From NCBI RefSeq assembly GCF_000194625.1, contig NC_015320.1, forward strand, positions 248,001 to 312,000: a stretch of 64,000 bases of DNA. Direction: 5' to 3'. A program made the position numbers and the translations under genes. Below, piece by piece: positions 1-64,000 of this stretch (position 1 is the first letter of the stretch; the number at the start of each line of letters is the position of its first letter). The notes under the pieces were generated by a model, which searched no databases, was not told where the DNA came from, and worked only from the letters and a program-made list of their open reading frames with translations. Origin of the DNA: Archaeoglobus veneficus SNP6 (GTDB lineage: Archaea > Halobacteriota > Archaeoglobi > Archaeoglobales > Archaeoglobaceae).

Positions 1-437
1 CGGGCTGGAGGATAGGATTCGTCATAGCCAGCGAAACCCTTCTCGACTCAATGCTCAAGGTGCATCAGGTTAACGGCGTATGCGCCCCTGCTTTTGCCCA
101 GAAGGCCGTAGCGGACGTTTTGCTCAGCGGAAAGGCTGATGAGATAGCAAACGAGATGGTTGGGGAATTCAGAAAGCGAAGAGACTACGTTTACGACGAG
201 CTCAAAAAGATGGGCCTTGAAGTCGTAAAGCCTGAAGGAGCCTTCTACCTGTTCCCGCGAGTGCCCATCAACTGTATCGAGTTCGCAGAGAAACTCGTGG
301 AAAAGGGTGTTGCCGTAACTCCGGGCCTCCCCTTTGGCGACTGGAATGAGAACTACGTCAGGATCTCGTACGCAACGTCCATGGAGAATCTCAGAATTGC
401 TATGGAGAGAATGAAGGAATTCGTTGAAGGTCTTTAA
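1..437 (+). CDS. Class I/II PLP-dependent aminotransferase, C-terminal part (5' end outside window)
   Basis: This is the C-terminal part of a fold-type I aminotransferase of the aspartate aminotransferase family, which moves amino groups between amino acids and 2-oxo acids using PLP. The readable frame starts at base 3 with GWRIGF, the segment that normally follows the PLP-binding lysine, so the lysine and the large domain lie upstream of the window. The small domain ends with an arginine-containing segment (ENYVRISYA) that usually binds the substrate carboxylate. The gene ends 8 bp before the convergent antiporter gene. Family assignment is firm; substrate cannot be told from this part. Confidence 0.88.
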   Translation, partial: GWRIGFVIASETLLDSMLKVHQVNGVCAPAFAQKAVADVLLSGKADEIANEMVGEFRKRRDYVYDELKKMGLEVVKPEGAFYLFPRVPINCIEFAEKLVEKGVAVTPGLPFGDWNENYVRISYATSMENLRIAMERMKEFVEGL

Positions 438-445
438 CCCCTTGA

Positions 446-1957
446 TCAGTCCTCGAGGGCCGTAAGCTGATCATTTATCTCCTCTTCAATTTTCTTTGCC
501 ACCTCTTCGGATATCAGCCCCCTGATGGCAGCATCTCTTATTGCGCTCTTTTCAGCAAGAAGAACTTTCTTCCATGCAATTTTCAGGATATCTTTTGTTA
601 GTTCGTCGTCGCACAGCTTTGTAAGCTCTTCCTTTGTGCTCTCAAGTAACCCGTCAATGTCGGCAAGAATCTGTCTTCCTATTCCTTCGGCAAGCTCGCC
701 GTTTTCTATCATTCTTTCGAGTTCTTTTCTGCCGGCCATGAGGGCCATGCTCCTTGCGAGCATTTCCTCGTACTTCAGCCTCTTTTCCTCTCTCCTTGCG
801 AGCTCTGAGCGTTTTATGAAGAACTCGAGGCTCAGCCCTTGGACAACGAGGGAGAAGAGAACAACACCGAGAGTCATTCCGGCTATGAGCTCTCTGTGCG
901 GTATATCTTCAAGGCTGAGGGCGAGAGCTACGGGAATCGTTCCATGCAGGCCGCCCCAGAATACGACGTGCTGCCATAGCTTTGGTATCTGCATTCGGGG
1001 GAGGTTCAGGAGGGGATAAACGGCAAGGGCTCTTCCGGCAATTGAAGCGAGAATAGCGACCCCTATGGCGTATGCGAAACCCGGAAGCCTCGACGCTATA
1101 TCCATTCCAATCAGTATAAAGACGATGGAGTTGATCAGGAATACTGTAAAGCCCCAGAACGTCGCGAGGGTCAGACGTGTTGAAGGAGACATGGCAAACA
1201 GCATGCCGTAGTTTCCGATGAGCAATCCGGCGGCAACGACTGCTATGACTCCGGAAACGTGAAGCTTTTCCGCTATTAAGAATGCGGAGAAAGCGAGAAC
1301 GAGGGTTAAAGCAACTTCAATCTCGTGATCATCAATCTTTTTCATCGCTCTGTAAGCAGCATATCCGAGAACCGCTCCTACTGCAGCTCCGCCGATGCAC
1401 ACGAATATAAAGTTGAATATTCCTGCAAAGATGTTTAGCTCTCCACTCCTGATCATTTCGAGGAGGATGCTGAAAATAACAACGGCTGTTCCATCATTGA
1501 GTATGCTCTCTCCCTCTACTATTGTTGTCAGCCTTCTTGTAACACCAAGATTCTTGAACGTTGCAAGAACCGAAACGGGGTCTGTAGGAGTGATCATCGC
1601 TCCGAAGAGAAGAGCTACTGGCAGAGGGATGCCAAGGGCTTTATGGATAATGAATCCTATAAAGACCGTGGAGATAAGGACTCCAGCCGTTGAGAGAAGG
1701 CCAATTGGCCTGATGTTGTCCCTGAGGTGCTGGAGATCCATGTTGAGGGCTCCTTCGAAGAGAAGTGGCGGGAGGATAAGGAAGAATACTATCTCTTCAG
1801 TCAGGACTATCTCTGGCATCACCTTCAAATAGCCGACCGCAAGCCCGACGATGACGAGGGCGATGGTGTAGGGTAGCTTTACGTACTTCACGGCGATTCC
1901 TATTGCGCACGCTATGAGGAGAAGGGATACGAGTTCAGCGAGGATGTCGACGTGCAT
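446..1957 (-). CDS. CPA1-family Na+(K+)/H+ antiporter
   Basis: A 503-residue integral membrane protein of the monovalent cation:proton antiporter-1 (NhaP/NhaG) family, exchanging Na+ or K+ for H+ at the cytoplasmic membrane. About 12 hydrophobic segments fill residues 1-390. The family motifs TDPVSVLA and EGESILNDGTA (about residues 125-160), which carry the ion-binding Asp and Asn-Asp, are present. A charged, probably cytoplasmic helical tail of about 110 residues (rich in Glu/Lys) follows and may be regulatory. The gene converges with the aminotransferase and is transcribed alone. Ion preference is not decided by the sequence. Confidence 0.92.
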   Translation of the reverse strand: MHVDILAELVSLLLIACAIGIAVKYVKLPYTIALVIVGLAVGYLKVMPEIVLTEEIVFFLILPPLLFEGALNMDLQHLRDNIRPIGLLSTAGVLISTVFIGFIIHKALGIPLPVALLFGAMITPTDPVSVLATFKNLGVTRRLTTIVEGESILNDGTAVVIFSILLEMIRSGELNIFAGIFNFIFVCIGGAAVGAVLGYAAYRAMKKIDDHEIEVALTLVLAFSAFLIAEKLHVSGVIAVVAAGLLIGNYGMLFAMSPSTRLTLATFWGFTVFLINSIVFILIGMDIASRLPGFAYAIGVAILASIAGRALAVYPLLNLPRMQIPKLWQHVVFWGGLHGTIPVALALSLEDIPHRELIAGMTLGVVLFSLVVQGLSLEFFIKRSELARREEKRLKYEEMLARSMALMAGRKELERMIENGELAEGIGRQILADIDGLLESTKEELTKLCDDELTKDILKIAWKKVLLAEKSAIRDAAIRGLISEEVAKKIEEEINDQLTALED

Positions 1958-2131
1958 CGTTTTTTAGTAATGTTAAATGGTAAAAATGTTTGGCAGAATC
2001 TTTACTGGGCTGTTTGCAATACTGAATGGTGATGGCCGGAAAGGATTATTAAATAATATTTTATTTATTGAACAAATTTCCTCGCAATTTTGGACCGCTC
2101 ACTTTGCCACAATCTCAAGGCTCTTTTATGG

Positions 2132-2629
2132 TTAGGTGCAAAACATCTTAAACTTATCTCCCAAGAACTTCTCAATCCAAGCCGTTGCAAAGGAGATTGA
2201 TTCAGTTAACTTTCTGAAAGCCTTGGAAATCGTTTCCTTCAGCTCCTCTATATTCAGCGGAGATACTTCAGAAACAAACCTTTTAACGCTCTTCCAAACG
2301 TTCTCAATCGGATTCAAGTCGGGAGAGTAGGGAGGGAGATAAACCAGTGCAATATCAAGCTTTTCAGCTTCCTCTCTCACTTTCTTTGCATGATGCGTCC
2401 TGAAATTATCGAGAACGATCACGATTCTTTTCCCAGGATTTGCTTCTCTAATCTTTTTTAGAAATGCTATGAATTCTTCAGTCCTGTTTCTTTCTGGAAA
2501 CTCTATTACGCTCTCTCCGTTCAAGCTATAGAATCCTGAAACCTTAGCTTTGACGTACGTGGCAACTCTTTTAACCGGCTTTCCGAAACTCCACAGCCTT
2601 GCAGTATTTGCATTCGCTTCGACTGCCAT
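2132..2629 (-). CDS. IS630-family transposase, C-terminal DDE catalytic frame
   Basis: Encodes the RNase H-like DDE domain. The second catalytic Asp is in IVLDNFRTHHAK and the catalytic Glu in PPYSPDLNPIENVWK. The first Asp (FIDE) lies just upstream of the ATG at 2629, in codons 2630-2641 of the same frame. The functional product therefore must start in the upstream frame and shift across the A7 run; translation from 2629 alone would lack the first catalytic residue. The gene ends inside the left inverted repeat. All three catalytic residues are intact, so the element may still be active. Confidence 0.85.
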   Translation of the reverse strand: MAVEANANTARLWSFGKPVKRVATYVKAKVSGFYSLNGESVIEFPERNRTEEFIAFLKKIREANPGKRIVIVLDNFRTHHAKKVREEAEKLDIALVYLPPYSPDLNPIENVWKSVKRFVSEVSPLNIEELKETISKAFRKLTESISFATAWIEKFLGDKFKMFCT

Positions 2630-2669
2630 CTCATCAATGAATCCTAGGATGTCTTGATCAATCTCAGCT

Positions 2670-3155
2670 TCATCCAGGTTTTTTTAAAGTGTCCTCAGCG
2701 TTATCGGGCTTTCTGTAATCCTTCTGATAAGGTTTAGCGTATTTCATGCCAAAAGATCTGAGAATTCTCCTGACCTGCCACGAAGAATACTTAACTCCAA
2801 ACTCAGCTTCAATTAGCTCCTGAACTTCTTTCGTCGTCCACGAATCCCCTTCTTTTAGCATCTCTCTGAGTTTCTCTTTCTGCTCCTTCGTGAGTTTTGC
2901 TGGCCTTCCTCCTCCAAATTCCGGAATTAAGCCTTCGTAGCCTTTTGAGTTCCACCTTTTTAGCCATGCGTAGCCTGTTGCTTTGGTAATTCCTACGAGT
3001 TCGGCGGCTTCTTCAACGTTCATTCCTTTATAGAGGTATCTTATGAAGTAAAGTCTCTTAAGAACTCTCGTGTCTTTTTCAAGCCTTTTGATTCTTCTAT
3101 CGAGTTCTTCTGCTGGCAGATGCTTCACTACTTCGTAGACGCGTTTTCTACCCAT
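2670..3155 (-). CDS. IS630-family transposase, N-terminal frame (helix-turn-helix domains)
   Basis: Encodes 161 residues with two DNA-binding units typical of IS630 transposases: a helix-turn-helix (EEAAELVGITKATGYAWLKR, about residues 50-70) and a second one following the GGGRPAKLT linker (about residues 100-150). The frame ends just after a run of seven A residues (minus strand, complement of 2679-2685). The catalytic DDE domain continues in the +1 frame from this point. Either a +1 shift or transcript slippage (loss of one A or gain of two) would give a fused protein of about 340 residues, the normal family length. Confidence 0.85.
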   Translation of the reverse strand: MGRKRVYEVVKHLPAEELDRRIKRLEKDTRVLKRLYFIRYLYKGMNVEEAAELVGITKATGYAWLKRWNSKGYEGLIPEFGGGRPAKLTKEQKEKLREMLKEGDSWTTKEVQELIEAEFGVKYSSWQVRRILRSFGMKYAKPYQKDYRKPDNAEDTLKKPG

Positions 3156-3968
3156 GGTTTTGGTTGTTATTTTTAGTATAAATAGTTTTGCTCAAGACCA
3201 TAATTACCTCCTCGCTGAAGTGGGGTTTCAACATTTTGACTGTCGTCAATACTTTCTCTTCGTTTTCACTGCCAAATTTATTTAGGACGTAATCTATGGT
3301 TGAAATAAGCTCAAGAACAATTGTTGGTGCCCTACCAAGAAGATTTGCTATTTCGTCAACAGTTCCAAGAATTTTAGTCTCTATCTCAGAATTTTCGAGA
3401 AATCTCAGACCCTTACTCGTCAACGCATAGTGGTAACCTGATTCATCTGTTCTTCTTTCCACAAATCCAGCACTTACTAGGAGATTTAGGTCGTCACGTA
3501 GCTCGAAGGAGTATGGGCCATAGTGGTGCATGACGAATTTATACGGTTTGAATCCAGTAATTGACTGAACGAGACCTGCAGTCTTCTGTATATGGGTATT
3601 TCCCGTCCAACTTCCAACTTCTTCCAGCTTCTTAATTACCAGCAGCAGAAATGCGTATCTATTCATTTTCCTCCCCCTCTTCTTCCCTAAATTCATTATA
3701 AATTTTACGACAAATCTCTTCGGCTTTTTCAGCGTCTTTTCTGTTTAATTCAGCGTATACACGTACAATTTCTATATTAGGTAACCGGTCAAGTAAATCC
3801 GAACATTCTGTTATGTGCAAGATTTTTCTCTTTGTTCTAAGTCTTTCAACCTTTTTCACATCCCAGTTTTCGATGAGCTTCTCTGAAACTTCATCTCTAA
3901 TGACGTAGAACTCAGCTTCAGACGGCTTAAATGTAGCCTTTTTAGCGGAATCAACGTATATGTCTGTC

Positions 3969-3976
3969 GAAGGATC
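3969..3976. repeat. Left 8-bp target-site duplication of the IS5-like element
   Basis: GAAGGATC, repeated identically at 4972-4979 on the other side of the element. In the restored HD gene it encodes part of the Asp-Pro-Ser segment. Confidence 0.88.
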
Positions 3977-4971
3977 TGCTTTGTCGAACAAACAAGCATA
4001 GAATAATACACAATAAAAATTAAATTCCAATAAAACCTTTAACCAACCCATGCCAAAAATAAACTGGAAAGAATACAATGAAAAGCTTGTAAAGAGAGGT
4101 GAAATTTTATTCAGTACGGAGTTTATAGAGAACTGGAAGAGAGAGCTCGATTCAATGAACGAAAGAAAGAGAGGTCATCCTTACGAGTATCCTAATTCTT
4201 TCATGCAGTTTTTAGCATCAATCCGCTACTACTGCCATCTCGACTACAGAACTCTGGAAGGATTCTGCAGAAGCTTATCAAGAATTCTCGATATACCAGC
4301 TCCAGATCATTCAACTATCCACAAGAGAGCTCCAAGGTTGGATTTCACTCCTCCAGCCGTTAACTCTGAAGAAATAGTTATAGCGGTTGATTCTTCGGGA
4401 ATTAAAGTTCATAACAGGGGAGAGTGGATGAGAGAGAAATACAGGAGGAGAAGGGGATGGATAAAGATCCATTTCGCTGTTGACGTTGAAACTAAGCAGG
4501 TTGTAGCTTACGAAGTTACAGACGAGCAGGTTCACGATAACAAGGTCTTCAAGGATCTCGTAGAAAAATCTGAAGAAAGAGCAAAGGTAAGGAGAGTTCT
4601 TGCCGATAAAGCGTATGACAGCTACGAAAACTTCGAATTTCTTCAATCAAGGGATATAGATCCTGCCATTCCAGTAAGGAAAGGAGCTATAGACATCTTA
4701 AAGCATCCAAGAAGTGAGGAGGCAAGGAAGCAGAAAGATTTTGACGGGTGGAAGGAAGAGAAGAAATACGGGTTGAGGTGGGCAGTTGAGACTGCTTATT
4801 CTGTCTTTAAGAGGTGTTTTGGTGAGTTCGTTTCAGCAAGGAAGCAGGATTACATGGTTAAGGAGATTGCAGCGAAGGTGTGGATATACAATTCGCTGAG
4901 GGCTGTTCTCTGCTGAAGGGGAGTTGTTGGAGTGGATGGGGAAGTTTAGTTGGGGATTATTCGACAAGGCA
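3977..4971 (+). mobile_element. IS5-family (ISH1-like) insertion sequence, 995 bp
   Basis: Terminal inverted repeats read TGCTTTGTCGAACAA at 3977 and TGCCTTGTCGAATAA on the complement at 4971 (13 of 15 identical). The direct repeat GAAGGATC flanks both ends (3969-3976 and 4972-4979), an 8-bp target duplication. The element contains one transposase gene on the plus strand, opposite to the interrupted HD gene. Removing the element plus one repeat copy restores the host reading frame exactly, which fixes the boundaries. The ISH1-like subgroup is inferred from the 8-bp duplication and the transposase type. Confidence 0.9.
4050..4916 (+). CDS. IS5-family DDE transposase
   Basis: A 288-residue transposase. 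The DDE residues are visible as IAVDSSG (first Asp, about residue 113), VLADKAYDS (second Asp, about 189) and RWAVETAYSVFKRCFG (Glu, about 249) with the downstream Arg/Lys of the YREK-like motif. An N-terminal helical DNA-binding part precedes it. The gene fills the element, starting 73 bp inside the left end and stopping 55 bp before the right end. It appears intact, so the element is probably autonomous. There is no frameshift. Confidence 0.9.
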   Translation: MPKINWKEYNEKLVKRGEILFSTEFIENWKRELDSMNERKRGHPYEYPNSFMQFLASIRYYCHLDYRTLEGFCRSLSRILDIPAPDHSTIHKRAPRLDFTPPAVNSEEIVIAVDSSGIKVHNRGEWMREKYRRRRGWIKIHFAVDVETKQVVAYEVTDEQVHDNKVFKDLVEKSEERAKVRRVLADKAYDSYENFEFLQSRDIDPAIPVRKGAIDILKHPRSEEARKQKDFDGWKEEKKYGLRWAVETAYSVFKRCFGEFVSARKQDYMVKEIAAKVWIYNSLRAVLC

Positions 4972-4979
4972 GAAGGATC
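4972..4979. repeat. Right 8-bp target-site duplication of the IS5-like element
   Basis: GAAGGATC, the second copy of the duplicated target at 3969-3976. Confidence 0.88.
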
Positions 4980-6188
4980 AAGCTTATTAAACTTCTTTTG
5001 CAAAGCCCCTTTGAGTTCTTTTTCAAATTCTTCAATCCTTAGTATGGGCTTATTTTCTTCAAAAATACTTTTTGGATGTTTTCTTGACAATAATCGTCTC
5101 GCAAGAACTTTCGCCTCTTTGCAGCTCCCTTTCTCTGCCTCTTCTCGTATCATTGTCAGTACCCTGACATCGTCATACTTTAGATATTCGTCAATATCTG
5201 CGGGATAATGACCTTCTGGCAAGGAGTATTTCAGAAAATCAGTTAGCATGAGGTCATATATTCTCCTCACGTGATGGAAGTACACCTGCAGGAACATGAA
5301 GTAACGGGCTAGGAGTAGTCCCTCAATTGTGTGCAGCCCCCCATATTCTACACCAATCCTTGGCTCAGGCGTCTCAGGTCTGAGATTATCAAGTTCCTGA
5401 CCCGCCTCTGTGGTCTCACCAGCAAATGGCACAATAGTTATGGTGTCTATTAGCCTGATGTAGTCGAACTTTCCGTAAATCACACCGGTATGATGAGAAT
5501 CTCTCGTTAGGTAATCAATTCTATCCGCATCAATATCTCCGGAAATTATCCCCCTGAGTAAGTAAAAAGCTTGAGCATCTTCATCCGAGAGTTCCGAGAC
5601 CATTTCTGGGTATATGAGAAAAATAACGTCATCCAATTTGATACCACTTCTCTCTATTTCCTTTCTTCTGAAAATGCTTTCCAGTTCTGTTCTGACGATT
5701 TCGGCACTTATTTCCTCGTGGGACATGTTTTTTGGGAAGAGGTCCTCTGTGGCATGGGAAAACGGTGCGTGGCCGATATCGTGCAGCAAAGCTGCAAGTC
5801 TGAGAGTTTTCCTAAGTCTTTTCCGTGGGTCATCTTCTCCAGTTATTGACAGAAATCTATCGAAGTACTTCCCATGTTTTCTGTCAAGAACGTCGAAAAT
5901 CTGATTTGCCACGTGCATAGTCCCAATAGAATGTTCGAACCTCGTATGGACGGCGCTGGGATAAACGTAATAACTCATGCCGAGCTGCCTTATGTTCCTC
6001 AGTCTTTGGAAAGGTTTCGAATCTACGATTGCCCTTTCCGCCTCGGAGAGATGGACAAATCCATGAACGGGGTCCCTTATTTCCATCGATTTTACTAAAA
6101 AAACATATAAAATATATTAAAATATCGAGTACCGCGAAAGTGGAAATGTCAGCCTACACAAGCTTTTTCCATACGGACAACTTACTCC

Positions 6189-7034
6189 ATGGCAGTGACG
6201 TACGAGTTTCCCGAAGGGATGAGGATAGCTAACTTGGATGAGAGGAGAGTATACTACGAAACGGAGTTTAACCTGAAGGCCGTTGCGGAATGGCTATCGT
6301 TTAGAGGCAGCGAAGAGCAGATAAAGCGCACTACAGCCTTTGCATTCATCGTTGGCAGGCATACGGGTGTTTATCTGCCTGAGTTCGAAGAGATAAAGAA
6401 CAAGGTGGTGGTAGTTGACAATTACGAGGGTTTCGAGGATTTGAAAGACTACATCCTCAGGTACCTTCCAGAGGGAGTTTACTACGACAGGAATGTTTAC
6501 ATAAGCCTTGAAGAGTGCAGGAAATGCGAAAAATGTTACAGAGAATGCTGGAATTGCAGTTGTTTTGTCGGTCAGGAACTTGCCTTCGATATCGATCCCG
6601 AAAACGTTGAATGCCCAGTTCACGGCACACTGGAGGATAAAATGAAGCGCGGTCAGGGGCTGAGCTTCTGCATGTACGAGTTCGATGCAGTAAGGGAAGC
6701 AACGCTCAGACTCTGGGAGGAGCTTGAGAAGGAGTTCGAAGATATGAGGGTTGTTTTCAGCGGAAGAGGCTTTCACATCCACGTTATCGACGAGGAGGCA
6801 ATCAGAATGTCCTATACTGAAAGAAAAGAAATCTCCCGGAAATTTTCATCCTATCCGATAGACGAGTGGGTTACGACGGGGGGTAGCAGGTTGATAAGGC
6901 TGCCTTACTCTCTGAACGCCCTCGTTTCCCGCATAGTTACGCCGCTTAAAATTGAAGATGTGCTCGACTTCGATCCACGATACGACAGGCGATGTATTCC
7001 GCGCTTTTTGGGGAGGGACTATGCCGAAGGTTAA
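6189..7034 (+). CDS. Archaeo-eukaryotic primase, PriS-like catalytic subunit
   Basis: A 281-residue protein with the hallmarks of the AEP superfamily: the catalytic AFDID (Asp134, Asp136), SGRGFHIHVID (191-201) and a third segment VTTGGSRLIRLPYSLN (228-243) matching the 'VT...L.R.P.S.H' region of small primase subunits. These enzymes make RNA or DNA primers; in archaea PriS pairs with PriL. A six-Cys cluster at about 110-125 (CxxCxxCxxxCxxCxC) plus Cys142 suggests a bound metal just before the active site. The protein is shorter than many PriS proteins and no priL is nearby. It could be the replicative PriS or a specialised paralogue. Confidence 0.75.
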   Translation: MAVTYEFPEGMRIANLDERRVYYETEFNLKAVAEWLSFRGSEEQIKRTTAFAFIVGRHTGVYLPEFEEIKNKVVVVDNYEGFEDLKDYILRYLPEGVYYDRNVYISLEECRKCEKCYRECWNCSCFVGQELAFDIDPENVECPVHGTLEDKMKRGQGLSFCMYEFDAVREATLRLWEELEKEFEDMRVVFSGRGFHIHVIDEEAIRMSYTERKEISRKFSSYPIDEWVTTGGSRLIRLPYSLNALVSRIVTPLKIEDVLDFDPRYDRRCIPRFLGRDYAEG

Positions 7035-7263
7035 ATTATTTGCCAACTTTAGGGAAATTGCTGGCTGTAAAGAGCTTGAAGTCAGTGCATCGAAACTCAG
7101 CGAGATCGTTGAAAAGTTATGCAGGATGTATCCGGAGATGAAACCCCTTTTCGAGAAGGAAGGTTACGCACATTTTGCAGTAAATGGCAAACTTGTTTTC
7201 GACGATGTGGAGCTTAAGGAAGATGATGTTGTTGCAATTTTTCCACCAGTCAGCGGTGGTTAA
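7021..7263 (+). CDS. MoaD/ThiS-family sulfur carrier protein
   Basis: An 80-residue beta-grasp protein ending in Gly-Gly, the site where an E1-like enzyme (MoeB/ThiF type) adenylates and then thiocarboxylates the C-terminus. Length, the 'VKLFANFREIAG' first strand and the FPPVSGG end are typical of MoaD (molybdopterin or tungstopterin synthase small subunit) and archaeal SAMP-like proteins. The ATG at 7021 overlaps the primase gene by 14 bp, so the two are translationally linked. Role in cofactor synthesis, tRNA thiolation or protein tagging cannot be separated by sequence. Confidence 0.88.
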   Translation: MPKVKLFANFREIAGCKELEVSASKLSEIVEKLCRMYPEMKPLFEKEGYAHFAVNGKLVFDDVELKEDDVVAIFPPVSGG

Positions 7264-7312
7264 TTTTTTTGCTAATTTAATAAAACATAATTAAGTTAAT
7301 GAATTTAGTTTG

Positions 7313-7330
7313 GAAAATCATGAGATTTTC
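7313..7330. promoter_or_regulatory. 7-4-7 perfect palindrome upstream of the ATP synthase operon
   Basis: GAAAATC-ATGA-GATTTTC lies about 50 bp upstream of the TATA-like element of the ATP synthase operon. It could be an operator or a hairpin following the MoaD-like gene. In AT-rich intergenic DNA one such palindrome can occur by chance. Confidence 0.35.
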
Positions 7331-7379
7331 AAAAATAAATCCGTACGTGGTGCATATATTGGAAAAGCAAAAATGGCAA

Positions 7380-7391
7380 ACTTTAAATATT
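7380..7391 (+). promoter_or_regulatory. TATA-box/BRE-like promoter of the ATP synthase operon
   Basis: ACTTTAAATATT, preceded by purines (GGCAA) suitable for TFB binding, lies about 25 bp before a probable transcription start near 7412. The first gene starts at 7445, preceded by AAGGGTGAC as ribosome-binding site. Confidence 0.6.
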
Positions 7392-7444
7392 TGCTTGACC
7401 CGGCTAAACAGGAGATTATAAAAAAAGGTACAAGGGTGACTATC

Positions 7445-7774
7445 ATGGAGAAAACAGAGATTCTTGAAAGAATTAAGGAAGCTGAGTTGAAAGTCGAACA
7501 GGACATTGCCGCCGCTCAAGAAGAAGCAAAGCAAATTATTGCAAATGCAAAAGAGGAAGCGAGGAAGATTATTGAAGAAGCGGAACAGGAAGCCGAGAAA
7601 ATAAGGGCTGAAGTCCTTGAGAAGGCCAAGGCTCTTATTGAAGAGGAGAAGAACAAGATAAAGGACCAGTGGACACAGGAGATCTCTTCTATTGAGAAGA
7701 GAGGTAAGGACAACGCCTGGAATGCGGCTGAGTTTTTGTACAACGAATTTATAGGGATGGTGGAGCATGCTTAA
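7445..7774 (+). CDS. atpH: A-type ATP synthase subunit H (peripheral stalk)
   Basis: A 109-residue, almost wholly helical coiled-coil protein rich in Glu/Lys/Ala, the first gene of the A1Ao ATP synthase operon. Subunit H pairs with subunit E to form the outer stalks that hold the catalytic head against the membrane part. The start at 7445 is chosen because AAGGGTGAC lies just upstream and the family starts close to the coiled coil; an in-frame upstream extension to 7310 lacks a ribosome-binding site and spans the promoter. The stop overlaps the next gene by 8 bp. Confidence 0.88.
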   Translation: MEKTEILERIKEAELKVEQDIAAAQEEAKQIIANAKEEARKIIEEAEQEAEKIRAEVLEKAKALIEEEKNKIKDQWTQEISSIEKRGKDNAWNAAEFLYNEFIGMVEHA

Positions 7775-9839
7775 GCCGGTAAAGATGGTTAAGGTCTCGG
7801 TAGTGGGGCCCAAGGAGTACCTTGCCACTACCTCCGAGACCCTGCACAGAGTACATGCGGTGCACATCGAAGACCCGGCTGAAGAGGAGTACTTCAAGAT
7901 TGGAGAACCGCTCGAGAAAGCCTCAACTGTTTCAAGGTACCTTGTTCTGCTGAGGAGCTACATCTCTCACCTTAAAATCGATCCCGACAAGGTGATACCG
8001 AGGAGGAAGTATAGAGCAAGCGAGATTGAGGCAGAAATTCAGAACAAGCTCGACTACTTCCAGCAGGAAATTGGAGAGAGAATTGAAAAACTGAGACAGC
8101 TTGCAGACAGGGTAAAAGCTCTGGATGAAGAATTGCTTGCCATCGAACCCCTTAAGGCCCTCGGAATCCCACCGAGGCTGCTCAAGGGCTACAAGAGCAT
8201 CAGGAGTTTTGTTGGCATAGTGAAAGAGGATCCGACGGAGAAGATAAGAGAGGTTACGTCGGACTTCGAGGTCATAATAAAACCTTATGGCAAAGAGTTC
8301 ATTGTGGCTGTTTTTGTCAGGACTGAGCAGGGAGATGATGTTTTCAGGGTTTTGCAGGAGTGCGGTTACAAGGAGGTTTCCGTTCCGGACATCGAGGACT
8401 ACGAGGCGAGAATAAAGGAAATTGAAGCTGAGAAGGCATCTATTGCAGATGAGAAGAAGAGAATTGAAGCGGAACTCGAGGAGATAAAGCGAAGAGAAGT
8501 CGAATACATGCTTGCTATGGAAGAATATCTGAGCATAGAACTCGACAAAGCGGAGCTACCTCTGAGAGCTCTTGTCTCAAAGTACGCATTCATGATCGTC
8601 GGCTACGTGCCAGCAAAGCAGTATGAGAAAGTAAAGGCGGAGATTGAATCGGCTACAAACGGTAGGGTCATAGTTGAACTTGTAGAGGGTGAAGAGGAGG
8701 AGAGCGAACCACCGACACTCTTGGCAAATCCGGCTTACGTGAAGGACTTCGAGGTACTCTCGACGACATATGCAATACCTAAGTACAACGAAATTGACCC
8801 GACTGCGATAATGGCCGTGTTCTTCCCACTGTTCTTCGGAATGATGCTCGGTGACGTCGGTTATGGTGGGCTGATAGCTCTGTTGGCCCTCTTCCTCAAG
8901 ACTAAGTTCAAGACGGAGGGCTGGCAGAAGCTGCTCAATGTTGCCCTTTACTCGGGTATCGTATCTATCTTCTTCGGCTTCATATACGGAGAGATATTTG
9001 GACCACTGTACGTCCCGGGCGTCGGCTACAGTGCACACTTCCTCGGCGGCTGGGCAGAGTCCGTACACTTCCACCCAATATTCGACAGAGTTGAAGAGAT
9101 GGGTGTCAAAGTTCTGCTGTTCCTTGTGCTTGTAGTAGGTATGTTCAAGATCCTGTGGGGCTTCGCAATGGGCTTTTACAATGTATACAACGAACATGGT
9201 TTCGTAGAGGCTGTTCTTGAAAAGGGCTGCTGGTTCCTCGGTGTTCTTGCTCTCGCCCTTGCAATTCTCGGCTTCTGTTACAACCTCGGTGTTTTCGCTG
9301 ATCTCTATGAGTTCACGTTGCACCACTACGGTGTTGGCATTGGCTTGCCCGAACACCCGCCTGAGGACATTCCACCGCTACCCATACCCGGCCTCGTTGA
9401 CGGCTGGCAGGCAGGTGTGAACATTTACTACATGGCAGCACTGCCACTCGTTATAGTGTGGTTCATACTCTTCCTGAAGGCAGAGATTCCAAAGATGGGT
9501 CCCTTCGGCATCATAATGGGCGTCGAACTGCTTACCTGGTTCGGTCAGATAATCAGCTACGCTCGATTGCTCGCTATCGGTCTCTCATCGGTTTACATTG
9601 CGTTTGTCATCAACTACCTTGGTCTCAAGATAGCGCTACCACCGGGAATGGCGCTACTGCCACTTGCACTGGTCATAATGCTGCTGGGACACTTCGTCAA
9701 CCTGATACTCGGTATCCTTGACCCAGGATTGCAGTCATTACGTCTGCACTACGTAGAGTTCTTCACCAAGTTCTTCGAGGGTGGTGGAAGGCTGTTCAAG
9801 CCGTTTGGTAGGAGGAAGAGGTTTATAGAGGATGAGTAA
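7767..9839 (+). CDS. atpI: A-type ATP synthase membrane subunit I (a-subunit)
   Basis: A 690-residue subunit that forms the ion half-channels beside the proteolipid ring. Residues 1-330 are cytoplasmic with two long coiled coils (about 80-135 and 210-260) that contact the peripheral stalks. From about residue 345 there are seven to eight membrane helices. The conserved essential Arg is in [13 protein letters not shown] (about residue 598). The length is normal for the archaeal subunit. It is followed after 14 bp by the first proteolipid gene with a strong AGGAGGTG site. Confidence 0.95.
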
Positions 9840-9840
9840 A

Positions 9841-10099
9841 GGAGGTGGAAAAAATGGCTGAAGCGTTGATAAGTGATGAGGCATTTATAAAGGGCTGTGC
9901 GGCAGTAGGAGCTGGACTGGCTGTCGGCCTGGCAGGCATTGGTGCTGGAGCCGGTGAAAGTGGCATTGGAGCAGCAGCAGTAGGTGCGATTGCAGAGGAC
10001 AGGGGATTCCTTGGTCTCGGTCTGCTGTTTACAGTTATCCCAGAGACCATCGTTATCTTCGGACTGGTCATCTCGTTCATACTGATGTTCGCCTACTGA
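9841..10099 (+). repeat. Perfect 259-bp direct repeat, copy 1 (contains proteolipid gene 1)
   Basis: Identical base for base to 10341-10599. It begins at the ribosome-binding site GGAGGTGG and ends exactly at the TGA stop; flanking bases differ on both sides. The two copies are offset by exactly 500 bp. Confidence 0.95.
9854..10099 (+). CDS. atpK: A-type ATP synthase proteolipid subunit K (c-ring), copy 1
   Basis: An 81-residue two-helix hairpin that multimerises into the rotor ring. The ion-carrying carboxylate is Glu64 in IPETIVIFGL in helix 2; helix 1 is Gly/Ala-rich (about residues 15-45). The ATG at 9854 is chosen because GGAGGTGG sits 5-12 bp upstream; the GTG at 9845 lies inside that site. 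A second gene with identical DNA is at 10354. Whether the ring carries H+ or Na+ cannot be decided by eye; the classical helix-1 Gln of some Na+ rings is not evident. Confidence 0.95.
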   Translation: MAEALISDEAFIKGCAAVGAGLAVGLAGIGAGAGESGIGAAAVGAIAEDRGFLGLGLLFTVIPETIVIFGLVISFILMFAY

Positions 10100-10103
10100 C
10101 CAT

Positions 10104-10286
10104 ATGACGCTGAGCGAGGCTGTGTTCAAGTGGGTCGAAAAACACGTGGTGACTGAGAAAAACATAGAGCGCTTCATAAAGTACTACTGGCTGGTTTCGA
10201 CGTTCAGAGTCGCGCTGGGCTTTGCAATAATGTTCCTGATACTGGTTGGAGGCTATAAGTTCGAAGATCTCCTGCCAAAGTGGTGA
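10104..10286 (+). CDS. Unknown 60-residue membrane protein between the two proteolipid genes
   Basis: Sixty residues: an amphipathic, charged N-terminal half (residues 1-28) and one membrane helix (about 33-52, VALGFAIMFLILVGGYKF). It starts 4 bp after the first atpK, has no strong ribosome-binding site of its own and is probably co-translated. It does not match any standard A-type ATPase subunit known to me. Its place between two identical proteolipid genes suggests a role in rotor-ring assembly or regulation, but this is inference from position only. Confidence 0.6.
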   Translation: MTLSEAVFKWVEKHVVTEKNIERFIKYYWLVSTFRVALGFAIMFLILVGGYKFEDLLPKW

Positions 10287-10293
10287 GGGAAAA

Positions 10294-10318
10294 ATATAGT
10301 TTAAAAATTTATTTAAAT
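10294..10318 (+). promoter_or_regulatory. AT-rich possible internal promoter before the second proteolipid gene
   Basis: The stretch between the 60-residue ORF and the second atpK contains TTTAAAAATTTATTTAAA, resembling an archaeal TATA box about 45 bp before the second atpK start. It could allow extra proteolipid or downstream transcripts. Seen only as base composition and position. Confidence 0.35.
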
Positions 10319-10340
10319 TTTATTTGATGTGGTGAATTTG

Positions 10341-10599
10341 GGAGGTGGAAAAAATGGCTGAAGCGTTGATAAGTGATGAGGCATTTATAAAGGGCTGTGC
10401 GGCAGTAGGAGCTGGACTGGCTGTCGGCCTGGCAGGCATTGGTGCTGGAGCCGGTGAAAGTGGCATTGGAGCAGCAGCAGTAGGTGCGATTGCAGAGGAC
10501 AGGGGATTCCTTGGTCTCGGTCTGCTGTTTACAGTTATCCCAGAGACCATCGTTATCTTCGGACTGGTCATCTCGTTCATACTGATGTTCGCCTACTGA
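10341..10599 (+). repeat. Perfect 259-bp direct repeat, copy 2 (contains proteolipid gene 2)
   Basis: Identical to 9841-10099, including the ribosome-binding site and the third codon positions of the whole gene. Confidence 0.95.
10354..10599 (+). CDS. atpK: A-type ATP synthase proteolipid subunit K (c-ring), copy 2
   Basis: Same 81-residue product as the gene at 9854, with no base differences. It is followed by atpE after 21 bp. Identity at synonymous sites means either a very recent duplication or continuing gene conversion. A possible promoter in front of this copy could raise the proteolipid dose relative to the other subunits, which would make sense for a subunit needed in about ten copies per enzyme. 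Confidence 0.95.
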   Translation: MAEALISDEAFIKGCAAVGAGLAVGLAGIGAGAGESGIGAAAVGAIAEDRGFLGLGLLFTVIPETIVIFGLVISFILMFAY

Positions 10600-10620
10600 A
10601 AATCTTTCTGAGGGATAGCA

Positions 10621-11187
10621 ATGGCGCTGGAAGTGATAATCGAGGAAATACGCAAAAAGGGAGATGAGGAAGTCCGCAGGATCAAGGGAGAGGCAGAGAG
10701 CGAAGCGGAGAAGATTATAGCAGAGGCTAAAGAGAAGGCAGAGGAAATACTGAAGAAAGCAAAGGAAGAGGCTGAGAAGGAAGCAGAGAGGTTGAGAAGG
10801 CAGGAAATTTCTGGAGTTAACCTCGAGATGAAGAGGCTCCTTCTTAATAAAAGGAAGGAGGCCCTCGAGACAGTTTACGAGATTGTACAGGACAGGATAA
10901 AGCAGATGGACACTGAAACCAAGAAGAAGCTTCTCGAAAACCTGATCAAGAAGAACGCTGTTGGAGAAATGGTTGTTTACTCTAACAAGGACGACGAGCC
11001 GGTCGTTAGAGAAGTCATCTCTGATATGGCTGACCTCAAGTACGGCGGTAACATCGATTGTCTTGGCGGTGTAATTTTGGAAAGCCCCGATGGGGAGGTG
11101 AGGATTAACCTTACCTTCGATGAATTGCTAAAGCAACTCTACGAGCAGAAAATGAGCGAAGTTTCGAAGATCCTTTTCGGGGAGTGA
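10621..11187 (+). CDS. atpE: A-type ATP synthase subunit E (peripheral stalk)
   Basis: A 188-residue protein with a long N-terminal coiled coil (about residues 5-75, KAEEILKKAKEEAEKEAE pattern) and a globular C-terminal domain that binds the catalytic head. With subunit H it forms the peripheral stalks. Length and domain order are normal. It is separated from the second atpK by 21 bp and from atpC by 6 bp, within one operon. Confidence 0.94.
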   Translation: MALEVIIEEIRKKGDEEVRRIKGEAESEAEKIIAEAKEKAEEILKKAKEEAEKEAERLRRQEISGVNLEMKRLLLNKRKEALETVYEIVQDRIKQMDTETKKKLLENLIKKNAVGEMVVYSNKDDEPVVREVISDMADLKYGGNIDCLGGVILESPDGEVRINLTFDELLKQLYEQKMSEVSKILFGE

Positions 11188-11193
11188 GGGCAA

Positions 11194-12207
11194 ATGTTGA
11201 TCGGTAAGAATGCACAGTGGGCATATATAGTTGCAAGGGTTCGAGTGATGAAGAGAAGCCTCATTCCACAGGAGGAGTTCAGAAAGCTCCTCAACATGGA
11301 CTTCAACGAAATAGTAAGGTACCTCGAGGAGACGGAGTACAAGAAGGAAATCGACGAACTCTCATACAAGTACACTGGCCCGAGGCTGCTTGACTATGCG
11401 CTCTCACTCCACCTTTTCAGGAAGTACAAGAGGATACTCGACGTATCCTTTGGAACAGCCAAGGAACTAATACTCGAGTATCTCAAGAGATGGGATGTCT
11501 GGAACATAATTAACATCCTTAGAGGCAAGCTTGCTGGCGTGTCTCCTGAGGAGATCGAGGAGACTCTCGTGCCGGTTGGCGAATTCAGCTACGATTTCTA
11601 CAAATCTCTTGTGCTCAAAGAGGTCGATGAAATTGTAAAGGCCTTCGACAGAACTCCGTACTATGAAGTGCTGTCCAAAGTCGGACAGGTTCCGCTGAGC
11701 GAGATCGAGGACGAGCTTTACAAGATATACTACTCTAAAATCGTCGGCATGAGGCCCGCGGAGCAGGCATTGAAGCTCTTCGTTGACTTCATCCGCAGGG
11801 AAATTGATTTAAAGAATATAAAAACAATACTTAGACTTAAGATGGACGATGTGCCAACTGAGAATATACTTACGAGAATAATACCCGGTGGATATCAGCT
11901 CAACGTTGATGAAGCAAGGAAACTTGCAGCGATGCCACTCGACGAACTCGTTAAGTCCCTCGAGGGCTACTGGTTCTGGAAGGACATTGAAATTGAAGAC
12001 AGCTTCTCAAGGGTCGAAATCAAGCTTGACAGCATGTGGATGAAGGAAGTGGCGAGCAGAGCGAACCACTACCCGCTCTCGATTCTGCCAGTGCTGCACT
12101 ACATGTGCCTCAAGAAGCTCGAAGCGGACAACCTCAGGGTCATAGGATGGGGCAAGTGGGAAGGTCTGCCCAATGAGGCGATAGAAGAACAGCTGGTGAT
12201 GGTATGA
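11194..12207 (+). CDS. atpC: A-type ATP synthase subunit C (rotor adaptor, V-type d homologue)
   Basis: A 337-residue helical, water-soluble protein of the V-ATPase d/C family, which sits on the proteolipid ring and connects it to the central shaft. It consists of three similar helical repeats; length matches the family. The last codons overlap atpF by 4 bp (ATGA), so the two are translationally coupled. Confidence 0.94.
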   Translation: MLIGKNAQWAYIVARVRVMKRSLIPQEEFRKLLNMDFNEIVRYLEETEYKKEIDELSYKYTGPRLLDYALSLHLFRKYKRILDVSFGTAKELILEYLKRWDVWNIINILRGKLAGVSPEEIEETLVPVGEFSYDFYKSLVLKEVDEIVKAFDRTPYYEVLSKVGQVPLSEIEDELYKIYYSKIVGMRPAEQALKLFVDFIRREIDLKNIKTILRLKMDDVPTENILTRIIPGGYQLNVDEARKLAAMPLDELVKSLEGYWFWKDIEIEDSFSRVEIKLDSMWMKEVASRANHYPLSILPVLHYMCLKKLEADNLRVIGWGKWEGLPNEAIEEQLVMV

Positions 12208-12503
12208 GCCGCATAACTGTGGTTGGGGATCCGGATTTTAATCTCGGTTTCAGGCTCGTCGGTATAAGGGACATCATAGACGTGGATGACGAGGAAAAGC
12301 TGCCTGAAATAGTCGAGAGCCTGCTCGGAAGGGAAGGCGTTGTAGTTATAAAGTATGATTTTTATAAGAAGCTTCCCATACAGGTAAAGATGAAGGTGGA
12401 GGAAAGCCTCGAGCCGACCTTTGTTAAGGTTGGTGGAGAGGCTGGTGTGGAAGAACTGAGAGATAAGATAAGAAGGGCGATAGGTGTTGACCTATGGAAA
12501 TGA
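12204..12503 (+). CDS. atpF: A-type ATP synthase subunit F (central shaft)
   Basis: A 99-residue Rossmann-like small protein that binds subunit D in the central rotor shaft and may regulate ATP hydrolysis. The N-terminal '[18 protein letters not shown]' strand-turn region is typical for the family. It overlaps atpC at the start and atpA at the end. Confidence 0.93.
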
Positions 12504-14239
12504 AGACGGTAGGTAAGATTGGTGAGGTTTACAGAGTTTCAGGACCCCTCGTTGTTGCGGAGGGAATCAAGCCGAGGATGTACGATGTCTGCTACGTCGG
12601 TGAAGAAGGTCTGATGGGTGAGGTAGTCGGTCTGGTAGGAGAAAAAACGCTGATACAGGTTTATGAGGACACTTCTGGTATCAAGCCCGGTGACAGGGTT
12701 GAGAACACAGGAATGCCGCTGAGCGTCGAGCTTGGTCCGGGACTTATAAAGTCGTTCTACGACGGTGTCCAGAGGCCTCTGCCGGCTCTCAAGGAGGCGA
12801 GTGGAGACTTCATCAGCAGAGGAATCCACGTCCCCGGCCTGGACAGGAGCAAGAAGTGGGACTTCAAGCCCATTGTTAAGAAGGGTGACAAGGTTAAGGG
12901 TGGAGACATCATAGGTACGGTTCAGGAGAGCGAACTCGTAGAACACAAGATTCTCGTTCCGCCGAAGATCGGCGAGCGCACGATCACTGAGATATACGAC
13001 GGAAGCTTTACAGTTGAGGATACCATTGCAGTTCTCGATGATGGGACGGAGCTCAAGCTCTACCACAAGTGGCCGGTTAGAGAGGCAAGACCGTACATCG
13101 AGAAGCTTCCACCGGTAATCCCGCTTATCACTGGTCAGAGGATTCTCGACACAATGTTCCCGGTTGCCAAGGGGGGCACTGCTGCAATTCCGGGCCCATT
13201 CGGAAGTGGTAAGACTGTCACACAGCACCAGCTTGCAAAGTGGAGTGACGCGCACATCGTCGTTTACATCGGATGCGGTGAGCGTGGCAATGAGATGACA
13301 GAGGTTCTTGAGGAGTTCCCCGAGCTCATTGACCCGAGGAGCGGTAAGCCGCTCATGGAAAGAACTGTTCTGATTGCGAACACATCCAACATGCCGGTAG
13401 CTGCAAGAGAAGCTTCGGTTTACACCGGAATTACAATTGCAGAGTACTTCAGAGACATGGGTTACGACGTGAGTATCATGGCCGACTCGACGTCAAGGTG
13501 GGCTGAGGCGATGAGAGAGATCTCTGGAAGACTTGAGGAGATGCCCGGTGAAGAAGGTTATCCGGCATATCTCGCTTCGAGAATTGCTGAGTTCTACGAG
13601 AGGGCTGGAAGAGTTAAGACCCTTTGCGGAGAAGTCGGCAGTGTTAGTGTCGTAGGAGCAGTTTCGCCACCAGGTGGTGACTTCTCCGAGCCTGTTACAC
13701 AGAACACGCTGCGTATCGTTAAGGTCTTCTGGGCCCTCGATGCAAAGCTCGCAGCAAGAAGACACTTCCCGGCTATCAACTGGCTGCAGAGCTACAGCCT
13801 GTACGTTGACACTCTGAAGGAGTGGTACGAGCAGAACGTCGCTCCTGACTGGGGTGAACTGAGAAGGTGGGCAATGGAGGTCCTGCAGGAAGAGGCAAAC
13901 CTCCAGGAGATTGTGCAGCTCGTTGGAAGCGACGCACTGCCAGAATCGCAGAGGTTGCTGCTTGAGGTTGCGAGGCTCATCAGAGAGGTCTTCCTCCAGC
14001 AGTACGCATACCACCCGGTTGACTCATACTGTTCACCGCAGAAGCAGTACGACCTGCTCAAGGCCATCAAGGAGCTCAACGACATGTTCTTCAAGGCCCT
14101 CGAGCAGGGCAAGCTCATCGACGAGATCATCAACGTGCCGGGTAAGGAAGAGTTCGCAAGGGCGAAGTTCGAGGAGGACTACAAGACAGCGCTGCAGAAC
14201 GCTATGGATATGATAAGAAAGGCCCTGTTTGGAGAGTGA
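12494..14239 (+). CDS. atpA: A-type ATP synthase catalytic subunit A
   Basis: A 581-residue catalytic subunit that binds and hydrolyses or makes ATP in the A3B3 head. The P-loop PGPFGSGKT is at about residues 234-242, with the catalytic Glu in GCGERGNEM (about 262). The long non-homologous insertion before the P-loop that distinguishes A/V-type A subunits from F-type beta is present (about 110-200). Two starts are possible, 12494 and 12500; 12494 is better spaced from TAGGTG at 12481. The gene overlaps atpF. Confidence 0.96.
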
Positions 14240-14244
14240 TAGGG

Positions 14245-15660
14245 ATGAAGGAGTATAAGACAATAAATAAGGTTGCCGGTCCCCTTATTTTTGTTGAGAA
14301 GACCGAGCCCGTGGGTTATGGAGAACTTGTTACGATAACTCTGCCAGATGGAACTACGAAGAGAGGACAGGTTCTTGACACGTCCAAGGACGTCGTAGTT
14401 GTACAGGTTTTCGAGGGTACAAGAGGTATCGACACCTCTTCGACTGTCCGTTTCACGGGAGACATCGTCAGACTTGCGTGCTCGAAGGACATGCTTGGAA
14501 GAGTTCTCTCTGGAAGTGGTGACCCAATCGATGGCGGGCCGAAGATCGTGCCTGAGGAGAGAAGAGAAATCATCGGTGCAGCTATCAACCCGTATGCAAG
14601 GCAGTATCCGAGAGAGTTCATTCAGACTGGTATTTCAGCCATCGACGGAATGAACACCCTCGTTAGAGGTCAGAAGCTGCCTATCTTCAGTGGTAGCGGT
14701 CTGCCACACAACGATATAGCTCTGCAGGTTGCGAGGCAGGCGAAGGTTCGTGGAGAGGGTGAAGAGTTCGCTGTTATATTCGCTGCTATGGGTATCACAA
14801 ACGAAGAAGCATACCAGTTCATGAAGGACTTCGAGAGAACTGGAGCTCTCGAGAGAGCGGTCGTTTTCCTGAACCTTGCAGACGACCCGGCTATCGAGAG
14901 ACTACTCACACCTCGTATGGCTCTAACCGCTGCTGAATTCCTCGCCTACGAGTATGACTTGCACGTCCTCGTTATCCTGACTGACATGACCAACTACTGT
15001 GAAGCGCTGCGTGAGATGTCGGCTGCAAGAGAAGAAGTTCCCGGAAGGCGTGGTTATCCGGGTTACATGTACACAGACCTCGCAACGATCTACGAGAGAG
15101 CTGGCCGTATCAGAGGCAGGAAGGGTACGATTACGCAGATGCCCATCCTCACGATGCCTGGAGACGACATCACTCACCCGATTCCCGACCTGACCGGATA
15201 TATTACCGAGGGTCAGATAGTTCTGAGCAGAGAACTGCACGCTAAGGGTATCTATCCGCCAATCGACGTCCTTCCATCGCTCAGCAGGCTGATGAAGGAA
15301 GGTATCGGAGAGGGCATGACGAGGGACGACCACGTCCAGTGGAACGACCAGATGTACGCTGCATACGCAGAGGGTGTCGACCTCAGAGGTCTCGTCGCAA
15401 TCGTCGGTGAGGAAGCTCTGTCTGAGAGGGACCGCCGCTACCTCCGCTTTGCAGACGAATTCGAGCGCAGATTCGTGCAGCAGGGCAGGTACGAGGACAG
15501 AGACATCGAGTACACTCTCGACCTCGGATGGGAGCTGCTGTCACTCCTGCCAGAGTCCGAACTGATGAAGATCGAGAGGAAGTACATCGAGAAGTACCAC
15601 CCGGCGTACAGGAAGAAGGGCGCCGCGGCTGAAGAAGAGGCCGCAGAGGCGGCGGCCTAA
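14245..15660 (+). CDS. atpB: A-type ATP synthase regulatory subunit B
   Basis: A 471-residue non-catalytic nucleotide-binding subunit alternating with A in the head. In place of a normal P-loop it has [11 protein letters not shown] (about residues 150-160), as expected for the B subunit. The ATG at 14245 follows GTGATAGGG; an in-frame GTG at 14236 overlaps the atpA stop and is less likely. The C-terminus is an Ala/Glu-rich tail of about 20 residues. It lies between atpA and atpD as in other euryarchaea. Confidence 0.96.
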
Positions 15661-15694
15661 CTATTTCCTTAATTTTTCAGAGAGGTGATAAGGG

Positions 15695-16369
15695 ATGGCA
15701 GAGATCAAACCAACTCGAATGGAGCTTATAAAGCTCAAGAGAAGGATAAAGATGGCTACCAGAGGCCACGCACTGCTGAAAATGAAAAGAGACGGTCTTA
15801 TCATGGAATTCAGAGAGATACTCGAGGAAGCGAAGGATGTGATCGGAGGAATGGTTGACAAATTTAACAAGGCCAACGAGAGAATCACCCTCGCAAAGGC
15901 TGTTGATGGTGTGCTTGCAGTCCGCTCCGTTGCTATTTCATGTCAGTGTGAACCCGAGTTCACGATAAAGAAGAAGAACATAATGGGTGTAGTCGTTCCA
16001 GTTGTGAAGCGTGAGAAGATAAGGAGAAAGGTCAGCGAGAGAGAGTACGGTGTCATCGCAACTACAGCCAGAATTGACGAGGCAGTCGCAGCCTACGAGG
16101 AGCTTGTTGATGCAATCCTCGAGGTTGCAGAGATCGAGACGACGGTTAAGAGACTTATCGACGAAATTGAGAGGACGAAGAGGAGGGTTAACGCCCTCGA
16201 GTACCGCGTGATACCCACCATGAAAGAAGCTGCCAAGTACATAACCTTCAAGCTTGAAGAGCAGGACAGAGAGAACATCATCAGGCTCAAGAAGATCAAG
16301 TCCAAGATGGCAGAGAAAGAAGCGGCAAAGAAAGCTCAGGAGGAAGCTGCGGCGGCCGCTGCAGCATAA
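15695..16369 (+). CDS. atpD: A-type ATP synthase subunit D (central shaft)
   Basis: A 224-residue protein that is two long antiparallel helices (about residues 5-75 and 120-205) with a short domain between them, forming the rotating axle inside the head. It is preceded by AGAGAGGTGATAAGGG as ribosome-binding region. It ends in an Ala-rich low-complexity tail. It is the last gene of the operon; T-rich DNA follows (16370-16387), a likely archaeal terminator. Confidence 0.94.
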   Translation: MAEIKPTRMELIKLKRRIKMATRGHALLKMKRDGLIMEFREILEEAKDVIGGMVDKFNKANERITLAKAVDGVLAVRSVAISCQCEPEFTIKKKNIMGVVVPVVKREKIRRKVSEREYGVIATTARIDEAVAAYEELVDAILEVAEIETTVKRLIDEIERTKRRVNALEYRVIPTMKEAAKYITFKLEEQDRENIIRLKKIKSKMAEKEAAKKAQEEAAAAAAA

Positions 16370-16387
16370 TCTTTTGCTTTTATTTTT
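16370..16387 (+). terminator. T-rich possible terminator after the ATP synthase operon
   Basis: The stretch CTTTTGCTTTTATTTTT directly follows the atpD stop. Archaeal termination often occurs at such T-runs. The next gene starts immediately after it, so read-through is also possible. Confidence 0.4.
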
Positions 16388-16732
16388 ATGGACATCGAGG
16401 AGTTAAGGCGAATTCTTGTAAAGTTTCGTGACGAGAGAGACTGGAAGAAGTTTCACAATCCAAAAGACCTTACTATCTCTATTTGTATCGAATCTGCTGA
16501 GCTCCTCCAGCACTTTCAGTGGATTGACTGCAATGACGTCTGGAAGGTTGCAAAAGAGAGACGGGAGAAAATCGAGGGCGAGATGGCTGACATTCTGATA
16601 TATCTCATCTATCTCGCTGATGTTCTTGAAATCGACCTTGGAGAAGCTGTTGTTGAGAAGGTAAGGAAAAACGAGGAACGCTATCCGGTGGATAAGGTTA
16701 AAGGCAAGGCTAAGAAGTACACAGAGCTTTAA
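16388..16732 (+). CDS. MazG-like nucleotide pyrophosphohydrolase (dCTP pyrophosphatase-like)
   Basis: A 114-residue all-alpha NTP pyrophosphohydrolase of the MazG/DCTPP1 family, which cleaves (d)NTPs to the monophosphate and PPi and removes non-canonical nucleotides. The metal-binding pattern is seen in CIESAELLQHFQW (about residues 36-48) and EGEMADILIYL (about 67-77). Length fits single-domain members. It starts 18 bp after atpD and may be read from the same transcript or leaderless. Confidence 0.9.
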   Translation: MDIEELRRILVKFRDERDWKKFHNPKDLTISICIESAELLQHFQWIDCNDVWKVAKERREKIEGEMADILIYLIYLADVLEIDLGEAVVEKVRKNEERYPVDKVKGKAKKYTEL

Positions 16733-17193
16733 ATCCTTTTAACCATTCTTATCCAGTGTCCCCAGCTTCCCGCTGCTTTGAAACCCATTTTCTCGTAAAA
16801 TTCTCTCGCTTTGTAATTTTTCTCACCAACCCACAGTTCTGTCAAGTCTCTTCCCTTCAGCCTTGCGTACTCTATTCCCTTTTCCAGCAAGGCCTTACCC
16901 ACACCTTTTCCTCGCCACTCTGGCTCGACGAAGAGCTCGTGTATCTCACCCACTTCTTTTTCCTCGAAGGAGCTGTACCAGTTTGTGTCGCAGGCTACAA
17001 AGCCAACTACTTCTTCAGTGCTATCATCTACGGCGACAAACATACCTTCAGAGTCTCTCTTTCTCAGCCACCTGAAGTAGCTCTTTATCTCCTTCCTTGT
17101 TGTGTAGGCGTATTCCTCCAGCCCCTCGTAGGCTCTTCCATATATTCTGACGAAGTCCTCCATGTCGTCGTCTCTCGCTAACCGTATTAACAC
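16729..17193 (-). CDS. GNAT-family N-acetyltransferase
   Basis: A 154-residue acetyltransferase. The acetyl-CoA pyrophosphate-binding signature WRGKGVGKALLEKGIEYAR is at about residues 95-112, and the C-terminal 'AREFYEKMGF' helix-strand typical of GNAT follows. It acts on an unknown amino group, perhaps a small molecule or a protein N-terminus. The stop overlaps the convergent MazG-like gene by 4 bp. Confidence 0.9.
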   Translation of the reverse strand: MLIRLARDDDMEDFVRIYGRAYEGLEEYAYTTRKEIKSYFRWLRKRDSEGMFVAVDDSTEEVVGFVACDTNWYSSFEEKEVGEIHELFVEPEWRGKGVGKALLEKGIEYARLKGRDLTELWVGEKNYKAREFYEKMGFKAAGSWGHWIRMVKRI

Positions 17194-17229
17194 AACTACC
17201 TTTATATTTGCTCGATTTTAAACCCTGCG

Positions 17230-18204
17230 ATGATGAACGACGTTGTTGATATCCTGAGAAGGCTCGTAGAAATTCCTTCACAGTCAGGCTTTGAGGATGA
17301 AATTGCATCATTCCTTGCATCAAAGCTGGAGAGTTTCGGGCTTGAAGTGGAGGCTGATTACAACGTCGTTGCTAATGCCGATGCAGACTTCTGGCTTGTT
17401 ACCCACATGGATACGGTAACACCAAAGGCTGAGTTCAGATTCGACGGCAGTTACGCGTACGGCACCGGTGTTTGCGATACTAAGGGGAGCATAGCGGCAA
17501 TCCTCCTCGCTCTCGGGGATATTAAAGATCTGAAGCTGGGCATAGCGTTCCTTAGAGATGAGGAAGAGGGTGGCAAGGGTTCTGAGGTATTTGCAAAGGA
17601 ATATTTGGGGAAGGCTGTAGTTATGGAACCAACCTCACTTAAAATCGCAGCAACGCATTACGGCGTTGTTGAAGTAGCTGTAAGAGTTAAAGGCAGGCCT
17701 GCCCACGGTTCAATGCCTGAATACGGAGAGAACGCAATTGAGAAGGCTGTGGAGATGATTGGGAAGCTTAAGAGTATTCATGACCTGACAATTCTGAAGA
17801 TAGAGGGAGGAGGAGACGAGTACGTTATTCCTGACGTGTGCAGTGTAAAGCTTGACTTTCTTTTAAAGCCCGGAGAAAGCGCATCTAACCTGAAAAGGAG
17901 GATTGTTGGGATAGTCAGAGAGTATGGGGAGGTAGAAGTACTGGAGGAAGAAGCGGATGGCTTTATATCCGGGAATTCGGTAACATCCGTGCTCGAAACA
18001 GCCATAAAGAAGGCAGGACTTGGTGTGGACTACACGGTAATGCCCTCGTGGACGGACGCGATAAATCTCAAAACTGCGGGCTGGGATGTCGTCGTCTGGG
18101 GGCCGGGGGAGCTTGCGTACTGTCACACTCCTTTGGAGCGAATAGATGTCAGAGAGATAGAAAAGGCCAGCAGAGTTATTGTTGCCCTTAACGAGATTCT
18201 TTGA
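17230..18204 (+). CDS. M20-family metallohydrolase (ArgE/DapE/LysK-like)
   Basis: A 324-residue zinc-dependent hydrolase. Metal ligands are visible in THMDTV (His and Asp, about residues 58-63), GVCDTKGS (bridging Asp), DEEEGG (catalytic and ligand Glu, about 116-121) and YCHTPLER near the C-terminus. A lid domain of about 100 residues is present. Its size and short form resemble archaeal LysK-type hydrolases that release lysine or ornithine from the LysW carrier, but no lys or arg genes are adjacent. It may equally be a peptidase or deacetylase. The start has no clear ribosome-binding site and may be leaderless. Confidence 0.82.
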   Translation: MMNDVVDILRRLVEIPSQSGFEDEIASFLASKLESFGLEVEADYNVVANADADFWLVTHMDTVTPKAEFRFDGSYAYGTGVCDTKGSIAAILLALGDIKDLKLGIAFLRDEEEGGKGSEVFAKEYLGKAVVMEPTSLKIAATHYGVVEVAVRVKGRPAHGSMPEYGENAIEKAVEMIGKLKSIHDLTILKIEGGGDEYVIPDVCSVKLDFLLKPGESASNLKRRIVGIVREYGEVEVLEEEADGFISGNSVTSVLETAIKKAGLGVDYTVMPSWTDAINLKTAGWDVVVWGPGELAYCHTPLERIDVREIEKASRVIVALNEIL

Positions 18205-18424
18205 CTTTATAGGAGGGTGAGTTTTTACTATATTCTGGGGTGTTGTATGGGGCAGTTCTAAACTTTTCAAGGTTTAAGGAAAAAAGAGATTTTGAAGTAG
18301 TATTTCATTATAATTCTGCCTATGTTTCTTCAGATCCGGTTAGAAGCTTTATTGCGGCGCTATAATTATCAGAGGTTTAACCTGACCTGCATAGTTACTT
18401 AAGAAAGTAAGCCTATTATTAGAC
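18205..18424. other. Intergenic region upstream of the ZIP transporter
   Basis: This 220-bp AT-rich region shows no credible reading frame. It holds the palindrome described at 18395-18410 just before the ZIP gene. Confidence 0.5.
18395..18410. promoter_or_regulatory. Palindrome TTACTT-AAGA-AAGTAA, possible metal-responsive operator
   Basis: A perfect 6-4-6 inverted repeat ends 14 bp before the ATG of the ZIP-family gene. In that place a bound repressor would overlap the transcription start of a leaderless or short-leader mRNA. Assigning it to a metal regulator is inference from the downstream gene. Confidence 0.4.
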
Positions 18425-19174
18425 ATGATACCAGCAACTTATATTGCTGTACTTTTGTTAGCTTTACTTTCAGGCCTTACTACTTTGATAGGAGTTGCGC
18501 TGGCTATTTATTTTAAAAAAAGTATTAAAGGAATAGTCGTTGGCGTAGGCTTCTCGACTGGAATCATGTTGCTGATTTCTTTTTTTGAACTTATACCAGA
18601 ATCGATAGGCGCAGCAGGAATACTAAAACCCTCTATAGCTGTGTTTTTAGGCATTCTATTGACTGCAGCTTTAAATTTTATAATACCTCATACTCACCTA
18701 TTTAAAGAAAACGGAGACGGCAGTTTACTAAAAACAGCATATTTAGTTGCTTTAGGTCTTGTTCTGCACGATTTTCCCGAAGGTTTTGCGATGGCCAATT
18801 CTTACATTTTTTCTCCAGCTTCAGGATTATTGATAGCACTTGGTATAGCCATTCACAATATTCCTGAAGAATTTGCAATGGCTGCTCCACTCGTCTTAGT
18901 GAAGAAGAAGAGTTTCTTGTTTAAAGTGGCCTTTCTCTCAGGACTTGCTGAGCCAGCGGGAGCTGTTGCAGGTCTTTTTGCAGTCCATTTCATGCCGGCC
19001 TTAAACCCTCTTTTTATGGCTTTTGCCGCTGGTGCCATGATTTTCGTCTCAATTCACGAACTATTGCCCATGGCTGCGAGGTATAGAAGAACGTCTTTGT
19101 TTATTTTAGGCGTGGTTTTAAGTGTGCTTGTTTATATAGCGTTGGCTATGCTGATCTCCCAGATAATTATTTAA
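18425..19174 (+). CDS. ZIP-family metal transporter
   Basis: A 249-residue membrane protein with eight hydrophobic segments. The paired metal-binding motifs of ZIP transporters are clear: HDFPEGFAMANS (about residues 117-128) and HNIPEEFAMAAP (about 144-155). It would bring Zn2+ or a related divalent metal into the cytoplasm. The coding sequence is more AT-rich than its neighbours (many TTA and ATA codons), which suggests later acquisition. It stands alone, with a palindrome directly upstream. Confidence 0.93.
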   Translation: MIPATYIAVLLLALLSGLTTLIGVALAIYFKKSIKGIVVGVGFSTGIMLLISFFELIPESIGAAGILKPSIAVFLGILLTAALNFIIPHTHLFKENGDGSLLKTAYLVALGLVLHDFPEGFAMANSYIFSPASGLLIALGIAIHNIPEEFAMAAPLVLVKKKSFLFKVAFLSGLAEPAGAVAGLFAVHFMPALNPLFMAFAAGAMIFVSIHELLPMAARYRRTSLFILGVVLSVLVYIALAMLISQIII

Positions 19175-19248
19175 AATTATAATAGACTTTCCGTTCTAAA
19201 GAACCTTCAAAAACTTGAACATTCAGAAAGCTGTATGCGGAGTGTTGA

Positions 19249-21546
19249 TCACGGGAAGTACCTGAAATCCGCAAGCTCCTCGTACTTTTCTGCCTGAACT
19301 TTCCTCCTGACTCCTTTCAGAAATAACTTGGCAGCATCCATCGCCCCAATCCTGTTCAGCGGCTGGTTGTTGTTACCGCACTGGTAGCTGTAAGTGCAGC
19401 GAGGGCATCCATCAACGCGCTTACACTCGCAGCTCTTAAGCACTTCATAGGCAATCTCGAAAGCCCTGTCGAGCCTTTTGAAGAGCAGTTTGCTCAAACC
19501 TGAGCCACCGAGGGTTGCATCGTAAACGAATATGTCTCCTTCTGGTGTGGAAATCCCACCCATCTGCTGACTGCCTCCTCCAGTCAAAGCATTGCTGGCC
19601 TCGATGAGAACGTGCTCCAGAGCGTGGAAGCTTCCAGCGTAGAAATCTTCATATTCCATCGGCTGTGGAAAAGGCGAAGCGAGCAGAAAACCCCTTGTCG
19701 GGAACGTGTAGCTCACCTCGTCGATGTACCTCGTTCTCTTCTTTTCCTTCGAGAACAGGTCTCTCTCGATGTAGCCGAAAACGGAGATTGTTATCTCGAG
19801 GGAGCAGTAAACTGCCGAGCCGTCGGGCCTGACCTCCTCAACTTTCGTTATTCTGGGCAGCGAGACATAAAGCGGGTCGGTGATTTCGTTTCCGTGTGTA
19901 TACTCCTCGAGCACAGCTTCTTTCTTCCTCATGTCCAGTGAGGTGCATCTGAGCCTCTCACCATTGTGTATGATTATGCTGCCAGGAAATAATTCCTTTA
20001 TCGCAATGGGCAAAACTCTCTCGCCTATAACGCGGCCATCCTTTATCATCTTCACGTTTTCGCCAATACCGCGCATGTTGAAGTGTTTCATGAACTCTTT
20101 TGCCGTTTCTGAAGCAACAAGAGAGCTATCAAACTCAACAAGCAGCCCTTTCTCGAGAAGCCATCTTATGACGCTTTTCCACTCCTCCTTAACTTCTTCA
20201 ACTCTCAACGGCTCTTCCAAGCACATGGAAAGGAGCTGGTAACGCATCACCTCTTCGTTGAACTTTTCCGCATACCCATAAGCCTCATCCTTGAAGTAGT
20301 CTTCCGGTTTACTCCTGTAGTATGTGCTTATGGAGTCCTCTTCCCTGAGTAGCAGAACGCCAACGCTTTCCTGTCCCTTTCTTCCAGCTCTTCCAACTCG
20401 CTGGAGAAAAGTTGAGTAGTTCACGAGTTCTGAAACGACTGCATCTACATCACCAATGTCTATTCCAAGCTCGAGTGTTGGCGTCGCAACCACGACCTTC
20501 AGCTTTCCTTCCCTGAAAGCCCTCTCAACCTCAAGTCTGACATCCTTTGGTAGACCGCTCTTGTGAACTGCAGCCCTTACACCCTCCCTGTTCAGAATCC
20601 ATGCTGTTGTTTCGACACTCTTGTAGCTGTTTCCGAACACGAGAACTTTTTTTCCTGCCAGAGCCCTGACTATCTCCTTTATTGAGGAGTATATGCTCGG
20701 AGTGTAGCGCATGATGAAATGCAGCAAAGCTTTGCGATGCTCTCCGTGAATGTGGACGAATCGCCGCTCAAACAATTCTTCAGCGAAATCTTTCGGGTTT
20801 GCTATAGTTGCCGAAGCGCAGGCTATCTGAAATTCAGAAAAGCGTGAAAGTCTCTTTGCGAGATAGTACATGTTTGAGCCGAGCAAGCCTGTGTAGATGT
20901 GAAGTTCATCGATGGCAAGGAAAACGACATCTCTTGCAACTTTTCTGAAAGCAGGCGTATTTCTGAGATGGTAGTCAATCATGTCTGGGTTTGAGAGTAT
21001 CACGTCGGCTCTTCCGCCAAGTACAGCCCTCCTCTCCTCGTATCCGGAATCTCCATCGAATCTGACAGCTTTGAGGCCTATGGAGGCAGCATAATATTTG
21101 ATTTTAGTTTCCTGATCTCTTGCGAGAGCCTTCGTGGGATACAGGATTATTGCCTTTCCTCCTCTGCTAACCTTTTCCAGCAGGGGGAGAACAAAGGCTT
21201 CAGTCTTGCCGAATCCTGTTGGGGCCGTTATGACAGCATTTTTACCTTTTCTAAGCTCTTTTATCGCTTCAGCTTGGAACGGATAGAATTTTGATATGCC
21301 TCTCTTCTTCAAAGCTTTTTCAAGGAATGTGGGAAGCTCGAGTTCTTCGATGGGTATAGTGGGCTCGGCGTAGTATGGCTCGAAGGCCCTGTAGAGCACG
21401 ATTTCGTCTTCAGTATCAAAAATGGGTCTGAGCTCATCATGTGGGCAAAGCTTGAGATTCTTCTGCCTGATAGTCTCTTTTCTACACACGCATCTCCGCT
21501 TGAGCATTCCGCACACCGGGCAGAATAAATCGTCCATTTCTGACAT
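19249..21546 (-). CDS. DEAD/DEAH-box helicase with C-terminal DUF1998 (MrfA-like)
   Basis: A 765-residue superfamily 2 helicase. A small N-terminal Cys motif (CPVCGMLKRRCVC) is followed by Walker A TAPTGFGKTEAF (about residue 110), the Walker B box IDELHIY, SATIANP, and motif VI RVGRAGRKGQ. The C-terminal DUF1998 region carries four Cys in CECKRVDGCPRCTYSYQC (about 705-723), an arrangement seen in MrfA, a DNA-repair helicase. It probably works in DNA repair. Start may be 21546 or the second Met at 21537. Confidence 0.9.
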   Translation of the reverse strand: MSEMDDLFCPVCGMLKRRCVCRKETIRQKNLKLCPHDELRPIFDTEDEIVLYRAFEPYYAEPTIPIEELELPTFLEKALKKRGISKFYPFQAEAIKELRKGKNAVITAPTGFGKTEAFVLPLLEKVSRGGKAIILYPTKALARDQETKIKYYAASIGLKAVRFDGDSGYEERRAVLGGRADVILSNPDMIDYHLRNTPAFRKVARDVVFLAIDELHIYTGLLGSNMYYLAKRLSRFSEFQIACASATIANPKDFAEELFERRFVHIHGEHRKALLHFIMRYTPSIYSSIKEIVRALAGKKVLVFGNSYKSVETTAWILNREGVRAAVHKSGLPKDVRLEVERAFREGKLKVVVATPTLELGIDIGDVDAVVSELVNYSTFLQRVGRAGRKGQESVGVLLLREEDSISTYYRSKPEDYFKDEAYGYAEKFNEEVMRYQLLSMCLEEPLRVEEVKEEWKSVIRWLLEKGLLVEFDSSLVASETAKEFMKHFNMRGIGENVKMIKDGRVIGERVLPIAIKELFPGSIIIHNGERLRCTSLDMRKKEAVLEEYTHGNEITDPLYVSLPRITKVEEVRPDGSAVYCSLEITISVFGYIERDLFSKEKKRTRYIDEVSYTFPTRGFLLASPFPQPMEYEDFYAGSFHALEHVLIEASNALTGGGSQQMGGISTPEGDIFVYDATLGGSGLSKLLFKRLDRAFEIAYEVLKSCECKRVDGCPRCTYSYQCGNNNQPLNRIGAMDAAKLFLKGVRRKVQAEKYEELADFRYFP

Positions 21547-21608
21547 CTGATGAGTTTCCTGCCTTTCTGCATATATTTTTAGGAGGTAACTCTGAAGAAT
21601 TTTTGCAA

Positions 21609-21621
21609 GGGATATATTTAA
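21609..21621 (+). promoter_or_regulatory. TATA-box-like promoter of the 131-residue protein gene
   Basis: GATATATTTAAAA lies about 25 bp before a probable start site near 21640 and 32-44 bp before the ATG at 21653; GAGTGAG acts as a weak ribosome-binding site. Confidence 0.5.
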
Positions 21622-21652
21622 AACAGTAGCCGGTTATTCAGAGTGAGCAGCC

Positions 21653-22048
21653 ATGAGCTCGTGGGGTGAAGTCGTTAGCAGAGTGCTGAGGATGGATGCT
21701 CACGTGGACATCGTTATCCCTAAGCATATTGTACCGAATCCCATCGTTGCAGGATTCATCGAGACAGTAGGGGAGAATCAGGGGCAGATGAAGGATTACG
21801 AGCTCACACTGCCAGACGGGCGGAGAATTCACGTCAGAGAGTACGAGCACTGCTACAAAGTCCACTGGGATAAGGTCAGCCCACTTGTAAACCCGGTGGA
21901 GCATTTGAGGCGTGATGCTCCCGACTGGTGGAAGGTTTTGCTCGCGCTGCTGGGTGGCGGTATAGGCTTGCTGTCGAGAGGGGTGGGTGGCGCAGTTCTG
22001 TGGGCGATGCTTGGTTATTTCGTTGGGAAGGCCACGGCTGAGGATTAG
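21653..22048 (+). CDS. Unknown 131-residue protein with C-terminal Gly-rich hydrophobic hairpin
   Basis: I do not recognise the family. Residues 1-85 look like a soluble alpha/beta domain with Asp/His/Glu residues; residues 95-128 are hydrophobic and Gly-rich (LLALLGGGIGLLSRGVGG), like a glycine-zipper pair of membrane helices. The gene has its own TATA-like promoter and lies divergent from the helicase. It could be a small membrane-attached protein; no function is proposed. Confidence 0.65.
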   Translation: MSSWGEVVSRVLRMDAHVDIVIPKHIVPNPIVAGFIETVGENQGQMKDYELTLPDGRRIHVREYEHCYKVHWDKVSPLVNPVEHLRRDAPDWWKVLLALLGGGIGLLSRGVGGAVLWAMLGYFVGKATAED

Positions 22049-22227
22049 TTCCTGTTGAAGTTTTCACAATCTAACCTGATATAATCGCCAAATAAACTGC
22101 AGTCAGCTGCAATTGGACGCGTTTAACATCCTACGTTCTCCAATCCTAAAGATTAGTGCTGATGAACAGGATTTATCTGCGCATTCTTCGATGGTTTTAT
22201 TTGTGGATCTATTACGCCACCACAACA

Positions 22228-22238
22228 GATTTTTAACC
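22228..22238 (+). promoter_or_regulatory. TATA-box-like element for the AsnB-like gene
   Basis: GATTTTTAACC is centred about 25 bp before the ATG at 22258, the spacing expected for a leaderless archaeal transcript. Confidence 0.45.
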
Positions 22239-22257
22239 ACCGAGTAGAGCATTTACA

Positions 22258-23403
22258 ATGTCCATATACGCCTTTGCAGAAATTGAAGAAGGAAAGGTAA
22301 AGCGCATCAACGCTTCAGCCCGCTATCCTTCGAAGCAGAGTGGTAACGTTTTTTACGATGCGGATGAGGTTATCTGTTCAGACGACGCGCCCCTGAGAAT
22401 AAAGGGCTTTCACGCCATAGTTGCGTTCAAGGCAAGGCACGTCTTTATTTCGAGGGACGTGGTTGGGGGCAAACCCCTTTACTACAACCCTGAGGAGTTC
22501 GCCTTTTCATCCTTCAAGAGCTACTTCGACACTGAGGCAATAGAACTCATGCCTGGCGAGGTTTTAAAGCTGAATTACGATGGCAGCATAGAGGAGCGAC
22601 ATTACTACAGCTTCCACGATGTCTTCAGAAAAGAGGAGGCGAGTGTTGACGAACTTGTTGAGAGAATTGAAAAGTCGTTGGAAAACTTTAAACCCGGTAA
22701 TTCGTGCATTGCCTTCTCAGGTGGTGTTGATTCTTCGCTGCTCGCAGCTCTCTACGACGTCCAGCTCATCAACGTTACGGCCAGCAGAGAAGAGGAGGAG
22801 CACGTAAGATATGCAGCAAAGCTTCTTGGCAGAGAGATTGAGGTCTACAGGTTTGGCGAACAAGAAGTAAAAGAAGTGCTGCCTGAAGTCGTTAAAGCAA
22901 TTGAAACGACGAACCCACTGCAGGTTTCTATAGGAATCCCGGTCTATCTCGCCATGAAGTTTGCGAAATCCCTTGGCTACAACCAGGTAATCTTTGGTCA
23001 GGGAGCTGACGAGCTCTTTGGTGGATACAAGCGCTACGAGTCTTTAAACTATGAAGAACTTGAGGATGCATTGCTCAGTGATGTAAAGAACCTCGGTAAG
23101 AACAACCTCGTGAGGGATGTGAAGTTGTCTTACAGAGCTGAAGTAAAGCTGCTTACACCCTATCTCCAGTGGGATATTATATCGGCTGCAATGAACATTC
23201 CCGTTGACCTGAAGGTCAGGAGAGAAGATGGCAGGGTTATCAGGAAGTACGTCCTGAGGAAAATTGCGGAAAAATATGTTCCGAAAGAGCTTGCGTACAG
23301 GGATAAGAAAGCGGTGCAGTACTCTACGAAAACTTCTACAATTCTGGAAAAGATTGCCAAAAAAGCTGGTATGAACCTTGCTGAGTATCTTGAGGGGTTA
23401 TGA
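22258..23403 (+). CDS. Asparagine synthase-like protein with inactive glutaminase-like N-domain
   Basis: A 381-residue protein. The synthetase domain has the PP-loop AFSGGVDSS (about residues 152-160) and the GQGADELFGGYKRY motif (about 246-259) of AsnB-type enzymes, which adenylate a carboxylate and amidate it. The N-terminal about 120 residues look like a shortened GATase2 domain (ISRDVVGGKPLYY is the usual 'RDxxGxKPLYY'), but the catalytic Cys2 of glutaminases is absent (Met-Ser-Ile). It should therefore use ammonia or act on another substrate. It stands alone. Confidence 0.88.
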   Translation: MSIYAFAEIEEGKVKRINASARYPSKQSGNVFYDADEVICSDDAPLRIKGFHAIVAFKARHVFISRDVVGGKPLYYNPEEFAFSSFKSYFDTEAIELMPGEVLKLNYDGSIEERHYYSFHDVFRKEEASVDELVERIEKSLENFKPGNSCIAFSGGVDSSLLAALYDVQLINVTASREEEEHVRYAAKLLGREIEVYRFGEQEVKEVLPEVVKAIETTNPLQVSIGIPVYLAMKFAKSLGYNQVIFGQGADELFGGYKRYESLNYEELEDALLSDVKNLGKNNLVRDVKLSYRAEVKLLTPYLQWDIISAAMNIPVDLKVRREDGRVIRKYVLRKIAEKYVPKELAYRDKKAVQYSTKTSTILEKIAKKAGMNLAEYLEGL

Positions 23404-23614
23404 GGTTAATTTATATTATAGTCATTTTACCAGCTTGGCACTAATCCAATCACACTACCAAACTTCTCAAGCAACTCTTTACATATCCAGCTTTCTCTCC
23501 TTCATAAGCCTCTCCGCTATTCTTTTGGCATTTCTCACAACGCCAAAATAGTAAGGTACTTAAACTAAAACTATCAAAAAGATTTGATGTTTAGGATAAT
23601 TAAAGATTTAAGAG

Positions 23615-23623
23615 ACCATTTTG
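23615..23623. repeat. Left target-site duplication of the IS6-like element
   Basis: ACCATTTTG, repeated at 24319-24327. Confidence 0.85.
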
Positions 23624-24318
23624 GGCAGTGTCAAAATAACAAAAAATAAATAACTAAGATACAACTTATGCAGCCTGCGCTAAGCCAGTTGGTAGATTAC
23701 GTCAAGTCTACAAAAGTCTTTCGAAGGAACAGGAAAGATGTGGAACTTAAAATACTTGCAGCATTATTATACTTCTTTGGCCTTTCTTTGAGAAAAACAA
23801 GTGATTTTCTATCTTTATTCGAAGAAATAAGTCACGAATCTGTTAGGATTTACTACCATAGACTCAAAACAGTCTTAAAACAACCAGAAAAGAAGAAAAG
23901 AAGACTTGTTGCGATAGATGAAACAAAAATAAAACTGGAAAAGAAACAAATCTTTGTTTGGGCTGCTATAGACGTTGATACCATGGAATGCCTAGCTATA
24001 TGGGCTTCTGGAGGAAGAGGAAGCTTTGAAGCTTACGTTTTCCTTAGAGAAGTTCTCAAGCATTGCGAAAACAAGCCAGAGATCGTTGTTGATAGAGGTT
24101 TCTGGTATCTGTGGGCTTTGAAAAGGTTAGGGCTGAGATACAGGCATGAAACGTTTGGTAGAAGAAATGCTGTAGAAGGATTCTTTTCGAGGTTTAAAGA
24201 GAGAACGAAGAGGTTCTGGAACAGATTTCCATTCAGGAGTTCTTTTGTCTCTGTACAGAGCTGGTTGGAGAGCTTTATGGCCTTCTACAACTACTGGAGG
24301 TGTTAACTTGACACTACC
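23624..24318 (+). mobile_element. IS6-like insertion sequence, 695 bp
   Basis: The ends form 18-bp imperfect inverted repeats: GGCAGTGTCAAAATAACA at 23624 and GGTAGTGTCAAGTTAACA on the complement at 24318 (15 of 18 identical). ACCATTTTG is repeated directly on both sides (23615-23623 and 24319-24327). A 9-bp duplication is read here, although an 8-bp one is usual for IS6; the extra match could be chance. The interrupted gene's frame is restored exactly by removal. Confidence 0.88.
23668..24306 (+). CDS. IS6-family DDE transposase
   Basis: A 212-residue transposase. The catalytic residues are in AIDETKIKL (Asp, about residue 86), IVVDRGFWY (Asp, about 141) and RNAVEGFFSRFKERTKRF (Glu, about 172). 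The N-terminal part has a helix-turn-helix-like segment (LSLRKTSDFLSLF). The gene fills the element and its TAA lies in the right inverted repeat. It looks intact. Confidence 0.88.
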   Translation: MQPALSQLVDYVKSTKVFRRNRKDVELKILAALLYFFGLSLRKTSDFLSLFEEISHESVRIYYHRLKTVLKQPEKKKRRLVAIDETKIKLEKKQIFVWAAIDVDTMECLAIWASGGRGSFEAYVFLREVLKHCENKPEIVVDRGFWYLWALKRLGLRYRHETFGRRNAVEGFFSRFKERTKRFWNRFPFRSSFVSVQSWLESFMAFYNYWRC

Positions 24319-24327
24319 ACCATTTTG
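24319..24327. repeat. Right target-site duplication of the IS6-like element
   Basis: ACCATTTTG, matching 23615-23623. Confidence 0.85.
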
Positions 24328-25631
24328 ATATCGACACGGTTGATATTTTAGAAAAAAGGTTAGGTGGATATTTGAACAAAGCAGAAGCCTTTATTATAGA
24401 AGATAGTTATATCGATAAGGACTGGAGAGATGAGTATTCTATCTTTTATTCGAAGACTTTTTATAATAGCATAAGTAAGTTCACTACAAGAGTCCACGTT
24501 ATTGCTGAGGAGATCGAGAGTTTAGGGGATCTAACTGACAAGAATTATGTTGGGCACTTCATCTTGAGACCGTTACACATTAAGGATGCAAAGTTGCTAA
24601 AAGTTGTAGTAAAACCAATGAAAGAACCATTAGGTGTGAATTCAGGCGAGGATCTCTATCTTGCTACTTGCGATTATACTGCCCACATAGGCGGTTTGTT
24701 TGCACCTAAAGTAAAAACATTTCCATTCTATCAGCAAGATTCGGCAGTTACGATCTGTGCATATGCAGACATGTGGATGTTGACAGAATACATGCATCGC
24801 AGATTCGGATTTAATAGACCATATATACGTGATTTCATTTCTCTAACCCTACCGCTTCGAGGTAGAGTTGTACCAAGTCGTGGTTTGTTAGCAGAACAAA
24901 TGTGCATAATTCTTAGTTCGCTTGGTTACAATGTGTCAATAGATTCAGCAGCTAGTACCGACATAGAGGAAAGGATAATCAAACGCATAGACGCATACTT
25001 AGAATCAGGCCTTCCAACGATATTGGCCTTTGATAATCATGTCGTTGTTGTAGCTGGACACACTTTGGATGAATCAGGAAACCGAGACTACATTATTTAC
25101 GATGATTCTGGATATCATCTAGCAGATCTCCTCGGTCTAAGTAAAGACGAGGTTCCACCTTTTGCTAGTAAAGTAGATAGAAAAACGCTAATAGAAAAGC
25201 TAGAGAATGTTCCACGTGTCTTAGCGATAAATGTAGAATTTGACAAATTATTTTATCCTCTAAAAAGTGTCGAAAAGATTACAGATATCTTTCTTAAAGA
25301 TTCTGGAATAAAAAATGAAATAACCAAAAAGAGGATACTTCTTGCAGATTCAAATGAGTTTAAGACATTTTGTAATAAGGTAGGTGTGGATGCTTTTGAT
25401 GACCTACCATTACCCCACTACGTCTGGATAGTCGAGCTATATCGTGAGAATGAACTACTGTGGAATTTAATATTAGACGCTTCAGCACACAAAGAGGATA
25501 CTACTAAAAATGTTAGAATAGCTGCATGGTTAGGTGACAAAATTATTTATGGTAGATCAGATAAAGAAAAGAAAGTAGGGAGATGCCCGGTAATCTATTC
25601 AAATCTGCAGAAGATTGAATAATGAGGAGGC

Positions 25632-25644
25632 AAAATTATTTATA
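25632..25644 (+). promoter_or_regulatory. TATA-like promoter of the 52-residue ORF
   Basis: CAAAATTATTTATAC lies just downstream of the interrupted gene and about 35 bp before the ATG at 25674; a GGTGGAGGT ribosome-binding site follows at 25662. Confidence 0.5.
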
Positions 25645-25673
25645 CGTGTAGAAGATAAGAAGGTGGAGGTAGT

Positions 25674-25832
25674 ATGAGGAAGGAGGAAATATTGGAAAGG
25701 ATTGAGGAAACTCTAAAAAACTGGGATGATGTTGTAAGGAAGCATGAGGGAGAAATCAGGAAATTTATGAGAGAAGAAGAGTTAAGAGAATTAAAAGCCT
25801 TGGAGACTGCTAGTAATATGTGGATAAAGTAA
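25674..25832 (+). CDS. Small charged helical protein, 52 residues, unknown
   Basis: Encodes 52 residues, almost all helical and rich in Glu, Lys and Arg, starting MRKEEILERIEETLKNW. It has a strong ribosome-binding site (GGTGGAGG, 6 bp spacing) and a TATA-like box, which makes it more than a chance frame. I do not recognise it; short charged helical proteins of this kind are often antitoxin-like or DNA-associated. It lies in the accessory AT-rich patch after the IS-broken gene. Confidence 0.6.
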   Translation: MRKEEILERIEETLKNWDDVVRKHEGEIRKFMREEELRELKALETASNMWIK

Positions 25833-25978
25833 AATTTATTTTTATAGCAATTCTTATACCTTAGCTTTCACCTCAAATTCTTTTTTAATGGGGTCCTTCA
25901 AAACCAATTTTCTTCTTCTTTTAGCTTTTGGCGGAGTAATGCTCTTCAGCTTTGCGATTCACACTGTCAGTTTAAAGA

Positions 25979-26881
25979 TCAGACGCCGAGAACGTCAAGA
26001 ACGAACTTGGCAAGCCTCTTTTCATCTTCTTTGTTTTTCATAAGGATGTTCGTTTTAACCACTTCGATATCTCGCTCCACTCTGTCACTCTCGTCAACGA
26101 CGAAGATGTCGAGGAAGTCTGAGTAACAATCTACAACTCCCGAAGGTGAAACCTCGTAGCCTTTGGCCCTCATGAGCTTCGCTGCAGGCCCGCTTACAGG
26201 TTTGCTGCCAATTATGGGTGAAACTGATAGTACTGTCTTCTTCCTCAGGAGCTCTCGGAGGCCTTTAACTGACAGAATTGGCATTATGCTGGTTATCGGG
26301 TTGCTGGGGCCAATTACAACGGCCTTGCTTCTCTTTATCGCTTTCTCCACGTCCTCTGTCATCCTCGCCTCCTCTATCCCTCTGAAAACCACGTCAACGA
26401 CTTCTGCTTCACCCCTTCGCTTCACCCAGAACTCCTGAAAGTGCATCTCGCCTTCAGGTGTCACGATATATGTTGCAACATCCTCCTCGCACATTGGCAG
26501 CACGTCATTTTTTATTCCATATCTTTTTGCAAGCTCCCTCGTCGCTGCTGTAAGCGTGTAGCCTCTTCTCAGCATCTCACTCCTTAAAATGTGAGTAGCC
26601 CTGTCTTTGTCACCTATCATCAGCATCTCATCAAATCCAAGCTTTTTCAGGGCTTCATGGGTTGTGAATGTGTCATTTTTTATTCCCCACCACTTTCCAT
26701 CATCTATGACGTCTGCAAGAGCGTAAATAACTGAATCTATATCTGGACAAACCTTGTTTCCGGAGACCCATACATCCTCCGCTGTATTAACGATGACAGC
26801 GAAGTCGCAGAGATCTTTCATCCCCCTTATCAGCTTTGGCGTTCCAGTTCCGCCTGAGAGAACGGATATCAACTTTCCCAC
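25979..26881 (-). CDS. cofD: 2-phospho-L-lactate transferase CofD (coenzyme F420 biosynthesis)
   Basis: A 300-residue CofD, which transfers the activated 2-phospholactate unit (LPPG, or the enolpyruvyl form) onto the deazaflavin Fo to give F420-0. The N-terminal nucleotide-binding loop [11 protein letters not shown] (about residues 7-17) and the conserved GPSNPITSI motif (about 197-205) are diagnostic. It is the last gene of a leftward operon and overlaps the upstream gene by 13 bp. F420 is the main hydride carrier in Archaeoglobales. Confidence 0.96.
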
Positions 26882-27813
26882 CTCCTGAACTCATCAGCAA
26901 GTCTGGCTTCCTCGAGAAAGCTGAGCGACACGATGTATTCGTCCTCCACTTCCCTCTTCGTTCCCACAATGAGGTACTTCTCGCCCTCTATCTCCTCAAC
27001 GACTCCTCTCGCCTCTATGACTTCTCCCCTGAAAACCTGCCCGACGTAGGTGTGCGTGAACGCGAGTACGGCCTTTACTCCATTTACTTCTCCTTCAATG
27101 GGGTAGTACGCAGGGTAATCGAAAACGAGGCTGTCATCCATGAGTTTCCCCCTCACAGTGGCCTTTCCGAGCTTTTTACCCCTCTTCTCTGAAAAACCCT
27201 TATAAATGTCGCAGTAGTCCCTCACGTAGAGCAAGTCGAAATATGTTGATGAGAGCATGGCTCTATGGTACTTTCTCCTTTCATGAGCAACGAAAATGTC
27301 GAAAGGTATTGGTACTTTCCTCTTTCTGTATATGAACTCCCACATGTCATCGTCAGGCTCTGAGAGTCTGCCTGAACTAATGCCTTTTTTCAGCATCTCT
27401 CTGGCTTCGAACCACCACCTGCCGTACATGACGAAGTCCACATCTGATTCACCGCTCTGCAGACCTATCAGCCTCGAGCCGGTAACGCCCATGGCGTGAA
27501 GAGGGATGCCTTTAAAGAACTCGACTATCCTGCGTACCTCCTCATCGCTTTCGATGACATCTCTTATTCTTTCTTCGGGCTTGTAGATCTCGTCTACGTC
27601 CTCGAGAGGAATAAGAAAAATTCCATCACGATAGTACTTCTTTGCAAGTGGATGCGCAGTAGCCTCGTCGTGTGTAAGTTTTCTGAACCCTTTTCTGCTC
27701 CCTCCAGGGACGTAGCGGAGAAAACATTTTACAGCGTCCTCGTTTCTGTATCCGACCACAGAAAAGTAAGCACTACTCACTCTTACGAAGTCTCTCAGCC
27801 TGATTGGCTTCAT
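26869..27813 (-). CDS. Predicted nucleotidyltransferase-fold protein (archaeal)
   Basis: A 314-residue protein whose middle part (about residues 108-135) shows the nucleotidyltransferase core: [23 protein letters not shown], with the Gly-Ser and Asp-x-Asp that bind metal and NTP. A third acidic residue may be in PFDIFV (about 172). The rest is not familiar. The family is archaeal and of unknown substrate. It overlaps cofD (13 bp) and the zinc-finger gene (4 bp), so it is part of the operon. Confidence 0.78.
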
Positions 27814-28391
27814 CTTCTCCTTCCGAGCCTACCCTCGTACATCGCGTATATTCTCTTTATCTCCTTTGCCTTCGCTCTTTCTCCGGCTTTCTTCAGCAGC
27901 CTACCGTCTATAAGCTTCATTCTCGTTATTCTGAAATTTTTGCCGTCCACGTTCAGAACTTCTCCAATCCCAAACTCAGTCTCGCCAGAAACCGTCATTT
28001 TGTAAGGGGTGGTGACGGGCCCCTTGTGGAGGCTGATTCTGAGAATAACTTCTCCAACATCTCTCAACCAGACGGTCTGGATGTCTTTTGCCTCTCCTAT
28101 TTCGCTTCTCTTTCCATTTCCGAGTTCGAGTGACGTAACTTCTCCAATCTTGAAGCCTTCTTCCACCTCAACAACGAGTTCGTCGCCCTTCTCAACGATG
28201 TCGCTCTCCTTAAGCGTGATAGATCCAACTTCTGATTCAGCACCGCTACTTATGATCGCCTTAACCCTCAACATTTTTTCGGGAAGGTGCTGCGCAACCG
28301 TACCGCATTCCCTGCAGCGGTAAAGGTACTTCTCGGCTCTGACAACCTCGTGTTCGGTTTCCTCTTTGCACGTGTCGCAGTAAAGGTACAT
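27810..28391 (-). CDS. HVO_0476-type archaeal zinc-finger protein
   Basis: A 193-residue protein with an N-terminal CxxC...CxxC zinc ribbon (Cys at about 5, 8, 25, 28) followed by beta-rich segments and a basic C-terminus ([17 protein letters not shown]). It belongs to a conserved archaeal family without an established role, probably nucleic-acid related. It is in the recJ-like to cofD operon, between pcc1 and the nucleotidyltransferase gene. Confidence 0.82.
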   Translation of the reverse strand: MYLYCDTCKEETEHEVVRAEKYLYRCRECGTVAQHLPEKMLRVKAIISSGAESEVGSITLKESDIVEKGDELVVEVEEGFKIGEVTSLELGNGKRSEIGEAKDIQTVWLRDVGEVILRISLHKGPVTTPYKMTVSGETEFGIGEVLNVDGKNFRITRMKLIDGRLLKKAGERAKAKEIKRIYAMYEGRLGRRR

Positions 28392-28415
28392 AAGGCAAGC
28401 TCTATGTCAGCCTAA

Positions 28416-28643
28416 TTAAACCTTTGCCGCATCTATGGCAGTCATCCCTGATTTGATAGTTTTGAAGTAATCATCGCAGGCGTTAATCAGGCTCTCGATT
28501 TTCTGCGTTTCAATCTCGACGACAAGCTCTTCCCCACTCGCGTAGCTTTTGCACCATTCAGGGTCGTCGGGTTTAAGCGATTCAGCAAGAATTCTCGCTT
28601 CTTCTTCGCCTACTCTGAACCTGAGCCAAGCATGGCACAGCAA
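28416..28643 (-). CDS. pcc1: KEOPS complex subunit Pcc1
   Basis: A 75-residue protein matching Pcc1, the small dimerising subunit of KEOPS, which with Kae1 makes the t6A modification at position 37 of ANN-decoding tRNAs. The pattern 'ARILAESLKPDDPEW...LVVEIETQKIESLINACDDYFKTI' is typical. Its start overlaps the end of the RecJ-like gene by 34 bp, a usual archaeal neighbourhood. Confidence 0.88.
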   Translation of the reverse strand: MLCHAWLRFRVGEEEARILAESLKPDDPEWCKSYASGEELVVEIETQKIESLINACDDYFKTIKSGMTAIDAAKV

Positions 28644-29914
28644 AGCTCGTCAACCTCCTTCACGAATTCTTCAGCCTTATCCGGCGGTATGTTCGCCCCT
28701 GCTGCAACTCTGTGGCCACCGCCTCTTCCACCAACCCTTTCAGCAGCGATGCGCATCACCTCTCCCAAATCCACGTTGATGCGTGGGTTCGATCTGGCGG
28801 AGACCTTTGCCGTTGAGTTTTTGACGTTGACCGCAACAAAGGGCCTGTCGGAGAGAAGATAGCGGGAGATTATGGTGGCTATTGGAGCTGTTGTGGCAGC
28901 ATTATCCATCAGGAGGTACCTTATGCACTTCCCCTCCTGCACTTCTTCCCTCCTCTTCTGCAGTTCTTCGAGGAGCTCGATCTGAAACTCGCGCCAGATA
29001 TCTACACCCTTCTGCAGATAGTTCTCATCGTGCATGCATATGGCAAAGCCAATGCTGCATGCTGAGGCTCTTCCACACGCGTTGATGACGTCTGTAAACA
29101 TCACCGCATTGCTTATCAGCTCTTTTTTCAACACGAATCTCTCGCCCACGATCTCCTCGATGACACCGTCGTAAGCCCCTTGCTTCAGTAGCCTGAGAAT
29201 TATTGCATTGGACAGCCTCCTCAGTTCATCACCGCTCAGCTCATCAATTTCAGCGTCGCCATCTATGCCTACTCTTCTCAGAAACTCATCAAGTTCACCC
29301 TCTTTGCCGTAGAAGTCGAGAAACGGCTCGGTGGATAGCATAAGCACTTCCCTAACCTTTCCGGAGTACATGTTGAGACCCTTAACGATCTCTATGTGAC
29401 CACTCTCCACTCCGTCCCTCATCACCTTTGCGTTGCCTGCAACGATCTTCTGCTTGTCTCCGAGGATTCCGAGGAGGGCGATTGCGGATAAGTCTGCGTT
29501 GTCTCCAAGGCAGCTCGCAACGACGTAGGCTGTACCGCTTGCGGAGAGCTCAAAAGTCCCGTCCAGTCCAGCAAGATGAGGATTAACGTGAACGAGGCTT
29601 CTTTTTGGCTCTATTCTGCCGGTGGGAAAGTGATGGTCAACAATAACCACGTTCGCATCTATTTCTGAAACAATATCTGGATACCCGCTGCCCATGTCTG
29701 CAAGGATTATCAGATCCGCGTCGCAATCCACACCCTGATTGAGTCCCTTCAGAAAGGTTACCTGAAAGGGCTTGTCGAGTCTGTGGAGAGCAGAGGCGAG
29801 GACGGCAGCGGCCGATATCCCGTCTGCATCATAGTGTGTGTAAATGTGAATGAATTCCGACTCCTTTATGAGTTCCACAGCCTTCAGCGCCTCTATTCTG
29901 AGTATGTCGAGCAT
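28610..29914 (-). CDS. RecJ-like DHH-family phosphoesterase (archaeal GAN/RecJ type)
   Basis: A 434-residue DHH/DHHA1 protein, a nuclease family in archaea that includes GINS-associated RecJ homologues. Metal motifs are THYDADGISAA (about residues 26-36), ADMGSGY (about 72-78) and the DHH box VIVDHHFPTG (about 92-101). The C-terminal DHHA1 part has GGRGGGHRVAAGANIP (about 393-408). It probably removes RNA or single-stranded DNA in replication or repair. It is the first gene of the operon with pcc1 and cofD. Confidence 0.88.
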   Translation of the reverse strand: MLDILRIEALKAVELIKESEFIHIYTHYDADGISAAAVLASALHRLDKPFQVTFLKGLNQGVDCDADLIILADMGSGYPDIVSEIDANVVIVDHHFPTGRIEPKRSLVHVNPHLAGLDGTFELSASGTAYVVASCLGDNADLSAIALLGILGDKQKIVAGNAKVMRDGVESGHIEIVKGLNMYSGKVREVLMLSTEPFLDFYGKEGELDEFLRRVGIDGDAEIDELSGDELRRLSNAIILRLLKQGAYDGVIEEIVGERFVLKKELISNAVMFTDVINACGRASACSIGFAICMHDENYLQKGVDIWREFQIELLEELQKRREEVQEGKCIRYLLMDNAATTAPIATIISRYLLSDRPFVAVNVKNSTAKVSARSNPRINVDLGEVMRIAAERVGGRGGGHRVAAGANIPPDKAEEFVKEVDELCCAMLGSGSE

Positions 29915-29968
29915 AAAGCAAAGCCTGACTGTCCGAATTTAACCTTTCTGGCAGTCTGCCAACTCCTC

Positions 29969-31063
29969 TTAACTCTGCTCCTCCACCTCTTCAGGCGGCG
30001 TGAGCTGGAGGTTCTCGATTATTCTCTCCACATTCACGTAATTCTCCAGCAGTTCCTTTATCTTCTTTATCTTCGCCTCTCCTCTTATTCTTGCCTTTCC
30101 CATCAGCTCTTCGAGCTTTGCAACGGCTCTCAGCGTGTCCTCTTCCACGAGAAGCACAGGAATACCGTTCTCCTCGGCCCTTCTGATAACTATCTCTGCC
30201 GGTTCGATGTTGCCGGTCAGCAACATACACCTTATGCTCGGCATCTCGAGGGCTACGATCTGCAGGTCTGCCCTATCTCCGCCCGTTACGAGGACGGCGT
30301 TTTTGGCCTCCTTGAAGTGCTCAACGGCAGCTTGAGCGGACATGGCACCTATTATTATCTCTTCCACTATTGCATCTCTCTTCGGCTTCACAAGGAACTC
30401 CGCGTTTAGAGCTTCTCCCATCTCGCTTACGAACAGGCCTCCGAGCATGGAGTCGCGCGGAATTATTCCAAGTAGTTCCATTCCATTTTCAGAAAGAACT
30501 CTCCCGGCAACGCTCTGGATGTATGCCCTCTTGTAGCCGCCAAGCTGGTTGAAAACGACCATTCTCAGCTTCTCTCCGAAGAGGACTTTTGCTGCGAGGA
30601 GCTTATCGAGAGCAAAATCTGAGCTATATTTCGCAACCATGAGGACAGAGGGGTCAAGCATCTCCGCAACGCTCAGGTCGCACAGCCCGACGGACTTTCC
30701 TGTCTGGTAATCGATGGAACCCTCGATGAGTACGACATCCTTCCCCTCGGCAACCCTGCTGTATGCGTCCATTATTTTCCTCTTAAGGCTTAAAACGTCA
30801 GCCGTGCTTACGAACTCAATGTAGGGCATGTCGAGGATGATCGGGCAGATGTCATCCATGTCGTCTCCAGTGTTGAGAACTTCTGCCGTACTGTATGCAT
30901 CCTCGTCAATGATCCTGTCGTTAATGTAGGCAGTCCTCGCGCCGAAGGGCTTGAAGTAACCGACACTGTAGCCCCTTTTCTTCAGAATAATTCCGAGAGC
31001 CATAATTATTCCGCTCTTTCCTGAGTACCCCTCGATGGATGAAACCAGCAGAGCCTTTGCCAT
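29969..31063 (-). CDS. BioD-like/DRTGG-domain protein (phosphotransacetylase N-terminal-like)
   Basis: A 364-residue protein. The N-terminal P-loop domain (SSIEGYSGKSG, about residues 8-18; ALGIILKKRGYSVGYFKPFG) is like dethiobiotin synthetase and the N-terminal part of long phosphotransacetylases. The DRTGG domain follows (about 215-320). The catalytic phosphotransacetylase domain itself is absent, so this is not expected to be a Pta enzyme; it may be an allosteric or nucleotide-sensing protein. It is divergent from nrdD. Confidence 0.82.
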   Translation of the reverse strand: MAKALLVSSIEGYSGKSGIIMALGIILKKRGYSVGYFKPFGARTAYINDRIIDEDAYSTAEVLNTGDDMDDICPIILDMPYIEFVSTADVLSLKRKIMDAYSRVAEGKDVVLIEGSIDYQTGKSVGLCDLSVAEMLDPSVLMVAKYSSDFALDKLLAAKVLFGEKLRMVVFNQLGGYKRAYIQSVAGRVLSENGMELLGIIPRDSMLGGLFVSEMGEALNAEFLVKPKRDAIVEEIIIGAMSAQAAVEHFKEAKNAVLVTGGDRADLQIVALEMPSIRCMLLTGNIEPAEIVIRRAEENGIPVLLVEEDTLRAVAKLEELMGKARIRGEAKIKKIKELLENYVNVERIIENLQLTPPEEVEEQS

Positions 31064-31175
31064 GCTTTCACAAGGCTTTCGTAATTATTAATCTTTCCGG
31101 TATGTTTATCATGTCAACATATCTTTCCACTGTATCAAGTGAAATTGTTAAGCTTATCTTTACCAACTCGGAGCC

Positions 31176-33278
31176 ATGCAGGAAAAGAGAACAATTCTGG
31201 AACAGAAAGAAGGACAGAACATTCAGGTAAGAACGTCACGAAATACTCTCGAGCCCTTTGATAGAAGCAGAATAGTCGAATCCCTCGTTAGAGAAGCAGG
31301 AGTCGAATCCCTCGTTAGAGAAGCAGGTGTAAGTAGGCAGATAGCTGAAGAGATAGCCGTTGAAGTTGAGAACGGCATTAGGGCTTTAGGCCTTGAATTC
31401 GTTTCCGCCCCGCTTATAAGGGAAATCGTTAACGTTAAGCTTCTTGAGAGGGGGCTTGAAGCGGAAAGAGCGAGCTACACGCGCCTCGGTTTGCCAGTTT
31501 ACGATGCGACGCTTTTAATCGAGAAGGGTAGCAGGGAAAATGCGAACTTGCAGCACAATCCAGAAACGATACACAAGCTTGTGGCCGATGGGGTAATGAA
31601 GGAGTACGCCCTGCTGAGAATACTGCCTTTGAAGCTTGCAGACTCACATATGAGGGGCGAGATACACATACACGACCTCGAGTACTTCGCTACTCGCCCC
31701 TACTGCTTCCAGCACGATTTGCGGTGGTTTTTGAAGAACGGGCTGAAGGTTGATGGAACAGGAGAAAATACTGCCGTTGCAGGACCAGCTAAAAACGCCG
31801 AAGTAGCAATTCTCCACGCTGCAAAGGCTCTTGCAGCGGCTCAGACAAACTTCGCAGGTGGGCAAGGCCTCGACTTCTTCAACGTGTGGCTTGCACCGTA
31901 CATGGCCGGAAAATCCTACAGGGAGGTAAAGCAGCTCGCCCAGATGTTCATCTACGAGATGAGCCAGATGTACGTTGCGAGAGGTGGCCAAACTGTTTTC
32001 AGCGACATAGACATCGAATACGGCGTTCCGAGTATAGTTGCAGACTTGCCGGCAGTTCTGCCGGGTGGTGTTCAGAGGGAATCCGTCACATATGGCGATT
32101 TTGAGGAGGAGGCTATTGCGTTTGCAAAGGCTTTGACGGAGGTGTATCTCGAGGGAGATTACGTTGGAAAACCGTTCTTCTTCCCCAAGCCAAACTACAA
32201 GCTTAGAAAAGAGAACTTCAGAAAGGAGGGCTTCGACGAGTTCATGATTCTCGTCCACAAATGCGTTGCCAAGTACGGCACGCCATACTTCCTGAACCTG
32301 CTTGCTGGCTACCTGCCCGATAACGTCTTCGCTCAGTGCTGCAGGCTCGTTTTGTCGCCTGACGCCAACGACTGGGAGGACTTTGCAAAGGGCTGCATGA
32401 GAACCGGCAGCCTGCAGGTTGTAACGATAAACCTGCCACGCATAGCGTATGAATCGAAGGACGATGACGAGCTGTTCGAGCTTATCGAGGAACGCATGCG
32501 GCTTGCAAGGGAAGTTATCGAGATCAAGGCAGAGATAATAAAGAAGCGCATGGAGCAGAATGCTCTGCCATTCTTAACCCAGGACGTTGACGGAGAGCCA
32601 TATTACCGCGTTGATAAGGTTGTTCGATCGATCGGGTTTGTCGGCCTGAACGAGATGCTCAAAGCGTATATGGGGGAGGAACTCCACGAGCCGTCAGCCT
32701 GGCGCTTCGGCCTCGAGATTATAAAGCACATGATGGACATCGCAACAGAATGGAGCAAGGAGACAGGGTTGCGATGGGTTATAACGCAAACTCCGGCTGA
32801 ATCCACAGCACACCGCTTCGCCAAGCTCGATTTGATGCAGTTTGGGGATAAGGCTGTTGTTCAGGGCGACGCTGAGAGGGGGAGCGTTTACTACACAAAC
32901 TCCTCCCATTGCAGGGTGAGTGCGAACATCCCGCTGTTCGAGAGGCTCAGGATAGAGGGCTCTTTCCACCCACTCTGCAACGGCGGAATGATGGCCCACG
33001 TCTGGATGGGCGAAAGTTCTCCAAACGCCGAGCTGATGTGGGAGCTGACGAAGAAAATCGCAACAAAGACTCTGATCGGCTACTGGGCCTATACGAAGGA
33101 CATGACGTACTGCAGGAGGTGCAAGAAGGTAACGGGTGGCATAAAGTCTGCGTGCCCGTTTTGCAGCAGTACAGACGTTGAATGCTATTCCAGAATTACG
33201 GGCTACTACCAGCGAGTCAGCGGATGGAATGAGGGCAAGCAGAGGGAGCTGTTAGACAGGAGAAGGGTCAGCATCTGA
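31176..33278 (+). CDS. nrdD: Anaerobic (class III) ribonucleoside-triphosphate reductase NrdD
   Basis: A 700-residue glycyl-radical enzyme making deoxyribonucleotides without oxygen. The N-terminal ATP-cone allosteric domain (about residues 10-105) contains a perfect 27-bp tandem duplication. The catalytic core follows. The C-terminus has the zinc site CRRC...CPFC (about 647-669) and the glycyl-radical segment SRITGYYQ (about 676-683, Gly). The downstream redoxin and activase belong to the same system. The start at 31176 is the first Met; a Met is not available closer to the ATP-cone. Confidence 0.95.
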   Translation: MQEKRTILEQKEGQNIQVRTSRNTLEPFDRSRIVESLVREAGVESLVREAGVSRQIAEEIAVEVENGIRALGLEFVSAPLIREIVNVKLLERGLEAERASYTRLGLPVYDATLLIEKGSRENANLQHNPETIHKLVADGVMKEYALLRILPLKLADSHMRGEIHIHDLEYFATRPYCFQHDLRWFLKNGLKVDGTGENTAVAGPAKNAEVAILHAAKALAAAQTNFAGGQGLDFFNVWLAPYMAGKSYREVKQLAQMFIYEMSQMYVARGGQTVFSDIDIEYGVPSIVADLPAVLPGGVQRESVTYGDFEEEAIAFAKALTEVYLEGDYVGKPFFFPKPNYKLRKENFRKEGFDEFMILVHKCVAKYGTPYFLNLLAGYLPDNVFAQCCRLVLSPDANDWEDFAKGCMRTGSLQVVTINLPRIAYESKDDDELFELIEERMRLAREVIEIKAEIIKKRMEQNALPFLTQDVDGEPYYRVDKVVRSIGFVGLNEMLKAYMGEELHEPSAWRFGLEIIKHMMDIATEWSKETGLRWVITQTPAESTAHRFAKLDLMQFGDKAVVQGDAERGSVYYTNSSHCRVSANIPLFERLRIEGSFHPLCNGGMMAHVWMGESSPNAELMWELTKKIATKTLIGYWAYTKDMTYCRRCKKVTGGIKSACPFCSSTDVECYSRITGYYQRVSGWNEGKQRELLDRRRVSI
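31274..31327 (+). repeat. In-frame 27-bp tandem duplication inside the NrdD ATP-cone
   Basis: Two identical 27-bp units, 31274-31300 and 31301-31327, encode Val-Glu-Ser-Leu-Val-Arg-Glu-Ala-Gly twice. No base differs between the units, so the duplication is recent. Confidence 0.92.
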
Positions 33279-33295
33279 AGAGGAGGGCGATAGCT

Positions 33296-33583
33296 ATGTG
33301 CGAGTCCTTCTTCCAGTCCCTTATAAGGCCAAAGATAGTCGTCTTCACAATGAAAAAGTGTCCGAAGTGTCCTGCAGCAAAAAAGCTCGCAAGCGAGATT
33401 GCAGCGGAATTCGGGCTTGAAGTGGAGGAAATAGACGTGGAGATAGACATGATAACTGCCCTGCAGTACGGCGTTGCTTCCACACCATCTATTGCTGTCG
33501 GCGATGAAATCATCGCGAGAGGGGAGCTTCCAACGAGGAACGAGTTAAGAAATGCCGTCAAAAGGGTGCTGGAATGCTCATAG
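33296..33583 (+). CDS. Glutaredoxin/thioredoxin-like redoxin (NrdH-type partner of NrdD)
   Basis: A 95-residue redoxin with active site CPKC (about residues 22-25) and a cis-Pro in ASTPSIAV (about 61-68). Located 17 bp after nrdD and overlapping nrdG by 10 bp, it very probably supplies electrons to the reductase, as in class III enzymes that use a redoxin instead of formate. The protein has an additional Cys at residue 2 and one at residue 94. It could also serve other disulfide reductions. Confidence 0.88.
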   Translation: MCESFFQSLIRPKIVVFTMKKCPKCPAAKKLASEIAAEFGLEVEEIDVEIDMITALQYGVASTPSIAVGDEIIARGELPTRNELRNAVKRVLECS

Positions 33584-34272
33584 GCGGAATCCTCGACCTT
33601 TCAACCATAGACTTTCCCGGAAAGCTTTGCAGCGTCATCTTTCTTTCCGGCTGCCCGTTCAGATGCCCCTTCTGCCACAACCACGAACTGCTCGCAGGGG
33701 GTACAAAAACTGACGTCAGCGGGCTAATTGGCAAGATATCCGAGAACTACCTCATCGATGGAGTTTGCATCACCGGCGGAGAACCGCTCATGCAGAATAT
33801 CGAGGATCTGTGCAAAAAACTGAAGGACGCAGGTTTTGCTGTCAAGATAGACACGAACGGATACTATACCGAAGAGCTCGGTAAGATTCTCGATTATGTC
33901 GATTACGTTGCTATAGACCTGAAAACAACTTTCGAGAAGTATGACAGCCTCGTTAAATGCAAGGGGGCTGCTGAAAGAGTCAGAAAAAGCGTAGAGCTAC
34001 TTGCGTCTTCGGGAATCGAGTTCGAAGCACGCACTACTGTAGTGCCAACACTCGTTGAAGAAAGGGAGATCCTCGAAATTGCGAAGTTCCTTGGCTCTAT
34101 TGGGGTTAAGAAATATGTCCTGCAGCAGTTCAGAAACGAGAACACACTGGATGAAAGACTGAAGAACGTTAAGCCGTTCAGTAGAGAGCGCATGATAGTG
34201 ATTGCTGAGAGTGTGAAAGATTTCGTTGGGGGTGTGAGAGTCAGATGTGAGAACGGGGAGGTTGAGGTATGA
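33574..34272 (+). CDS. nrdG: Radical-SAM activase NrdG for the anaerobic ribonucleotide reductase
   Basis: A 232-residue radical SAM protein. The cluster motif CPFRCPFCHN (Cys-x3-Cys-x2-Cys, about residues 27-36) binds the 4Fe-4S cluster, and the GGEPLMQ motif (about 70-76) binds SAM. It makes the glycyl radical in NrdD. It is the third gene of the operon and overlaps the downstream broken gene by 4 bp (ATGA). Confidence 0.93.
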   Translation: MLIGGILDLSTIDFPGKLCSVIFLSGCPFRCPFCHNHELLAGGTKTDVSGLIGKISENYLIDGVCITGGEPLMQNIEDLCKKLKDAGFAVKIDTNGYYTEELGKILDYVDYVAIDLKTTFEKYDSLVKCKGAAERVRKSVELLASSGIEFEARTTVVPTLVEEREILEIAKFLGSIGVKKYVLQQFRNENTLDERLKNVKPFSRERMIVIAESVKDFVGGVRVRCENGEVEV

Positions 34273-35286
34273 ATCTTGATTTAGATTATCTTGGCGATGA
34301 ACTCGAAAAACTTGGGGCTGAACTGCCGAAGAAGGAAGTGAGGACGGAGGAGGCACCGGCTGATGGCATTCTGCCCGATGGATTCTATATCACAACTCAC
34401 CACCCGACGTACGTTTATCTTAATGGGGGAGTGGAAGGAAGTCAGAAACATCGAGATGGATTGTGTTATAGTCATTGAGAATGGCATACCGGTTTGTAGA
34501 AGACAGGGACTCGTAAAGAATGGTGAGAAGGTCGTCGTCGGGCTTGATGGCATACGAGTTGAAGCTCCGCAGAGACTTCGGGAGAGCAAAGACATCTTCG
34601 CTTTCATGACCTCTGATGTCAGTGCGGAGAAACCCGTAAACTCTCTCGTTAGAAAGCTTGCAGAAGAGATGAAGAGAATAAAAGATAGCCTGCCGTCGCT
34701 CATACTGGAGCGGATGAAGCTCTTGCAGAGCTGATAAGGATGGGTTACAGCACGCGCTGTTCACGGGCAACGATTTGCGGTAATGGATATATAGAAACAG
34801 TTGTTTGGTACAACACTCGGAATGGACAAGGAGGCTGGCAGGGTTTACAAAGGTGGTTTCAGAAACATCTGGTTGCAATCAGTGAGATAAGGAAGGCCGG
34901 AAGTATAGCAAAAGCTGTCGAAATGGGTGTTCTTAACTCGGGAGTAATATACGAATGCATCCGCAACAATGTACCTTTCGTAATCGGCGGCTCGCTTCGC
35001 GATGACGGGCCACTGCCTGATACAATAACCGATGATGGTTGCTCAGGACGAGATGAGAAAATGGAAGGTGGACATGTGCATATTATGGGCATCGATGCTC
35101 CATGGTATCGCTACTGGAAACATGCTGCCTTCAACAGTCAAGACGGTAATCGTGGACATGAATCCCTACGTCGTTACGCGACTTCTGGACAGAGGTACGA
35201 CGCACGCGATGGGAATCGTCAGCGATCCGGACGTTGTGTTGCCCATGCTGCTGAACGAACTCAAAAATCAGGAGCAGAGCAAATAA
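34269..35286 (+). pseudogene. Broken TIGR00300-type gene (ornithine cyclodeaminase/LOR-SDH-like family), multiple frameshifts
   Basis: Pieces of one protein family appear in order in all three frames: an N-terminal part with PDGFYITTHHPTYVYLNG, then GEWKEVRNIEMDC, then GADEALAELIRMG, HALFTGNDL, GTTLGMDKEAGRVYKGGF, KHLVAISEIRKAGS, NVPFVIGGSLRDDGPLPD and VKTVIVDMNPYVV to a TAA at 35284. At least six single-base indels are needed to join them; the first is an extra G in the G5 run at 34425-34429. A segment of about 20 codons seems lost near 34713. It once followed nrdG with an ATGA overlap. The family includes an archaeal ornithine cyclodeaminase. It can no longer make that enzyme. Confidence 0.82.
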
Positions 35287-35352
35287 ATAATGGGTTCAAA
35301 ATTTTTCTAATCCACACCGAAAGTATAAAACAACGAAAGGAGATGTGGAACT

Positions 35353-36573
35353 ATGAGAGAATTTGAGCAGGTTTTCAGTATTATTGAGGAACATCATAGG
35401 CTAATGGCATCATCGCTCCCACTGATAGCGAGCGAGAACGTGACGAGCATGGCCGTGCGAAGGTGCTACACCAGCGATTTAGGGCACAGGTATGCCATGG
35501 GCGAAATTGGCGAGAGGGCATACGAGGGATGTGAATACATCGACGAAATCGAAAGGAAAGCTGTAGAGTTAACGAAGAGACTTTTCAACGCTGAACACGC
35601 CAACGTGAGGCCGATCTCAGGCACAGTGGCGAACATCGCAGTCTACCACGCTCTGACTTCCTGTGGGGACAGCATTTTCTCTCTGCCGGTTGAGTGCGGT
35701 GGTCACACTTCTCATGACGATACCGCTCGAATTCGATGTCTTAACGTCCACTTCCTGCCCTTTGACAGCGAGAGGTTCAATATAGACATCGATGCTGCCA
35801 GTAGAATGATAAGAGAAGTAAAACCGAGGTTAATAGTGCTCGGTGCGAGCGTATTTCTCTTCCCGCACCCCGTGAAAGAGATTGTGGAAATTGCAGCAGA
35901 AGTTGGGGCGAACGTAATTTACGACGCGAGCCATGTTCTTGGTCTCATAGCTGGAAAGCAGTTCCAGGATCCGGTTAAGGAGGGGGCAGACGTAGTTACT
36001 GCCTCTACCCATAAAACCTTCTTCGGTCCGCAGCGCGCCATAATTCTCTGCAAGTCTGAGCTCGCAGAAAAAATCGATTATGCGGTCATGCCCTGCGTTG
36101 TGAGCAATCACCACCTCAACACCCTCGCAGGTTACGTGATAGCTTGTCTCGAAATGCTGGAGTTTGGTGAAAGCTACGCGAAGCAGACTGTAAGGAACGC
36201 GAAGAGGCTGGCAGAAAGGCTGTACGAGCTCGGAATGAAGGTTGTAGGGGAGGCGGAGGGATTCACAGAATCTCATCAGGTAGTCATCGATGTAGATGAT
36301 GGCGAGAAAGCCGCGAAAACTCTCGAAAAAGCCGGTATAATCACGAACAGGTGTCTTCTACCCTGGAGTGAAGGCAAATCAGCGGGGATAAGAATTGGCG
36401 TCCAGGAGGTCACGAGGCTCGGAATGAAGGGGGGAGAGATGGAATATATCGCTGAACTCATATCAAAGGCCTTGGACGGCATAGATGTAAGGAGCGAAGT
36501 TGTAGAGCTAAGCAAACAGTTCAATACCGTGAAGTACACGTTCGAAGAATCTCATGCCTATAGTTTCATTTAA
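35353..36573 (+). CDS. glyA: Serine hydroxymethyltransferase (archaeal type)
   Basis: A 406-residue PLP enzyme that interconverts serine and glycine, passing the C1 unit to a tetrahydropterin (tetrahydromethanopterin in these archaea). The N-terminal LIASENVTS (about residues 24-32), the HRYAMG region and the PLP Lys in TASTHKTFFGPQ (about 215-226) identify it. It has a purine-rich site (GAAAGGAG) before the ATG. Length fits archaeal GlyA. Confidence 0.92.
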   Translation: MREFEQVFSIIEEHHRLMASSLPLIASENVTSMAVRRCYTSDLGHRYAMGEIGERAYEGCEYIDEIERKAVELTKRLFNAEHANVRPISGTVANIAVYHALTSCGDSIFSLPVECGGHTSHDDTARIRCLNVHFLPFDSERFNIDIDAASRMIREVKPRLIVLGASVFLFPHPVKEIVEIAAEVGANVIYDASHVLGLIAGKQFQDPVKEGADVVTASTHKTFFGPQRAIILCKSELAEKIDYAVMPCVVSNHHLNTLAGYVIACLEMLEFGESYAKQTVRNAKRLAERLYELGMKVVGEAEGFTESHQVVIDVDDGEKAAKTLEKAGIITNRCLLPWSEGKSAGIRIGVQEVTRLGMKGGEMEYIAELISKALDGIDVRSEVVELSKQFNTVKYTFEESHAYSFI

Positions 36574-36806
36574 CGGTTTTTTACAGGCTATAACTGTGAT
36601 TGAATGGCTCATACTGCCACACAAAGCTTAAGTATTCTTTAATTGTGACAATATAAAAGCTTACCTGTAATAGGGTATACGGAATGCTACCAGATTGCCG
36701 ACACTCATAATAAAATTTTAAAAAAGTTTTGGAAATTACAGAATTTATCTTGTAGAATGATTTTATATTTACATTGTAATTTTTACTCGACAATTAACGT
36801 GGAAAA

Positions 36807-36816
36807 GTTTATATAT
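36807..36816 (+). promoter_or_regulatory. TATA-box promoter of acs
   Basis: GTTTATATAT, preceded by GGAAAA, lies about 25 bp before a probable start site near 36837. The acs ATG at 36868 follows a GGGGTG ribosome-binding site. Confidence 0.6.
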
Positions 36817-36867
36817 CGTATAACCTCGGAAGGCCATGATAAAAAATTACATTTGTGGGGTGTCGAA

Positions 36868-38841
36868 ATGAGTGAGGAACCAAAGGTAATCGAAAGCCTC
36901 CTTAAAGTAGAAGAGACTTACGAGCCTCCTGCAGACTTCAGAGAAAAAGCGTGGGTGAAAGACGACAGCGTATACAAGAAGGCAGAAGAGGACTTCATTT
37001 CCTTCTGGGATGAAATAGCAAAAACGGAAATTGAATGGTTCGAACCCTATGAGAAGGTTCTTGATGACAGCAACGCACCCTTTTACAAGTGGTTTATTGG
37101 TGGAAAGATCAATATAACCTATAACTGTCTCGACAGGCATGTCAAGAGCTGGAGAAAGAACAAGGCAGCGATAATCTGGCAGGGTGAACCGGAGGAGGAC
37201 AAGAGAGTCATAACATACTACGAACTCTACAGAAGGGTATGCAGGTTTGCAAACGCTTTGAAGAAGCTTGGAGTGAAGAAGGGCGATAGAGTAACCATTT
37301 ACATGGGAATGGTTCCCGAGTTGCCAGTTGCTATGCTCGCATGTGCCCGTATTGGCGCAATTCACAGCGTCGTTTTTGGTGGTTTCTCTGCTTCGGCTCT
37401 AAGAGACAGGATAAACGATGCTCAGGCAAAGGTAGTAATTACAATGGACGGGTTCTACAGGAGAGGCAAGGTCGTGGAAACGAAGCGCATCGTTGACGAG
37501 GCGCTGGAGGATGCGCCAAGTGTTCAGAATGTTGTTGTCCTCAAGAGAATTGGCAACGAGATAAACATGGAGGAGGACAGGGATATCTGGTGGCATGACT
37601 TGCAGTATGGCGTGACTCCGGAGTGTGAGCCAGAAGTTGTTGACAGCGAGCACCCGTTATTCATCCTGTACACATCCGGAACTACCGGCAAGCCGAAGGG
37701 CGTTCTTCATGTGCATGGTGGATACAACGTTGGCACGCACATCACGACGAAGTGGATCTTCGATTTGAAGGATGATGACATCTACTGGTGTACTGCTGAC
37801 ATAGGCTGGATTACGGGCCACAGCTACATCGTTTATGGCCCACTTTCCAACGGTGCAACCGTTCTCATGTATGAAGGTGCTCCCGATTACCCGCAGCCCG
37901 ACAGGTGGTGGAGCATAATCGAGCGCTATGGCGTGACGGTGTTCTACACCGCTCCGACTGCAATCAGGTTCTTCATGAGACTCGGTGAGGAGTGGCCCAA
38001 GAAACACGATTTGAGTAGTCTAAGGTTGCTTGGTACTGTCGGAGAGCCGATAAATCCCGAGGCGTGGAAGTGGTACTACAAGTACATAGGCAACGAGAAA
38101 TGCCCGATCGTTGACACCTGGTGGCAGACGGAAACGGGTATGATTCTGATTTCACCTCTACCCGGAGTCACGAAGCTCAAGCCAGGTTCAGCAACTCTGC
38201 CCTTCCCGGGTGTCGTTGCAGACATATACGATGAAGATGGAAATCCCGTCCCACCGAACACTGGAGGAAAGCTCGTTATCACGAGGCCGTGGCCATCTAT
38301 GCTGCGAACGCTGTGGGGCGACCCAGACCGCTATGTGAGGCAGTACTGGAGCGCATACAAGGACAAGCTCGTTTACTTTACTGGCGACGGAGCAAGAAGG
38401 GACGAGGACGGGTACTTCTGGATAATAGGCAGAATTGACGATGTCCTCAATGTGAGCGGCCACAGGATTGGAACGGCCGAACTTGAGAGTGCACTCGTTG
38501 CCCACAAGGCTGTGAGCGAGGCTGCAGTCATAGGCAAGCCCCACGAGGTCAAGGGTGAAGTGCCAGTTGCCTTCGTAGTCCTTAAGGCTGGTTATGAACC
38601 AACTCCGGAGCTTAAGAAGGAGCTCAAGAACTGGGTGAGAAAGGAGATCGGCCCGATTGCTGTACCGGAGGAGATACACTTCCTGGAGAAACTGCCGAAG
38701 ACGAGGAGCGGTAAGATAATGCGCAGGATTCTGAGGGCAATAGAGAAGGGTGAGGCCATAGGAGACGTCACGACTCTCGAGGACGAGACGGCTGTTGAGG
38801 AGGCGAAGAAGAAGGTAGTTGAGGAAGAGCAGAAGGGTTGA
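36868..38841 (+). CDS. acs: Acetyl-CoA synthetase (AMP-forming)
   Basis: A 657-residue adenylate-forming enzyme that converts acetate, ATP and CoA into acetyl-CoA. The P-loop-like [14 protein letters not shown], the WWQTETG motif and the C-terminal [10 protein letters not shown] with the catalytic, acetylation-prone Lys are present. The start at 36868 is chosen over an in-frame start 111 bp upstream because the latter lies upstream of the promoter and lacks a ribosome-binding site. It heads a rightward group with a symporter pair, so acetate uptake and activation are probably linked. Confidence 0.95.
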
Positions 38842-38898
38842 GTGAATGCTAATTTAAAAATAAATTTAAAAAAATAAAAAAATATTGGGGGGTTACGC

Positions 38899-39171
38899 AT
38901 GGGGGAGTTATCTCTATCCAACGAAGAAAGGGAGAAGCTAAAAAAGTTTTGGCCGTACGTCAGGAATGTAACACTGCTGTTGCTTGTGGTGTGGAGCATA
39001 TTCGCAGTGTTCATACACCTGCTCGCAATGTTCGACTGGTGGAGAGAAATAAAGATCGCGGGCTATCCAGCACACTGGCTCTTCGGGACACAGTTCTCTA
39101 TACTAGCATACATCGTCACAATATTCGCCTACGCCTACCTGATTAGCAAGAAGGAAGAGGAGGTGGTCTGA
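38899..39171 (+). CDS. DUF4212 small membrane subunit of a Na+/solute symporter
   Basis: A 90-residue protein with two membrane helices (about residues 22-44 and 58-82) and charged ends, matching DUF4212 proteins that always precede VC_2705-type sodium:solute symporters. It ends at 39171, overlapping the symporter ATG by one base, so translation is coupled. It is likely a required partner of the symporter. Confidence 0.88.
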   Translation: MGELSLSNEEREKLKKFWPYVRNVTLLLLVVWSIFAVFIHLLAMFDWWREIKIAGYPAHWLFGTQFSILAYIVTIFAYAYLISKKEEEVV

Positions 39172-40826
39172 TGCACATAGAAATCGCAGCGTTTGTCTTG
39201 GCTTCCATAGGCATCTACCTGGCAATAGCGTACTGGATGAGGACTGCAAGAGTCGAGGACTTCTACGTTGCTGGCAGGAGCATAAAGCCCCACGTGAGCG
39301 GAGCAGCAACTGCCGCTGCGTGGATGTCCGCAGCTTCATTCATCTCAATGGCCGGAGTAATTGCAATACTTGGATACGATGCAGTCCCGTTTCTGATTGG
39401 CTGGACAGGAGGATACGTGCTGCTTGCCCTGCTCATAGCGCCATACCTGAGAAAGTACGGCAAGTACACGATTCCCGAATTCGTCGAAGACCGCTATTAC
39501 GATCCAAAGATGAGGCTGCTCGGAGTTATCATCGTCATCATGATTGCGTTCATCTACGCCTTGGGTCAGTTCATAGGAATTGGGATAGCGCTGTCAATGA
39601 CCCTCGGAATTCCGGTGGTCATGGGAATCTGGCTGACGGTCATAGTCATCATGATCTATACGACGCTTGGAGGGATGAAGAGCGTTACCTACGTTGAAGT
39701 TGCTCAGTACACAATTCTCATAGTGGCGTATCTCGTTGCACTCTTTGCAGCCTCATTCCTGCTGAAGGGCTACATATTCCCGCACGTCCAGGCTGGAGAA
39801 CTGCTGAACGAGATAGTTACCAAGGAAGCTCAGTTTGGCGAGAAGACAATGATCGATCCATTCGTCAACAAGGTTGCTGGCGGTAGCGGAGTTCTGAACT
39901 GGATATTCACTGCCCTGATTCTGATGATAGGTACAGTTGGTATGCCTCACATAATGGTCAAGTACTACCTCGTCCCTTCGGCGAGAGATGCGAGGTTCAG
40001 CGTTGGTTGGGCTCTGGTGTTCATAGCCCTGCTGTACCTCTCCGCTTCAGCCTACGCCATCATAGGGAGGTACCTCATAATAAACCAGCTCCTCGGAGTT
40101 TCGATCGATCAGGCGCAGCAGATTGGCTGGGTTAAGACTATGCAGGAACTGGGAATGCTGAAGCTCAACGATATTAACGGAAACGGACTCCTCGACTCTC
40201 TGACTGAAATAGGGATAAGAAAGGACGCAATAGTCATGGGAATGCCGATGATGGCCAACCTGCCGTGGTTCATAGTCGCGCTGGTGATAACTGGCGGTTT
40301 CGCTGCAGCGTTAAGCACATCCGGAGCCCTCCTGCTGACAATGACAGTCTCGCTGACGAGAGACGTTTACAAGAGATTCATAAACCCGAACGTTACAGAA
40401 GCAAGGGAGGTCTGGTTTGCAAGGGTTGCCACGATAGTCATAGCGTCGCTGGTTGCCTTCCTGGCTTCACTGCTCTACCAGCAGGGTGGAGTCATAGCAG
40501 TCATAGTCGGCTGGGCATACAGTGTTTCAGTTGCATCACTCGTGCCGCTGTTCGTACTCGGAATCTGGACGAAGATCGGAAGAAAGGCAATGATGGCCGG
40601 AGCAATTGTCGGATTGGCGGTCTGCTACACGTACCTGCTCGGGAACTTCTTCAAGATCATACCGCCGGTGCTCGGACTTGGACAGATTGCAGGAGGAGGC
40701 ATATTCGGTGGAATAGCCTGCTTCGTAACCGCTCTGCTCGTTCAGGCCATAACCAGGGAGAGACCTCCGGAGCACGTGGTTGCACTGCTCGACAGACTCA
40801 AATTGCCCGAGGCTCCCAGAAGATAA
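39171..40826 (+). CDS. Sodium:solute symporter (acetate/monocarboxylate type)
   Basis: A 551-residue SSS-family transporter with about 13 membrane helices. It follows the DUF4212 subunit directly and lies after acs, which suggests acetate or a related monocarboxylate as substrate. Residues of the LeuT-fold core such as 'GRSIKPHVSGAATAAAWMSAASF' region (near residues 35-57) are family-like. Final substrate is inferred from context only. Confidence 0.9.
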   Translation: MHIEIAAFVLASIGIYLAIAYWMRTARVEDFYVAGRSIKPHVSGAATAAAWMSAASFISMAGVIAILGYDAVPFLIGWTGGYVLLALLIAPYLRKYGKYTIPEFVEDRYYDPKMRLLGVIIVIMIAFIYALGQFIGIGIALSMTLGIPVVMGIWLTVIVIMIYTTLGGMKSVTYVEVAQYTILIVAYLVALFAASFLLKGYIFPHVQAGELLNEIVTKEAQFGEKTMIDPFVNKVAGGSGVLNWIFTALILMIGTVGMPHIMVKYYLVPSARDARFSVGWALVFIALLYLSASAYAIIGRYLIINQLLGVSIDQAQQIGWVKTMQELGMLKLNDINGNGLLDSLTEIGIRKDAIVMGMPMMANLPWFIVALVITGGFAAALSTSGALLLTMTVSLTRDVYKRFINPNVTEAREVWFARVATIVIASLVAFLASLLYQQGGVIAVIVGWAYSVSVASLVPLFVLGIWTKIGRKAMMAGAIVGLAVCYTYLLGNFFKIIPPVLGLGQIAGGGIFGGIACFVTALLVQAITRERPPEHVVALLDRLKLPEAPRR

Positions 40827-40896
40827 TATTTTAAAATTTTATTTTCTAAATATTTTATGAAAAACTCTTTTTACTCCGCTTGATTACGGTGAAAGG

Positions 40897-41991
40897 ATGA
40901 TGGTGGAAGTCTCTCCCGAGCCGGTGCCACACATTGCAGCAGGTCTATTTGCAATCTTTCTGATGGTGCTGATTCTGCCGTTCAAGGTGAGGAAAGTCGA
41001 GGAAAACCTCGAAGCTTTCTTCCTCGTAATGGGTATCATAGCAGTGACAGTCTCCGGCTTTTGGAGCGTTGAACTCGTCGAGGAGGCGTTGAGGGATCCG
41101 GTGAGCATAGGTGGGTTACCCATAGGCATATTTCAGGTGGTGCTCGTAGCGGGAATAGTCATATACAAGTTCAACAGGCAGATATACAGCGGAATTATAG
41201 GTGCTATGAACAAACTCGGCCTGAGGGCGTTTGTTTTCCTGATGATACTGCTGTTGAGTCTCGTATCCAGTATAATCTCAGTTATAGTAACCGCCGTCAT
41301 TCTGTCGGAGATTATCGCGGCGATGCCTGTGGATAGGGATAAAAAAATAAAGATCACGGTAATAACATGTTTCGCTGTTGGGCTGGGTGCAGCGCTGACG
41401 CCCGTTGGTGAACCCCTGTCTACAATAGCCGTCTCGAAGCTGAAGGGCGAACCTTACCACGCGGACTTCTTCTTCCTATTTGATCTTCTTGCTGAGTACA
41501 TAATTCCCGGAATAGTCGTCCTATCAGCTCTTGGAGCAGTTTACGCAGGAAAAGCAAGTAGTAGAGCTGAAATTCCCGAATATGCAGAAAGTCTGAGGCT
41601 TGTAATTCTCAGAGCTATCAGGGTTTACATGTTCGTCGCAGCTCTCGTTCTGCTGGGCAGGGGTTTAACGCCTCTCGTTATATGGTACTTCACGAAGATT
41701 CCTCCCTACATACTGTATTGGGTTAATATGATATCGGCTGTGTTGGACAACGCTACGCTCGCAGCAGCAGAAATAGCACCCCAGCTCAGTATAATGCAGA
41801 TAAAGAGTGCTCTCATTGGTCTGCTCATATCTGGAGGCATGTTGATACCCGGAAATATACCCAACATCGTTGCTGCGGGCAGGCTGAGGATTACAAGCAA
41901 GGAATGGGCTCATATCGGTGTCCCCCTTGGACTCATACTGATGGCTATTTACTTCGCCGTGCTCATGCTGGAGGGCCTTGCCCATGTTTGA
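40897..41991 (+). CDS. DUF1646 membrane protein, predicted cation transporter
   Basis: A 364-residue hydrophobic protein with about ten membrane helices and the segments ALTPVGEPLSTIAVSKL (about residues 166-182) and DNATLAAAEI (about 284-293), resembling ion-transporter-superfamily half-sites. DUF1646 proteins are predicted cation transporters. The stop overlaps the next gene (CBS/DUF294) by 14 bp, so it is in one operon with a putative regulator. An AT-rich promoter-like stretch precedes it at about 40830-40860. Confidence 0.82.
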   Translation: MMVEVSPEPVPHIAAGLFAIFLMVLILPFKVRKVEENLEAFFLVMGIIAVTVSGFWSVELVEEALRDPVSIGGLPIGIFQVVLVAGIVIYKFNRQIYSGIIGAMNKLGLRAFVFLMILLLSLVSSIISVIVTAVILSEIIAAMPVDRDKKIKITVITCFAVGLGAALTPVGEPLSTIAVSKLKGEPYHADFFFLFDLLAEYIIPGIVVLSALGAVYAGKASSRAEIPEYAESLRLVILRAIRVYMFVAALVLLGRGLTPLVIWYFTKIPPYILYWVNMISAVLDNATLAAAEIAPQLSIMQIKSALIGLLISGGMLIPGNIPNIVAAGRLRITSKEWAHIGVPLGLILMAIYFAVLMLEGLAHV

Positions 41992-43369
41992 AGGCCTCGA
42001 CCTGCAGGCTGTAAAGATCAGAGATATAATCAGCAGCGAGCCTGTCATCGTCCATCCGTCAATGAGCATCAGGGATGCAGCAAGACTGATGCACAGCACT
42101 GGCAAGTCCTACGTTCTGCTTGCAGACGTTGAAATCAAGGGGATAGTGACGGAAGGGGACATAAAGAGGGCAGTCGCAAATGAGGTGCCGGTAACGACTC
42201 CTCTCAGCAAAATTGCGACGACGAACCTCATAACAATCGACGAGGACAGCACACTGTTTGATGCGATAGTCCTCTTTTTTAAAAACAGAATAAGACATTT
42301 GCCCGTAAAAAGGGGCAAAAAAATAGTAGGCGTTATTTCAATAAACGACGTGCTTCTGTTCGCTTCCAGGATACCATTCTACTTTCTTGACAGTTCCGCA
42401 AAGGCTCAGAGCATCGACGAGCTTGGAGAAATATACAGAAAGCTAAACACGTTCATAATAGAAAATCTGGCGAGGGACGAGTACGTCAACCCTGTGGACT
42501 TTGGAAAAATACTCGGCTACATCAACGACCAGATATTGAGGAGCGTTGTAAGACTGAGCATAGACGAGCTCGGCAGCCCCCCTTCGAGGTTCAGCCTCTT
42601 CGTTATGGGAAGTGAGGGCAGGTTCGAGCAGCTCATAAAGAGCGATCAGGATAATGCTCTCGTTTTCGAAAACGATGCCCACAGGGAATACTTCGTCGAA
42701 CTTGGCAGTATCATTCATTCGAACCTGCTCAGGGTGGGCTTTCCAGAGTGCAGGGGCAACTACACAGTTGGCAACGAGGAGTGGGTCAGGTCAGCGGAAG
42801 AATGGATGAAGCTGATTGCCGAGTGGGAGATTATATACTCTCCTGAGAACCTCCTTAAAATTTCGATATTCAGCGACATGAGGTTCGTTTATGGCGATGT
42901 CTCTCTATTCAACCTCCTGAAGAGTGTTCTATTTCGTCTTGGCGAGAAGGATGTGATATTTATAAAGCTGCTCGTCGAAGCTCTGAAGTTCAGGCCGCCA
43001 ATAGGCTTTGCTGGACGCCTCACTTCGGACGTCATAGACCTGAAGAAGGATGCAGTCACTCCAGTTGTTGCTCCCGTTAGGGTGCTCAGCCTGAGATTTG
43101 GTGTGAGGGCTTACAACACAGCGGAGAGGATAGAGGAGCTTGCCGAAAAAGGAGCGATAAGCAAGGAACTCGCTGCCAATCTTAAAACGAGCTACGTGTT
43201 TCTGAAAAGAATGCAGTTCCTCGCTCAGGTTGCCAACATCAGGAGGGGGAAGGAAAAAATCAACCTGCTGAACCTCAAGGAACTGCCAAAGCTCAGGGTC
43301 GAGTTTATCAAGGATTCCCTGAAAAGTGTTGCCGAATTCCAGAAGATGGTGGCTGCAAGATATCTGTAA
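41978..43369 (+). CDS. CBS-pair protein with DUF294 nucleotidyltransferase (active-type)
   Basis: A 463-residue protein: a CBS pair (about residues 10-130), then a DUF294 nucleotidyltransferase domain with the complete motif GSEGRFEQLIKSDQDNALVF (about 210-229), then the DUF294 C-terminal helical domain (about 330-460). CBS pairs bind adenine nucleotides and would gate the nucleotidyltransferase, which resembles GlnD/PII-modifying domains. The likely target is unknown; genomic position points to the transporter or Acs. The start may be 41978 or the second Met at 41984. Confidence 0.86.
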   Translation: MPMFEGLDLQAVKIRDIISSEPVIVHPSMSIRDAARLMHSTGKSYVLLADVEIKGIVTEGDIKRAVANEVPVTTPLSKIATTNLITIDEDSTLFDAIVLFFKNRIRHLPVKRGKKIVGVISINDVLLFASRIPFYFLDSSAKAQSIDELGEIYRKLNTFIIENLARDEYVNPVDFGKILGYINDQILRSVVRLSIDELGSPPSRFSLFVMGSEGRFEQLIKSDQDNALVFENDAHREYFVELGSIIHSNLLRVGFPECRGNYTVGNEEWVRSAEEWMKLIAEWEIIYSPENLLKISIFSDMRFVYGDVSLFNLLKSVLFRLGEKDVIFIKLLVEALKFRPPIGFAGRLTSDVIDLKKDAVTPVVAPVRVLSLRFGVRAYNTAERIEELAEKGAISKELAANLKTSYVFLKRMQFLAQVANIRRGKEKINLLNLKELPKLRVEFIKDSLKSVAEFQKMVAARYL

Positions 43370-43960
43370 CTACCACACAAAGAACTTCTCCCTTTTCCCT
43401 ATTCTCTTCAGCTCCTGAAGGGTAACGCCGTACTCTGCAAGTTTTACGAGCTGTCGCTGGAATATGCACGCCGTGTAGTAAGCATCCGCCAAAGCAGAAT
43501 GGCGGTAAATTTCCTCAAGACTGTACTTCTTTATCAGTCCATCCATGTCGTGGTTCTCAGCTCTGCCTTCCTTTCTTGCAATCCAGTGCTCTACCTGGGA
43601 TATGTCAATACAGTCGAGCTCCAGTCTGATTTTAAGCCTCGAAAAGTGACTTTTCAGTATTTTTGCATCGAATTCTGTGTAACTAACGATTATACTATCT
43701 TCGAGCATGTGTTTCAGCCTGCTGGCAATGGACTGAAATTCCGGGGCTTTGCTCACCGCCTTTATGTCGATTCCGTGATACTTTATTGACTCTCCCTTCA
43801 GCTTTTTTGGTCTTACAAGGCTGAAGAAGTAATCGCTCAGAATTATTCTGCTCCCGACCATGGGGATGACAGCAATTGCAACAATTTCGTCCTTCTTTGG
43901 ATTCAAGCCTGTGCTCTCAACGTCAATTACTGAATATCTTGCGGACAGGATGTCGGTCAT
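43370..43960 (-). CDS. DEDDh 3'-5' exonuclease (DnaQ-like)
   Basis: A 196-residue RNase T/DnaQ-fold exonuclease. Asp13 and Glu15 are in SVIDVESTGL, the third acidic residue is in SYTEFDAKIL (about residue 97), and the His/Asp pair in RHSALADAYYT (about 154-160), giving a full DEDDh set. It lies tail to tail with the CBS/DUF294 gene and overlaps the cNMP/CBS gene by 4 bp. Similar exonucleases stand beside DUF294/CBS and symporter genes in bacteria, as I recall, suggesting a shared job. Confidence 0.88.
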   Translation of the reverse strand: MTDILSARYSVIDVESTGLNPKKDEIVAIAVIPMVGSRIILSDYFFSLVRPKKLKGESIKYHGIDIKAVSKAPEFQSIASRLKHMLEDSIIVSYTEFDAKILKSHFSRLKIRLELDCIDISQVEHWIARKEGRAENHDMDGLIKKYSLEEIYRHSALADAYYTACIFQRQLVKLAEYGVTLQELKRIGKREKFFVW

Positions 43961-45507
43961 AGGCTTTCCTGCAGTCTTGCGAGGATTTTGCCTGCCTCCT
44001 TCAAAAGCAACTCATCTATCTTGCTCAGCGGACATCCGAGAGTCCTCCTGGTCGTTACGTCTCTGACAACCCTGTACGCCTCTATTGCCTCTTCATCTCT
44101 GATTCCTCTCAGCTCCGCAGCCTTTATGGCATAGAGCAGTGCTTTAGCCATATCTCCTTCCTTCCGAGATTCTGCTGCGAAAACTCTCGCCACATCTTCT
44201 GCTCTCCTTTCAAGTTCCTCCTCGAACTTCTTCTTCCAGGTAGCATAGGCATCTTTCGGGCCAAAGATATGCCGGGTATCCATGAACCTCAGAATTTCCC
44301 ATGCAAATTCGTCGGGATGCGAGAACCATTCGTTGATAGTTTCGAACCAGCCATCCATGGAGTTCGAGACATCGATTGGCTGTAGTCCTATCCTCCTTGC
44401 GGCGTTGACGAACTTCTGCCAGTCGTCGGCTATCACTCCCATGTGAACTGGCGGGAGAACAGCTTCACCTCTCCCGAAGTCGCCTGCAAGGAATACGCAG
44501 CCGTCGAGGGTCAGCTTGGCACATCTCTTCACAATGAGTTCGTAGAGCCCGCAGGCTATCTTTGACATCTCCTCAAAGTCCGCACCGCTCGATATCATAT
44601 CCTCTATGGATGTTCTCGCCTCGTCCATCACATCCTCGAGCTCATCTATTCCGGCCCTTACGATCTTTCTCGAAATTGATAGGAGAGAAGATGCTGAACT
44701 GAGCCTTAGCAGGATGTCTTTCGTTGAAACAACGCCTTTAACATCTCCGTTGCTCATCACAACTATGTGGTTTATGGCGTTCGTGACGATAGCGAGATAC
44801 GCATCGATGAGACTGTCTGATTCGCTTACGGAGATAATGGGCGAGGTCATGTACGAACCAACACTCTCCTCGAGGTTAACGCCTCTTGCAACGAGCTTCA
44901 TGAGGTCTCTCTGGGTGAATATACCTACGGGCTTCTTACCATTGACAACCACGACAGAGCCTACCTTGTTCCTGTCCATAATTTGAGCGGCTTCAAGCAC
45001 GCTCGTTTCCGGTGTGCAGGTTACAGCGTCTCGAGAAACGACATCTGCAACTCTCACGCTGTAGAGCCTGTCGAGACCGTGGCCAGCTTTCTTCGAAAGT
45101 TTCAGCAGAGATGAGAGCCTTCTGGACAGGAGGCTTGTAAAGAAGTCGGCAAACTTCTGGTTTGAGTTGAATATCTTCAGAAAGCTATTCCTCCTTATGA
45201 GGTAGCAGACCGAATCCTCGAGCGCTACGGCCGTAAACCGCGGAGGGTTTCCACTTAAGGCTGAAGCAACGCCAAATAAGTCTCCCTCAGTTAGAACTTC
45301 ATTCGTCCCATCTCTCAGCTCCACCCTTCCGCATTTGACGATATAGACGTACTTTAGAGGCTTGCCCCCCCTCCTGAATATGGTAGCTCCTTTTCGGAAA
45401 ATTTCGGATTCGAGGCCCCTGATTATTTCGGCAAGTTCGTCGTCATTCAGAAATGAGAAGGGCTTTTGATTTTTGAAGTACTCGAAGGGGGGCAGCACCT
45501 CAATCAT
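43957..45507 (-). CDS. cNMP-binding/CBS-pair protein with degraded DUF294-type nucleotidyltransferase domain
   Basis: A 516-residue protein: a cyclic-nucleotide-binding domain (about residues 10-130), a CBS pair (about 150-275), and a DUF294-like region. Where the paralogue at 41978 has GSEGR...SDQDNA, this one has AGDFGRGEAVLPPVHMGVI (about 336-354), with no Asp-x-Asp, so catalysis is unlikely. The start at 45507 is chosen because the cNMP domain begins there. It probably senses nucleotides and acts as a partner of the active paralogue. Confidence 0.82.
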   Translation of the reverse strand: MIEVLPPFEYFKNQKPFSFLNDDELAEIIRGLESEIFRKGATIFRRGGKPLKYVYIVKCGRVELRDGTNEVLTEGDLFGVASALSGNPPRFTAVALEDSVCYLIRRNSFLKIFNSNQKFADFFTSLLSRRLSSLLKLSKKAGHGLDRLYSVRVADVVSRDAVTCTPETSVLEAAQIMDRNKVGSVVVVNGKKPVGIFTQRDLMKLVARGVNLEESVGSYMTSPIISVSESDSLIDAYLAIVTNAINHIVVMSNGDVKGVVSTKDILLRLSSASSLLSISRKIVRAGIDELEDVMDEARTSIEDMISSGADFEEMSKIACGLYELIVKRCAKLTLDGCVFLAGDFGRGEAVLPPVHMGVIADDWQKFVNAARRIGLQPIDVSNSMDGWFETINEWFSHPDEFAWEILRFMDTRHIFGPKDAYATWKKKFEEELERRAEDVARVFAAESRKEGDMAKALLYAIKAAELRGIRDEEAIEAYRVVRDVTTRRTLGCPLSKIDELLLKEAGKILARLQESL

Positions 45508-45593
45508 TGTGATTAATCGTTGTGGTTTGCTATATGAACTTTGCCTCCGACAGGTGTCGTAAAAGCTTATTAACTCCATACTAAATCAATTAC

Positions 45594-46169
45594 GTGGAAG
45601 AGATCGGCAGAATCAGCAGATTCCTCAGCGGGCTGCTGAGACACTTTCCTCACAAATTCGGTGTTAAAGTAGATTCGGAGGGCTGGGCAAGTCTCGAGGA
45701 CGTGGAGAGAGTGATTAAAGAGAGGTACGGTGCTGGAATGGACATAATCAGGCACATCGTGAATAACGATCCAAAAGGGAGATTTGAGATAAAAGATGGC
45801 AGAATCAGGGCGAGGTACGGCCACAGTATTGCCATCAACACGAGATGGAGTGAGGATGGCAGCATCCCACCAAAGCTCTACCACGGAACGAGGCCAGAGG
45901 TGGTTAAATCCATTATGCAGCACGGCTTGCTGCCCATGCGCAGGTTAGAAGTTCATCTGAGCGGAAGCGTTGAGGAGGCCATAGATGTTGGCAGGAGGCA
46001 CTGCCCGAAACCTGTCGTGCTGGAAATCGATGCTGAGGGGATGATGGGGGAAGGGATTGAGATAAGGAAGAAGGGTAGTGTCTACACAGCAGATTTCGTC
46101 CCACCGAAGTTCATACGGGTTTTAAAGAATCATGAAAACTCTGTATACTATTCTCATTCTCCCCATTGA
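45594..46169 (+). CDS. kptA: RNA 2'-phosphotransferase (Tpt1/KptA family)
   Basis: A 191-residue protein of the KptA family, which removes the 2'-phosphate from RNA using NAD+. The N-terminal winged helix (RISRFLSGLLRHFPHKFGV) and the NAD-binding part with YHGTRPEVVKSIMQHGL (about residues 98-114) and the HLSGSVEEAIDVGRR region are typical. It starts with GTG at 45594. It has no evident ribosome-binding site and may be leaderless. Confidence 0.9.
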   Translation: MEEIGRISRFLSGLLRHFPHKFGVKVDSEGWASLEDVERVIKERYGAGMDIIRHIVNNDPKGRFEIKDGRIRARYGHSIAINTRWSEDGSIPPKLYHGTRPEVVKSIMQHGLLPMRRLEVHLSGSVEEAIDVGRRHCPKPVVLEIDAEGMMGEGIEIRKKGSVYTADFVPPKFIRVLKNHENSVYYSHSPH

Positions 46170-46261
46170 CAGTTCCAAAACAACTTACAAAGTCCAGAGC
46201 AAAGCTAAGTACTGCAGGCATTCCAGGAAAAGACTATATTCTTCTCAGCCCAATTAAGAAC

Positions 46262-47170
46262 ATGCTCGAAATTAACGGTGTGCCTGTTGAGGATACATAC
46301 TGCGAGGCATTTGAGGGAATCTACTCGAGGATTATCGTCACGGCAAAGCATGGCTGGTTACTCAAAAAAGCCGCCTACGGCGCAACTGCTCTACCTTCAA
46401 CCGTCTTCGGCGAGTCTGAAGGCGGTATCGAGGCGTGGCTCTCTCCAGAAGAGACGCCGGACGGAAGAGTTGGGGCAATTCTTCAGATATGGGTCCCAAA
46501 GACAAAGAACTTCATGGATAAGCTGATGCGAGAAATGGGAAAGCGAATACGGCAGGGGATACTCGTCGTTCCTACAACGAGAGTCTTCAACGCGACGCAG
46601 AGCGACACCAGCTTTGATGCGGAAATAAACGTCGGGCGATGTGGTGATGGCTACGAGTGGGAAGAAGAGTGCTGGGGAAGAAAGGTTGTTGTAGTCCCCA
46701 TAATGTTCGGCGAATTTACAATAGAGCGCTACATAGGCTATGCTGAGGGCGTTGCTGGAGGAAATGTATGGTTCTTTTGCGAAAGCGAAGAAGCGGCGCT
46801 TGAAGCTGGAGAAGCGGCTGTAGAGGCATTGAAAAAGGTTGAGGGAGTTATAACATCCTTCGATATATGTTCCGCAGGCTCGAAAGTTGAGACGAAGTAT
46901 CCCGAAATAGGCCCCACGACGAACCACTACTACTGTCCGACGTTGAAAGGCAAAATTCCGGATTCCAAGGTTCCTGACGGCGTAAAATCTATCCCCGAAA
47001 TCGTGATTAATGGTGTAAGTCTTGAAGCTGTCGAGAAGGCCATGTACGTCTGCATGGATGTTGCAAGCAAGGTTGACGGTGTGGTAAAACTCTCTGCAGG
47101 GAACTACGGAGGAAAGCTCGGGAAATACAAGATCTATCTGAAAGATCTGGTTGAGAAGTTCGAGCAATGA
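46262..47170 (+). CDS. ftr: Formylmethanofuran:tetrahydromethanopterin formyltransferase
   Basis: A 302-residue Ftr, which moves the formyl group between methanofuran and tetrahydromethanopterin. In sulfate- or iron-reducing Archaeoglobales it works in the oxidative acetyl-CoA/C1 pathway. The start at 46262 (MLEINGVPVEDTYCEAFEG) matches the family N-terminus; the in-frame extension to 46166 overlaps kptA and is less likely. Length is typical. It is preceded by AT-rich DNA with no clear ribosome-binding site. Confidence 0.95.
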   Translation: MLEINGVPVEDTYCEAFEGIYSRIIVTAKHGWLLKKAAYGATALPSTVFGESEGGIEAWLSPEETPDGRVGAILQIWVPKTKNFMDKLMREMGKRIRQGILVVPTTRVFNATQSDTSFDAEINVGRCGDGYEWEEECWGRKVVVVPIMFGEFTIERYIGYAEGVAGGNVWFFCESEEAALEAGEAAVEALKKVEGVITSFDICSAGSKVETKYPEIGPTTNHYYCPTLKGKIPDSKVPDGVKSIPEIVINGVSLEAVEKAMYVCMDVASKVDGVVKLSAGNYGGKLGKYKIYLKDLVEKFEQ

Positions 47171-47226
47171 TTTGAGATTTTGTTTCATTGAATTTTTTAA
47201 AATTTATTAAAAATAATAAAAGAATC

Positions 47227-47808
47227 TTATTTCCTTTTCTCCCTCGGCATGCAGATTATTTCCCTTATCTGCATGTCAAAGAAGTTGTTCATGTGCGCCG
47301 GCCTTACGACAACGGCGGTATCGGCTCCGCTACTCCTTCCCCCAACCGCGACTACTTCCTCGATGGGTATCGCCCCGCTATCGGCAGCCATTATCGTGAT
47401 CTCTACACAAACCTTGAGGCCGTGACCGAACAAAGCACGCAGAGCTTCCGCAATAGCCTCCGTTCTGCTCGCTCCACCAAGCTTTCTGCTTATACTCCTT
47501 TCGAGGCCGGACAGGATGTGTGACTGCCTGACTATCGTCACACCCTCTTTCCTGAGCTTCTCCTCTATCTCTGGGTGCATTGAGTCCTTGCCCTCCTCGT
47601 AGAAACCTCTGTGATAGGTGACAACAACAAGCTCCAAGCCTGCGCTCCTCGCAAGCTCAAGAGCTTTCATTGCCGTCTCGCCCGTCGAAGAAGCGACGAC
47701 AAGGTACTTTATACCAAGCTCTCTGGCTCTTTCCACTGCGAGCCTGAGCGTGTCGTCGGTATTTTGCTCGCCGGGCTTTTCGAAATAGACTATTTTCTTT
47801 TCCATCAT
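47227..47808 (-). CDS. Conserved protein with pyruvate-kinase-C-terminal-like domain
   Basis: A 193-residue protein whose fold resembles the C-terminal (regulatory) domain of pyruvate kinase: [18 protein letters not shown] (about residues 37-54) and the '[19 protein letters not shown]' end (about 152-170). Function is unknown. It overlaps the upstream TIGR00304 gene by 4 bp, so the three genes to 48372 form an operon. Confidence 0.82.
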
Positions 47809-48155
47809 ACACTTACCCCCTGCGTTGCCATTATCATGAACAGTATCGAAAGCAGCATGAGAACGATTGCGAGGATTAACGCGTACACAGCAAAGCGCGA
47901 CTCGCCGAATACTATGGGGATGGGGCCGATGAGGATGACGCCGCCACCCTTAACGTCGATCTTTCTCCCTTCTCTTTCTCTGTCGTGTTTTTCCCATTCC
48001 TTCCATCCTTCCCACTCATCCTCTTCAATTTCCTGTCTTCTTCTATCCACGTCTTCCCACTCATATGGAGTGGGGGGCTCGTAACTTTCCGTGAGACCTC
48101 TGAACACCATGTAGAGGCCGAGAAGGATAAGCGCTACAGCTACGATTTCGAGCAT
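47805..48155 (-). CDS. TIGR00304-family membrane protein, long form
   Basis: A 116-residue protein with an N-terminal membrane helix (about 1-20), a charged middle region (Glu/Trp/Arg-rich, about 30-65), the motif [14 protein letters not shown] (about 71-84) and a second helix at the C-terminus. The family is archaeal and uncharacterised. It overlaps the next gene and is separated by 1 bp from the paralogous gene upstream. Confidence 0.8.
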
Positions 48156-48156
48156 G

Positions 48157-48372
48157 CTACCACCTCGTGAAGGAGTAAGCGAGGAGAAGCATCACAACGG
48201 CCATAACTATCCCCAGAAACGCCATCTCCGGCGAGGAGCCAATTACTATTGGAATCGGGCCGATTATTACGACTCCTCCTACTTCAGCATGTTCCGAGAG
48301 GCTCGAAAGGGCGAGCATGGCAAACCCGAGGGACATTATCACGAGACCCATGAAAATCTTGTCAGGACGCAT
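48157..48372 (-). CDS. TIGR00304-family membrane protein, short form
   Basis: A 71-residue protein starting at the Met at 48372 (an in-frame ATG at 48396 is possible). Two membrane helices flank GGVVIIGPIPIVIG (about residues 33-46), the same motif as in the neighbouring 116-residue protein. It is the first gene of a three-gene operon. The two copies probably form a hetero-oligomer, by analogy with tandem paralogues; this is inference. Confidence 0.8.
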   Translation of the reverse strand: MRPDKIFMGLVIMSLGFAMLALSSLSEHAEVGGVVIIGPIPIVIGSSPEMAFLGIVMAVVMLLLAYSFTRW

Positions 48373-48443
48373 AGTTTTTCTTTGCTTGAATTGCATAAAG
48401 CTTTAACCGTTACATTTTTCTATAACGATACGGGAAGAGATTC

Positions 48444-48665
48444 ATGTGCCTTTCCAAGCGTGAAAGGGAGTTCATAGAGGACTGGCTTTCATACATCGAG
48501 GGAGAAATAACTCTCATGCAATTCGTTGAAAAGTGGAAGAGCGAAAGCAAGGACTGGAAGGTTTACATGCGCGTCTTAAGGCACAGAATTTCGAAGAAGT
48601 ACGATGCAATGCTGAAAGATTTGCTTCTGATGAAGAAGTTTCTGGATTTGGAGAGACATCCGTAA
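48444..48665 (+). CDS. Unknown 73-residue charged protein
   Basis: A small helical protein rich in Lys, Glu and Trp (EFIEDWLSYIEGEITLMQFVEKW) with a Cys at residue 2. It is not recognised. The downstream methylase gene converges 2 bp after its stop. The composition fits the surrounding coding DNA, which supports it as a real gene. Confidence 0.6.
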   Translation: MCLSKREREFIEDWLSYIEGEITLMQFVEKWKSESKDWKVYMRVLRHRISKKYDAMLKDLLLMKKFLDLERHP

Positions 48666-48667
48666 AA

Positions 48668-49627
48668 TCACTCCTTTACAAGCTTCGCAACAAAAAATCC
48701 AGAGCATTCATGGCGGTGAGGATAAAATCGCCTTGCCTTCTTCATTTCATTGCTGAACCTGATGTCTCCGACCTTTGTAAGGGCGGGGTCGCCCCACTCA
48801 ATTTTTTCAAGCCTCACGGGATGGTTATCGAGGGCCCACTGGATTACCATCTCGTTCTCTTCAGGCGTTAGAGAGCACGTTGAGTAAACGAGGGCTCCGC
48901 CGGATTTCAGACTCCTGATTGCTGAATCGATCAAATCACGCTGCAAACCGGAGCAGAAGAGTATGTCTTCCTCGCCTCTGCTCGTCTTTCTGCTCGGGTC
49001 TTTGTGGATTATGCCCTCCCCACTGCAGGGGGCGTCGAGCAGGATTTTATCCGGTTTAATCCCGATTTTGTGAAACTTCGCAGCGTTCATCTGCACGACA
49101 GCAGCATTCAGCACACCCATGCGGTGGATGTTGTCGATGAGGGGTTGGATTCTGTCTGGATTAGCTTCGATGGCCAGAAGCACACCCCTGTTACCCATTA
49201 GTTGCGCGAGAAAAGTCGTCTTCCCGCCAGGCGACGCGGCAAAGTCAACAACCACATCGCGTGATGAAGGGGAAAGGGCAAGCGGCGGAATACAGGAGGC
49301 TTTATCCATGACGTAGTAGTAGCCCATGAGATATTCAGGTGTGGCTCCTATCGAATACGGTTCTCCAACGACTTTATAGCAAAAAGGCACCTCTGTCTGC
49401 TCTACGACAAATTTTCGCTTCTCAAGCCTCCTGATGAGCTCTTTCTCTTCGATTTTCAGCGTGTTTACCCTGATGTACTTTGGTACCCCTTTTTCCATCG
49501 CTTCTATAAGCTCTACTGCCTCGTCGCCAAATATGCCAAACCATCTCCGGATTATGAACTCATCGTAGCCGTAGCACTCTGCAAGCTCTCTTGAGAGATG
49601 TGTGGAGGGAAAGTCGAGCACATCCAT
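48668..49627 (-). CDS. RNA (cytosine-C5)-methyltransferase, NSUN/RsmB-Nop2 type
   Basis: A 319-residue m5C methylase. The SAM motif FAASPGGKTTFLAQLMG (about residues 128-144), motif IV DAPCSGEG (about 199-206, Cys release residue) and motif VI VYSTCSLTPEENE (about 248-260, catalytic Cys) are all present. It modifies tRNA or rRNA cytosines. The upstream DUF2148 gene ends 3 bp before its start. Confidence 0.92.
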   Translation of the reverse strand: MDVLDFPSTHLSRELAECYGYDEFIIRRWFGIFGDEAVELIEAMEKGVPKYIRVNTLKIEEKELIRRLEKRKFVVEQTEVPFCYKVVGEPYSIGATPEYLMGYYYVMDKASCIPPLALSPSSRDVVVDFAASPGGKTTFLAQLMGNRGVLLAIEANPDRIQPLIDNIHRMGVLNAAVVQMNAAKFHKIGIKPDKILLDAPCSGEGIIHKDPSRKTSRGEEDILFCSGLQRDLIDSAIRSLKSGGALVYSTCSLTPEENEMVIQWALDNHPVRLEKIEWGDPALTKVGDIRFSNEMKKARRFYPHRHECSGFFVAKLVKE

Positions 49628-49630
49628 GCT

Positions 49631-50191
49631 TTACTTCTTCATTTCCCTGTCAAAGAATGGATTCTTACCTGTCGATGAGAGGGGAATTCCCATTACGACG
49701 TCTGCTTTGGCAATGCCAAGAGCCTTTGCGATAGTTCCGATGCGGTACATTATTCGGTTATCGACGTTTATCATGGATGCGAGCTTGACGGCTGAGCCTA
49801 TTGCTATACCCAAGTCGAGCAGTTTGAACATGCAATTCGGGCCAGCAAAGTCCCTCCCCTGCCTTCTGCCAGCAGCCTGGAACTCCTCGCAGCTTGCATA
49901 TCCGCATGCTCCGCAGTTCAGCTTTAATGGCTTGCCGCCATTGACACCGATGAGCAGGATGCCCGAAGCGACTTTTACACTTTCCCCATCTCTAATGAAT
50001 CCTTTAATCCCGCTCTTATTACCGTGCTCTATCATGGCATTCGCAATTCTGTCCTTGTCCTCTCCATCAACGTAAATGATTTCGATGTCGTCCTCGCCCT
50101 TCGATTTTGGGGCGGTTCTTGCAGAAATTGACATCAAATAAGCCGCAACCTTTACAGCCTCTTTTCTGAAATCTTCTTCTCTTTCTATCAT
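49631..50191 (-). CDS. DUF2148 ferredoxin-domain protein
   Basis: A 186-residue protein with the Cys pattern CGACGYASCEEF (about residues 98-109) and C at about 124 (GPNCMFK), a possible iron-sulfur site. The family is found mostly in anaerobes and has no proven function. The start at 50191 (MIEREEDF) is chosen because the upstream codons to 50227 lack a site. It is co-transcribed with the RNA methylase gene. Confidence 0.85.
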   Translation of the reverse strand: MIEREEDFRKEAVKVAAYLMSISARTAPKSKGEDDIEIIYVDGEDKDRIANAMIEHGNKSGIKGFIRDGESVKVASGILLIGVNGGKPLKLNCGACGYASCEEFQAAGRRQGRDFAGPNCMFKLLDLGIAIGSAVKLASMINVDNRIMYRIGTIAKALGIAKADVVMGIPLSSTGKNPFFDREMKK

Positions 50192-50257
50192 CCCCGCATA
50201 GTTACACTTCAAAAACTTAAACTTCACGTTTTAGATATTTAGTTGGGGGAGAGGTTG

Positions 50258-50695
50258 ATGGATAGGGTGTGGAAATACGTATTGTTTGTTCTGTTGGTGG
50301 CCGGAGTGGCAATAGCGGGCTGCGCTCAGGAAGCGGTTAAAGAGCAGGTTGCTGGAGAGGATTTAACAGTTAAGAACATTTCTCCTGTTGAAGCCTTTGA
50401 ACTCATACAGAAAAATAAAGGAAACCCTGATTTTGTCATACTGGACGTGCGGACTCCCGAAGAGTTCTCGCAGGGTCACATAGAAAATGCAATCAATGTA
50501 AACTACTATTCGAAGACTTTTGAGAACGAATTGAACAGGCTTGACAAAAATAAAACCTATCTCGTTTACTGCAGGACCGGACATAGAAGTGGGCTTGCAG
50601 TGGAGGTTATGAAAGAACTTGGCTTTAAGAAGGTTTACAACATGATGGGTGGAATCGCTGAGTGGGAGGCAAAGGGGTTGCCGGTTGTGAGATAA
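50258..50695 (+). CDS. Exported rhodanese-like lipoprotein
   Basis: A 145-residue protein with a lipoprotein-type signal ending in AIAGC (about residues 19-23) and one rhodanese domain with the active-site loop CRTGHRSG (about 105-112). It would sit on the outer face of the membrane and handle sulfane sulfur. The start at 50258 follows GGGGGAGAGGTTG. It is transcribed convergently with the UbiA-type gene. Confidence 0.9.
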   Translation: MDRVWKYVLFVLLVAGVAIAGCAQEAVKEQVAGEDLTVKNISPVEAFELIQKNKGNPDFVILDVRTPEEFSQGHIENAINVNYYSKTFENELNRLDKNKTYLVYCRTGHRSGLAVEVMKELGFKKVYNMMGGIAEWEAKGLPVVR

Positions 50696-50696
50696 A

Positions 50697-51554
50697 CTAT
50701 AGAGCCCCGAGCATGAAGGCTACAAGCCCGATGGCGAGGGCCAGAAGGCTGCGCTTTCTGTAAAGCCTGATATCTTCCTTTTTGACACCTCCTCTGACGA
50801 GGTTATATGAAACAGAGAGAAGCAGGACATCGGTAATAAGAACGGGTAGAATGTACTTGACGTCGAAGAATTCGGGGATAAGAAGCGGGGGGAGGACACT
50901 CAGCCCAACAGCGGTGGTGAACAGAACGGCAGACAGCTTTGCTGCGGTGTTTACTCCCTTTGTCCTCGCTATGGTCTTGACATCCCTCAGCGCGTCCCCT
51001 TCAACGTCTTCTATCCCTTTCATTATTTCTCTGCCAACGCCGGAAAGGAAGGCTATGAAGGCAAGTAAAGCAGAGGATTCTTCTATCCTTCCAGTAGCGA
51101 CGACGCTGCCGAATATGAAGGGAGCAGCCATTGAAAATGCAATGTAGACGTTTCCAGCGAAGCCGAACTCCTTCAGCTTGACGTCGTAGATGTAGCCAAG
51201 GAGTGTGATGAAGAACGCAAGAAGAAACGCTTCAACGCTTATCAACCACGCTGCAGCAAAGCCTGCGGGAGCGAGAATGGCGAAGAGTAACAGCGCATGA
51301 CTCCGCTTGAGTTCACCCCTCACGAGAGGTCTGTCAAACCTTTTGTTTGCAGCATCAACCTCGTAGTCGTAGTAGTCGTTCAGGGCGAAGGCCGAAGCCT
51401 GAAGGAGGCAGGCAGTCAGCATTCCAAGCACTGCATCTCTATCTGAGAAATCAAAACCTGCGGAAACAATCATGCCGGCTAGGACACCGGCAGCGTACAT
51501 CAGGCCGTGTTCGAAGCGTAGAAGGTTCCACACAGCCTTTACTTTGCTCTTCAT
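50697..51554 (-). CDS. UbiA-type prenyltransferase, (S)-2,3-di-O-geranylgeranylglyceryl phosphate synthase
   Basis: A 285-residue integral membrane prenyltransferase with about nine helices. The Asp-rich motif NDYYDYEVDAANKRFDRP (about residues 60-77) and the second DVEGDALRDVKTIA (about 183-196) bind the isoprenoid diphosphate through Mg2+. With the preceding gene it makes the second ether bond of archaeal lipids. The gap to that gene is 31 bp, so the two form an operon. Confidence 0.9.
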   Translation of the reverse strand: MKSKVKAVWNLLRFEHGLMYAAGVLAGMIVSAGFDFSDRDAVLGMLTACLLQASAFALNDYYDYEVDAANKRFDRPLVRGELKRSHALLLFAILAPAGFAAAWLISVEAFLLAFFITLLGYIYDVKLKEFGFAGNVYIAFSMAAPFIFGSVVATGRIEESSALLAFIAFLSGVGREIMKGIEDVEGDALRDVKTIARTKGVNTAAKLSAVLFTTAVGLSVLPPLLIPEFFDVKYILPVLITDVLLLSVSYNLVRGGVKKEDIRLYRKRSLLALAIGLVAFMLGAL

Positions 51555-51585
51555 GCCTCAGCGTGTACAATTAATTTGTACGATT

Positions 51586-52293
51586 CTACCGCCTGGGAAC
51601 TGTCTCGATGAACGCTTCTACGCCCTTCTCGTAGATGACGTTGCCAACCACTATTACATCTGCAAACTCAAGCATCTTTTCTGCCTTCTCCCTCGAATCT
51701 ATTCCTCCGCCGTATATGAGAACCGCGTCGTCGAGCACATTTTTAACTTCTTTTACGACTTCAGGGTCACCGAAGGTTCCACTGTATTCGATGTATATCG
51801 CCTTCAGTCCCAGCATGTACTCGCCAACGACGGCATAGCTTGCGGCCTGCTTTGCGTCTATGTCGCATTTGGACTCTGTAACCTTTGCAACCGCAGACTT
51901 GGGGTTGAGGACTATGTATCCTTCGAAGAGGACCTCCTCGAGCATCTTCTTGAACTCTGCAAGCCTGCCGTAGTTGAGCTCGACCCACCTCGCGTGCTTT
52001 CCGGTTATCCACTCTCCGTTCCTCGCATTCAGAACGATAGGAATGTACAGGTAGTCCGCATCGTAAAAGACGGCACTTGGTGAGGAAGGTTCGAGAATCG
52101 TCGGCAGACCGTAGTCCTTCACGGCTTTAAAAAGCTCCATTGCTTTCTCGTACGTAACGTTCTGCGTTCCCGAAATCATCACAGCATCCGTTCCACTCTC
52201 TGCAACGGCTTTCACAAGCCAGTTGGGGTTCTCTCTGTCTGGATCGAGCTTCGTTATGTGTTTCCACTTTTTCAGTTCCCGTATGGCTTTCAT
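51586..52293 (-). CDS. Geranylgeranylglyceryl phosphate synthase
   Basis: A 235-residue TIM-barrel prenyltransferase of the GGGPS/PcrB family that makes the first ether bond in archaeal lipids from sn-glycerol-1-phosphate and GGPP. The N-terminus ([12 protein letters not shown], about residues 12-23), [12 protein letters not shown] and the phosphate-binding [12 protein letters not shown] (about 195-206) fit. It is the first gene of the lipid operon. Length is normal. Confidence 0.94.
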
Positions 52294-52568
52294 GAAAATC
52301 GTGGAAATGGCTGCACGAGAATAGAAAAGGATTTCGGTGTAGATGTGCAGAATGTTTGAAGAGTGTACAGTTTTCTGCGCGCATAGGCTATGCTGGAAGT
52401 TTTGTGGTTGCCAGCAGATTTTGCGTATTTTGTAGTCAATGATTTCTGCGAATACCTCGTGAATGCGCTAAACAAACTCCTGCTTATCCCAATAGTTTAA
52501 ATGGGGCATCTACCAGCGCTATGGCGGGTGTATCCTTGATTTACAGGTCGCGAACGGCGGGCACAAGA
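52294..52568. other. Intergenic region between GGGPS and tRNA-Tyr
   Basis: About 275 bp with no convincing gene on either strand. It contains the divergent control regions of the GGGPS gene and of the tRNA. Confidence 0.6.
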
Positions 52569-52578
52569 TTTTTATATC
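52567..52578 (+). promoter_or_regulatory. TATA-box promoter of tRNA-Tyr
   Basis: GATTTTTATATC lies about 50 bp upstream of the tRNA 5' end, consistent with a transcription start about 25 bp before the mature end. Confidence 0.55.
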
Positions 52579-52624
52579 AATTTTGTGGTGGGTGTATTTG
52601 GGGTCTGACCCAACTTCAGCAAAT

Positions 52625-52726
52625 CCCGCCTTAGCTCAGCTGGCAGAGCGCGGGCCTGTAGTTTGCCTTGCTCCCTGCAAGGGGGCAGAGAGCCCGTGGT
52701 CCCCGGTTCAAATCCGGGAGGCGGGA
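52625..52726 (+). tRNA. tRNA-Tyr (anticodon GTA) with a 29-nt intron
   Basis: The acceptor stem CCCGCCT (52625-52631) pairs with AGGCGGG (52719-52725), with C1-G72 as expected of archaeal tRNA-Tyr, and A73 at 52726. D stem GCTC/GAGC, anticodon stem CGGGC (52651-52655)/GCCCG (52692-52696) and T stem CCCGG/CCGGG are complete. The loop carries GTA at 52658-52660. A 29-nt intron (52662-52690) lies after position 37, the canonical site, and TGCC/GGCA inside it can form the central helix of the bulge-helix-bulge cut by the splicing endonuclease. No CCA is encoded. Confidence 0.95.
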
Positions 52727-52885
52727 CTTAACTTTCCTACACTCTTTTGGCTTGTTAGTCAGGTAATTGTTAGTGTAATCATCCCAATATTGCCTGTGAT
52801 CTATGTGAGCACACCCATATGGGGATAGCATCATAGCCTGCTTGAGTATTTTTCCCCTTAAATTTATTATAATAAGTATGAATAG

Positions 52886-53182
52886 CTATCTAACAGTCTT
52901 CAGTAGCTCATTTAGCAGTGTTAACACTCTCTCCCCCTTCGGAGTTAAGTTGTATTTTTTGTTTTTGTCGATTAGGTTTAACTCCATTAAAGCTTTCAGA
53001 TGTCTATCCAGTATCGCTGGATTAAGTTGGGTTTTGAACATCAACTGAGAAAAGCCCAGTGGTTCGTCGTGCAGCGATAGCAGAATTGAATACACTCCAT
53101 TACGTCCCAGCACTTTTAAGGGATTAGGACCATTGTTTTTGGAAACGACATCAATATTACTTTCCTCCTTAGCTTTTGGCAT
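52886..53182 (-). CDS. Winged-helix transcriptional regulator
   Basis: A 98-residue protein with a winged helix (GRNGVYSILLSLHDEPLGFSQL...LNPAILDRHLKALMELNLI, about residues 26-75) and LTPKGERVLTLLNEL at the end, typical of HxlR/ArsR-like small archaeal regulators. It has a strong ribosome-binding site (GGAGG) and a TATA-like box at about 53210-53225 on its strand. The divergent methyl-accepting gene may be its target, based on position. Confidence 0.85.
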   Translation of the reverse strand: MPKAKEESNIDVVSKNNGPNPLKVLGRNGVYSILLSLHDEPLGFSQLMFKTQLNPAILDRHLKALMELNLIDKNKKYNLTPKGERVLTLLNELLKTVR

Positions 53183-53306
53183 ACAAAAACCTCCATGAAT
53201 TTTATTTTCTATATGCTATACTTTTGGATGTGGTATGGCTAAGCTAATACCATCAAGCTAATTTTAAACTAATAAAATTTATGGTGTAAATTTTAATCTT
53301 ACAGAC

Positions 53307-53324
53307 ACTAAATTGCTATTTAGT
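53307..53324. promoter_or_regulatory. Palindrome ACTAAAT-TGCT-ATTTAGT
   Basis: A perfect 7-4-7 inverted repeat upstream of the chemoreceptor gene, a candidate operator. Confidence 0.4.
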
Positions 53325-53502
53325 AATTAATTTTTAGGTATTTGGTACGTTACGAGGTGACTTCTCTGAAAGTTATAGAACTGTTATCAAACCTTTTGGT
53401 TAACTTTGCGGAATGACAGTCGGTTCATGCATTTAGTTTAATTGTACTTCTTTTCCGCGAAATCTGGATATACTTTAATAAGTTGTGTAAGTAGCTGCAT
53501 TA

Positions 53503-53520
53503 AATTACAATTTTGTAATT
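53503..53520. promoter_or_regulatory. Palindrome AATTACA-ATTT-TGTAATT
   Basis: A second perfect 7-4-7 inverted repeat about 40 bp before the TATA-like element of the chemoreceptor gene. Candidate operator with the same spacing but a different sequence. Confidence 0.4.
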
Positions 53521-53557
53521 AATACTTATATGTAGTAAATGATAACCATGATGAGAA

Positions 53558-53568
53558 ACTTTTTATAG
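53558..53568 (+). promoter_or_regulatory. TATA-like promoter of the chemoreceptor gene
   Basis: ACTTTTTATAG is about 25 bp before a probable start near 53588; GAGGGGTGATACC is the ribosome-binding site for the GTG at 53606. Confidence 0.5.
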
Positions 53569-53605
53569 TTGCTATAGTCATAATGGTAATGAGAGGGGTG
53601 ATACC

Positions 53606-56221
53606 GTGGATGGTAAGGGTGGCATGGGTCTTAACAGTATAAGGGCAAAGCTGCTCGCAGGGTTTGGAATCGTCATCGCCCTTTGCTTCGTCATTGGAAT
53701 CACGTGCTACAGTAATGCCGTGACATCAAGCGATCTCGGCGCAAAAATGAGCCAGAAAGACTGGCCGGCAGCGAATGCAGTGATGATGCTAAAAGCACTG
53801 GAACAGGAGAAGCTTTACTGCGTGCATGGTTACCTGCTGGAGGGTGACGAGACGTTTATTGAAAAGTTGAATGAGGTTTACAACGAGGAGCAAAAGCATC
53901 TGGAGATAATTGAGGAATCCGGGGCATTTTCGTCTGACGAAATAGCAGAGTTGAAGAGTTTGAATGCTAAACTGGATGCTGCCATCAATGACATAATTGA
54001 GGCGCACAAGGCTGGAGACGATGGGAAAGTTGAAGTTATAATGGAAGAACGGCTCGACCCGACTTCAGAGAACCTGATAGGACTGCTTGAAAGAATGGAT
54101 GAGGAAATCGATGAACACATGACCGAACACACTGCCGAAATATACAGCACGGCATCCAAGGCCGAAACAACGGCTCTGGCAGTAACAGTGCTTGCTGCGG
54201 TTGCTGGTATTGGCGTGTCACTTTTTGTTTCTGCTAGGATAAGCAATGGAATAAAAGAAGTTGCAAGTGTAGCTGAAAAAATAGGAAAAGGTGATTTTGG
54301 GGCACGAGCCACTATTAAGAGCGGAGATGAAATTGGCCTGTTAGCGGAGTCGATAAACCGCATGGGTGAAGAAATTCAGAGACATGTAAGTGCGATAGAG
54401 AGTATGCGAAAGGAACTTGTTGAAATCTTCAAAAAGTTCCCGAGGCCCGGGTACGTTTACTTCATAGATACGAATGGTGTCCTCAAGTACGCGAACGATG
54501 CATTTGTCAAGGACTTTACAGGTTATGAAAAAGCTGAAGATATTATCGGAAGAAGGCTATCTGAAGTTCTTGGAATTAAAACTATCGCAGAAAAAGTTCT
54601 CGAGACTGGCAAGGCAGTAATTGGCAAAGAGATTGTAGCAAATAAGAAGGATGGTACGAGCATACCATTGCTTATCTCTGGTATCCCGGTCCGGGCAAAT
54701 GGTAATATCATCGGAGCTCTTGGCTTCCTTGTTGACATAACAGAACAGAAGAGGAAGGAGAAGGAAATCCAGGAAATAATCGACGGTGTTGCAATGCCTC
54801 TCATGAAGATAGACAAGGATTACAACATCCAGATGATAAACAAAGCCGGAGCGGAACTTGTGGGCAAGGCACCAGAAGAGGTTGTGGGAAGAAAGTGCTA
54901 CGAAATCTTCAACACCCTCGATTGCAGAACGGATGCATGTGCCTGCCATAGAGCAATGCTGAGTGGAAGAGTGGAGAGCAATGAAACGGTTGCAAGACCA
55001 ATGGGTAGAGAAATACCGATTCTCTACGTTGCTACGCCGGTAAAGAATGAGAAGGGTGAAATCGTAGGAGCTATTGAGTACATTACAGATATTAGCGAGT
55101 TGAAGGAAAGAGAAATGCGGATAGAGAACGAAAAGAGGTACGTCGAGGAGGTTGTCAACGCCCTACTCCCAGTAGTCGAGGCTGCAGCAAATGGAGACCT
55201 GACAGCGGAAATCGCCATCGAAACAAGAGACGGCGACGCCCTCGACAGGCTCGTCAAAGCATTCGAAGACATGCGTTCAGGCCTCAGAAGCATAATCGAG
55301 AATCTCAGTGAGGCAGTCAACAAGCTATCCTCAGCTTCGGAAGAACTCTCAGCAAGCATAGAAGAAATCAACTCCGCCTCAAAGTCCGTCTCGGAATCGG
55401 CCCAGAAGATATCTGCTGGAGCTGAAGAACAGACCTCCCTTATAGAAAAGGCAAACAAGCTCATGGAAGAGATCTCAGGCATTACGGAAGAGACCGCAAG
55501 CAGTGCTGAAAGCGTGCTCAACATTGCAATGGAGGCCGAAAAAATTGCAATGGAGGGTGTTGATTCTTCAAACAACGTCATAAGGAACATGGACAGCCTT
55601 GCTCATGCCAACCAGCTCGTAACACAGGAAGTCGATGAACTTGTGAAGAAGGCAGAACAGATTGGAGAGATCGTGGACATAATCACAAAGATTGCAGAAC
55701 AGACCTCGTTGCTCGCACTCAACGCCAACATAGAGGCAGCAAGAGTTGGAGAGCAGGGCAGAGGATTCGCAGTTGTCGCCGGAGAAGTTGGCAAGCTTGC
55801 AAATGAAACTCAGGAATCTGCGAAGAGCATTGCAGCCCTCATTAAAGAGATACAGGACAGCATGCACAAGCTTGCCGAATCTGTCCAGAATTCTAACATG
55901 AAGACGGAAGATGCGGTTAGAAGCGTCAGCGACATAGTGGAGAAGATAGAGAAGATAAGGGAAGTTATAGAAGAGACGGCTACAGGCATGAGAGAGATAA
56001 AGAGAGCCATGGACGACCAGGCCAACGCTGTGCAGAACCTTGCTTCTCTCTCCGACAGAGTCTACCAGGTTGCACTTGAGAACGCCAGAGAAGTTGAGAA
56101 CACCGCCGCTGCAGCAGAGGAACAGGCTTCGAGCATTGACGAGATAACGAGAGCAGCAGAAGACTTGTCGAGGATGGCTGAAGGGTTGCTTAAAATCGTG
56201 CAGCGCTTTAAAGTGGAGTAA
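53606..56221 (+). CDS. Methyl-accepting chemotaxis-type receptor with HAMP and two PAS domains
   Basis: An 871-residue membrane receptor starting with GTG. TM1 (about residues 12-32), an extracellular helical sensor (about 33-190), TM2 (about 190-210), HAMP (about 210-265), PAS1 (about 275-390), PAS2 (about 395-510) with a Cys cluster ([18 protein letters not shown], about 431-448), then a long MA signalling domain (about 560-870) with the conserved hairpin [31 protein letters not shown]. It would signal to CheA; a cheW gene follows. No cheA is in view. Confidence 0.93.
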
Positions 56222-56243
56222 GTACTGAAGGGTGAAAACAGCC

Positions 56244-56666
56244 ATGGCCGGCGTGGACAAGGTCGTCAAGTTCAGGCTTGGAAACGGATTTTTTGCAATT
56301 TCCGTCAACGATGTCAAGGAAGTAGTCAAGGTGCAGAACATTACGCGGATACCCAATGCTCCTCCGCATGTGGAGGGAATCATGGATCTGAGGGGAGAAG
56401 TTTGTACGATAATAGACCCAAGGGTAATACTGAACGTGAATTCGACGGATGTCAACGAGGACAAGCAGCGAATAATCGTACTCGATGTTGGCAAGAGCGT
56501 CGGCATTAAGGTTGACGAGGTAATCTCAGTCGATGATGTCCTGCCTGATCAGCTCGAAGATGCAACGGAACTCGGAGACTATGCAAAGGCCATAATAAAG
56601 GACAGGATAAATGACAGGGTTGAGCTCGTGCTCTGGCTCGATGTGCACAAGCTTGTTGATGGTTGA
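56244..56666 (+). CDS. cheW: CheW-like coupling protein
   Basis: A 140-residue beta-barrel protein of the CheW family that links the receptor to CheA. The start at 56244 follows GGGTGAAAAC with 7-10 bp spacing; an in-frame GTG at 56232 lies within that site. Motifs VKEVVKVQNITRIPNAPPHVEGIMDLRG (about residues 27-54) and VDEVISVDDVLP (about 92-103) are diagnostic. It follows the receptor gene by 22 bp and is co-transcribed. Confidence 0.93.
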   Translation: MAGVDKVVKFRLGNGFFAISVNDVKEVVKVQNITRIPNAPPHVEGIMDLRGEVCTIIDPRVILNVNSTDVNEDKQRIIVLDVGKSVGIKVDEVISVDDVLPDQLEDATELGDYAKAIIKDRINDRVELVLWLDVHKLVDG

Positions 56667-57005
56667 TTCTTTTAAATTTTTTATTTATTTAATTTTTATT
56701 TATTCTACAATTATGGTTTGGAGTGGAAGATATGGAGTAGCTGTGGATGGAAACTTGTTGAGGTTCGGGAAGGGTAAAAGTGGGCTTTAGCTTATTGCTG
56801 ATTAAGATCTCACTTTAATCTCAATCTCAATCGTAATTGCAGCATGGATTGAGGCAAACGTAACGTTGAAAATGGCCGAATCAATGCTGGCGAAAGGTAT
56901 TTGAAGATTCGAGCCAATTTGTAAACGTGAAAGTAACCGGGGTAAGACATGAAAAAGAAGATACTGATGAAGATTTAAGTTTAAAGGAAACTTGAAGGAA
57001 AGGAG
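56667..57005. other. Intergenic region between cheW and the UPF0175/PIN pair
   Basis: About 340 bp. A T-rich stretch directly after cheW (56668-56705) is a possible terminator. Nothing else with gene character is seen; one 25-codon frame at 56711 has no support. Confidence 0.5.
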
Positions 57006-57011
57006 ATGAAG

Positions 57012-57293
57012 ATGGAAGCTGCTTGGATTGTGAAAGGTATCGAGAATGTGGTCAAAGCGAATCCCAAGAGACTTGAGAGTTTACTTAAAGACCTTAAGAA
57101 GGACAGGGAGTTGTTTGAGGAGATTGTTATTTCTGCATACGTGGATGGGCTGATCAGTCTATCCAAAGCTGCGGAATTACTCGAAGTTACGCGAGATGAA
57201 CTGGTCGAGATTCTTAAGAGAAAGGGGATTCCCCTAAGGGTTTTGAGTAAGGAAGATGTAGTAGCTGAAGCAGAGGCAATCAAATGGTTTTAG
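57012..57293 (+). CDS. UPF0175-family antitoxin-like protein
   Basis: A 93-residue protein (start at 57012, with AAAGGAG 7 bp upstream; 57006 is possible but too close). The C-terminal helix-turn-helix (LISLSKAAELLEVTRDELVEILKRKGIPL, about residues 48-76) is the UPF0175 core. Such proteins pair with DUF3368/PIN proteins as antitoxins. It overlaps the next gene by 10 bp, as expected for an operon of this type. Confidence 0.85.
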   Translation: MEAAWIVKGIENVVKANPKRLESLLKDLKKDRELFEEIVISAYVDGLISLSKAAELLEVTRDELVEILKRKGIPLRVLSKEDVVAEAEAIKWF

Positions 57294-57748
57294 TCGATAA
57301 CACGGTTCTTTCAAACTTTGCAAAGGTGAACAGGCTGGATCTGCTTAGGAGAACCCTCGAGAAGGTATATGTAACAGAGCAGGTTTTGGAGGAGTTTAAG
57401 TTTGGTGCTATGAGGGGAGTTCTACCTGTTGTATCTCCTGATTTTGAGGTGTTAAAGCTGGAAGGAGAAGAGATTGAGCTTTACAATTCATTAAGGGTGA
57501 AGTTGGGAAAGGGAGAAGCATCTTGCTTAGCCATTGCAAAGAACCGCAACATGAAATTTCTAACAGATGATTCAGATGCGAGAAAAGTTGCAAACATTCT
57601 GGGAGTTCCCGTGTCTGGAATCGTTGGTGTTCTTGTTCGTTGCATTGAAAAGAGTGTAATCTCCAAAGAAGAGGGAAACCAAATTCTAAAAGAGATGATC
57701 GCAAAGGGTTTTTATTCCCCGATTTCCGATTTAGAGGAGATTGGGTAA
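57284..57748 (+). CDS. PIN-domain (DUF3368) ribonuclease toxin-like protein
   Basis: A 154-residue PIN-fold protein. The acidic residues expected for metal binding are Asp5 (LVDNTVL), Glu37, Glu78 (LGKGEASCLAIA) and Asp95/Asp96 (LTDDSDAR). Partner of the UPF0175 protein; the pair is probably a type II toxin-antitoxin module cutting RNA. Intact as read. Confidence 0.88.
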   Translation: MVLVDNTVLSNFAKVNRLDLLRRTLEKVYVTEQVLEEFKFGAMRGVLPVVSPDFEVLKLEGEEIELYNSLRVKLGKGEASCLAIAKNRNMKFLTDDSDARKVANILGVPVSGIVGVLVRCIEKSVISKEEGNQILKEMIAKGFYSPISDLEEIG

Positions 57749-57915
57749 GTTCAATACAACTCACAAATTGAACTCCGATCGAAGAGATAGGGCAATAGAG
57801 AAATTAAAGAAGCTTTAAAATCGACCAGACCTGATACAATCCAAACATTGCTGTGGGAATCAAAGCTGGAGTGAGAACCATTCGGAAGAGACGATCGCAA
57901 ATTTGGCGGTTGCAG
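57749..57915. other. Intergenic remnant-like DNA
   Basis: No gene is seen. A broken frame (IKEALKSTRPDTIQTLLWES) on the plus strand near 57800-57860 could be a gene relic but cannot be assigned. Confidence 0.3.
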
Positions 57916-58263
57916 TTAGATTTCAGTCGAATCTCTGTACATTGTGCTGTTTGGCTCAGTGTACACCGTGAAGTCCTGAGATCTGGAAGGCTGATTGCCG
58001 TAAATATGGCAATCGTAACATATTCCTCTTTTGCACGCTATACACGTTTCCGCATTCAGGAACAGTGGTTTTGAGAGAATATTGTTATCCAGCCCGTATA
58101 TCTCGTTATAATGTTTCCACTCCACAATAAAATCCCCGTGGAAAGCTGGTGTATCCCAGTCATTCTTTGGCTTGTTCCAGATTGCGTTCGCGTAATCATA
58201 GGAGTCGTTGTGGCAGTGGTAGCAGGAGAGTCTGTATGCAGCATGGGTGGTTTCGTCGAACAC
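57916..58263 (-). pseudogene. Truncated multiheme cytochrome c-type fragment
   Basis: A frame of about 115 residues with heme motifs CYHCH and CYDCH, plus CIACK lacking the His. It starts only with GTG at 58263 and has no signal peptide, and an in-frame reading upstream is open only to about 58340, where a stop appears. It therefore lacks the export signal and N-terminal part of a cytochrome and is probably a 5'-truncated relic. The upstream gap shows a possible transposase-like remnant. Confidence 0.6.
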
Positions 58264-58401
58264 GGATGGATGTGTTACCGACAGATCTTCAAGTTTAAGG
58301 AGAACGAAAGTTCTGGAACAGATTTCTTAGGAATTCTATTAGTCTGTTCAGAGCTGGGTGAGCTTTATGGCTGTCTATAACTATCATTAGATTGAAACAT
58401 G

Positions 58402-59808
58402 TTAATACGATCGTGACACGTTTCCGGACGGCTCAGATTCTATGTTTATGTTTATATTGTAATTATAATTATAATTATCTGAATGACAACCACCACACCG
58501 AGCGTATCCATAATTATTGTGACACATGTCACAGCTACTTGACTCGTAAGCCGTATGTCCAGCAGCCTCGTGGCACCCCATACAGAGATCTCCGCTAAAT
58601 GTCCGTGCTTTATTTTCAGTCTGGTTCATAAAGGCACGATGTCCATCTTCATTACCCCAATAGCCGCTGCCGCTTATTACACCGTAGGGGTCTTTTGTCT
58701 TGCCATATCCATGACAGGTGGTACATCTCAGAGCTTCTGCAGCGTGAACACTCGTGGAGTTCGTGTCGCCAACGACGCTATCGAGATTGTACGTTGTGCT
58801 GTCTGAGGGGTGCTCGCTTGCGTACTTTGCAACGTTGTGGCATTTGGTACAGTACGTGCTGTTAACCCACTGTGACCTGTACGACGGTGGTATATAATGG
58901 TACCTTGTGTGTCCCCAATAGTTGTCTATTGGCCAATCGTGGTCTTTGCCCCCCATCGTCCAGTATCCATAGGTATTCCCTCCATAGTCGTCTGAATCTA
59001 TCTCAATTGGTGAGTGTGTGGAGTAGTTGTATGGAGTGCCAGTAGTGCCGTTCACCAAGGCGTCGTATATGTTCTTGTGGCAGCTTATGCAGTCTATATC
59101 CTTTAAAGCTATGAATTCATGCTTTGCTCCGGTTTTTGTGAAGTTGACTTCATATGTTCGTGTCCCATTGTAGTTGAAGTTCGTTAGAGTCCAAGAACTG
59201 GAGTACTTCGTGTAGCTTATATTCCAGAAGTATTTGTAGTCCAGTTCGATCGAATAGTTCGTGTGGCACGCAAGACAGGCTTCGTTTTCTCCGACACACA
59301 GATCGCAGTTTAAAGAGAGTTCAACAAATTTTTTGTGAGCGGAATAATCACTTCCATAGTTAGTTTCGTTGAATGGATAGGCCGGAGGGGCGTGCTTTTC
59401 AACCCATGTATCGTTATAATACGTCGTTTCCCACCTACCACTTGACGCATTGTAGTAGTTAGCAACTCCACCATGACAGTCCAAACAGCGGGGAGTGTAG
59501 GCAGCATGGCTCTGATTGCCCACGAATATTCCACTTGAGTTGTGTTCAGCGTAGGTTATTACCTTTCCTTCAGAGGTTTTTTTGAGTCTATGGCATTCCT
59601 CGCACTTGAAATTGGAGTGAATCGCTGAATGCCTGAGCTGATCCGCTATTTGAGGATGGCAGGAGGTACAGTTGATGTCGTTTTCATTACCGCTTATGTC
59701 CACGATTTCATGAGAACCCTGAAAGAATGAGACTACGTTGGTTGATGCAAGTAGCAGCAACGCGGCAATTCCAAACATCAGTGGGATAATTAGCCCTTCA
59801 CCCCTCAT
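58402..59808 (-). CDS. Ten-heme c-type cytochrome, exported, membrane-anchored
   Basis: A 468-residue protein with an N-terminal hydrophobic anchor or signal (about residues 6-22) and ten CxxCH motifs (first Cys at 47, 69, 108, 178, 240, 320, 362, 409, 426, 438). An eleventh site CDLCV (168-172) lacks the His. It has about 14 N-x-S/T sequons, usual for glycosylated archaeal surface proteins. It ends in a low-complexity YNYNYNININI tail made of a short DNA repeat. Likely an extracellular electron carrier. It overlaps the four-heme gene by 4 bp (ATGA). Confidence 0.88.
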   Translation of the reverse strand: MRGEGLIIPLMFGIAALLLLASTNVVSFFQGSHEIVDISGNENDINCTSCHPQIADQLRHSAIHSNFKCEECHRLKKTSEGKVITYAEHNSSGIFVGNQSHAAYTPRCLDCHGGVANYYNASSGRWETTYYNDTWVEKHAPPAYPFNETNYGSDYSAHKKFVELSLNCDLCVGENEACLACHTNYSIELDYKYFWNISYTKYSSSWTLTNFNYNGTRTYEVNFTKTGAKHEFIALKDIDCISCHKNIYDALVNGTTGTPYNYSTHSPIEIDSDDYGGNTYGYWTMGGKDHDWPIDNYWGHTRYHYIPPSYRSQWVNSTYCTKCHNVAKYASEHPSDSTTYNLDSVVGDTNSTSVHAAEALRCTTCHGYGKTKDPYGVISGSGYWGNEDGHRAFMNQTENKARTFSGDLCMGCHEAAGHTAYESSSCDMCHNNYGYARCGGCHSDNYNYNYNININIESEPSGNVSRSY

Positions 59809-60515
59809 TGTATCACCTCGTAACTACCTTTTTTGGTCTTATCCGGCACGAATATGTGGTATGTCCGGTTTTCAACGGCGCTAATGCTTTCAATATCCCA
59901 GTACGACTGCGAAGACGTGTAGGTGTCATTCACGACAATTTTCACCTTTATGGCTGAGGTAAAGTTCATTGTAATGTTTACAGTCGTATGGCAGGCAACA
60001 CAGCTCTCACTCTCCTTGTAGAGCAGACTGGAGTTGGTGGATTGTATAACAAAGGAGTAGTGTGATGCATTAATTCCGGTATCGTTTCCGGGATTTGAAG
60101 CAAAGTCGCTTTGTCCAAAACCTCCTGCAACGGGGGCGTTAAATGGGTTCGTCGAATTAAAGTGGCAGTAGCCGCAGTTAACGATCGTTGCTGCATGCGC
60201 TTCTTTTCCTGGCGTGGCAGTGGTGTAATCACCAGTAACACTTGCGTAGGTTATGCTTGAATTTGCACGATGGCACACGAGACATTCGCTGCCATCCAGT
60301 CCAGCCTTTCCATCAACCATCGAGTGATTTGCGCTGTGCTGCAGCTCTTCGTATATGTCAGCATGACACTTAACACATGGCACACTCTTCTCGTAGCTTA
60401 AATTGTACCAGACATGCTGTCCGGCGAAGAGTGATGCGGTTGAGGGAAGGACAAGGACACCTAAGGCGAAAAGGATTACGGTGATCAAGAAGATTTTTGG
60501 AGCATCAATACTCAT
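59805..60515 (-). CDS. Four-heme c-type cytochrome, exported
   Basis: A 236-residue protein with an N-terminal membrane segment (about residues 8-28) and four CxxCH motifs (first Cys at 47, 78, 114, 172). The C-terminal part is beta-rich without hemes. It starts the operon with the ten-heme protein and is translationally coupled to it (ATGA). Together they suggest an outward electron path, for example to metals or a partner cell, as in iron-reducing Archaeoglobales; acceptor is not shown by sequence. Confidence 0.88.
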   Translation of the reverse strand: MSIDAPKIFLITVILFALGVLVLPSTASLFAGQHVWYNLSYEKSVPCVKCHADIYEELQHSANHSMVDGKAGLDGSECLVCHRANSSITYASVTGDYTTATPGKEAHAATIVNCGYCHFNSTNPFNAPVAGGFGQSDFASNPGNDTGINASHYSFVIQSTNSSLLYKESESCVACHTTVNITMNFTSAIKVKIVVNDTYTSSQSYWDIESISAVENRTYHIFVPDKTKKGSYEVIQ

Positions 60516-60628
60516 AATAACAATTCTGATTATATCTACTTAAGCTTTGCCAAACCCGCACATGATGTATAAGGGTGGCAAATTTTGTATTAGGCTTTTA
60601 TAGTGTTGTTTTAAATAAAATGGAAAGG

Positions 60629-62020
60629 CTAAGTAACTTCCTTCATCATCTTTTCAAGTTCAAGCGCGAAGGAGAGTATGGCATTCTCCTCGAAGTAGTT
60701 GCCGATTACCTGCATTCCTACAGGCAGACCTTTAACGAATCCTATGGGCATTGATAAGGCTGGCAGACCTGCGAGGTTAATTGGGACCGTATTGACATCC
60801 ATCTTGTACATGGTCAGCGGATCTGCGAGTTCACCAATCCTGAATGGCAGTGATGGCATTGTTGGTGAGATAAGGAGGTCATAATCCTTGAATGCTCTCT
60901 GGAAGTCGTTCTTTACAAGGGTTCTGACTTTCAGAGCTTTGAGGTAGTACTTCCCGTAATAGCCCGCTGAGAGAGCATAGCTACCGAGCATTATTCTCCT
61001 CTTGACTTCGCTTCCAAATCCCTCTGCTCTGACCTTTGAGAAGTACCTCGTCCAGGAGTCGAGTTGGGGCAGAGCGTAACCATAGCGAACGCCGTCATAC
61101 CTCGCGAGGTTTGATGAAGCCTCACCCATTGCGATTATGTAGTATGCAGCGAGGGCGTACTTGAAAGAAGGCATGGAAACTTCGCCAACCTCGCAGCCCA
61201 TGCCTTTTATTACCTCAACAGCCTCCTCGAAGCATTTCATGACATCGTCGTTGCCACCCATCTCGCTGATTACGCCAATTCTGAACTTCCTGAATTTTGG
61301 TGTAAATACGAACGGCTTTCCTGCATTTGTCGAATCTCTTTCATCCTTACCGGATATAACTTCGAGAAGTAAAGCAAGGTCTTCAACGCATGAAGCCATG
61401 GGCCCTATCTGATCCAGCGAATTCGCGTACGGTATCAGGCCGTACCTCGAAACGAGACCATATGTGGGTTTTAAGCCGACGACACCGCAGAAGCTCGCAG
61501 GGCAGCGAATGCTTCCACCGGTATCACTTCCCAGGGATAAAACTGTCTCACCTGCAGCGATCGCCGCACCGCTCCCTCCGCTGCTCCCTCCTGCAACTCT
61601 GTTCTCGTCATGGGGGTTCCTTACGACTCCAAAGTAGGATGTCTCTGTCGTTGTCCCCATTGCAAACTCGTCCAGGTTTGTTTTGCCTATGATTATTGCT
61701 CCTTCCTGCTTAATTCTCTCAACGACGTGTGCATCAAAAACGGGAACGTAATCTTCGAGGATTTTTGAGGCACACGTAGTTCGCATACCCTTCGTTGAGA
61801 TGTTATCCTTAACTGCGATGGGGATGCCTGCAAGCTTCCCTTCAAGCTTGCCCTTATCGTACTCCTCTGCAAGCTTTAACGCGTCGCCGTTTACAGTTAT
61901 GTAGGCGTTGAATTTGCTTTTTTCAATTCTCTCGAGCATCTCAGCAACAAGATCGTAGGCCTTCTCGCTTTCGAGTCTCTGCTTCCACTCCGCTATGCTT
62001 ATCTGGCCTTTTCCGCTCAT
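60629..62020 (-). CDS. gatA: Asp-tRNA(Asn)/Glu-tRNA(Gln) amidotransferase subunit A
   Basis: A 463-residue amidase-signature enzyme that releases ammonia from glutamine for tRNA-dependent amidation. The Ser-cisSer-Lys triad is present: Lys71 (AVKDNIS), Ser146 (GGSSGGSGAA) and Ser170 (SDTGGSIRCP). It overlaps gatC by 4 bp. GatB is not in the window. With GatC present, it is the GatCAB system used for Asn-tRNA in archaea. Confidence 0.94.
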   Translation of the reverse strand: MSGKGQISIAEWKQRLESEKAYDLVAEMLERIEKSKFNAYITVNGDALKLAEEYDKGKLEGKLAGIPIAVKDNISTKGMRTTCASKILEDYVPVFDAHVVERIKQEGAIIIGKTNLDEFAMGTTTETSYFGVVRNPHDENRVAGGSSGGSGAAIAAGETVLSLGSDTGGSIRCPASFCGVVGLKPTYGLVSRYGLIPYANSLDQIGPMASCVEDLALLLEVISGKDERDSTNAGKPFVFTPKFRKFRIGVISEMGGNDDVMKCFEEAVEVIKGMGCEVGEVSMPSFKYALAAYYIIAMGEASSNLARYDGVRYGYALPQLDSWTRYFSKVRAEGFGSEVKRRIMLGSYALSAGYYGKYYLKALKVRTLVKNDFQRAFKDYDLLISPTMPSLPFRIGELADPLTMYKMDVNTVPINLAGLPALSMPIGFVKGLPVGMQVIGNYFEENAILSFALELEKMMKEVT

Positions 62021-62298
62021 TCGACCACCCTCGGGCCCTTGAAGTAACCGTCTTCAATGTGCTTTGCGTTCTTCAATGCCTCCTCTCTCGAGAGACACGG
62101 CTTTGGAACGTCATCTCTGAATACGTTACTTATGGGGAGCACGTGAAAAGTCGGTTCAACGTCTTCGGTAACCTCATCGAGGATATTGAAGTACTCGAGA
62201 ATGCTCTGAAATTCTTTTCTGAAATTTTCAACCTCTTCGGGTTTAATCTCTATTTTTGCAAGACCTGCAATCTTGTAAACGTCCTCTTCAGTAATCAT
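62017..62298 (-). CDS. gatC: Asp/Glu-tRNA amidotransferase subunit C
   Basis: A 93-residue protein that wraps around GatA and stabilises it. Start at 62298 (MITEEDVYKIAGLAKIEIKPEE) matches the family N-terminus; an in-frame upstream extension overlaps the divergent gene and is not supported. The C-terminus has the usual R-D-D...L-x-x-E-E-A-L pattern (FRDDVPKPCLSREEALKNA). It is the first gene of the gatCA pair. Confidence 0.92.
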   Translation of the reverse strand: MITEEDVYKIAGLAKIEIKPEEVENFRKEFQSILEYFNILDEVTEDVEPTFHVLPISNVFRDDVPKPCLSREEALKNAKHIEDGYFKGPRVVE

Positions 62299-62359
62299 GG
62301 TTTGAACTTTGAGTGATTGAATAAAAAGCTTGGCGTAAGGTTTATCTTCGCCGCGACCA

Positions 62360-62611
62360 ATGAAAACACAGATGTCGTGCATATTCTGCAAGTACTTCGC
62401 GAGCTGCGGTGGTATGGCAGAGATCTGCGGGCACTTCGAGCTCAAAGACAGTCCAAAGCAAAACAGGCCAAATAGAAAGCTCAAAGACATCGTTGAGAAA
62501 TCGATGACCATAAGCGAAGCTGCAGCAAAACTCAACATGACCGTGACTGAATTTCTCGAAATGCTTGGTGAAATGGAGAGGCAAGGGAAGATAAAAATCG
62601 AGCTGAAGTAG
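62360..62611 (+). CDS. Small protein with four-Cys cluster and winged-helix-like domain
   Basis: An 83-residue protein: N-terminal Cys at about 7, 10, 16 and 23 (CIFCKYFASCGGMAEICG), a possible Fe-S or Zn site, then a helix-turn-helix-like domain (MTISEAAAKLNMTVTEFLEMLGEMERQGKIKI, about residues 49-80). It lies divergent from gatCA. It could be a metal- or redox-sensing regulator; the family is not known to me. The Met at 62372 is another possible start. Confidence 0.65.
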   Translation: MKTQMSCIFCKYFASCGGMAEICGHFELKDSPKQNRPNRKLKDIVEKSMTISEAAAKLNMTVTEFLEMLGEMERQGKIKIELK

Positions 62612-62616
62612 AGAAG

Positions 62617-62925
62617 TCAAACAAGTTCAAAGTGCACGACCGTTACGAACTCATCATCCCTCAAGCTCCCGTATATTCTCTTTAGGGCTTTTATCAGCTC
62701 TTCGACGCTGTCAAACCCATCCTTTATCGCATCTTCGTCCGTAAGCTCTCTAACCCTCTTGATTACGGCCTTGACGACCCTCGCCCTTGCAAAGGGCTCA
62801 TTGTTTGCAGTAAGATAAACTACTTTTCCAACAGGGTAACTCTTGATGCCCTTCCTCACTGTGGTTCTCTTCTTTCCTTCAAGTATCAGGGGCACATACT
62901 CTTTATCAAAGTTTATCGCCGTCAT
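62617..62925 (-). CDS. ASCH-domain protein
   Basis: A 102-residue protein with the ASCH beta-barrel pattern: ILEGKKRTTVRKGI (about residues 13-26) and a nearby basic groove, as in RNA-binding proteins related to PUA. It overlaps the end of tmcA by 20 bp. It is probably RNA-related and may accompany the RNA-acetylating enzyme upstream, although this is inference from position. Confidence 0.82.
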   Translation of the reverse strand: MTAINFDKEYVPLILEGKKRTTVRKGIKSYPVGKVVYLTANNEPFARARVVKAVIKRVRELTDEDAIKDGFDSVEELIKALKRIYGSLRDDEFVTVVHFELV

Positions 62926-64000
62926 CGTACCATCTCCAGACTTTTTGAAGGGCCTTTAAAAGGAGCTTGAATGGCCTGACTTCCCCTCCCGATTCAATCT
63001 CCCACCAGGGCTTGAGCTGGAGGCACTTGGCAATTAAAACCCGCTCTTCCTCTTCGTTTAACTCCGGCCTGTCGGTTCTTGAATAGCAGTACCTTACGAG
63101 AGGTCTTGCAACGTCCGAAACGTACTCGTAGAGACTTATGCCGTGGAAGTACTTTTTAAGCCTTCTCCTGTCCACCTCGCCAATGTCTGGTCTGGGCACT
63201 TTTGCGTCCTTCTGCAGGCTGTGAAGCAGGTGTATGGCCGTTTCGACTTCAAGGTCTGCAAGCTCATCGTTCAGCCACTCCAGAAGCCTCTTTACGAATT
63301 CGGAGTTCAGCTTCTCTACGACGCTCTGAATGTGCATCTTGAGGGCCTTAAGCACAATAACAGTGTGTTCTCCCGACACCTCGTTCCTCTGGGGGGTTAT
63401 GTGGATAGGGGAGAAGTCGTTTTTCAGCCAGAACCGCAGCAGTTCGGGCGAGACACCAAAGCCCGAGCCAATCCAGTCGAGCTCGTTCCCCGAAGCCCAG
63501 TCGATGAGCCTCTGCAATCCAAAGCTGCCTATACCCATCTTCATAACCGACGGATGCGTTGCAATCCTGACAATTCTCACACCCATTAGCTCCGGGAAAT
63601 CGTAGTCCCAGTAGTGCTTCAGCACGAGGTCGGGGATGATCTGCCCCCTCGGTTTGTATCCGTCTGCCATCTTCTTCATCAGTTCCTCGCCTATCCCTCC
63701 TTCAATTGCTATGTGAATCGAACAGACGGTTTTGCCGTTAACGGCAACGCGGAATGGAAAGTGGTTCGGCATGTCTGCAAGTATTACAACGTCTGATGGC
63801 CTGTTCCTGTAGTGTGCGAGTACGTATATCCCAAAGAACTCTCTTAACAGTTTCTCGTCGTTGAACATCTCGTCCTTGTCTATCGCCTCGAACGTGAGCC
63901 TGCCACGCTTTATCGCCTCTAAATCGTCTTCGTCAAGTTCTGCTGGCTGGGCGTCAAGCAGAAGGACGTCGTAGAGCCACGCCTCGATTGGGTCGCCTTT
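62906..64000 (-). CDS. tmcA: tRNA(Met) cytidine acetyltransferase TmcA/Kre33-like, C-terminal part (5' end outside window)
   Basis: The readable C-terminal about 365 residues of a TmcA family protein. The acetyl-CoA binding GNAT-like part has RIVRIATHPSVMKMGIGSFGLQRLIDW (about 100-126 of the visible M-start), and 'LDWIGSGFGVSPELLRFW' follows. TmcA couples an RNA-helicase-like domain to acetylation of cytidine at the tRNA anticodon or in rRNA. The helicase part lies beyond the window. An ASCH gene overlaps the 3' end. Confidence 0.9.
   Translation of the reverse strand, partial: KGDPIEAWLYDVLLLDAQPAELDEDDLEAIKRGRLTFEAIDKDEMFNDEKLLREFFGIYVLAHYRNRPSDVVILADMPNHFPFRVAVNGKTVCSIHIAIEGGIGEELMKKMADGYKPRGQIIPDLVLKHYWDYDFPELMGVRIVRIATHPSVMKMGIGSFGLQRLIDWASGNELDWIGSGFGVSPELLRFWLKNDFSPIHITPQRNEVSGEHTVIVLKALKMHIQSVVEKLNSEFVKRLLEWLNDELADLEVETAIHLLHSLQKDAKVPRPDIGEVDRRRLKKYFHGISLYEYVSDVARPLVRYCYSRTDRPELNEEEERVLIAKCLQLKPWWEIESGGEVRPFKLLLKALQKVWRWYDDGDKL

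Follow-up and report, generated by a model that had tools for sequence, protein, structure and literature searches.

The A-type ATP synthase operon of the archaeon Archaeoglobus veneficus SNP6 contains a small open reading frame, ORF X, which is best explained as a whole as a divergent and relocated member of the AhaG family that probably acts at the Ao rotor. Its setting inside a proteolipid tandem is a new place for this family. The window, a stretch of 64,000 nucleotides, belongs to a genome assembled as one contig of 1,901,943 bases. Its operon follows the order H-I-K1-X-K2-E-C-F-A-B-D with all genes on the + strand, and the features are listed below with the evidence for each.

7310 to 7774, + strand: subunit H-like gene, an open frame with a TTG start (weak Pfam matches only; operon place); the true start is probably further in
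7767 to 9839, + strand: subunit I, the stator membrane subunit (PF01496, 1e-30)
9841 to 10099, + strand: direct repeat copy 1, 259 nt, ribosome-binding site and K coding sequence (sequence comparison)
9854 to 10099, + strand: proteolipid subunit K, copy 1 (K1), ATG start, frame open from the GTG at 9845 (PF00137)
10104 to 10286, + strand: ORF X, 60 aa, AhaG-like single-pass membrane protein (profile searches, alignment, dN/dS, AlphaFold2 model)
10341 to 10599, + strand: direct repeat copy 2, 100% identical (sequence comparison)
10354 to 10599, + strand: proteolipid subunit K, copy 2 (K2), identical to copy 1 (PF00137)
10621 to 11187, + strand: subunit E (PF01991, 6e-35)
11194 to 12207, + strand: subunit C (named by operon order)
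12204 to 12503, + strand: subunit F (operon order)
12494 to 14239, + strand: subunit A (operon order)
14236 to 15660, + strand: subunit B (operon order)
15695 to 16369, + strand: subunit D (PF01813 at G000:C1:263722-264303, G000 being the genome of the window)
16370 to 16387, no strand: junction of D and the MazG-like gene, the X site of relatives such as G011 and G022, empty here (locus comparison)
16388 to 16732, + strand: MazG-like gene, after D here and after D-X in some relatives (locus comparison)

ORF X begins with an ATG 4 nt past the K1 stop codon (10099), with K2 downstream, and encodes a protein of 60 aa and 7.2 kDa. An earlier note on this DNA had proposed a reading frame of this position between duplicated proteolipid genes, and the coordinates, the homologues and the dN/dS ratios all agree with it. 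In the 28/28 aligned Archaeoglobales X proteins the residues M1, N20, Y27, W29, S32, R35, and G39 are invariant. The dN/dS ratio is 0.01-0.28 in 14/16 pairs, those with a positive finite value; of the remaining two pairs, L024/L025 has no amino-acid change and L020/L021 has a saturated dS. ORF X is a real gene under purifying selection. Its position between duplicated genes could in principle mark it as a relic of the K duplication, as the earlier note had also considered, or as a spacer without protein function, but no similarity to K is detectable in protein or DNA, the selection on its sequence is clear from the ratios above, and homologues exist where K is single, which makes this reading extremely improbable. 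The adjoining segment between X and K2 (10287-10340) is AT-rich; a promoter or terminator of archaeal type may lie there and give K2 separate expression.

The protein has a single hydrophobic stretch that peaks at residues 30-48 (Kyte-Doolittle 2.33), and its gene lies inside the A1Ao operon in 33/33 carriers, in keeping with the description of X as a membrane protein that belongs with this operon. An AlphaFold2 model predicts helices at residues 3-15 and 18-48 (mean pLDDT 71, pTM 0.39), consistent with a short helix at the surface and a single membrane helix after it. The earlier note had described an amphipathic half plus one membrane helix; the membrane helix is borne out by hydropathy and by the model, and the first part is weakly supported as amphipathic, as 2.6% of shuffles reach the observed moment over residues 3-28 of the window protein and 6.8-36% do so for the same residues in three relatives.

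Homologues of X were identified in 33/57 genomes of the order Archaeoglobales, one per genome (E<=0.01). The short frame that the earlier note had suggested seeking in other Archaeoglobales operons is present between K genes in 17 genomes, and far from being absent in the relatives, X occurs exactly once in each of the 8 genomes held in 1-2 contigs. Two places are used. X lies between two identical or near-identical K genes in 17/33 carriers, 11 with both K genes complete on one contig and 6 with the contig ending in a K copy; it follows D directly in the other 16/33, where its start codon often overlaps the D stop. Across the 33 carriers, X often overlaps the preceding stop codon or starts within a few nucleotides of it. 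The genomes in 1-2 contigs include both arrangements, with X between K genes in G000, G001, and G015, and after D in G014, G022, G024, G025, and G026. G056 was placed after D from the D coordinates in locus L033 together with the X coordinates. Among the 16 post-D carriers, a single K match is present in 15 and no K match was found in G033. At two Geoglobus-type loci a second, similar 60-residue ORF directly follows X (L023:1660-1842 and L034:4664-4846).

In G011, G022, G023, G031, and G033, X sits between D and a MazG-like gene, whereas in the genome of the window the MazG-like gene comes immediately after D; the window therefore displays the post-D place without X. The remaining 24/57 genomes of the order have no X match, and in 12 of these a contig ends in or at K. 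Short-read assemblies can be expected to break or collapse at identical K repeats, which lie 420-507 nt apart, and most of the 24 absences are therefore probably assembly artefacts. Another six X-less genomes lack a detected K (G012, G018, G032, G043, G044, G052). The last six have a continuous I-K-E with a single K (G005, G007, G008, G035, G040, G051), and these may have truly lost X by recombination between K repeats.

The relation of X to AhaG was examined with two sequence profiles. Profile A1, built from the Archaeoglobales X proteins, gave matches at E<=0.05 in 100 of the 390 genomes searched across the phylum, with 75 hits outside the order. Among the matches listed with D coordinates, 29/33 outside hits lie 35-65 nt downstream of D on the same strand, and the four that do not are all weak (E 0.0127-0.044). 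A further 11 outside loci were fetched, and D is directly upstream in 11/11; this positional check covers 33 + 11 of the 75 outside hits. Profile A2, consisting of 20 AhaG-like sequences from outside the order, was run on 57 genomes and returned X as the best whole-genome hit in 30/33 carriers, the exceptions being G009, where X ranks second, and G011 and G014, where it is missed. In the genome of the window, X is the sole A2 hit at E<=1 (E 1.3e-4). A comparison of the two profiles with hhalign gave a probability of 97.6 and an E-value of 2.7e-12. Since the A2 sequences were collected with A1, the A2 test depends in part on the A1 search, and the independent support for the relation is the genomic place after D. 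A separate A2 hit in G032 (C48, E 0.035), located outside any ATP synthase context, was dismissed as chance.

The post-D place is presumably also that of AhaG in Methanosarcinaceae-like genomes: in Methanosarcina, the gene after D (ahaD) is presumably ahaG, in an operon order ending D-G. The label AhaG for the matched genes combines this gene order with the name used in the available portions of PMC4350412. Taken together, the profiles and the genomic place make X very probably a relative of AhaG. A possible objection would be convergence, X being a small membrane protein of other origin that inserted itself between K1 and K2, as weak profile scores come easily for short hydrophobic proteins and the A1 E-values to methanogen genes range from 2e-7 to about 1e-2. 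However, the methanogen hits fall on one genomic place, and the post-D genes of closer relatives (Geoglobus, Ferroglobus, G014) match X at 34-51%, so that we regard convergence as highly unlikely.

The earlier note had held that X is not a known A1Ao subunit. This proved mostly wrong, because the profiles and the post-D place link X to AhaG, although the standing of AhaG as a subunit is itself questioned in the consulted parts of PMC4350412. That source describes an ahaA-ahaG operon with an AhaG of 6.3 kDa that escaped detection by mass spectrometry, and it questions whether AhaG takes part in the ATPase. It also relates that E. coli expressing the ahaA-ahaG operon of M. mazei gave purified material in which A, B, C, D, and F were the only subunits. 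For a membrane protein, absence from purified A1 is expected. According to the accessible text of PMC3750248, AhaG is missing in Thermoplasmatales and is therefore not a universal need. Neither X nor its AhaG-like relatives could be assigned to a family by searches of Pfam, NCBIfam, and PDB sequences, and the lack of a Pfam or NCBIfam assignment makes the X family easy to miss. Literature searches, including the portions of PMC4350412, PMC3750248, and PMC2838876 that could be consulted, gave no description of the Archaeoglobus X gene, and a search by locus tags led to unrelated papers only.

The K genes that flank X evolve in concert. K1 and K2 of the window are 100% identical over 259 nt, including the ribosome-binding site, at a distance of 500 nt. 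Over the last 213 nt, the two copies within a genome are identical in 9/11 genomes and differ at 5 and 2 positions in the other two, whereas K genes compared in register between genomes have at least 7 differences; between-genome comparisons with unequal protein ends, which are out of register and give values near 150, were left out. This combination of identity or near-identity within a genome and difference between genomes is the basis for concerted evolution. The residue after the conserved Glu in helix 1 of K (9854-10099 in the window; loci L056 and L058-L069) is Ser in 14/14 K-X-K genomes tested, Gln in 13/13 post-D genomes read, and Lys in a Methanosarcina-like K. Altered ion binding is a possible consequence of the Gln-to-Ser change. 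A switch of coupling ion was also considered and was not upheld, given that the alignment to the F-type Na+ ligand is uncertain by one residue and that Lys occupies the position in the Methanosarcina-like K.

The K-X-K arrangement has a history of its own. The K-X-K genomes do not form one clade in a tree of rpoB from 26 genomes; 4 changes are needed, at least 2 of them forced by well-supported branches, and a single K-X-K clade is rejected when 25 of the 26 genomes are put to an AU test (p 0.00036). In the trees of I, K, E, and C the K-X-K genomes form one clade with support 100, the post-D rows of the K tree comprising 10 from the order and G160 from another order. The K-X-K genomes are not united in the trees of A, B, and D (2, 3, and 2 changes, respectively), and only in B is this forced by well-supported branches. 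The X protein tree requires 2 changes, the protein being short and the tree poorly resolved on the K-X-K side. Genome G013 groups by rpoB with the genus of G009, G011, and G014; its E+C genes group with K-X-K genomes, and their grouping with its own genus is rejected (p 2.8e-54). As the rpoB and ATP synthase genes of G013 share one contig (C25, locus L098), an apparent transfer of its membrane/stalk genes is suggested. The simplest reading of these trees would be that K-X-K arose once and that species later exchanged the membrane/stalk block. The alternative is that two old operon types were kept or lost by lineage.

A mechanism can be proposed on this basis. Ancestrally, X most likely followed the gene for subunit D directly. 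A duplication of K that included its ribosome-binding site would have taken place in one Archaeoglobales lineage, where X is now found between the two copies. The protein of ~7 kDa is predicted to begin with a short helix, which probably faces the cytoplasm, and to contain one transmembrane helix, with a conserved basic-aromatic belt (N20, R23, Y27, W29, S32, R35, G39) that would lie at the membrane surface. Translation of X may be coupled to that of a rotor protein (D or K1), and the presumed binding partner of X is the Ao rotor, where it would either promote formation and docking of the K ring or remain as a minor ring-associated subunit. X adjoins a rotor gene (D or K) in every carrier, and we consider it reasonably likely that X has a role at the rotor as a putative single-pass Ao rotor accessory.

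The two outcomes named in this mechanism are sharper forms of the same explanation. In the first, X is a transient factor for assembly of the K ring, with an action like that of Vma21 or AtpI, and is absent from the finished enzyme. This form is a serious possibility, though one we hold at somewhat below even chances. The placement of X inside a proteolipid gene pair in 17 genomes speaks for it, as do the patchy occurrence of the gene family across archaea (the A1 search and the consulted part of PMC3750248) and the failure to detect AhaG in PMC4350412, within its available portions; on the other hand, the probable ancestral place follows D rather than K, and Pfam and NCBIfam offer no sequence link to Vma21 or AtpI. 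In the second form, X is a stable minor Ao subunit that sits where the ring meets D/C, plugs the ring, or lies at the edge between ring and stator, comparable to e/f of the V-type Vo. Such a subunit is consistent with the single gene copy in each finished genome, the placement beside rotor genes, strong purifying selection, and the interfacial aromatic-basic belt, whereas no solved chain matches A1, A2 matches solved chains at chance level only, and AhaG was not seen by mass spectrometry (PMC4350412, consulted in part); we entertain this form tentatively, as about a one-in-three proposition. A more far-reaching idea is that H-I-K-X-K-E-C constitutes a distinct, horizontally exchanged Ao module, with its concertedly evolving K pair, its Gln-to-Ser change in helix 1, and X as a partner dedicated to the ring, whose assembly or composition it would determine; we consider this unlikely.

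These results bear on AhaG, an orphan encoded in the ATP synthase operon of Methanosarcina; its place in the enzyme has been questioned (PMC4350412, in the parts consulted). The finding that the same family in Archaeoglobales is under strong purifying selection and has moved amid proteolipid genes argues for membership of the membrane rotor, and the Archaeoglobales X offers a second, heat-loving system for settling the role of AhaG. In addition, blocks of ATP synthase membrane/stalk genes have apparently been exchanged across species, with a different apparent history for the catalytic genes.

Among known systems, the Vma21- and Vma9-type proteins of V-ATPases and AtpI of F-type operons are small and tied to the assembly or structure of the membrane sector of rotary ATPases. 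They resemble X as small membrane proteins of such systems by analogy only, and differ from it in that Pfam, NCBIfam, and PDB searches revealed no sequence match. The closer comparison is with AhaG of the M. mazei aha operon, which is similar to X in size (6.2-6.6 kDa computed for two Methanosarcina-like relatives), in its one hydrophobic helix, in its membership of an A1Ao operon, in the profile match both ways, and in the shared core N..R-[IL]-L-x-x-x-W-x-I-S...G. The two differ in that X lies between two K genes and AhaG after D, that the N-terminal helix is longer in X, and that R35 is invariant in Archaeoglobales X whereas the methanogen proteins mostly have Met at this position.
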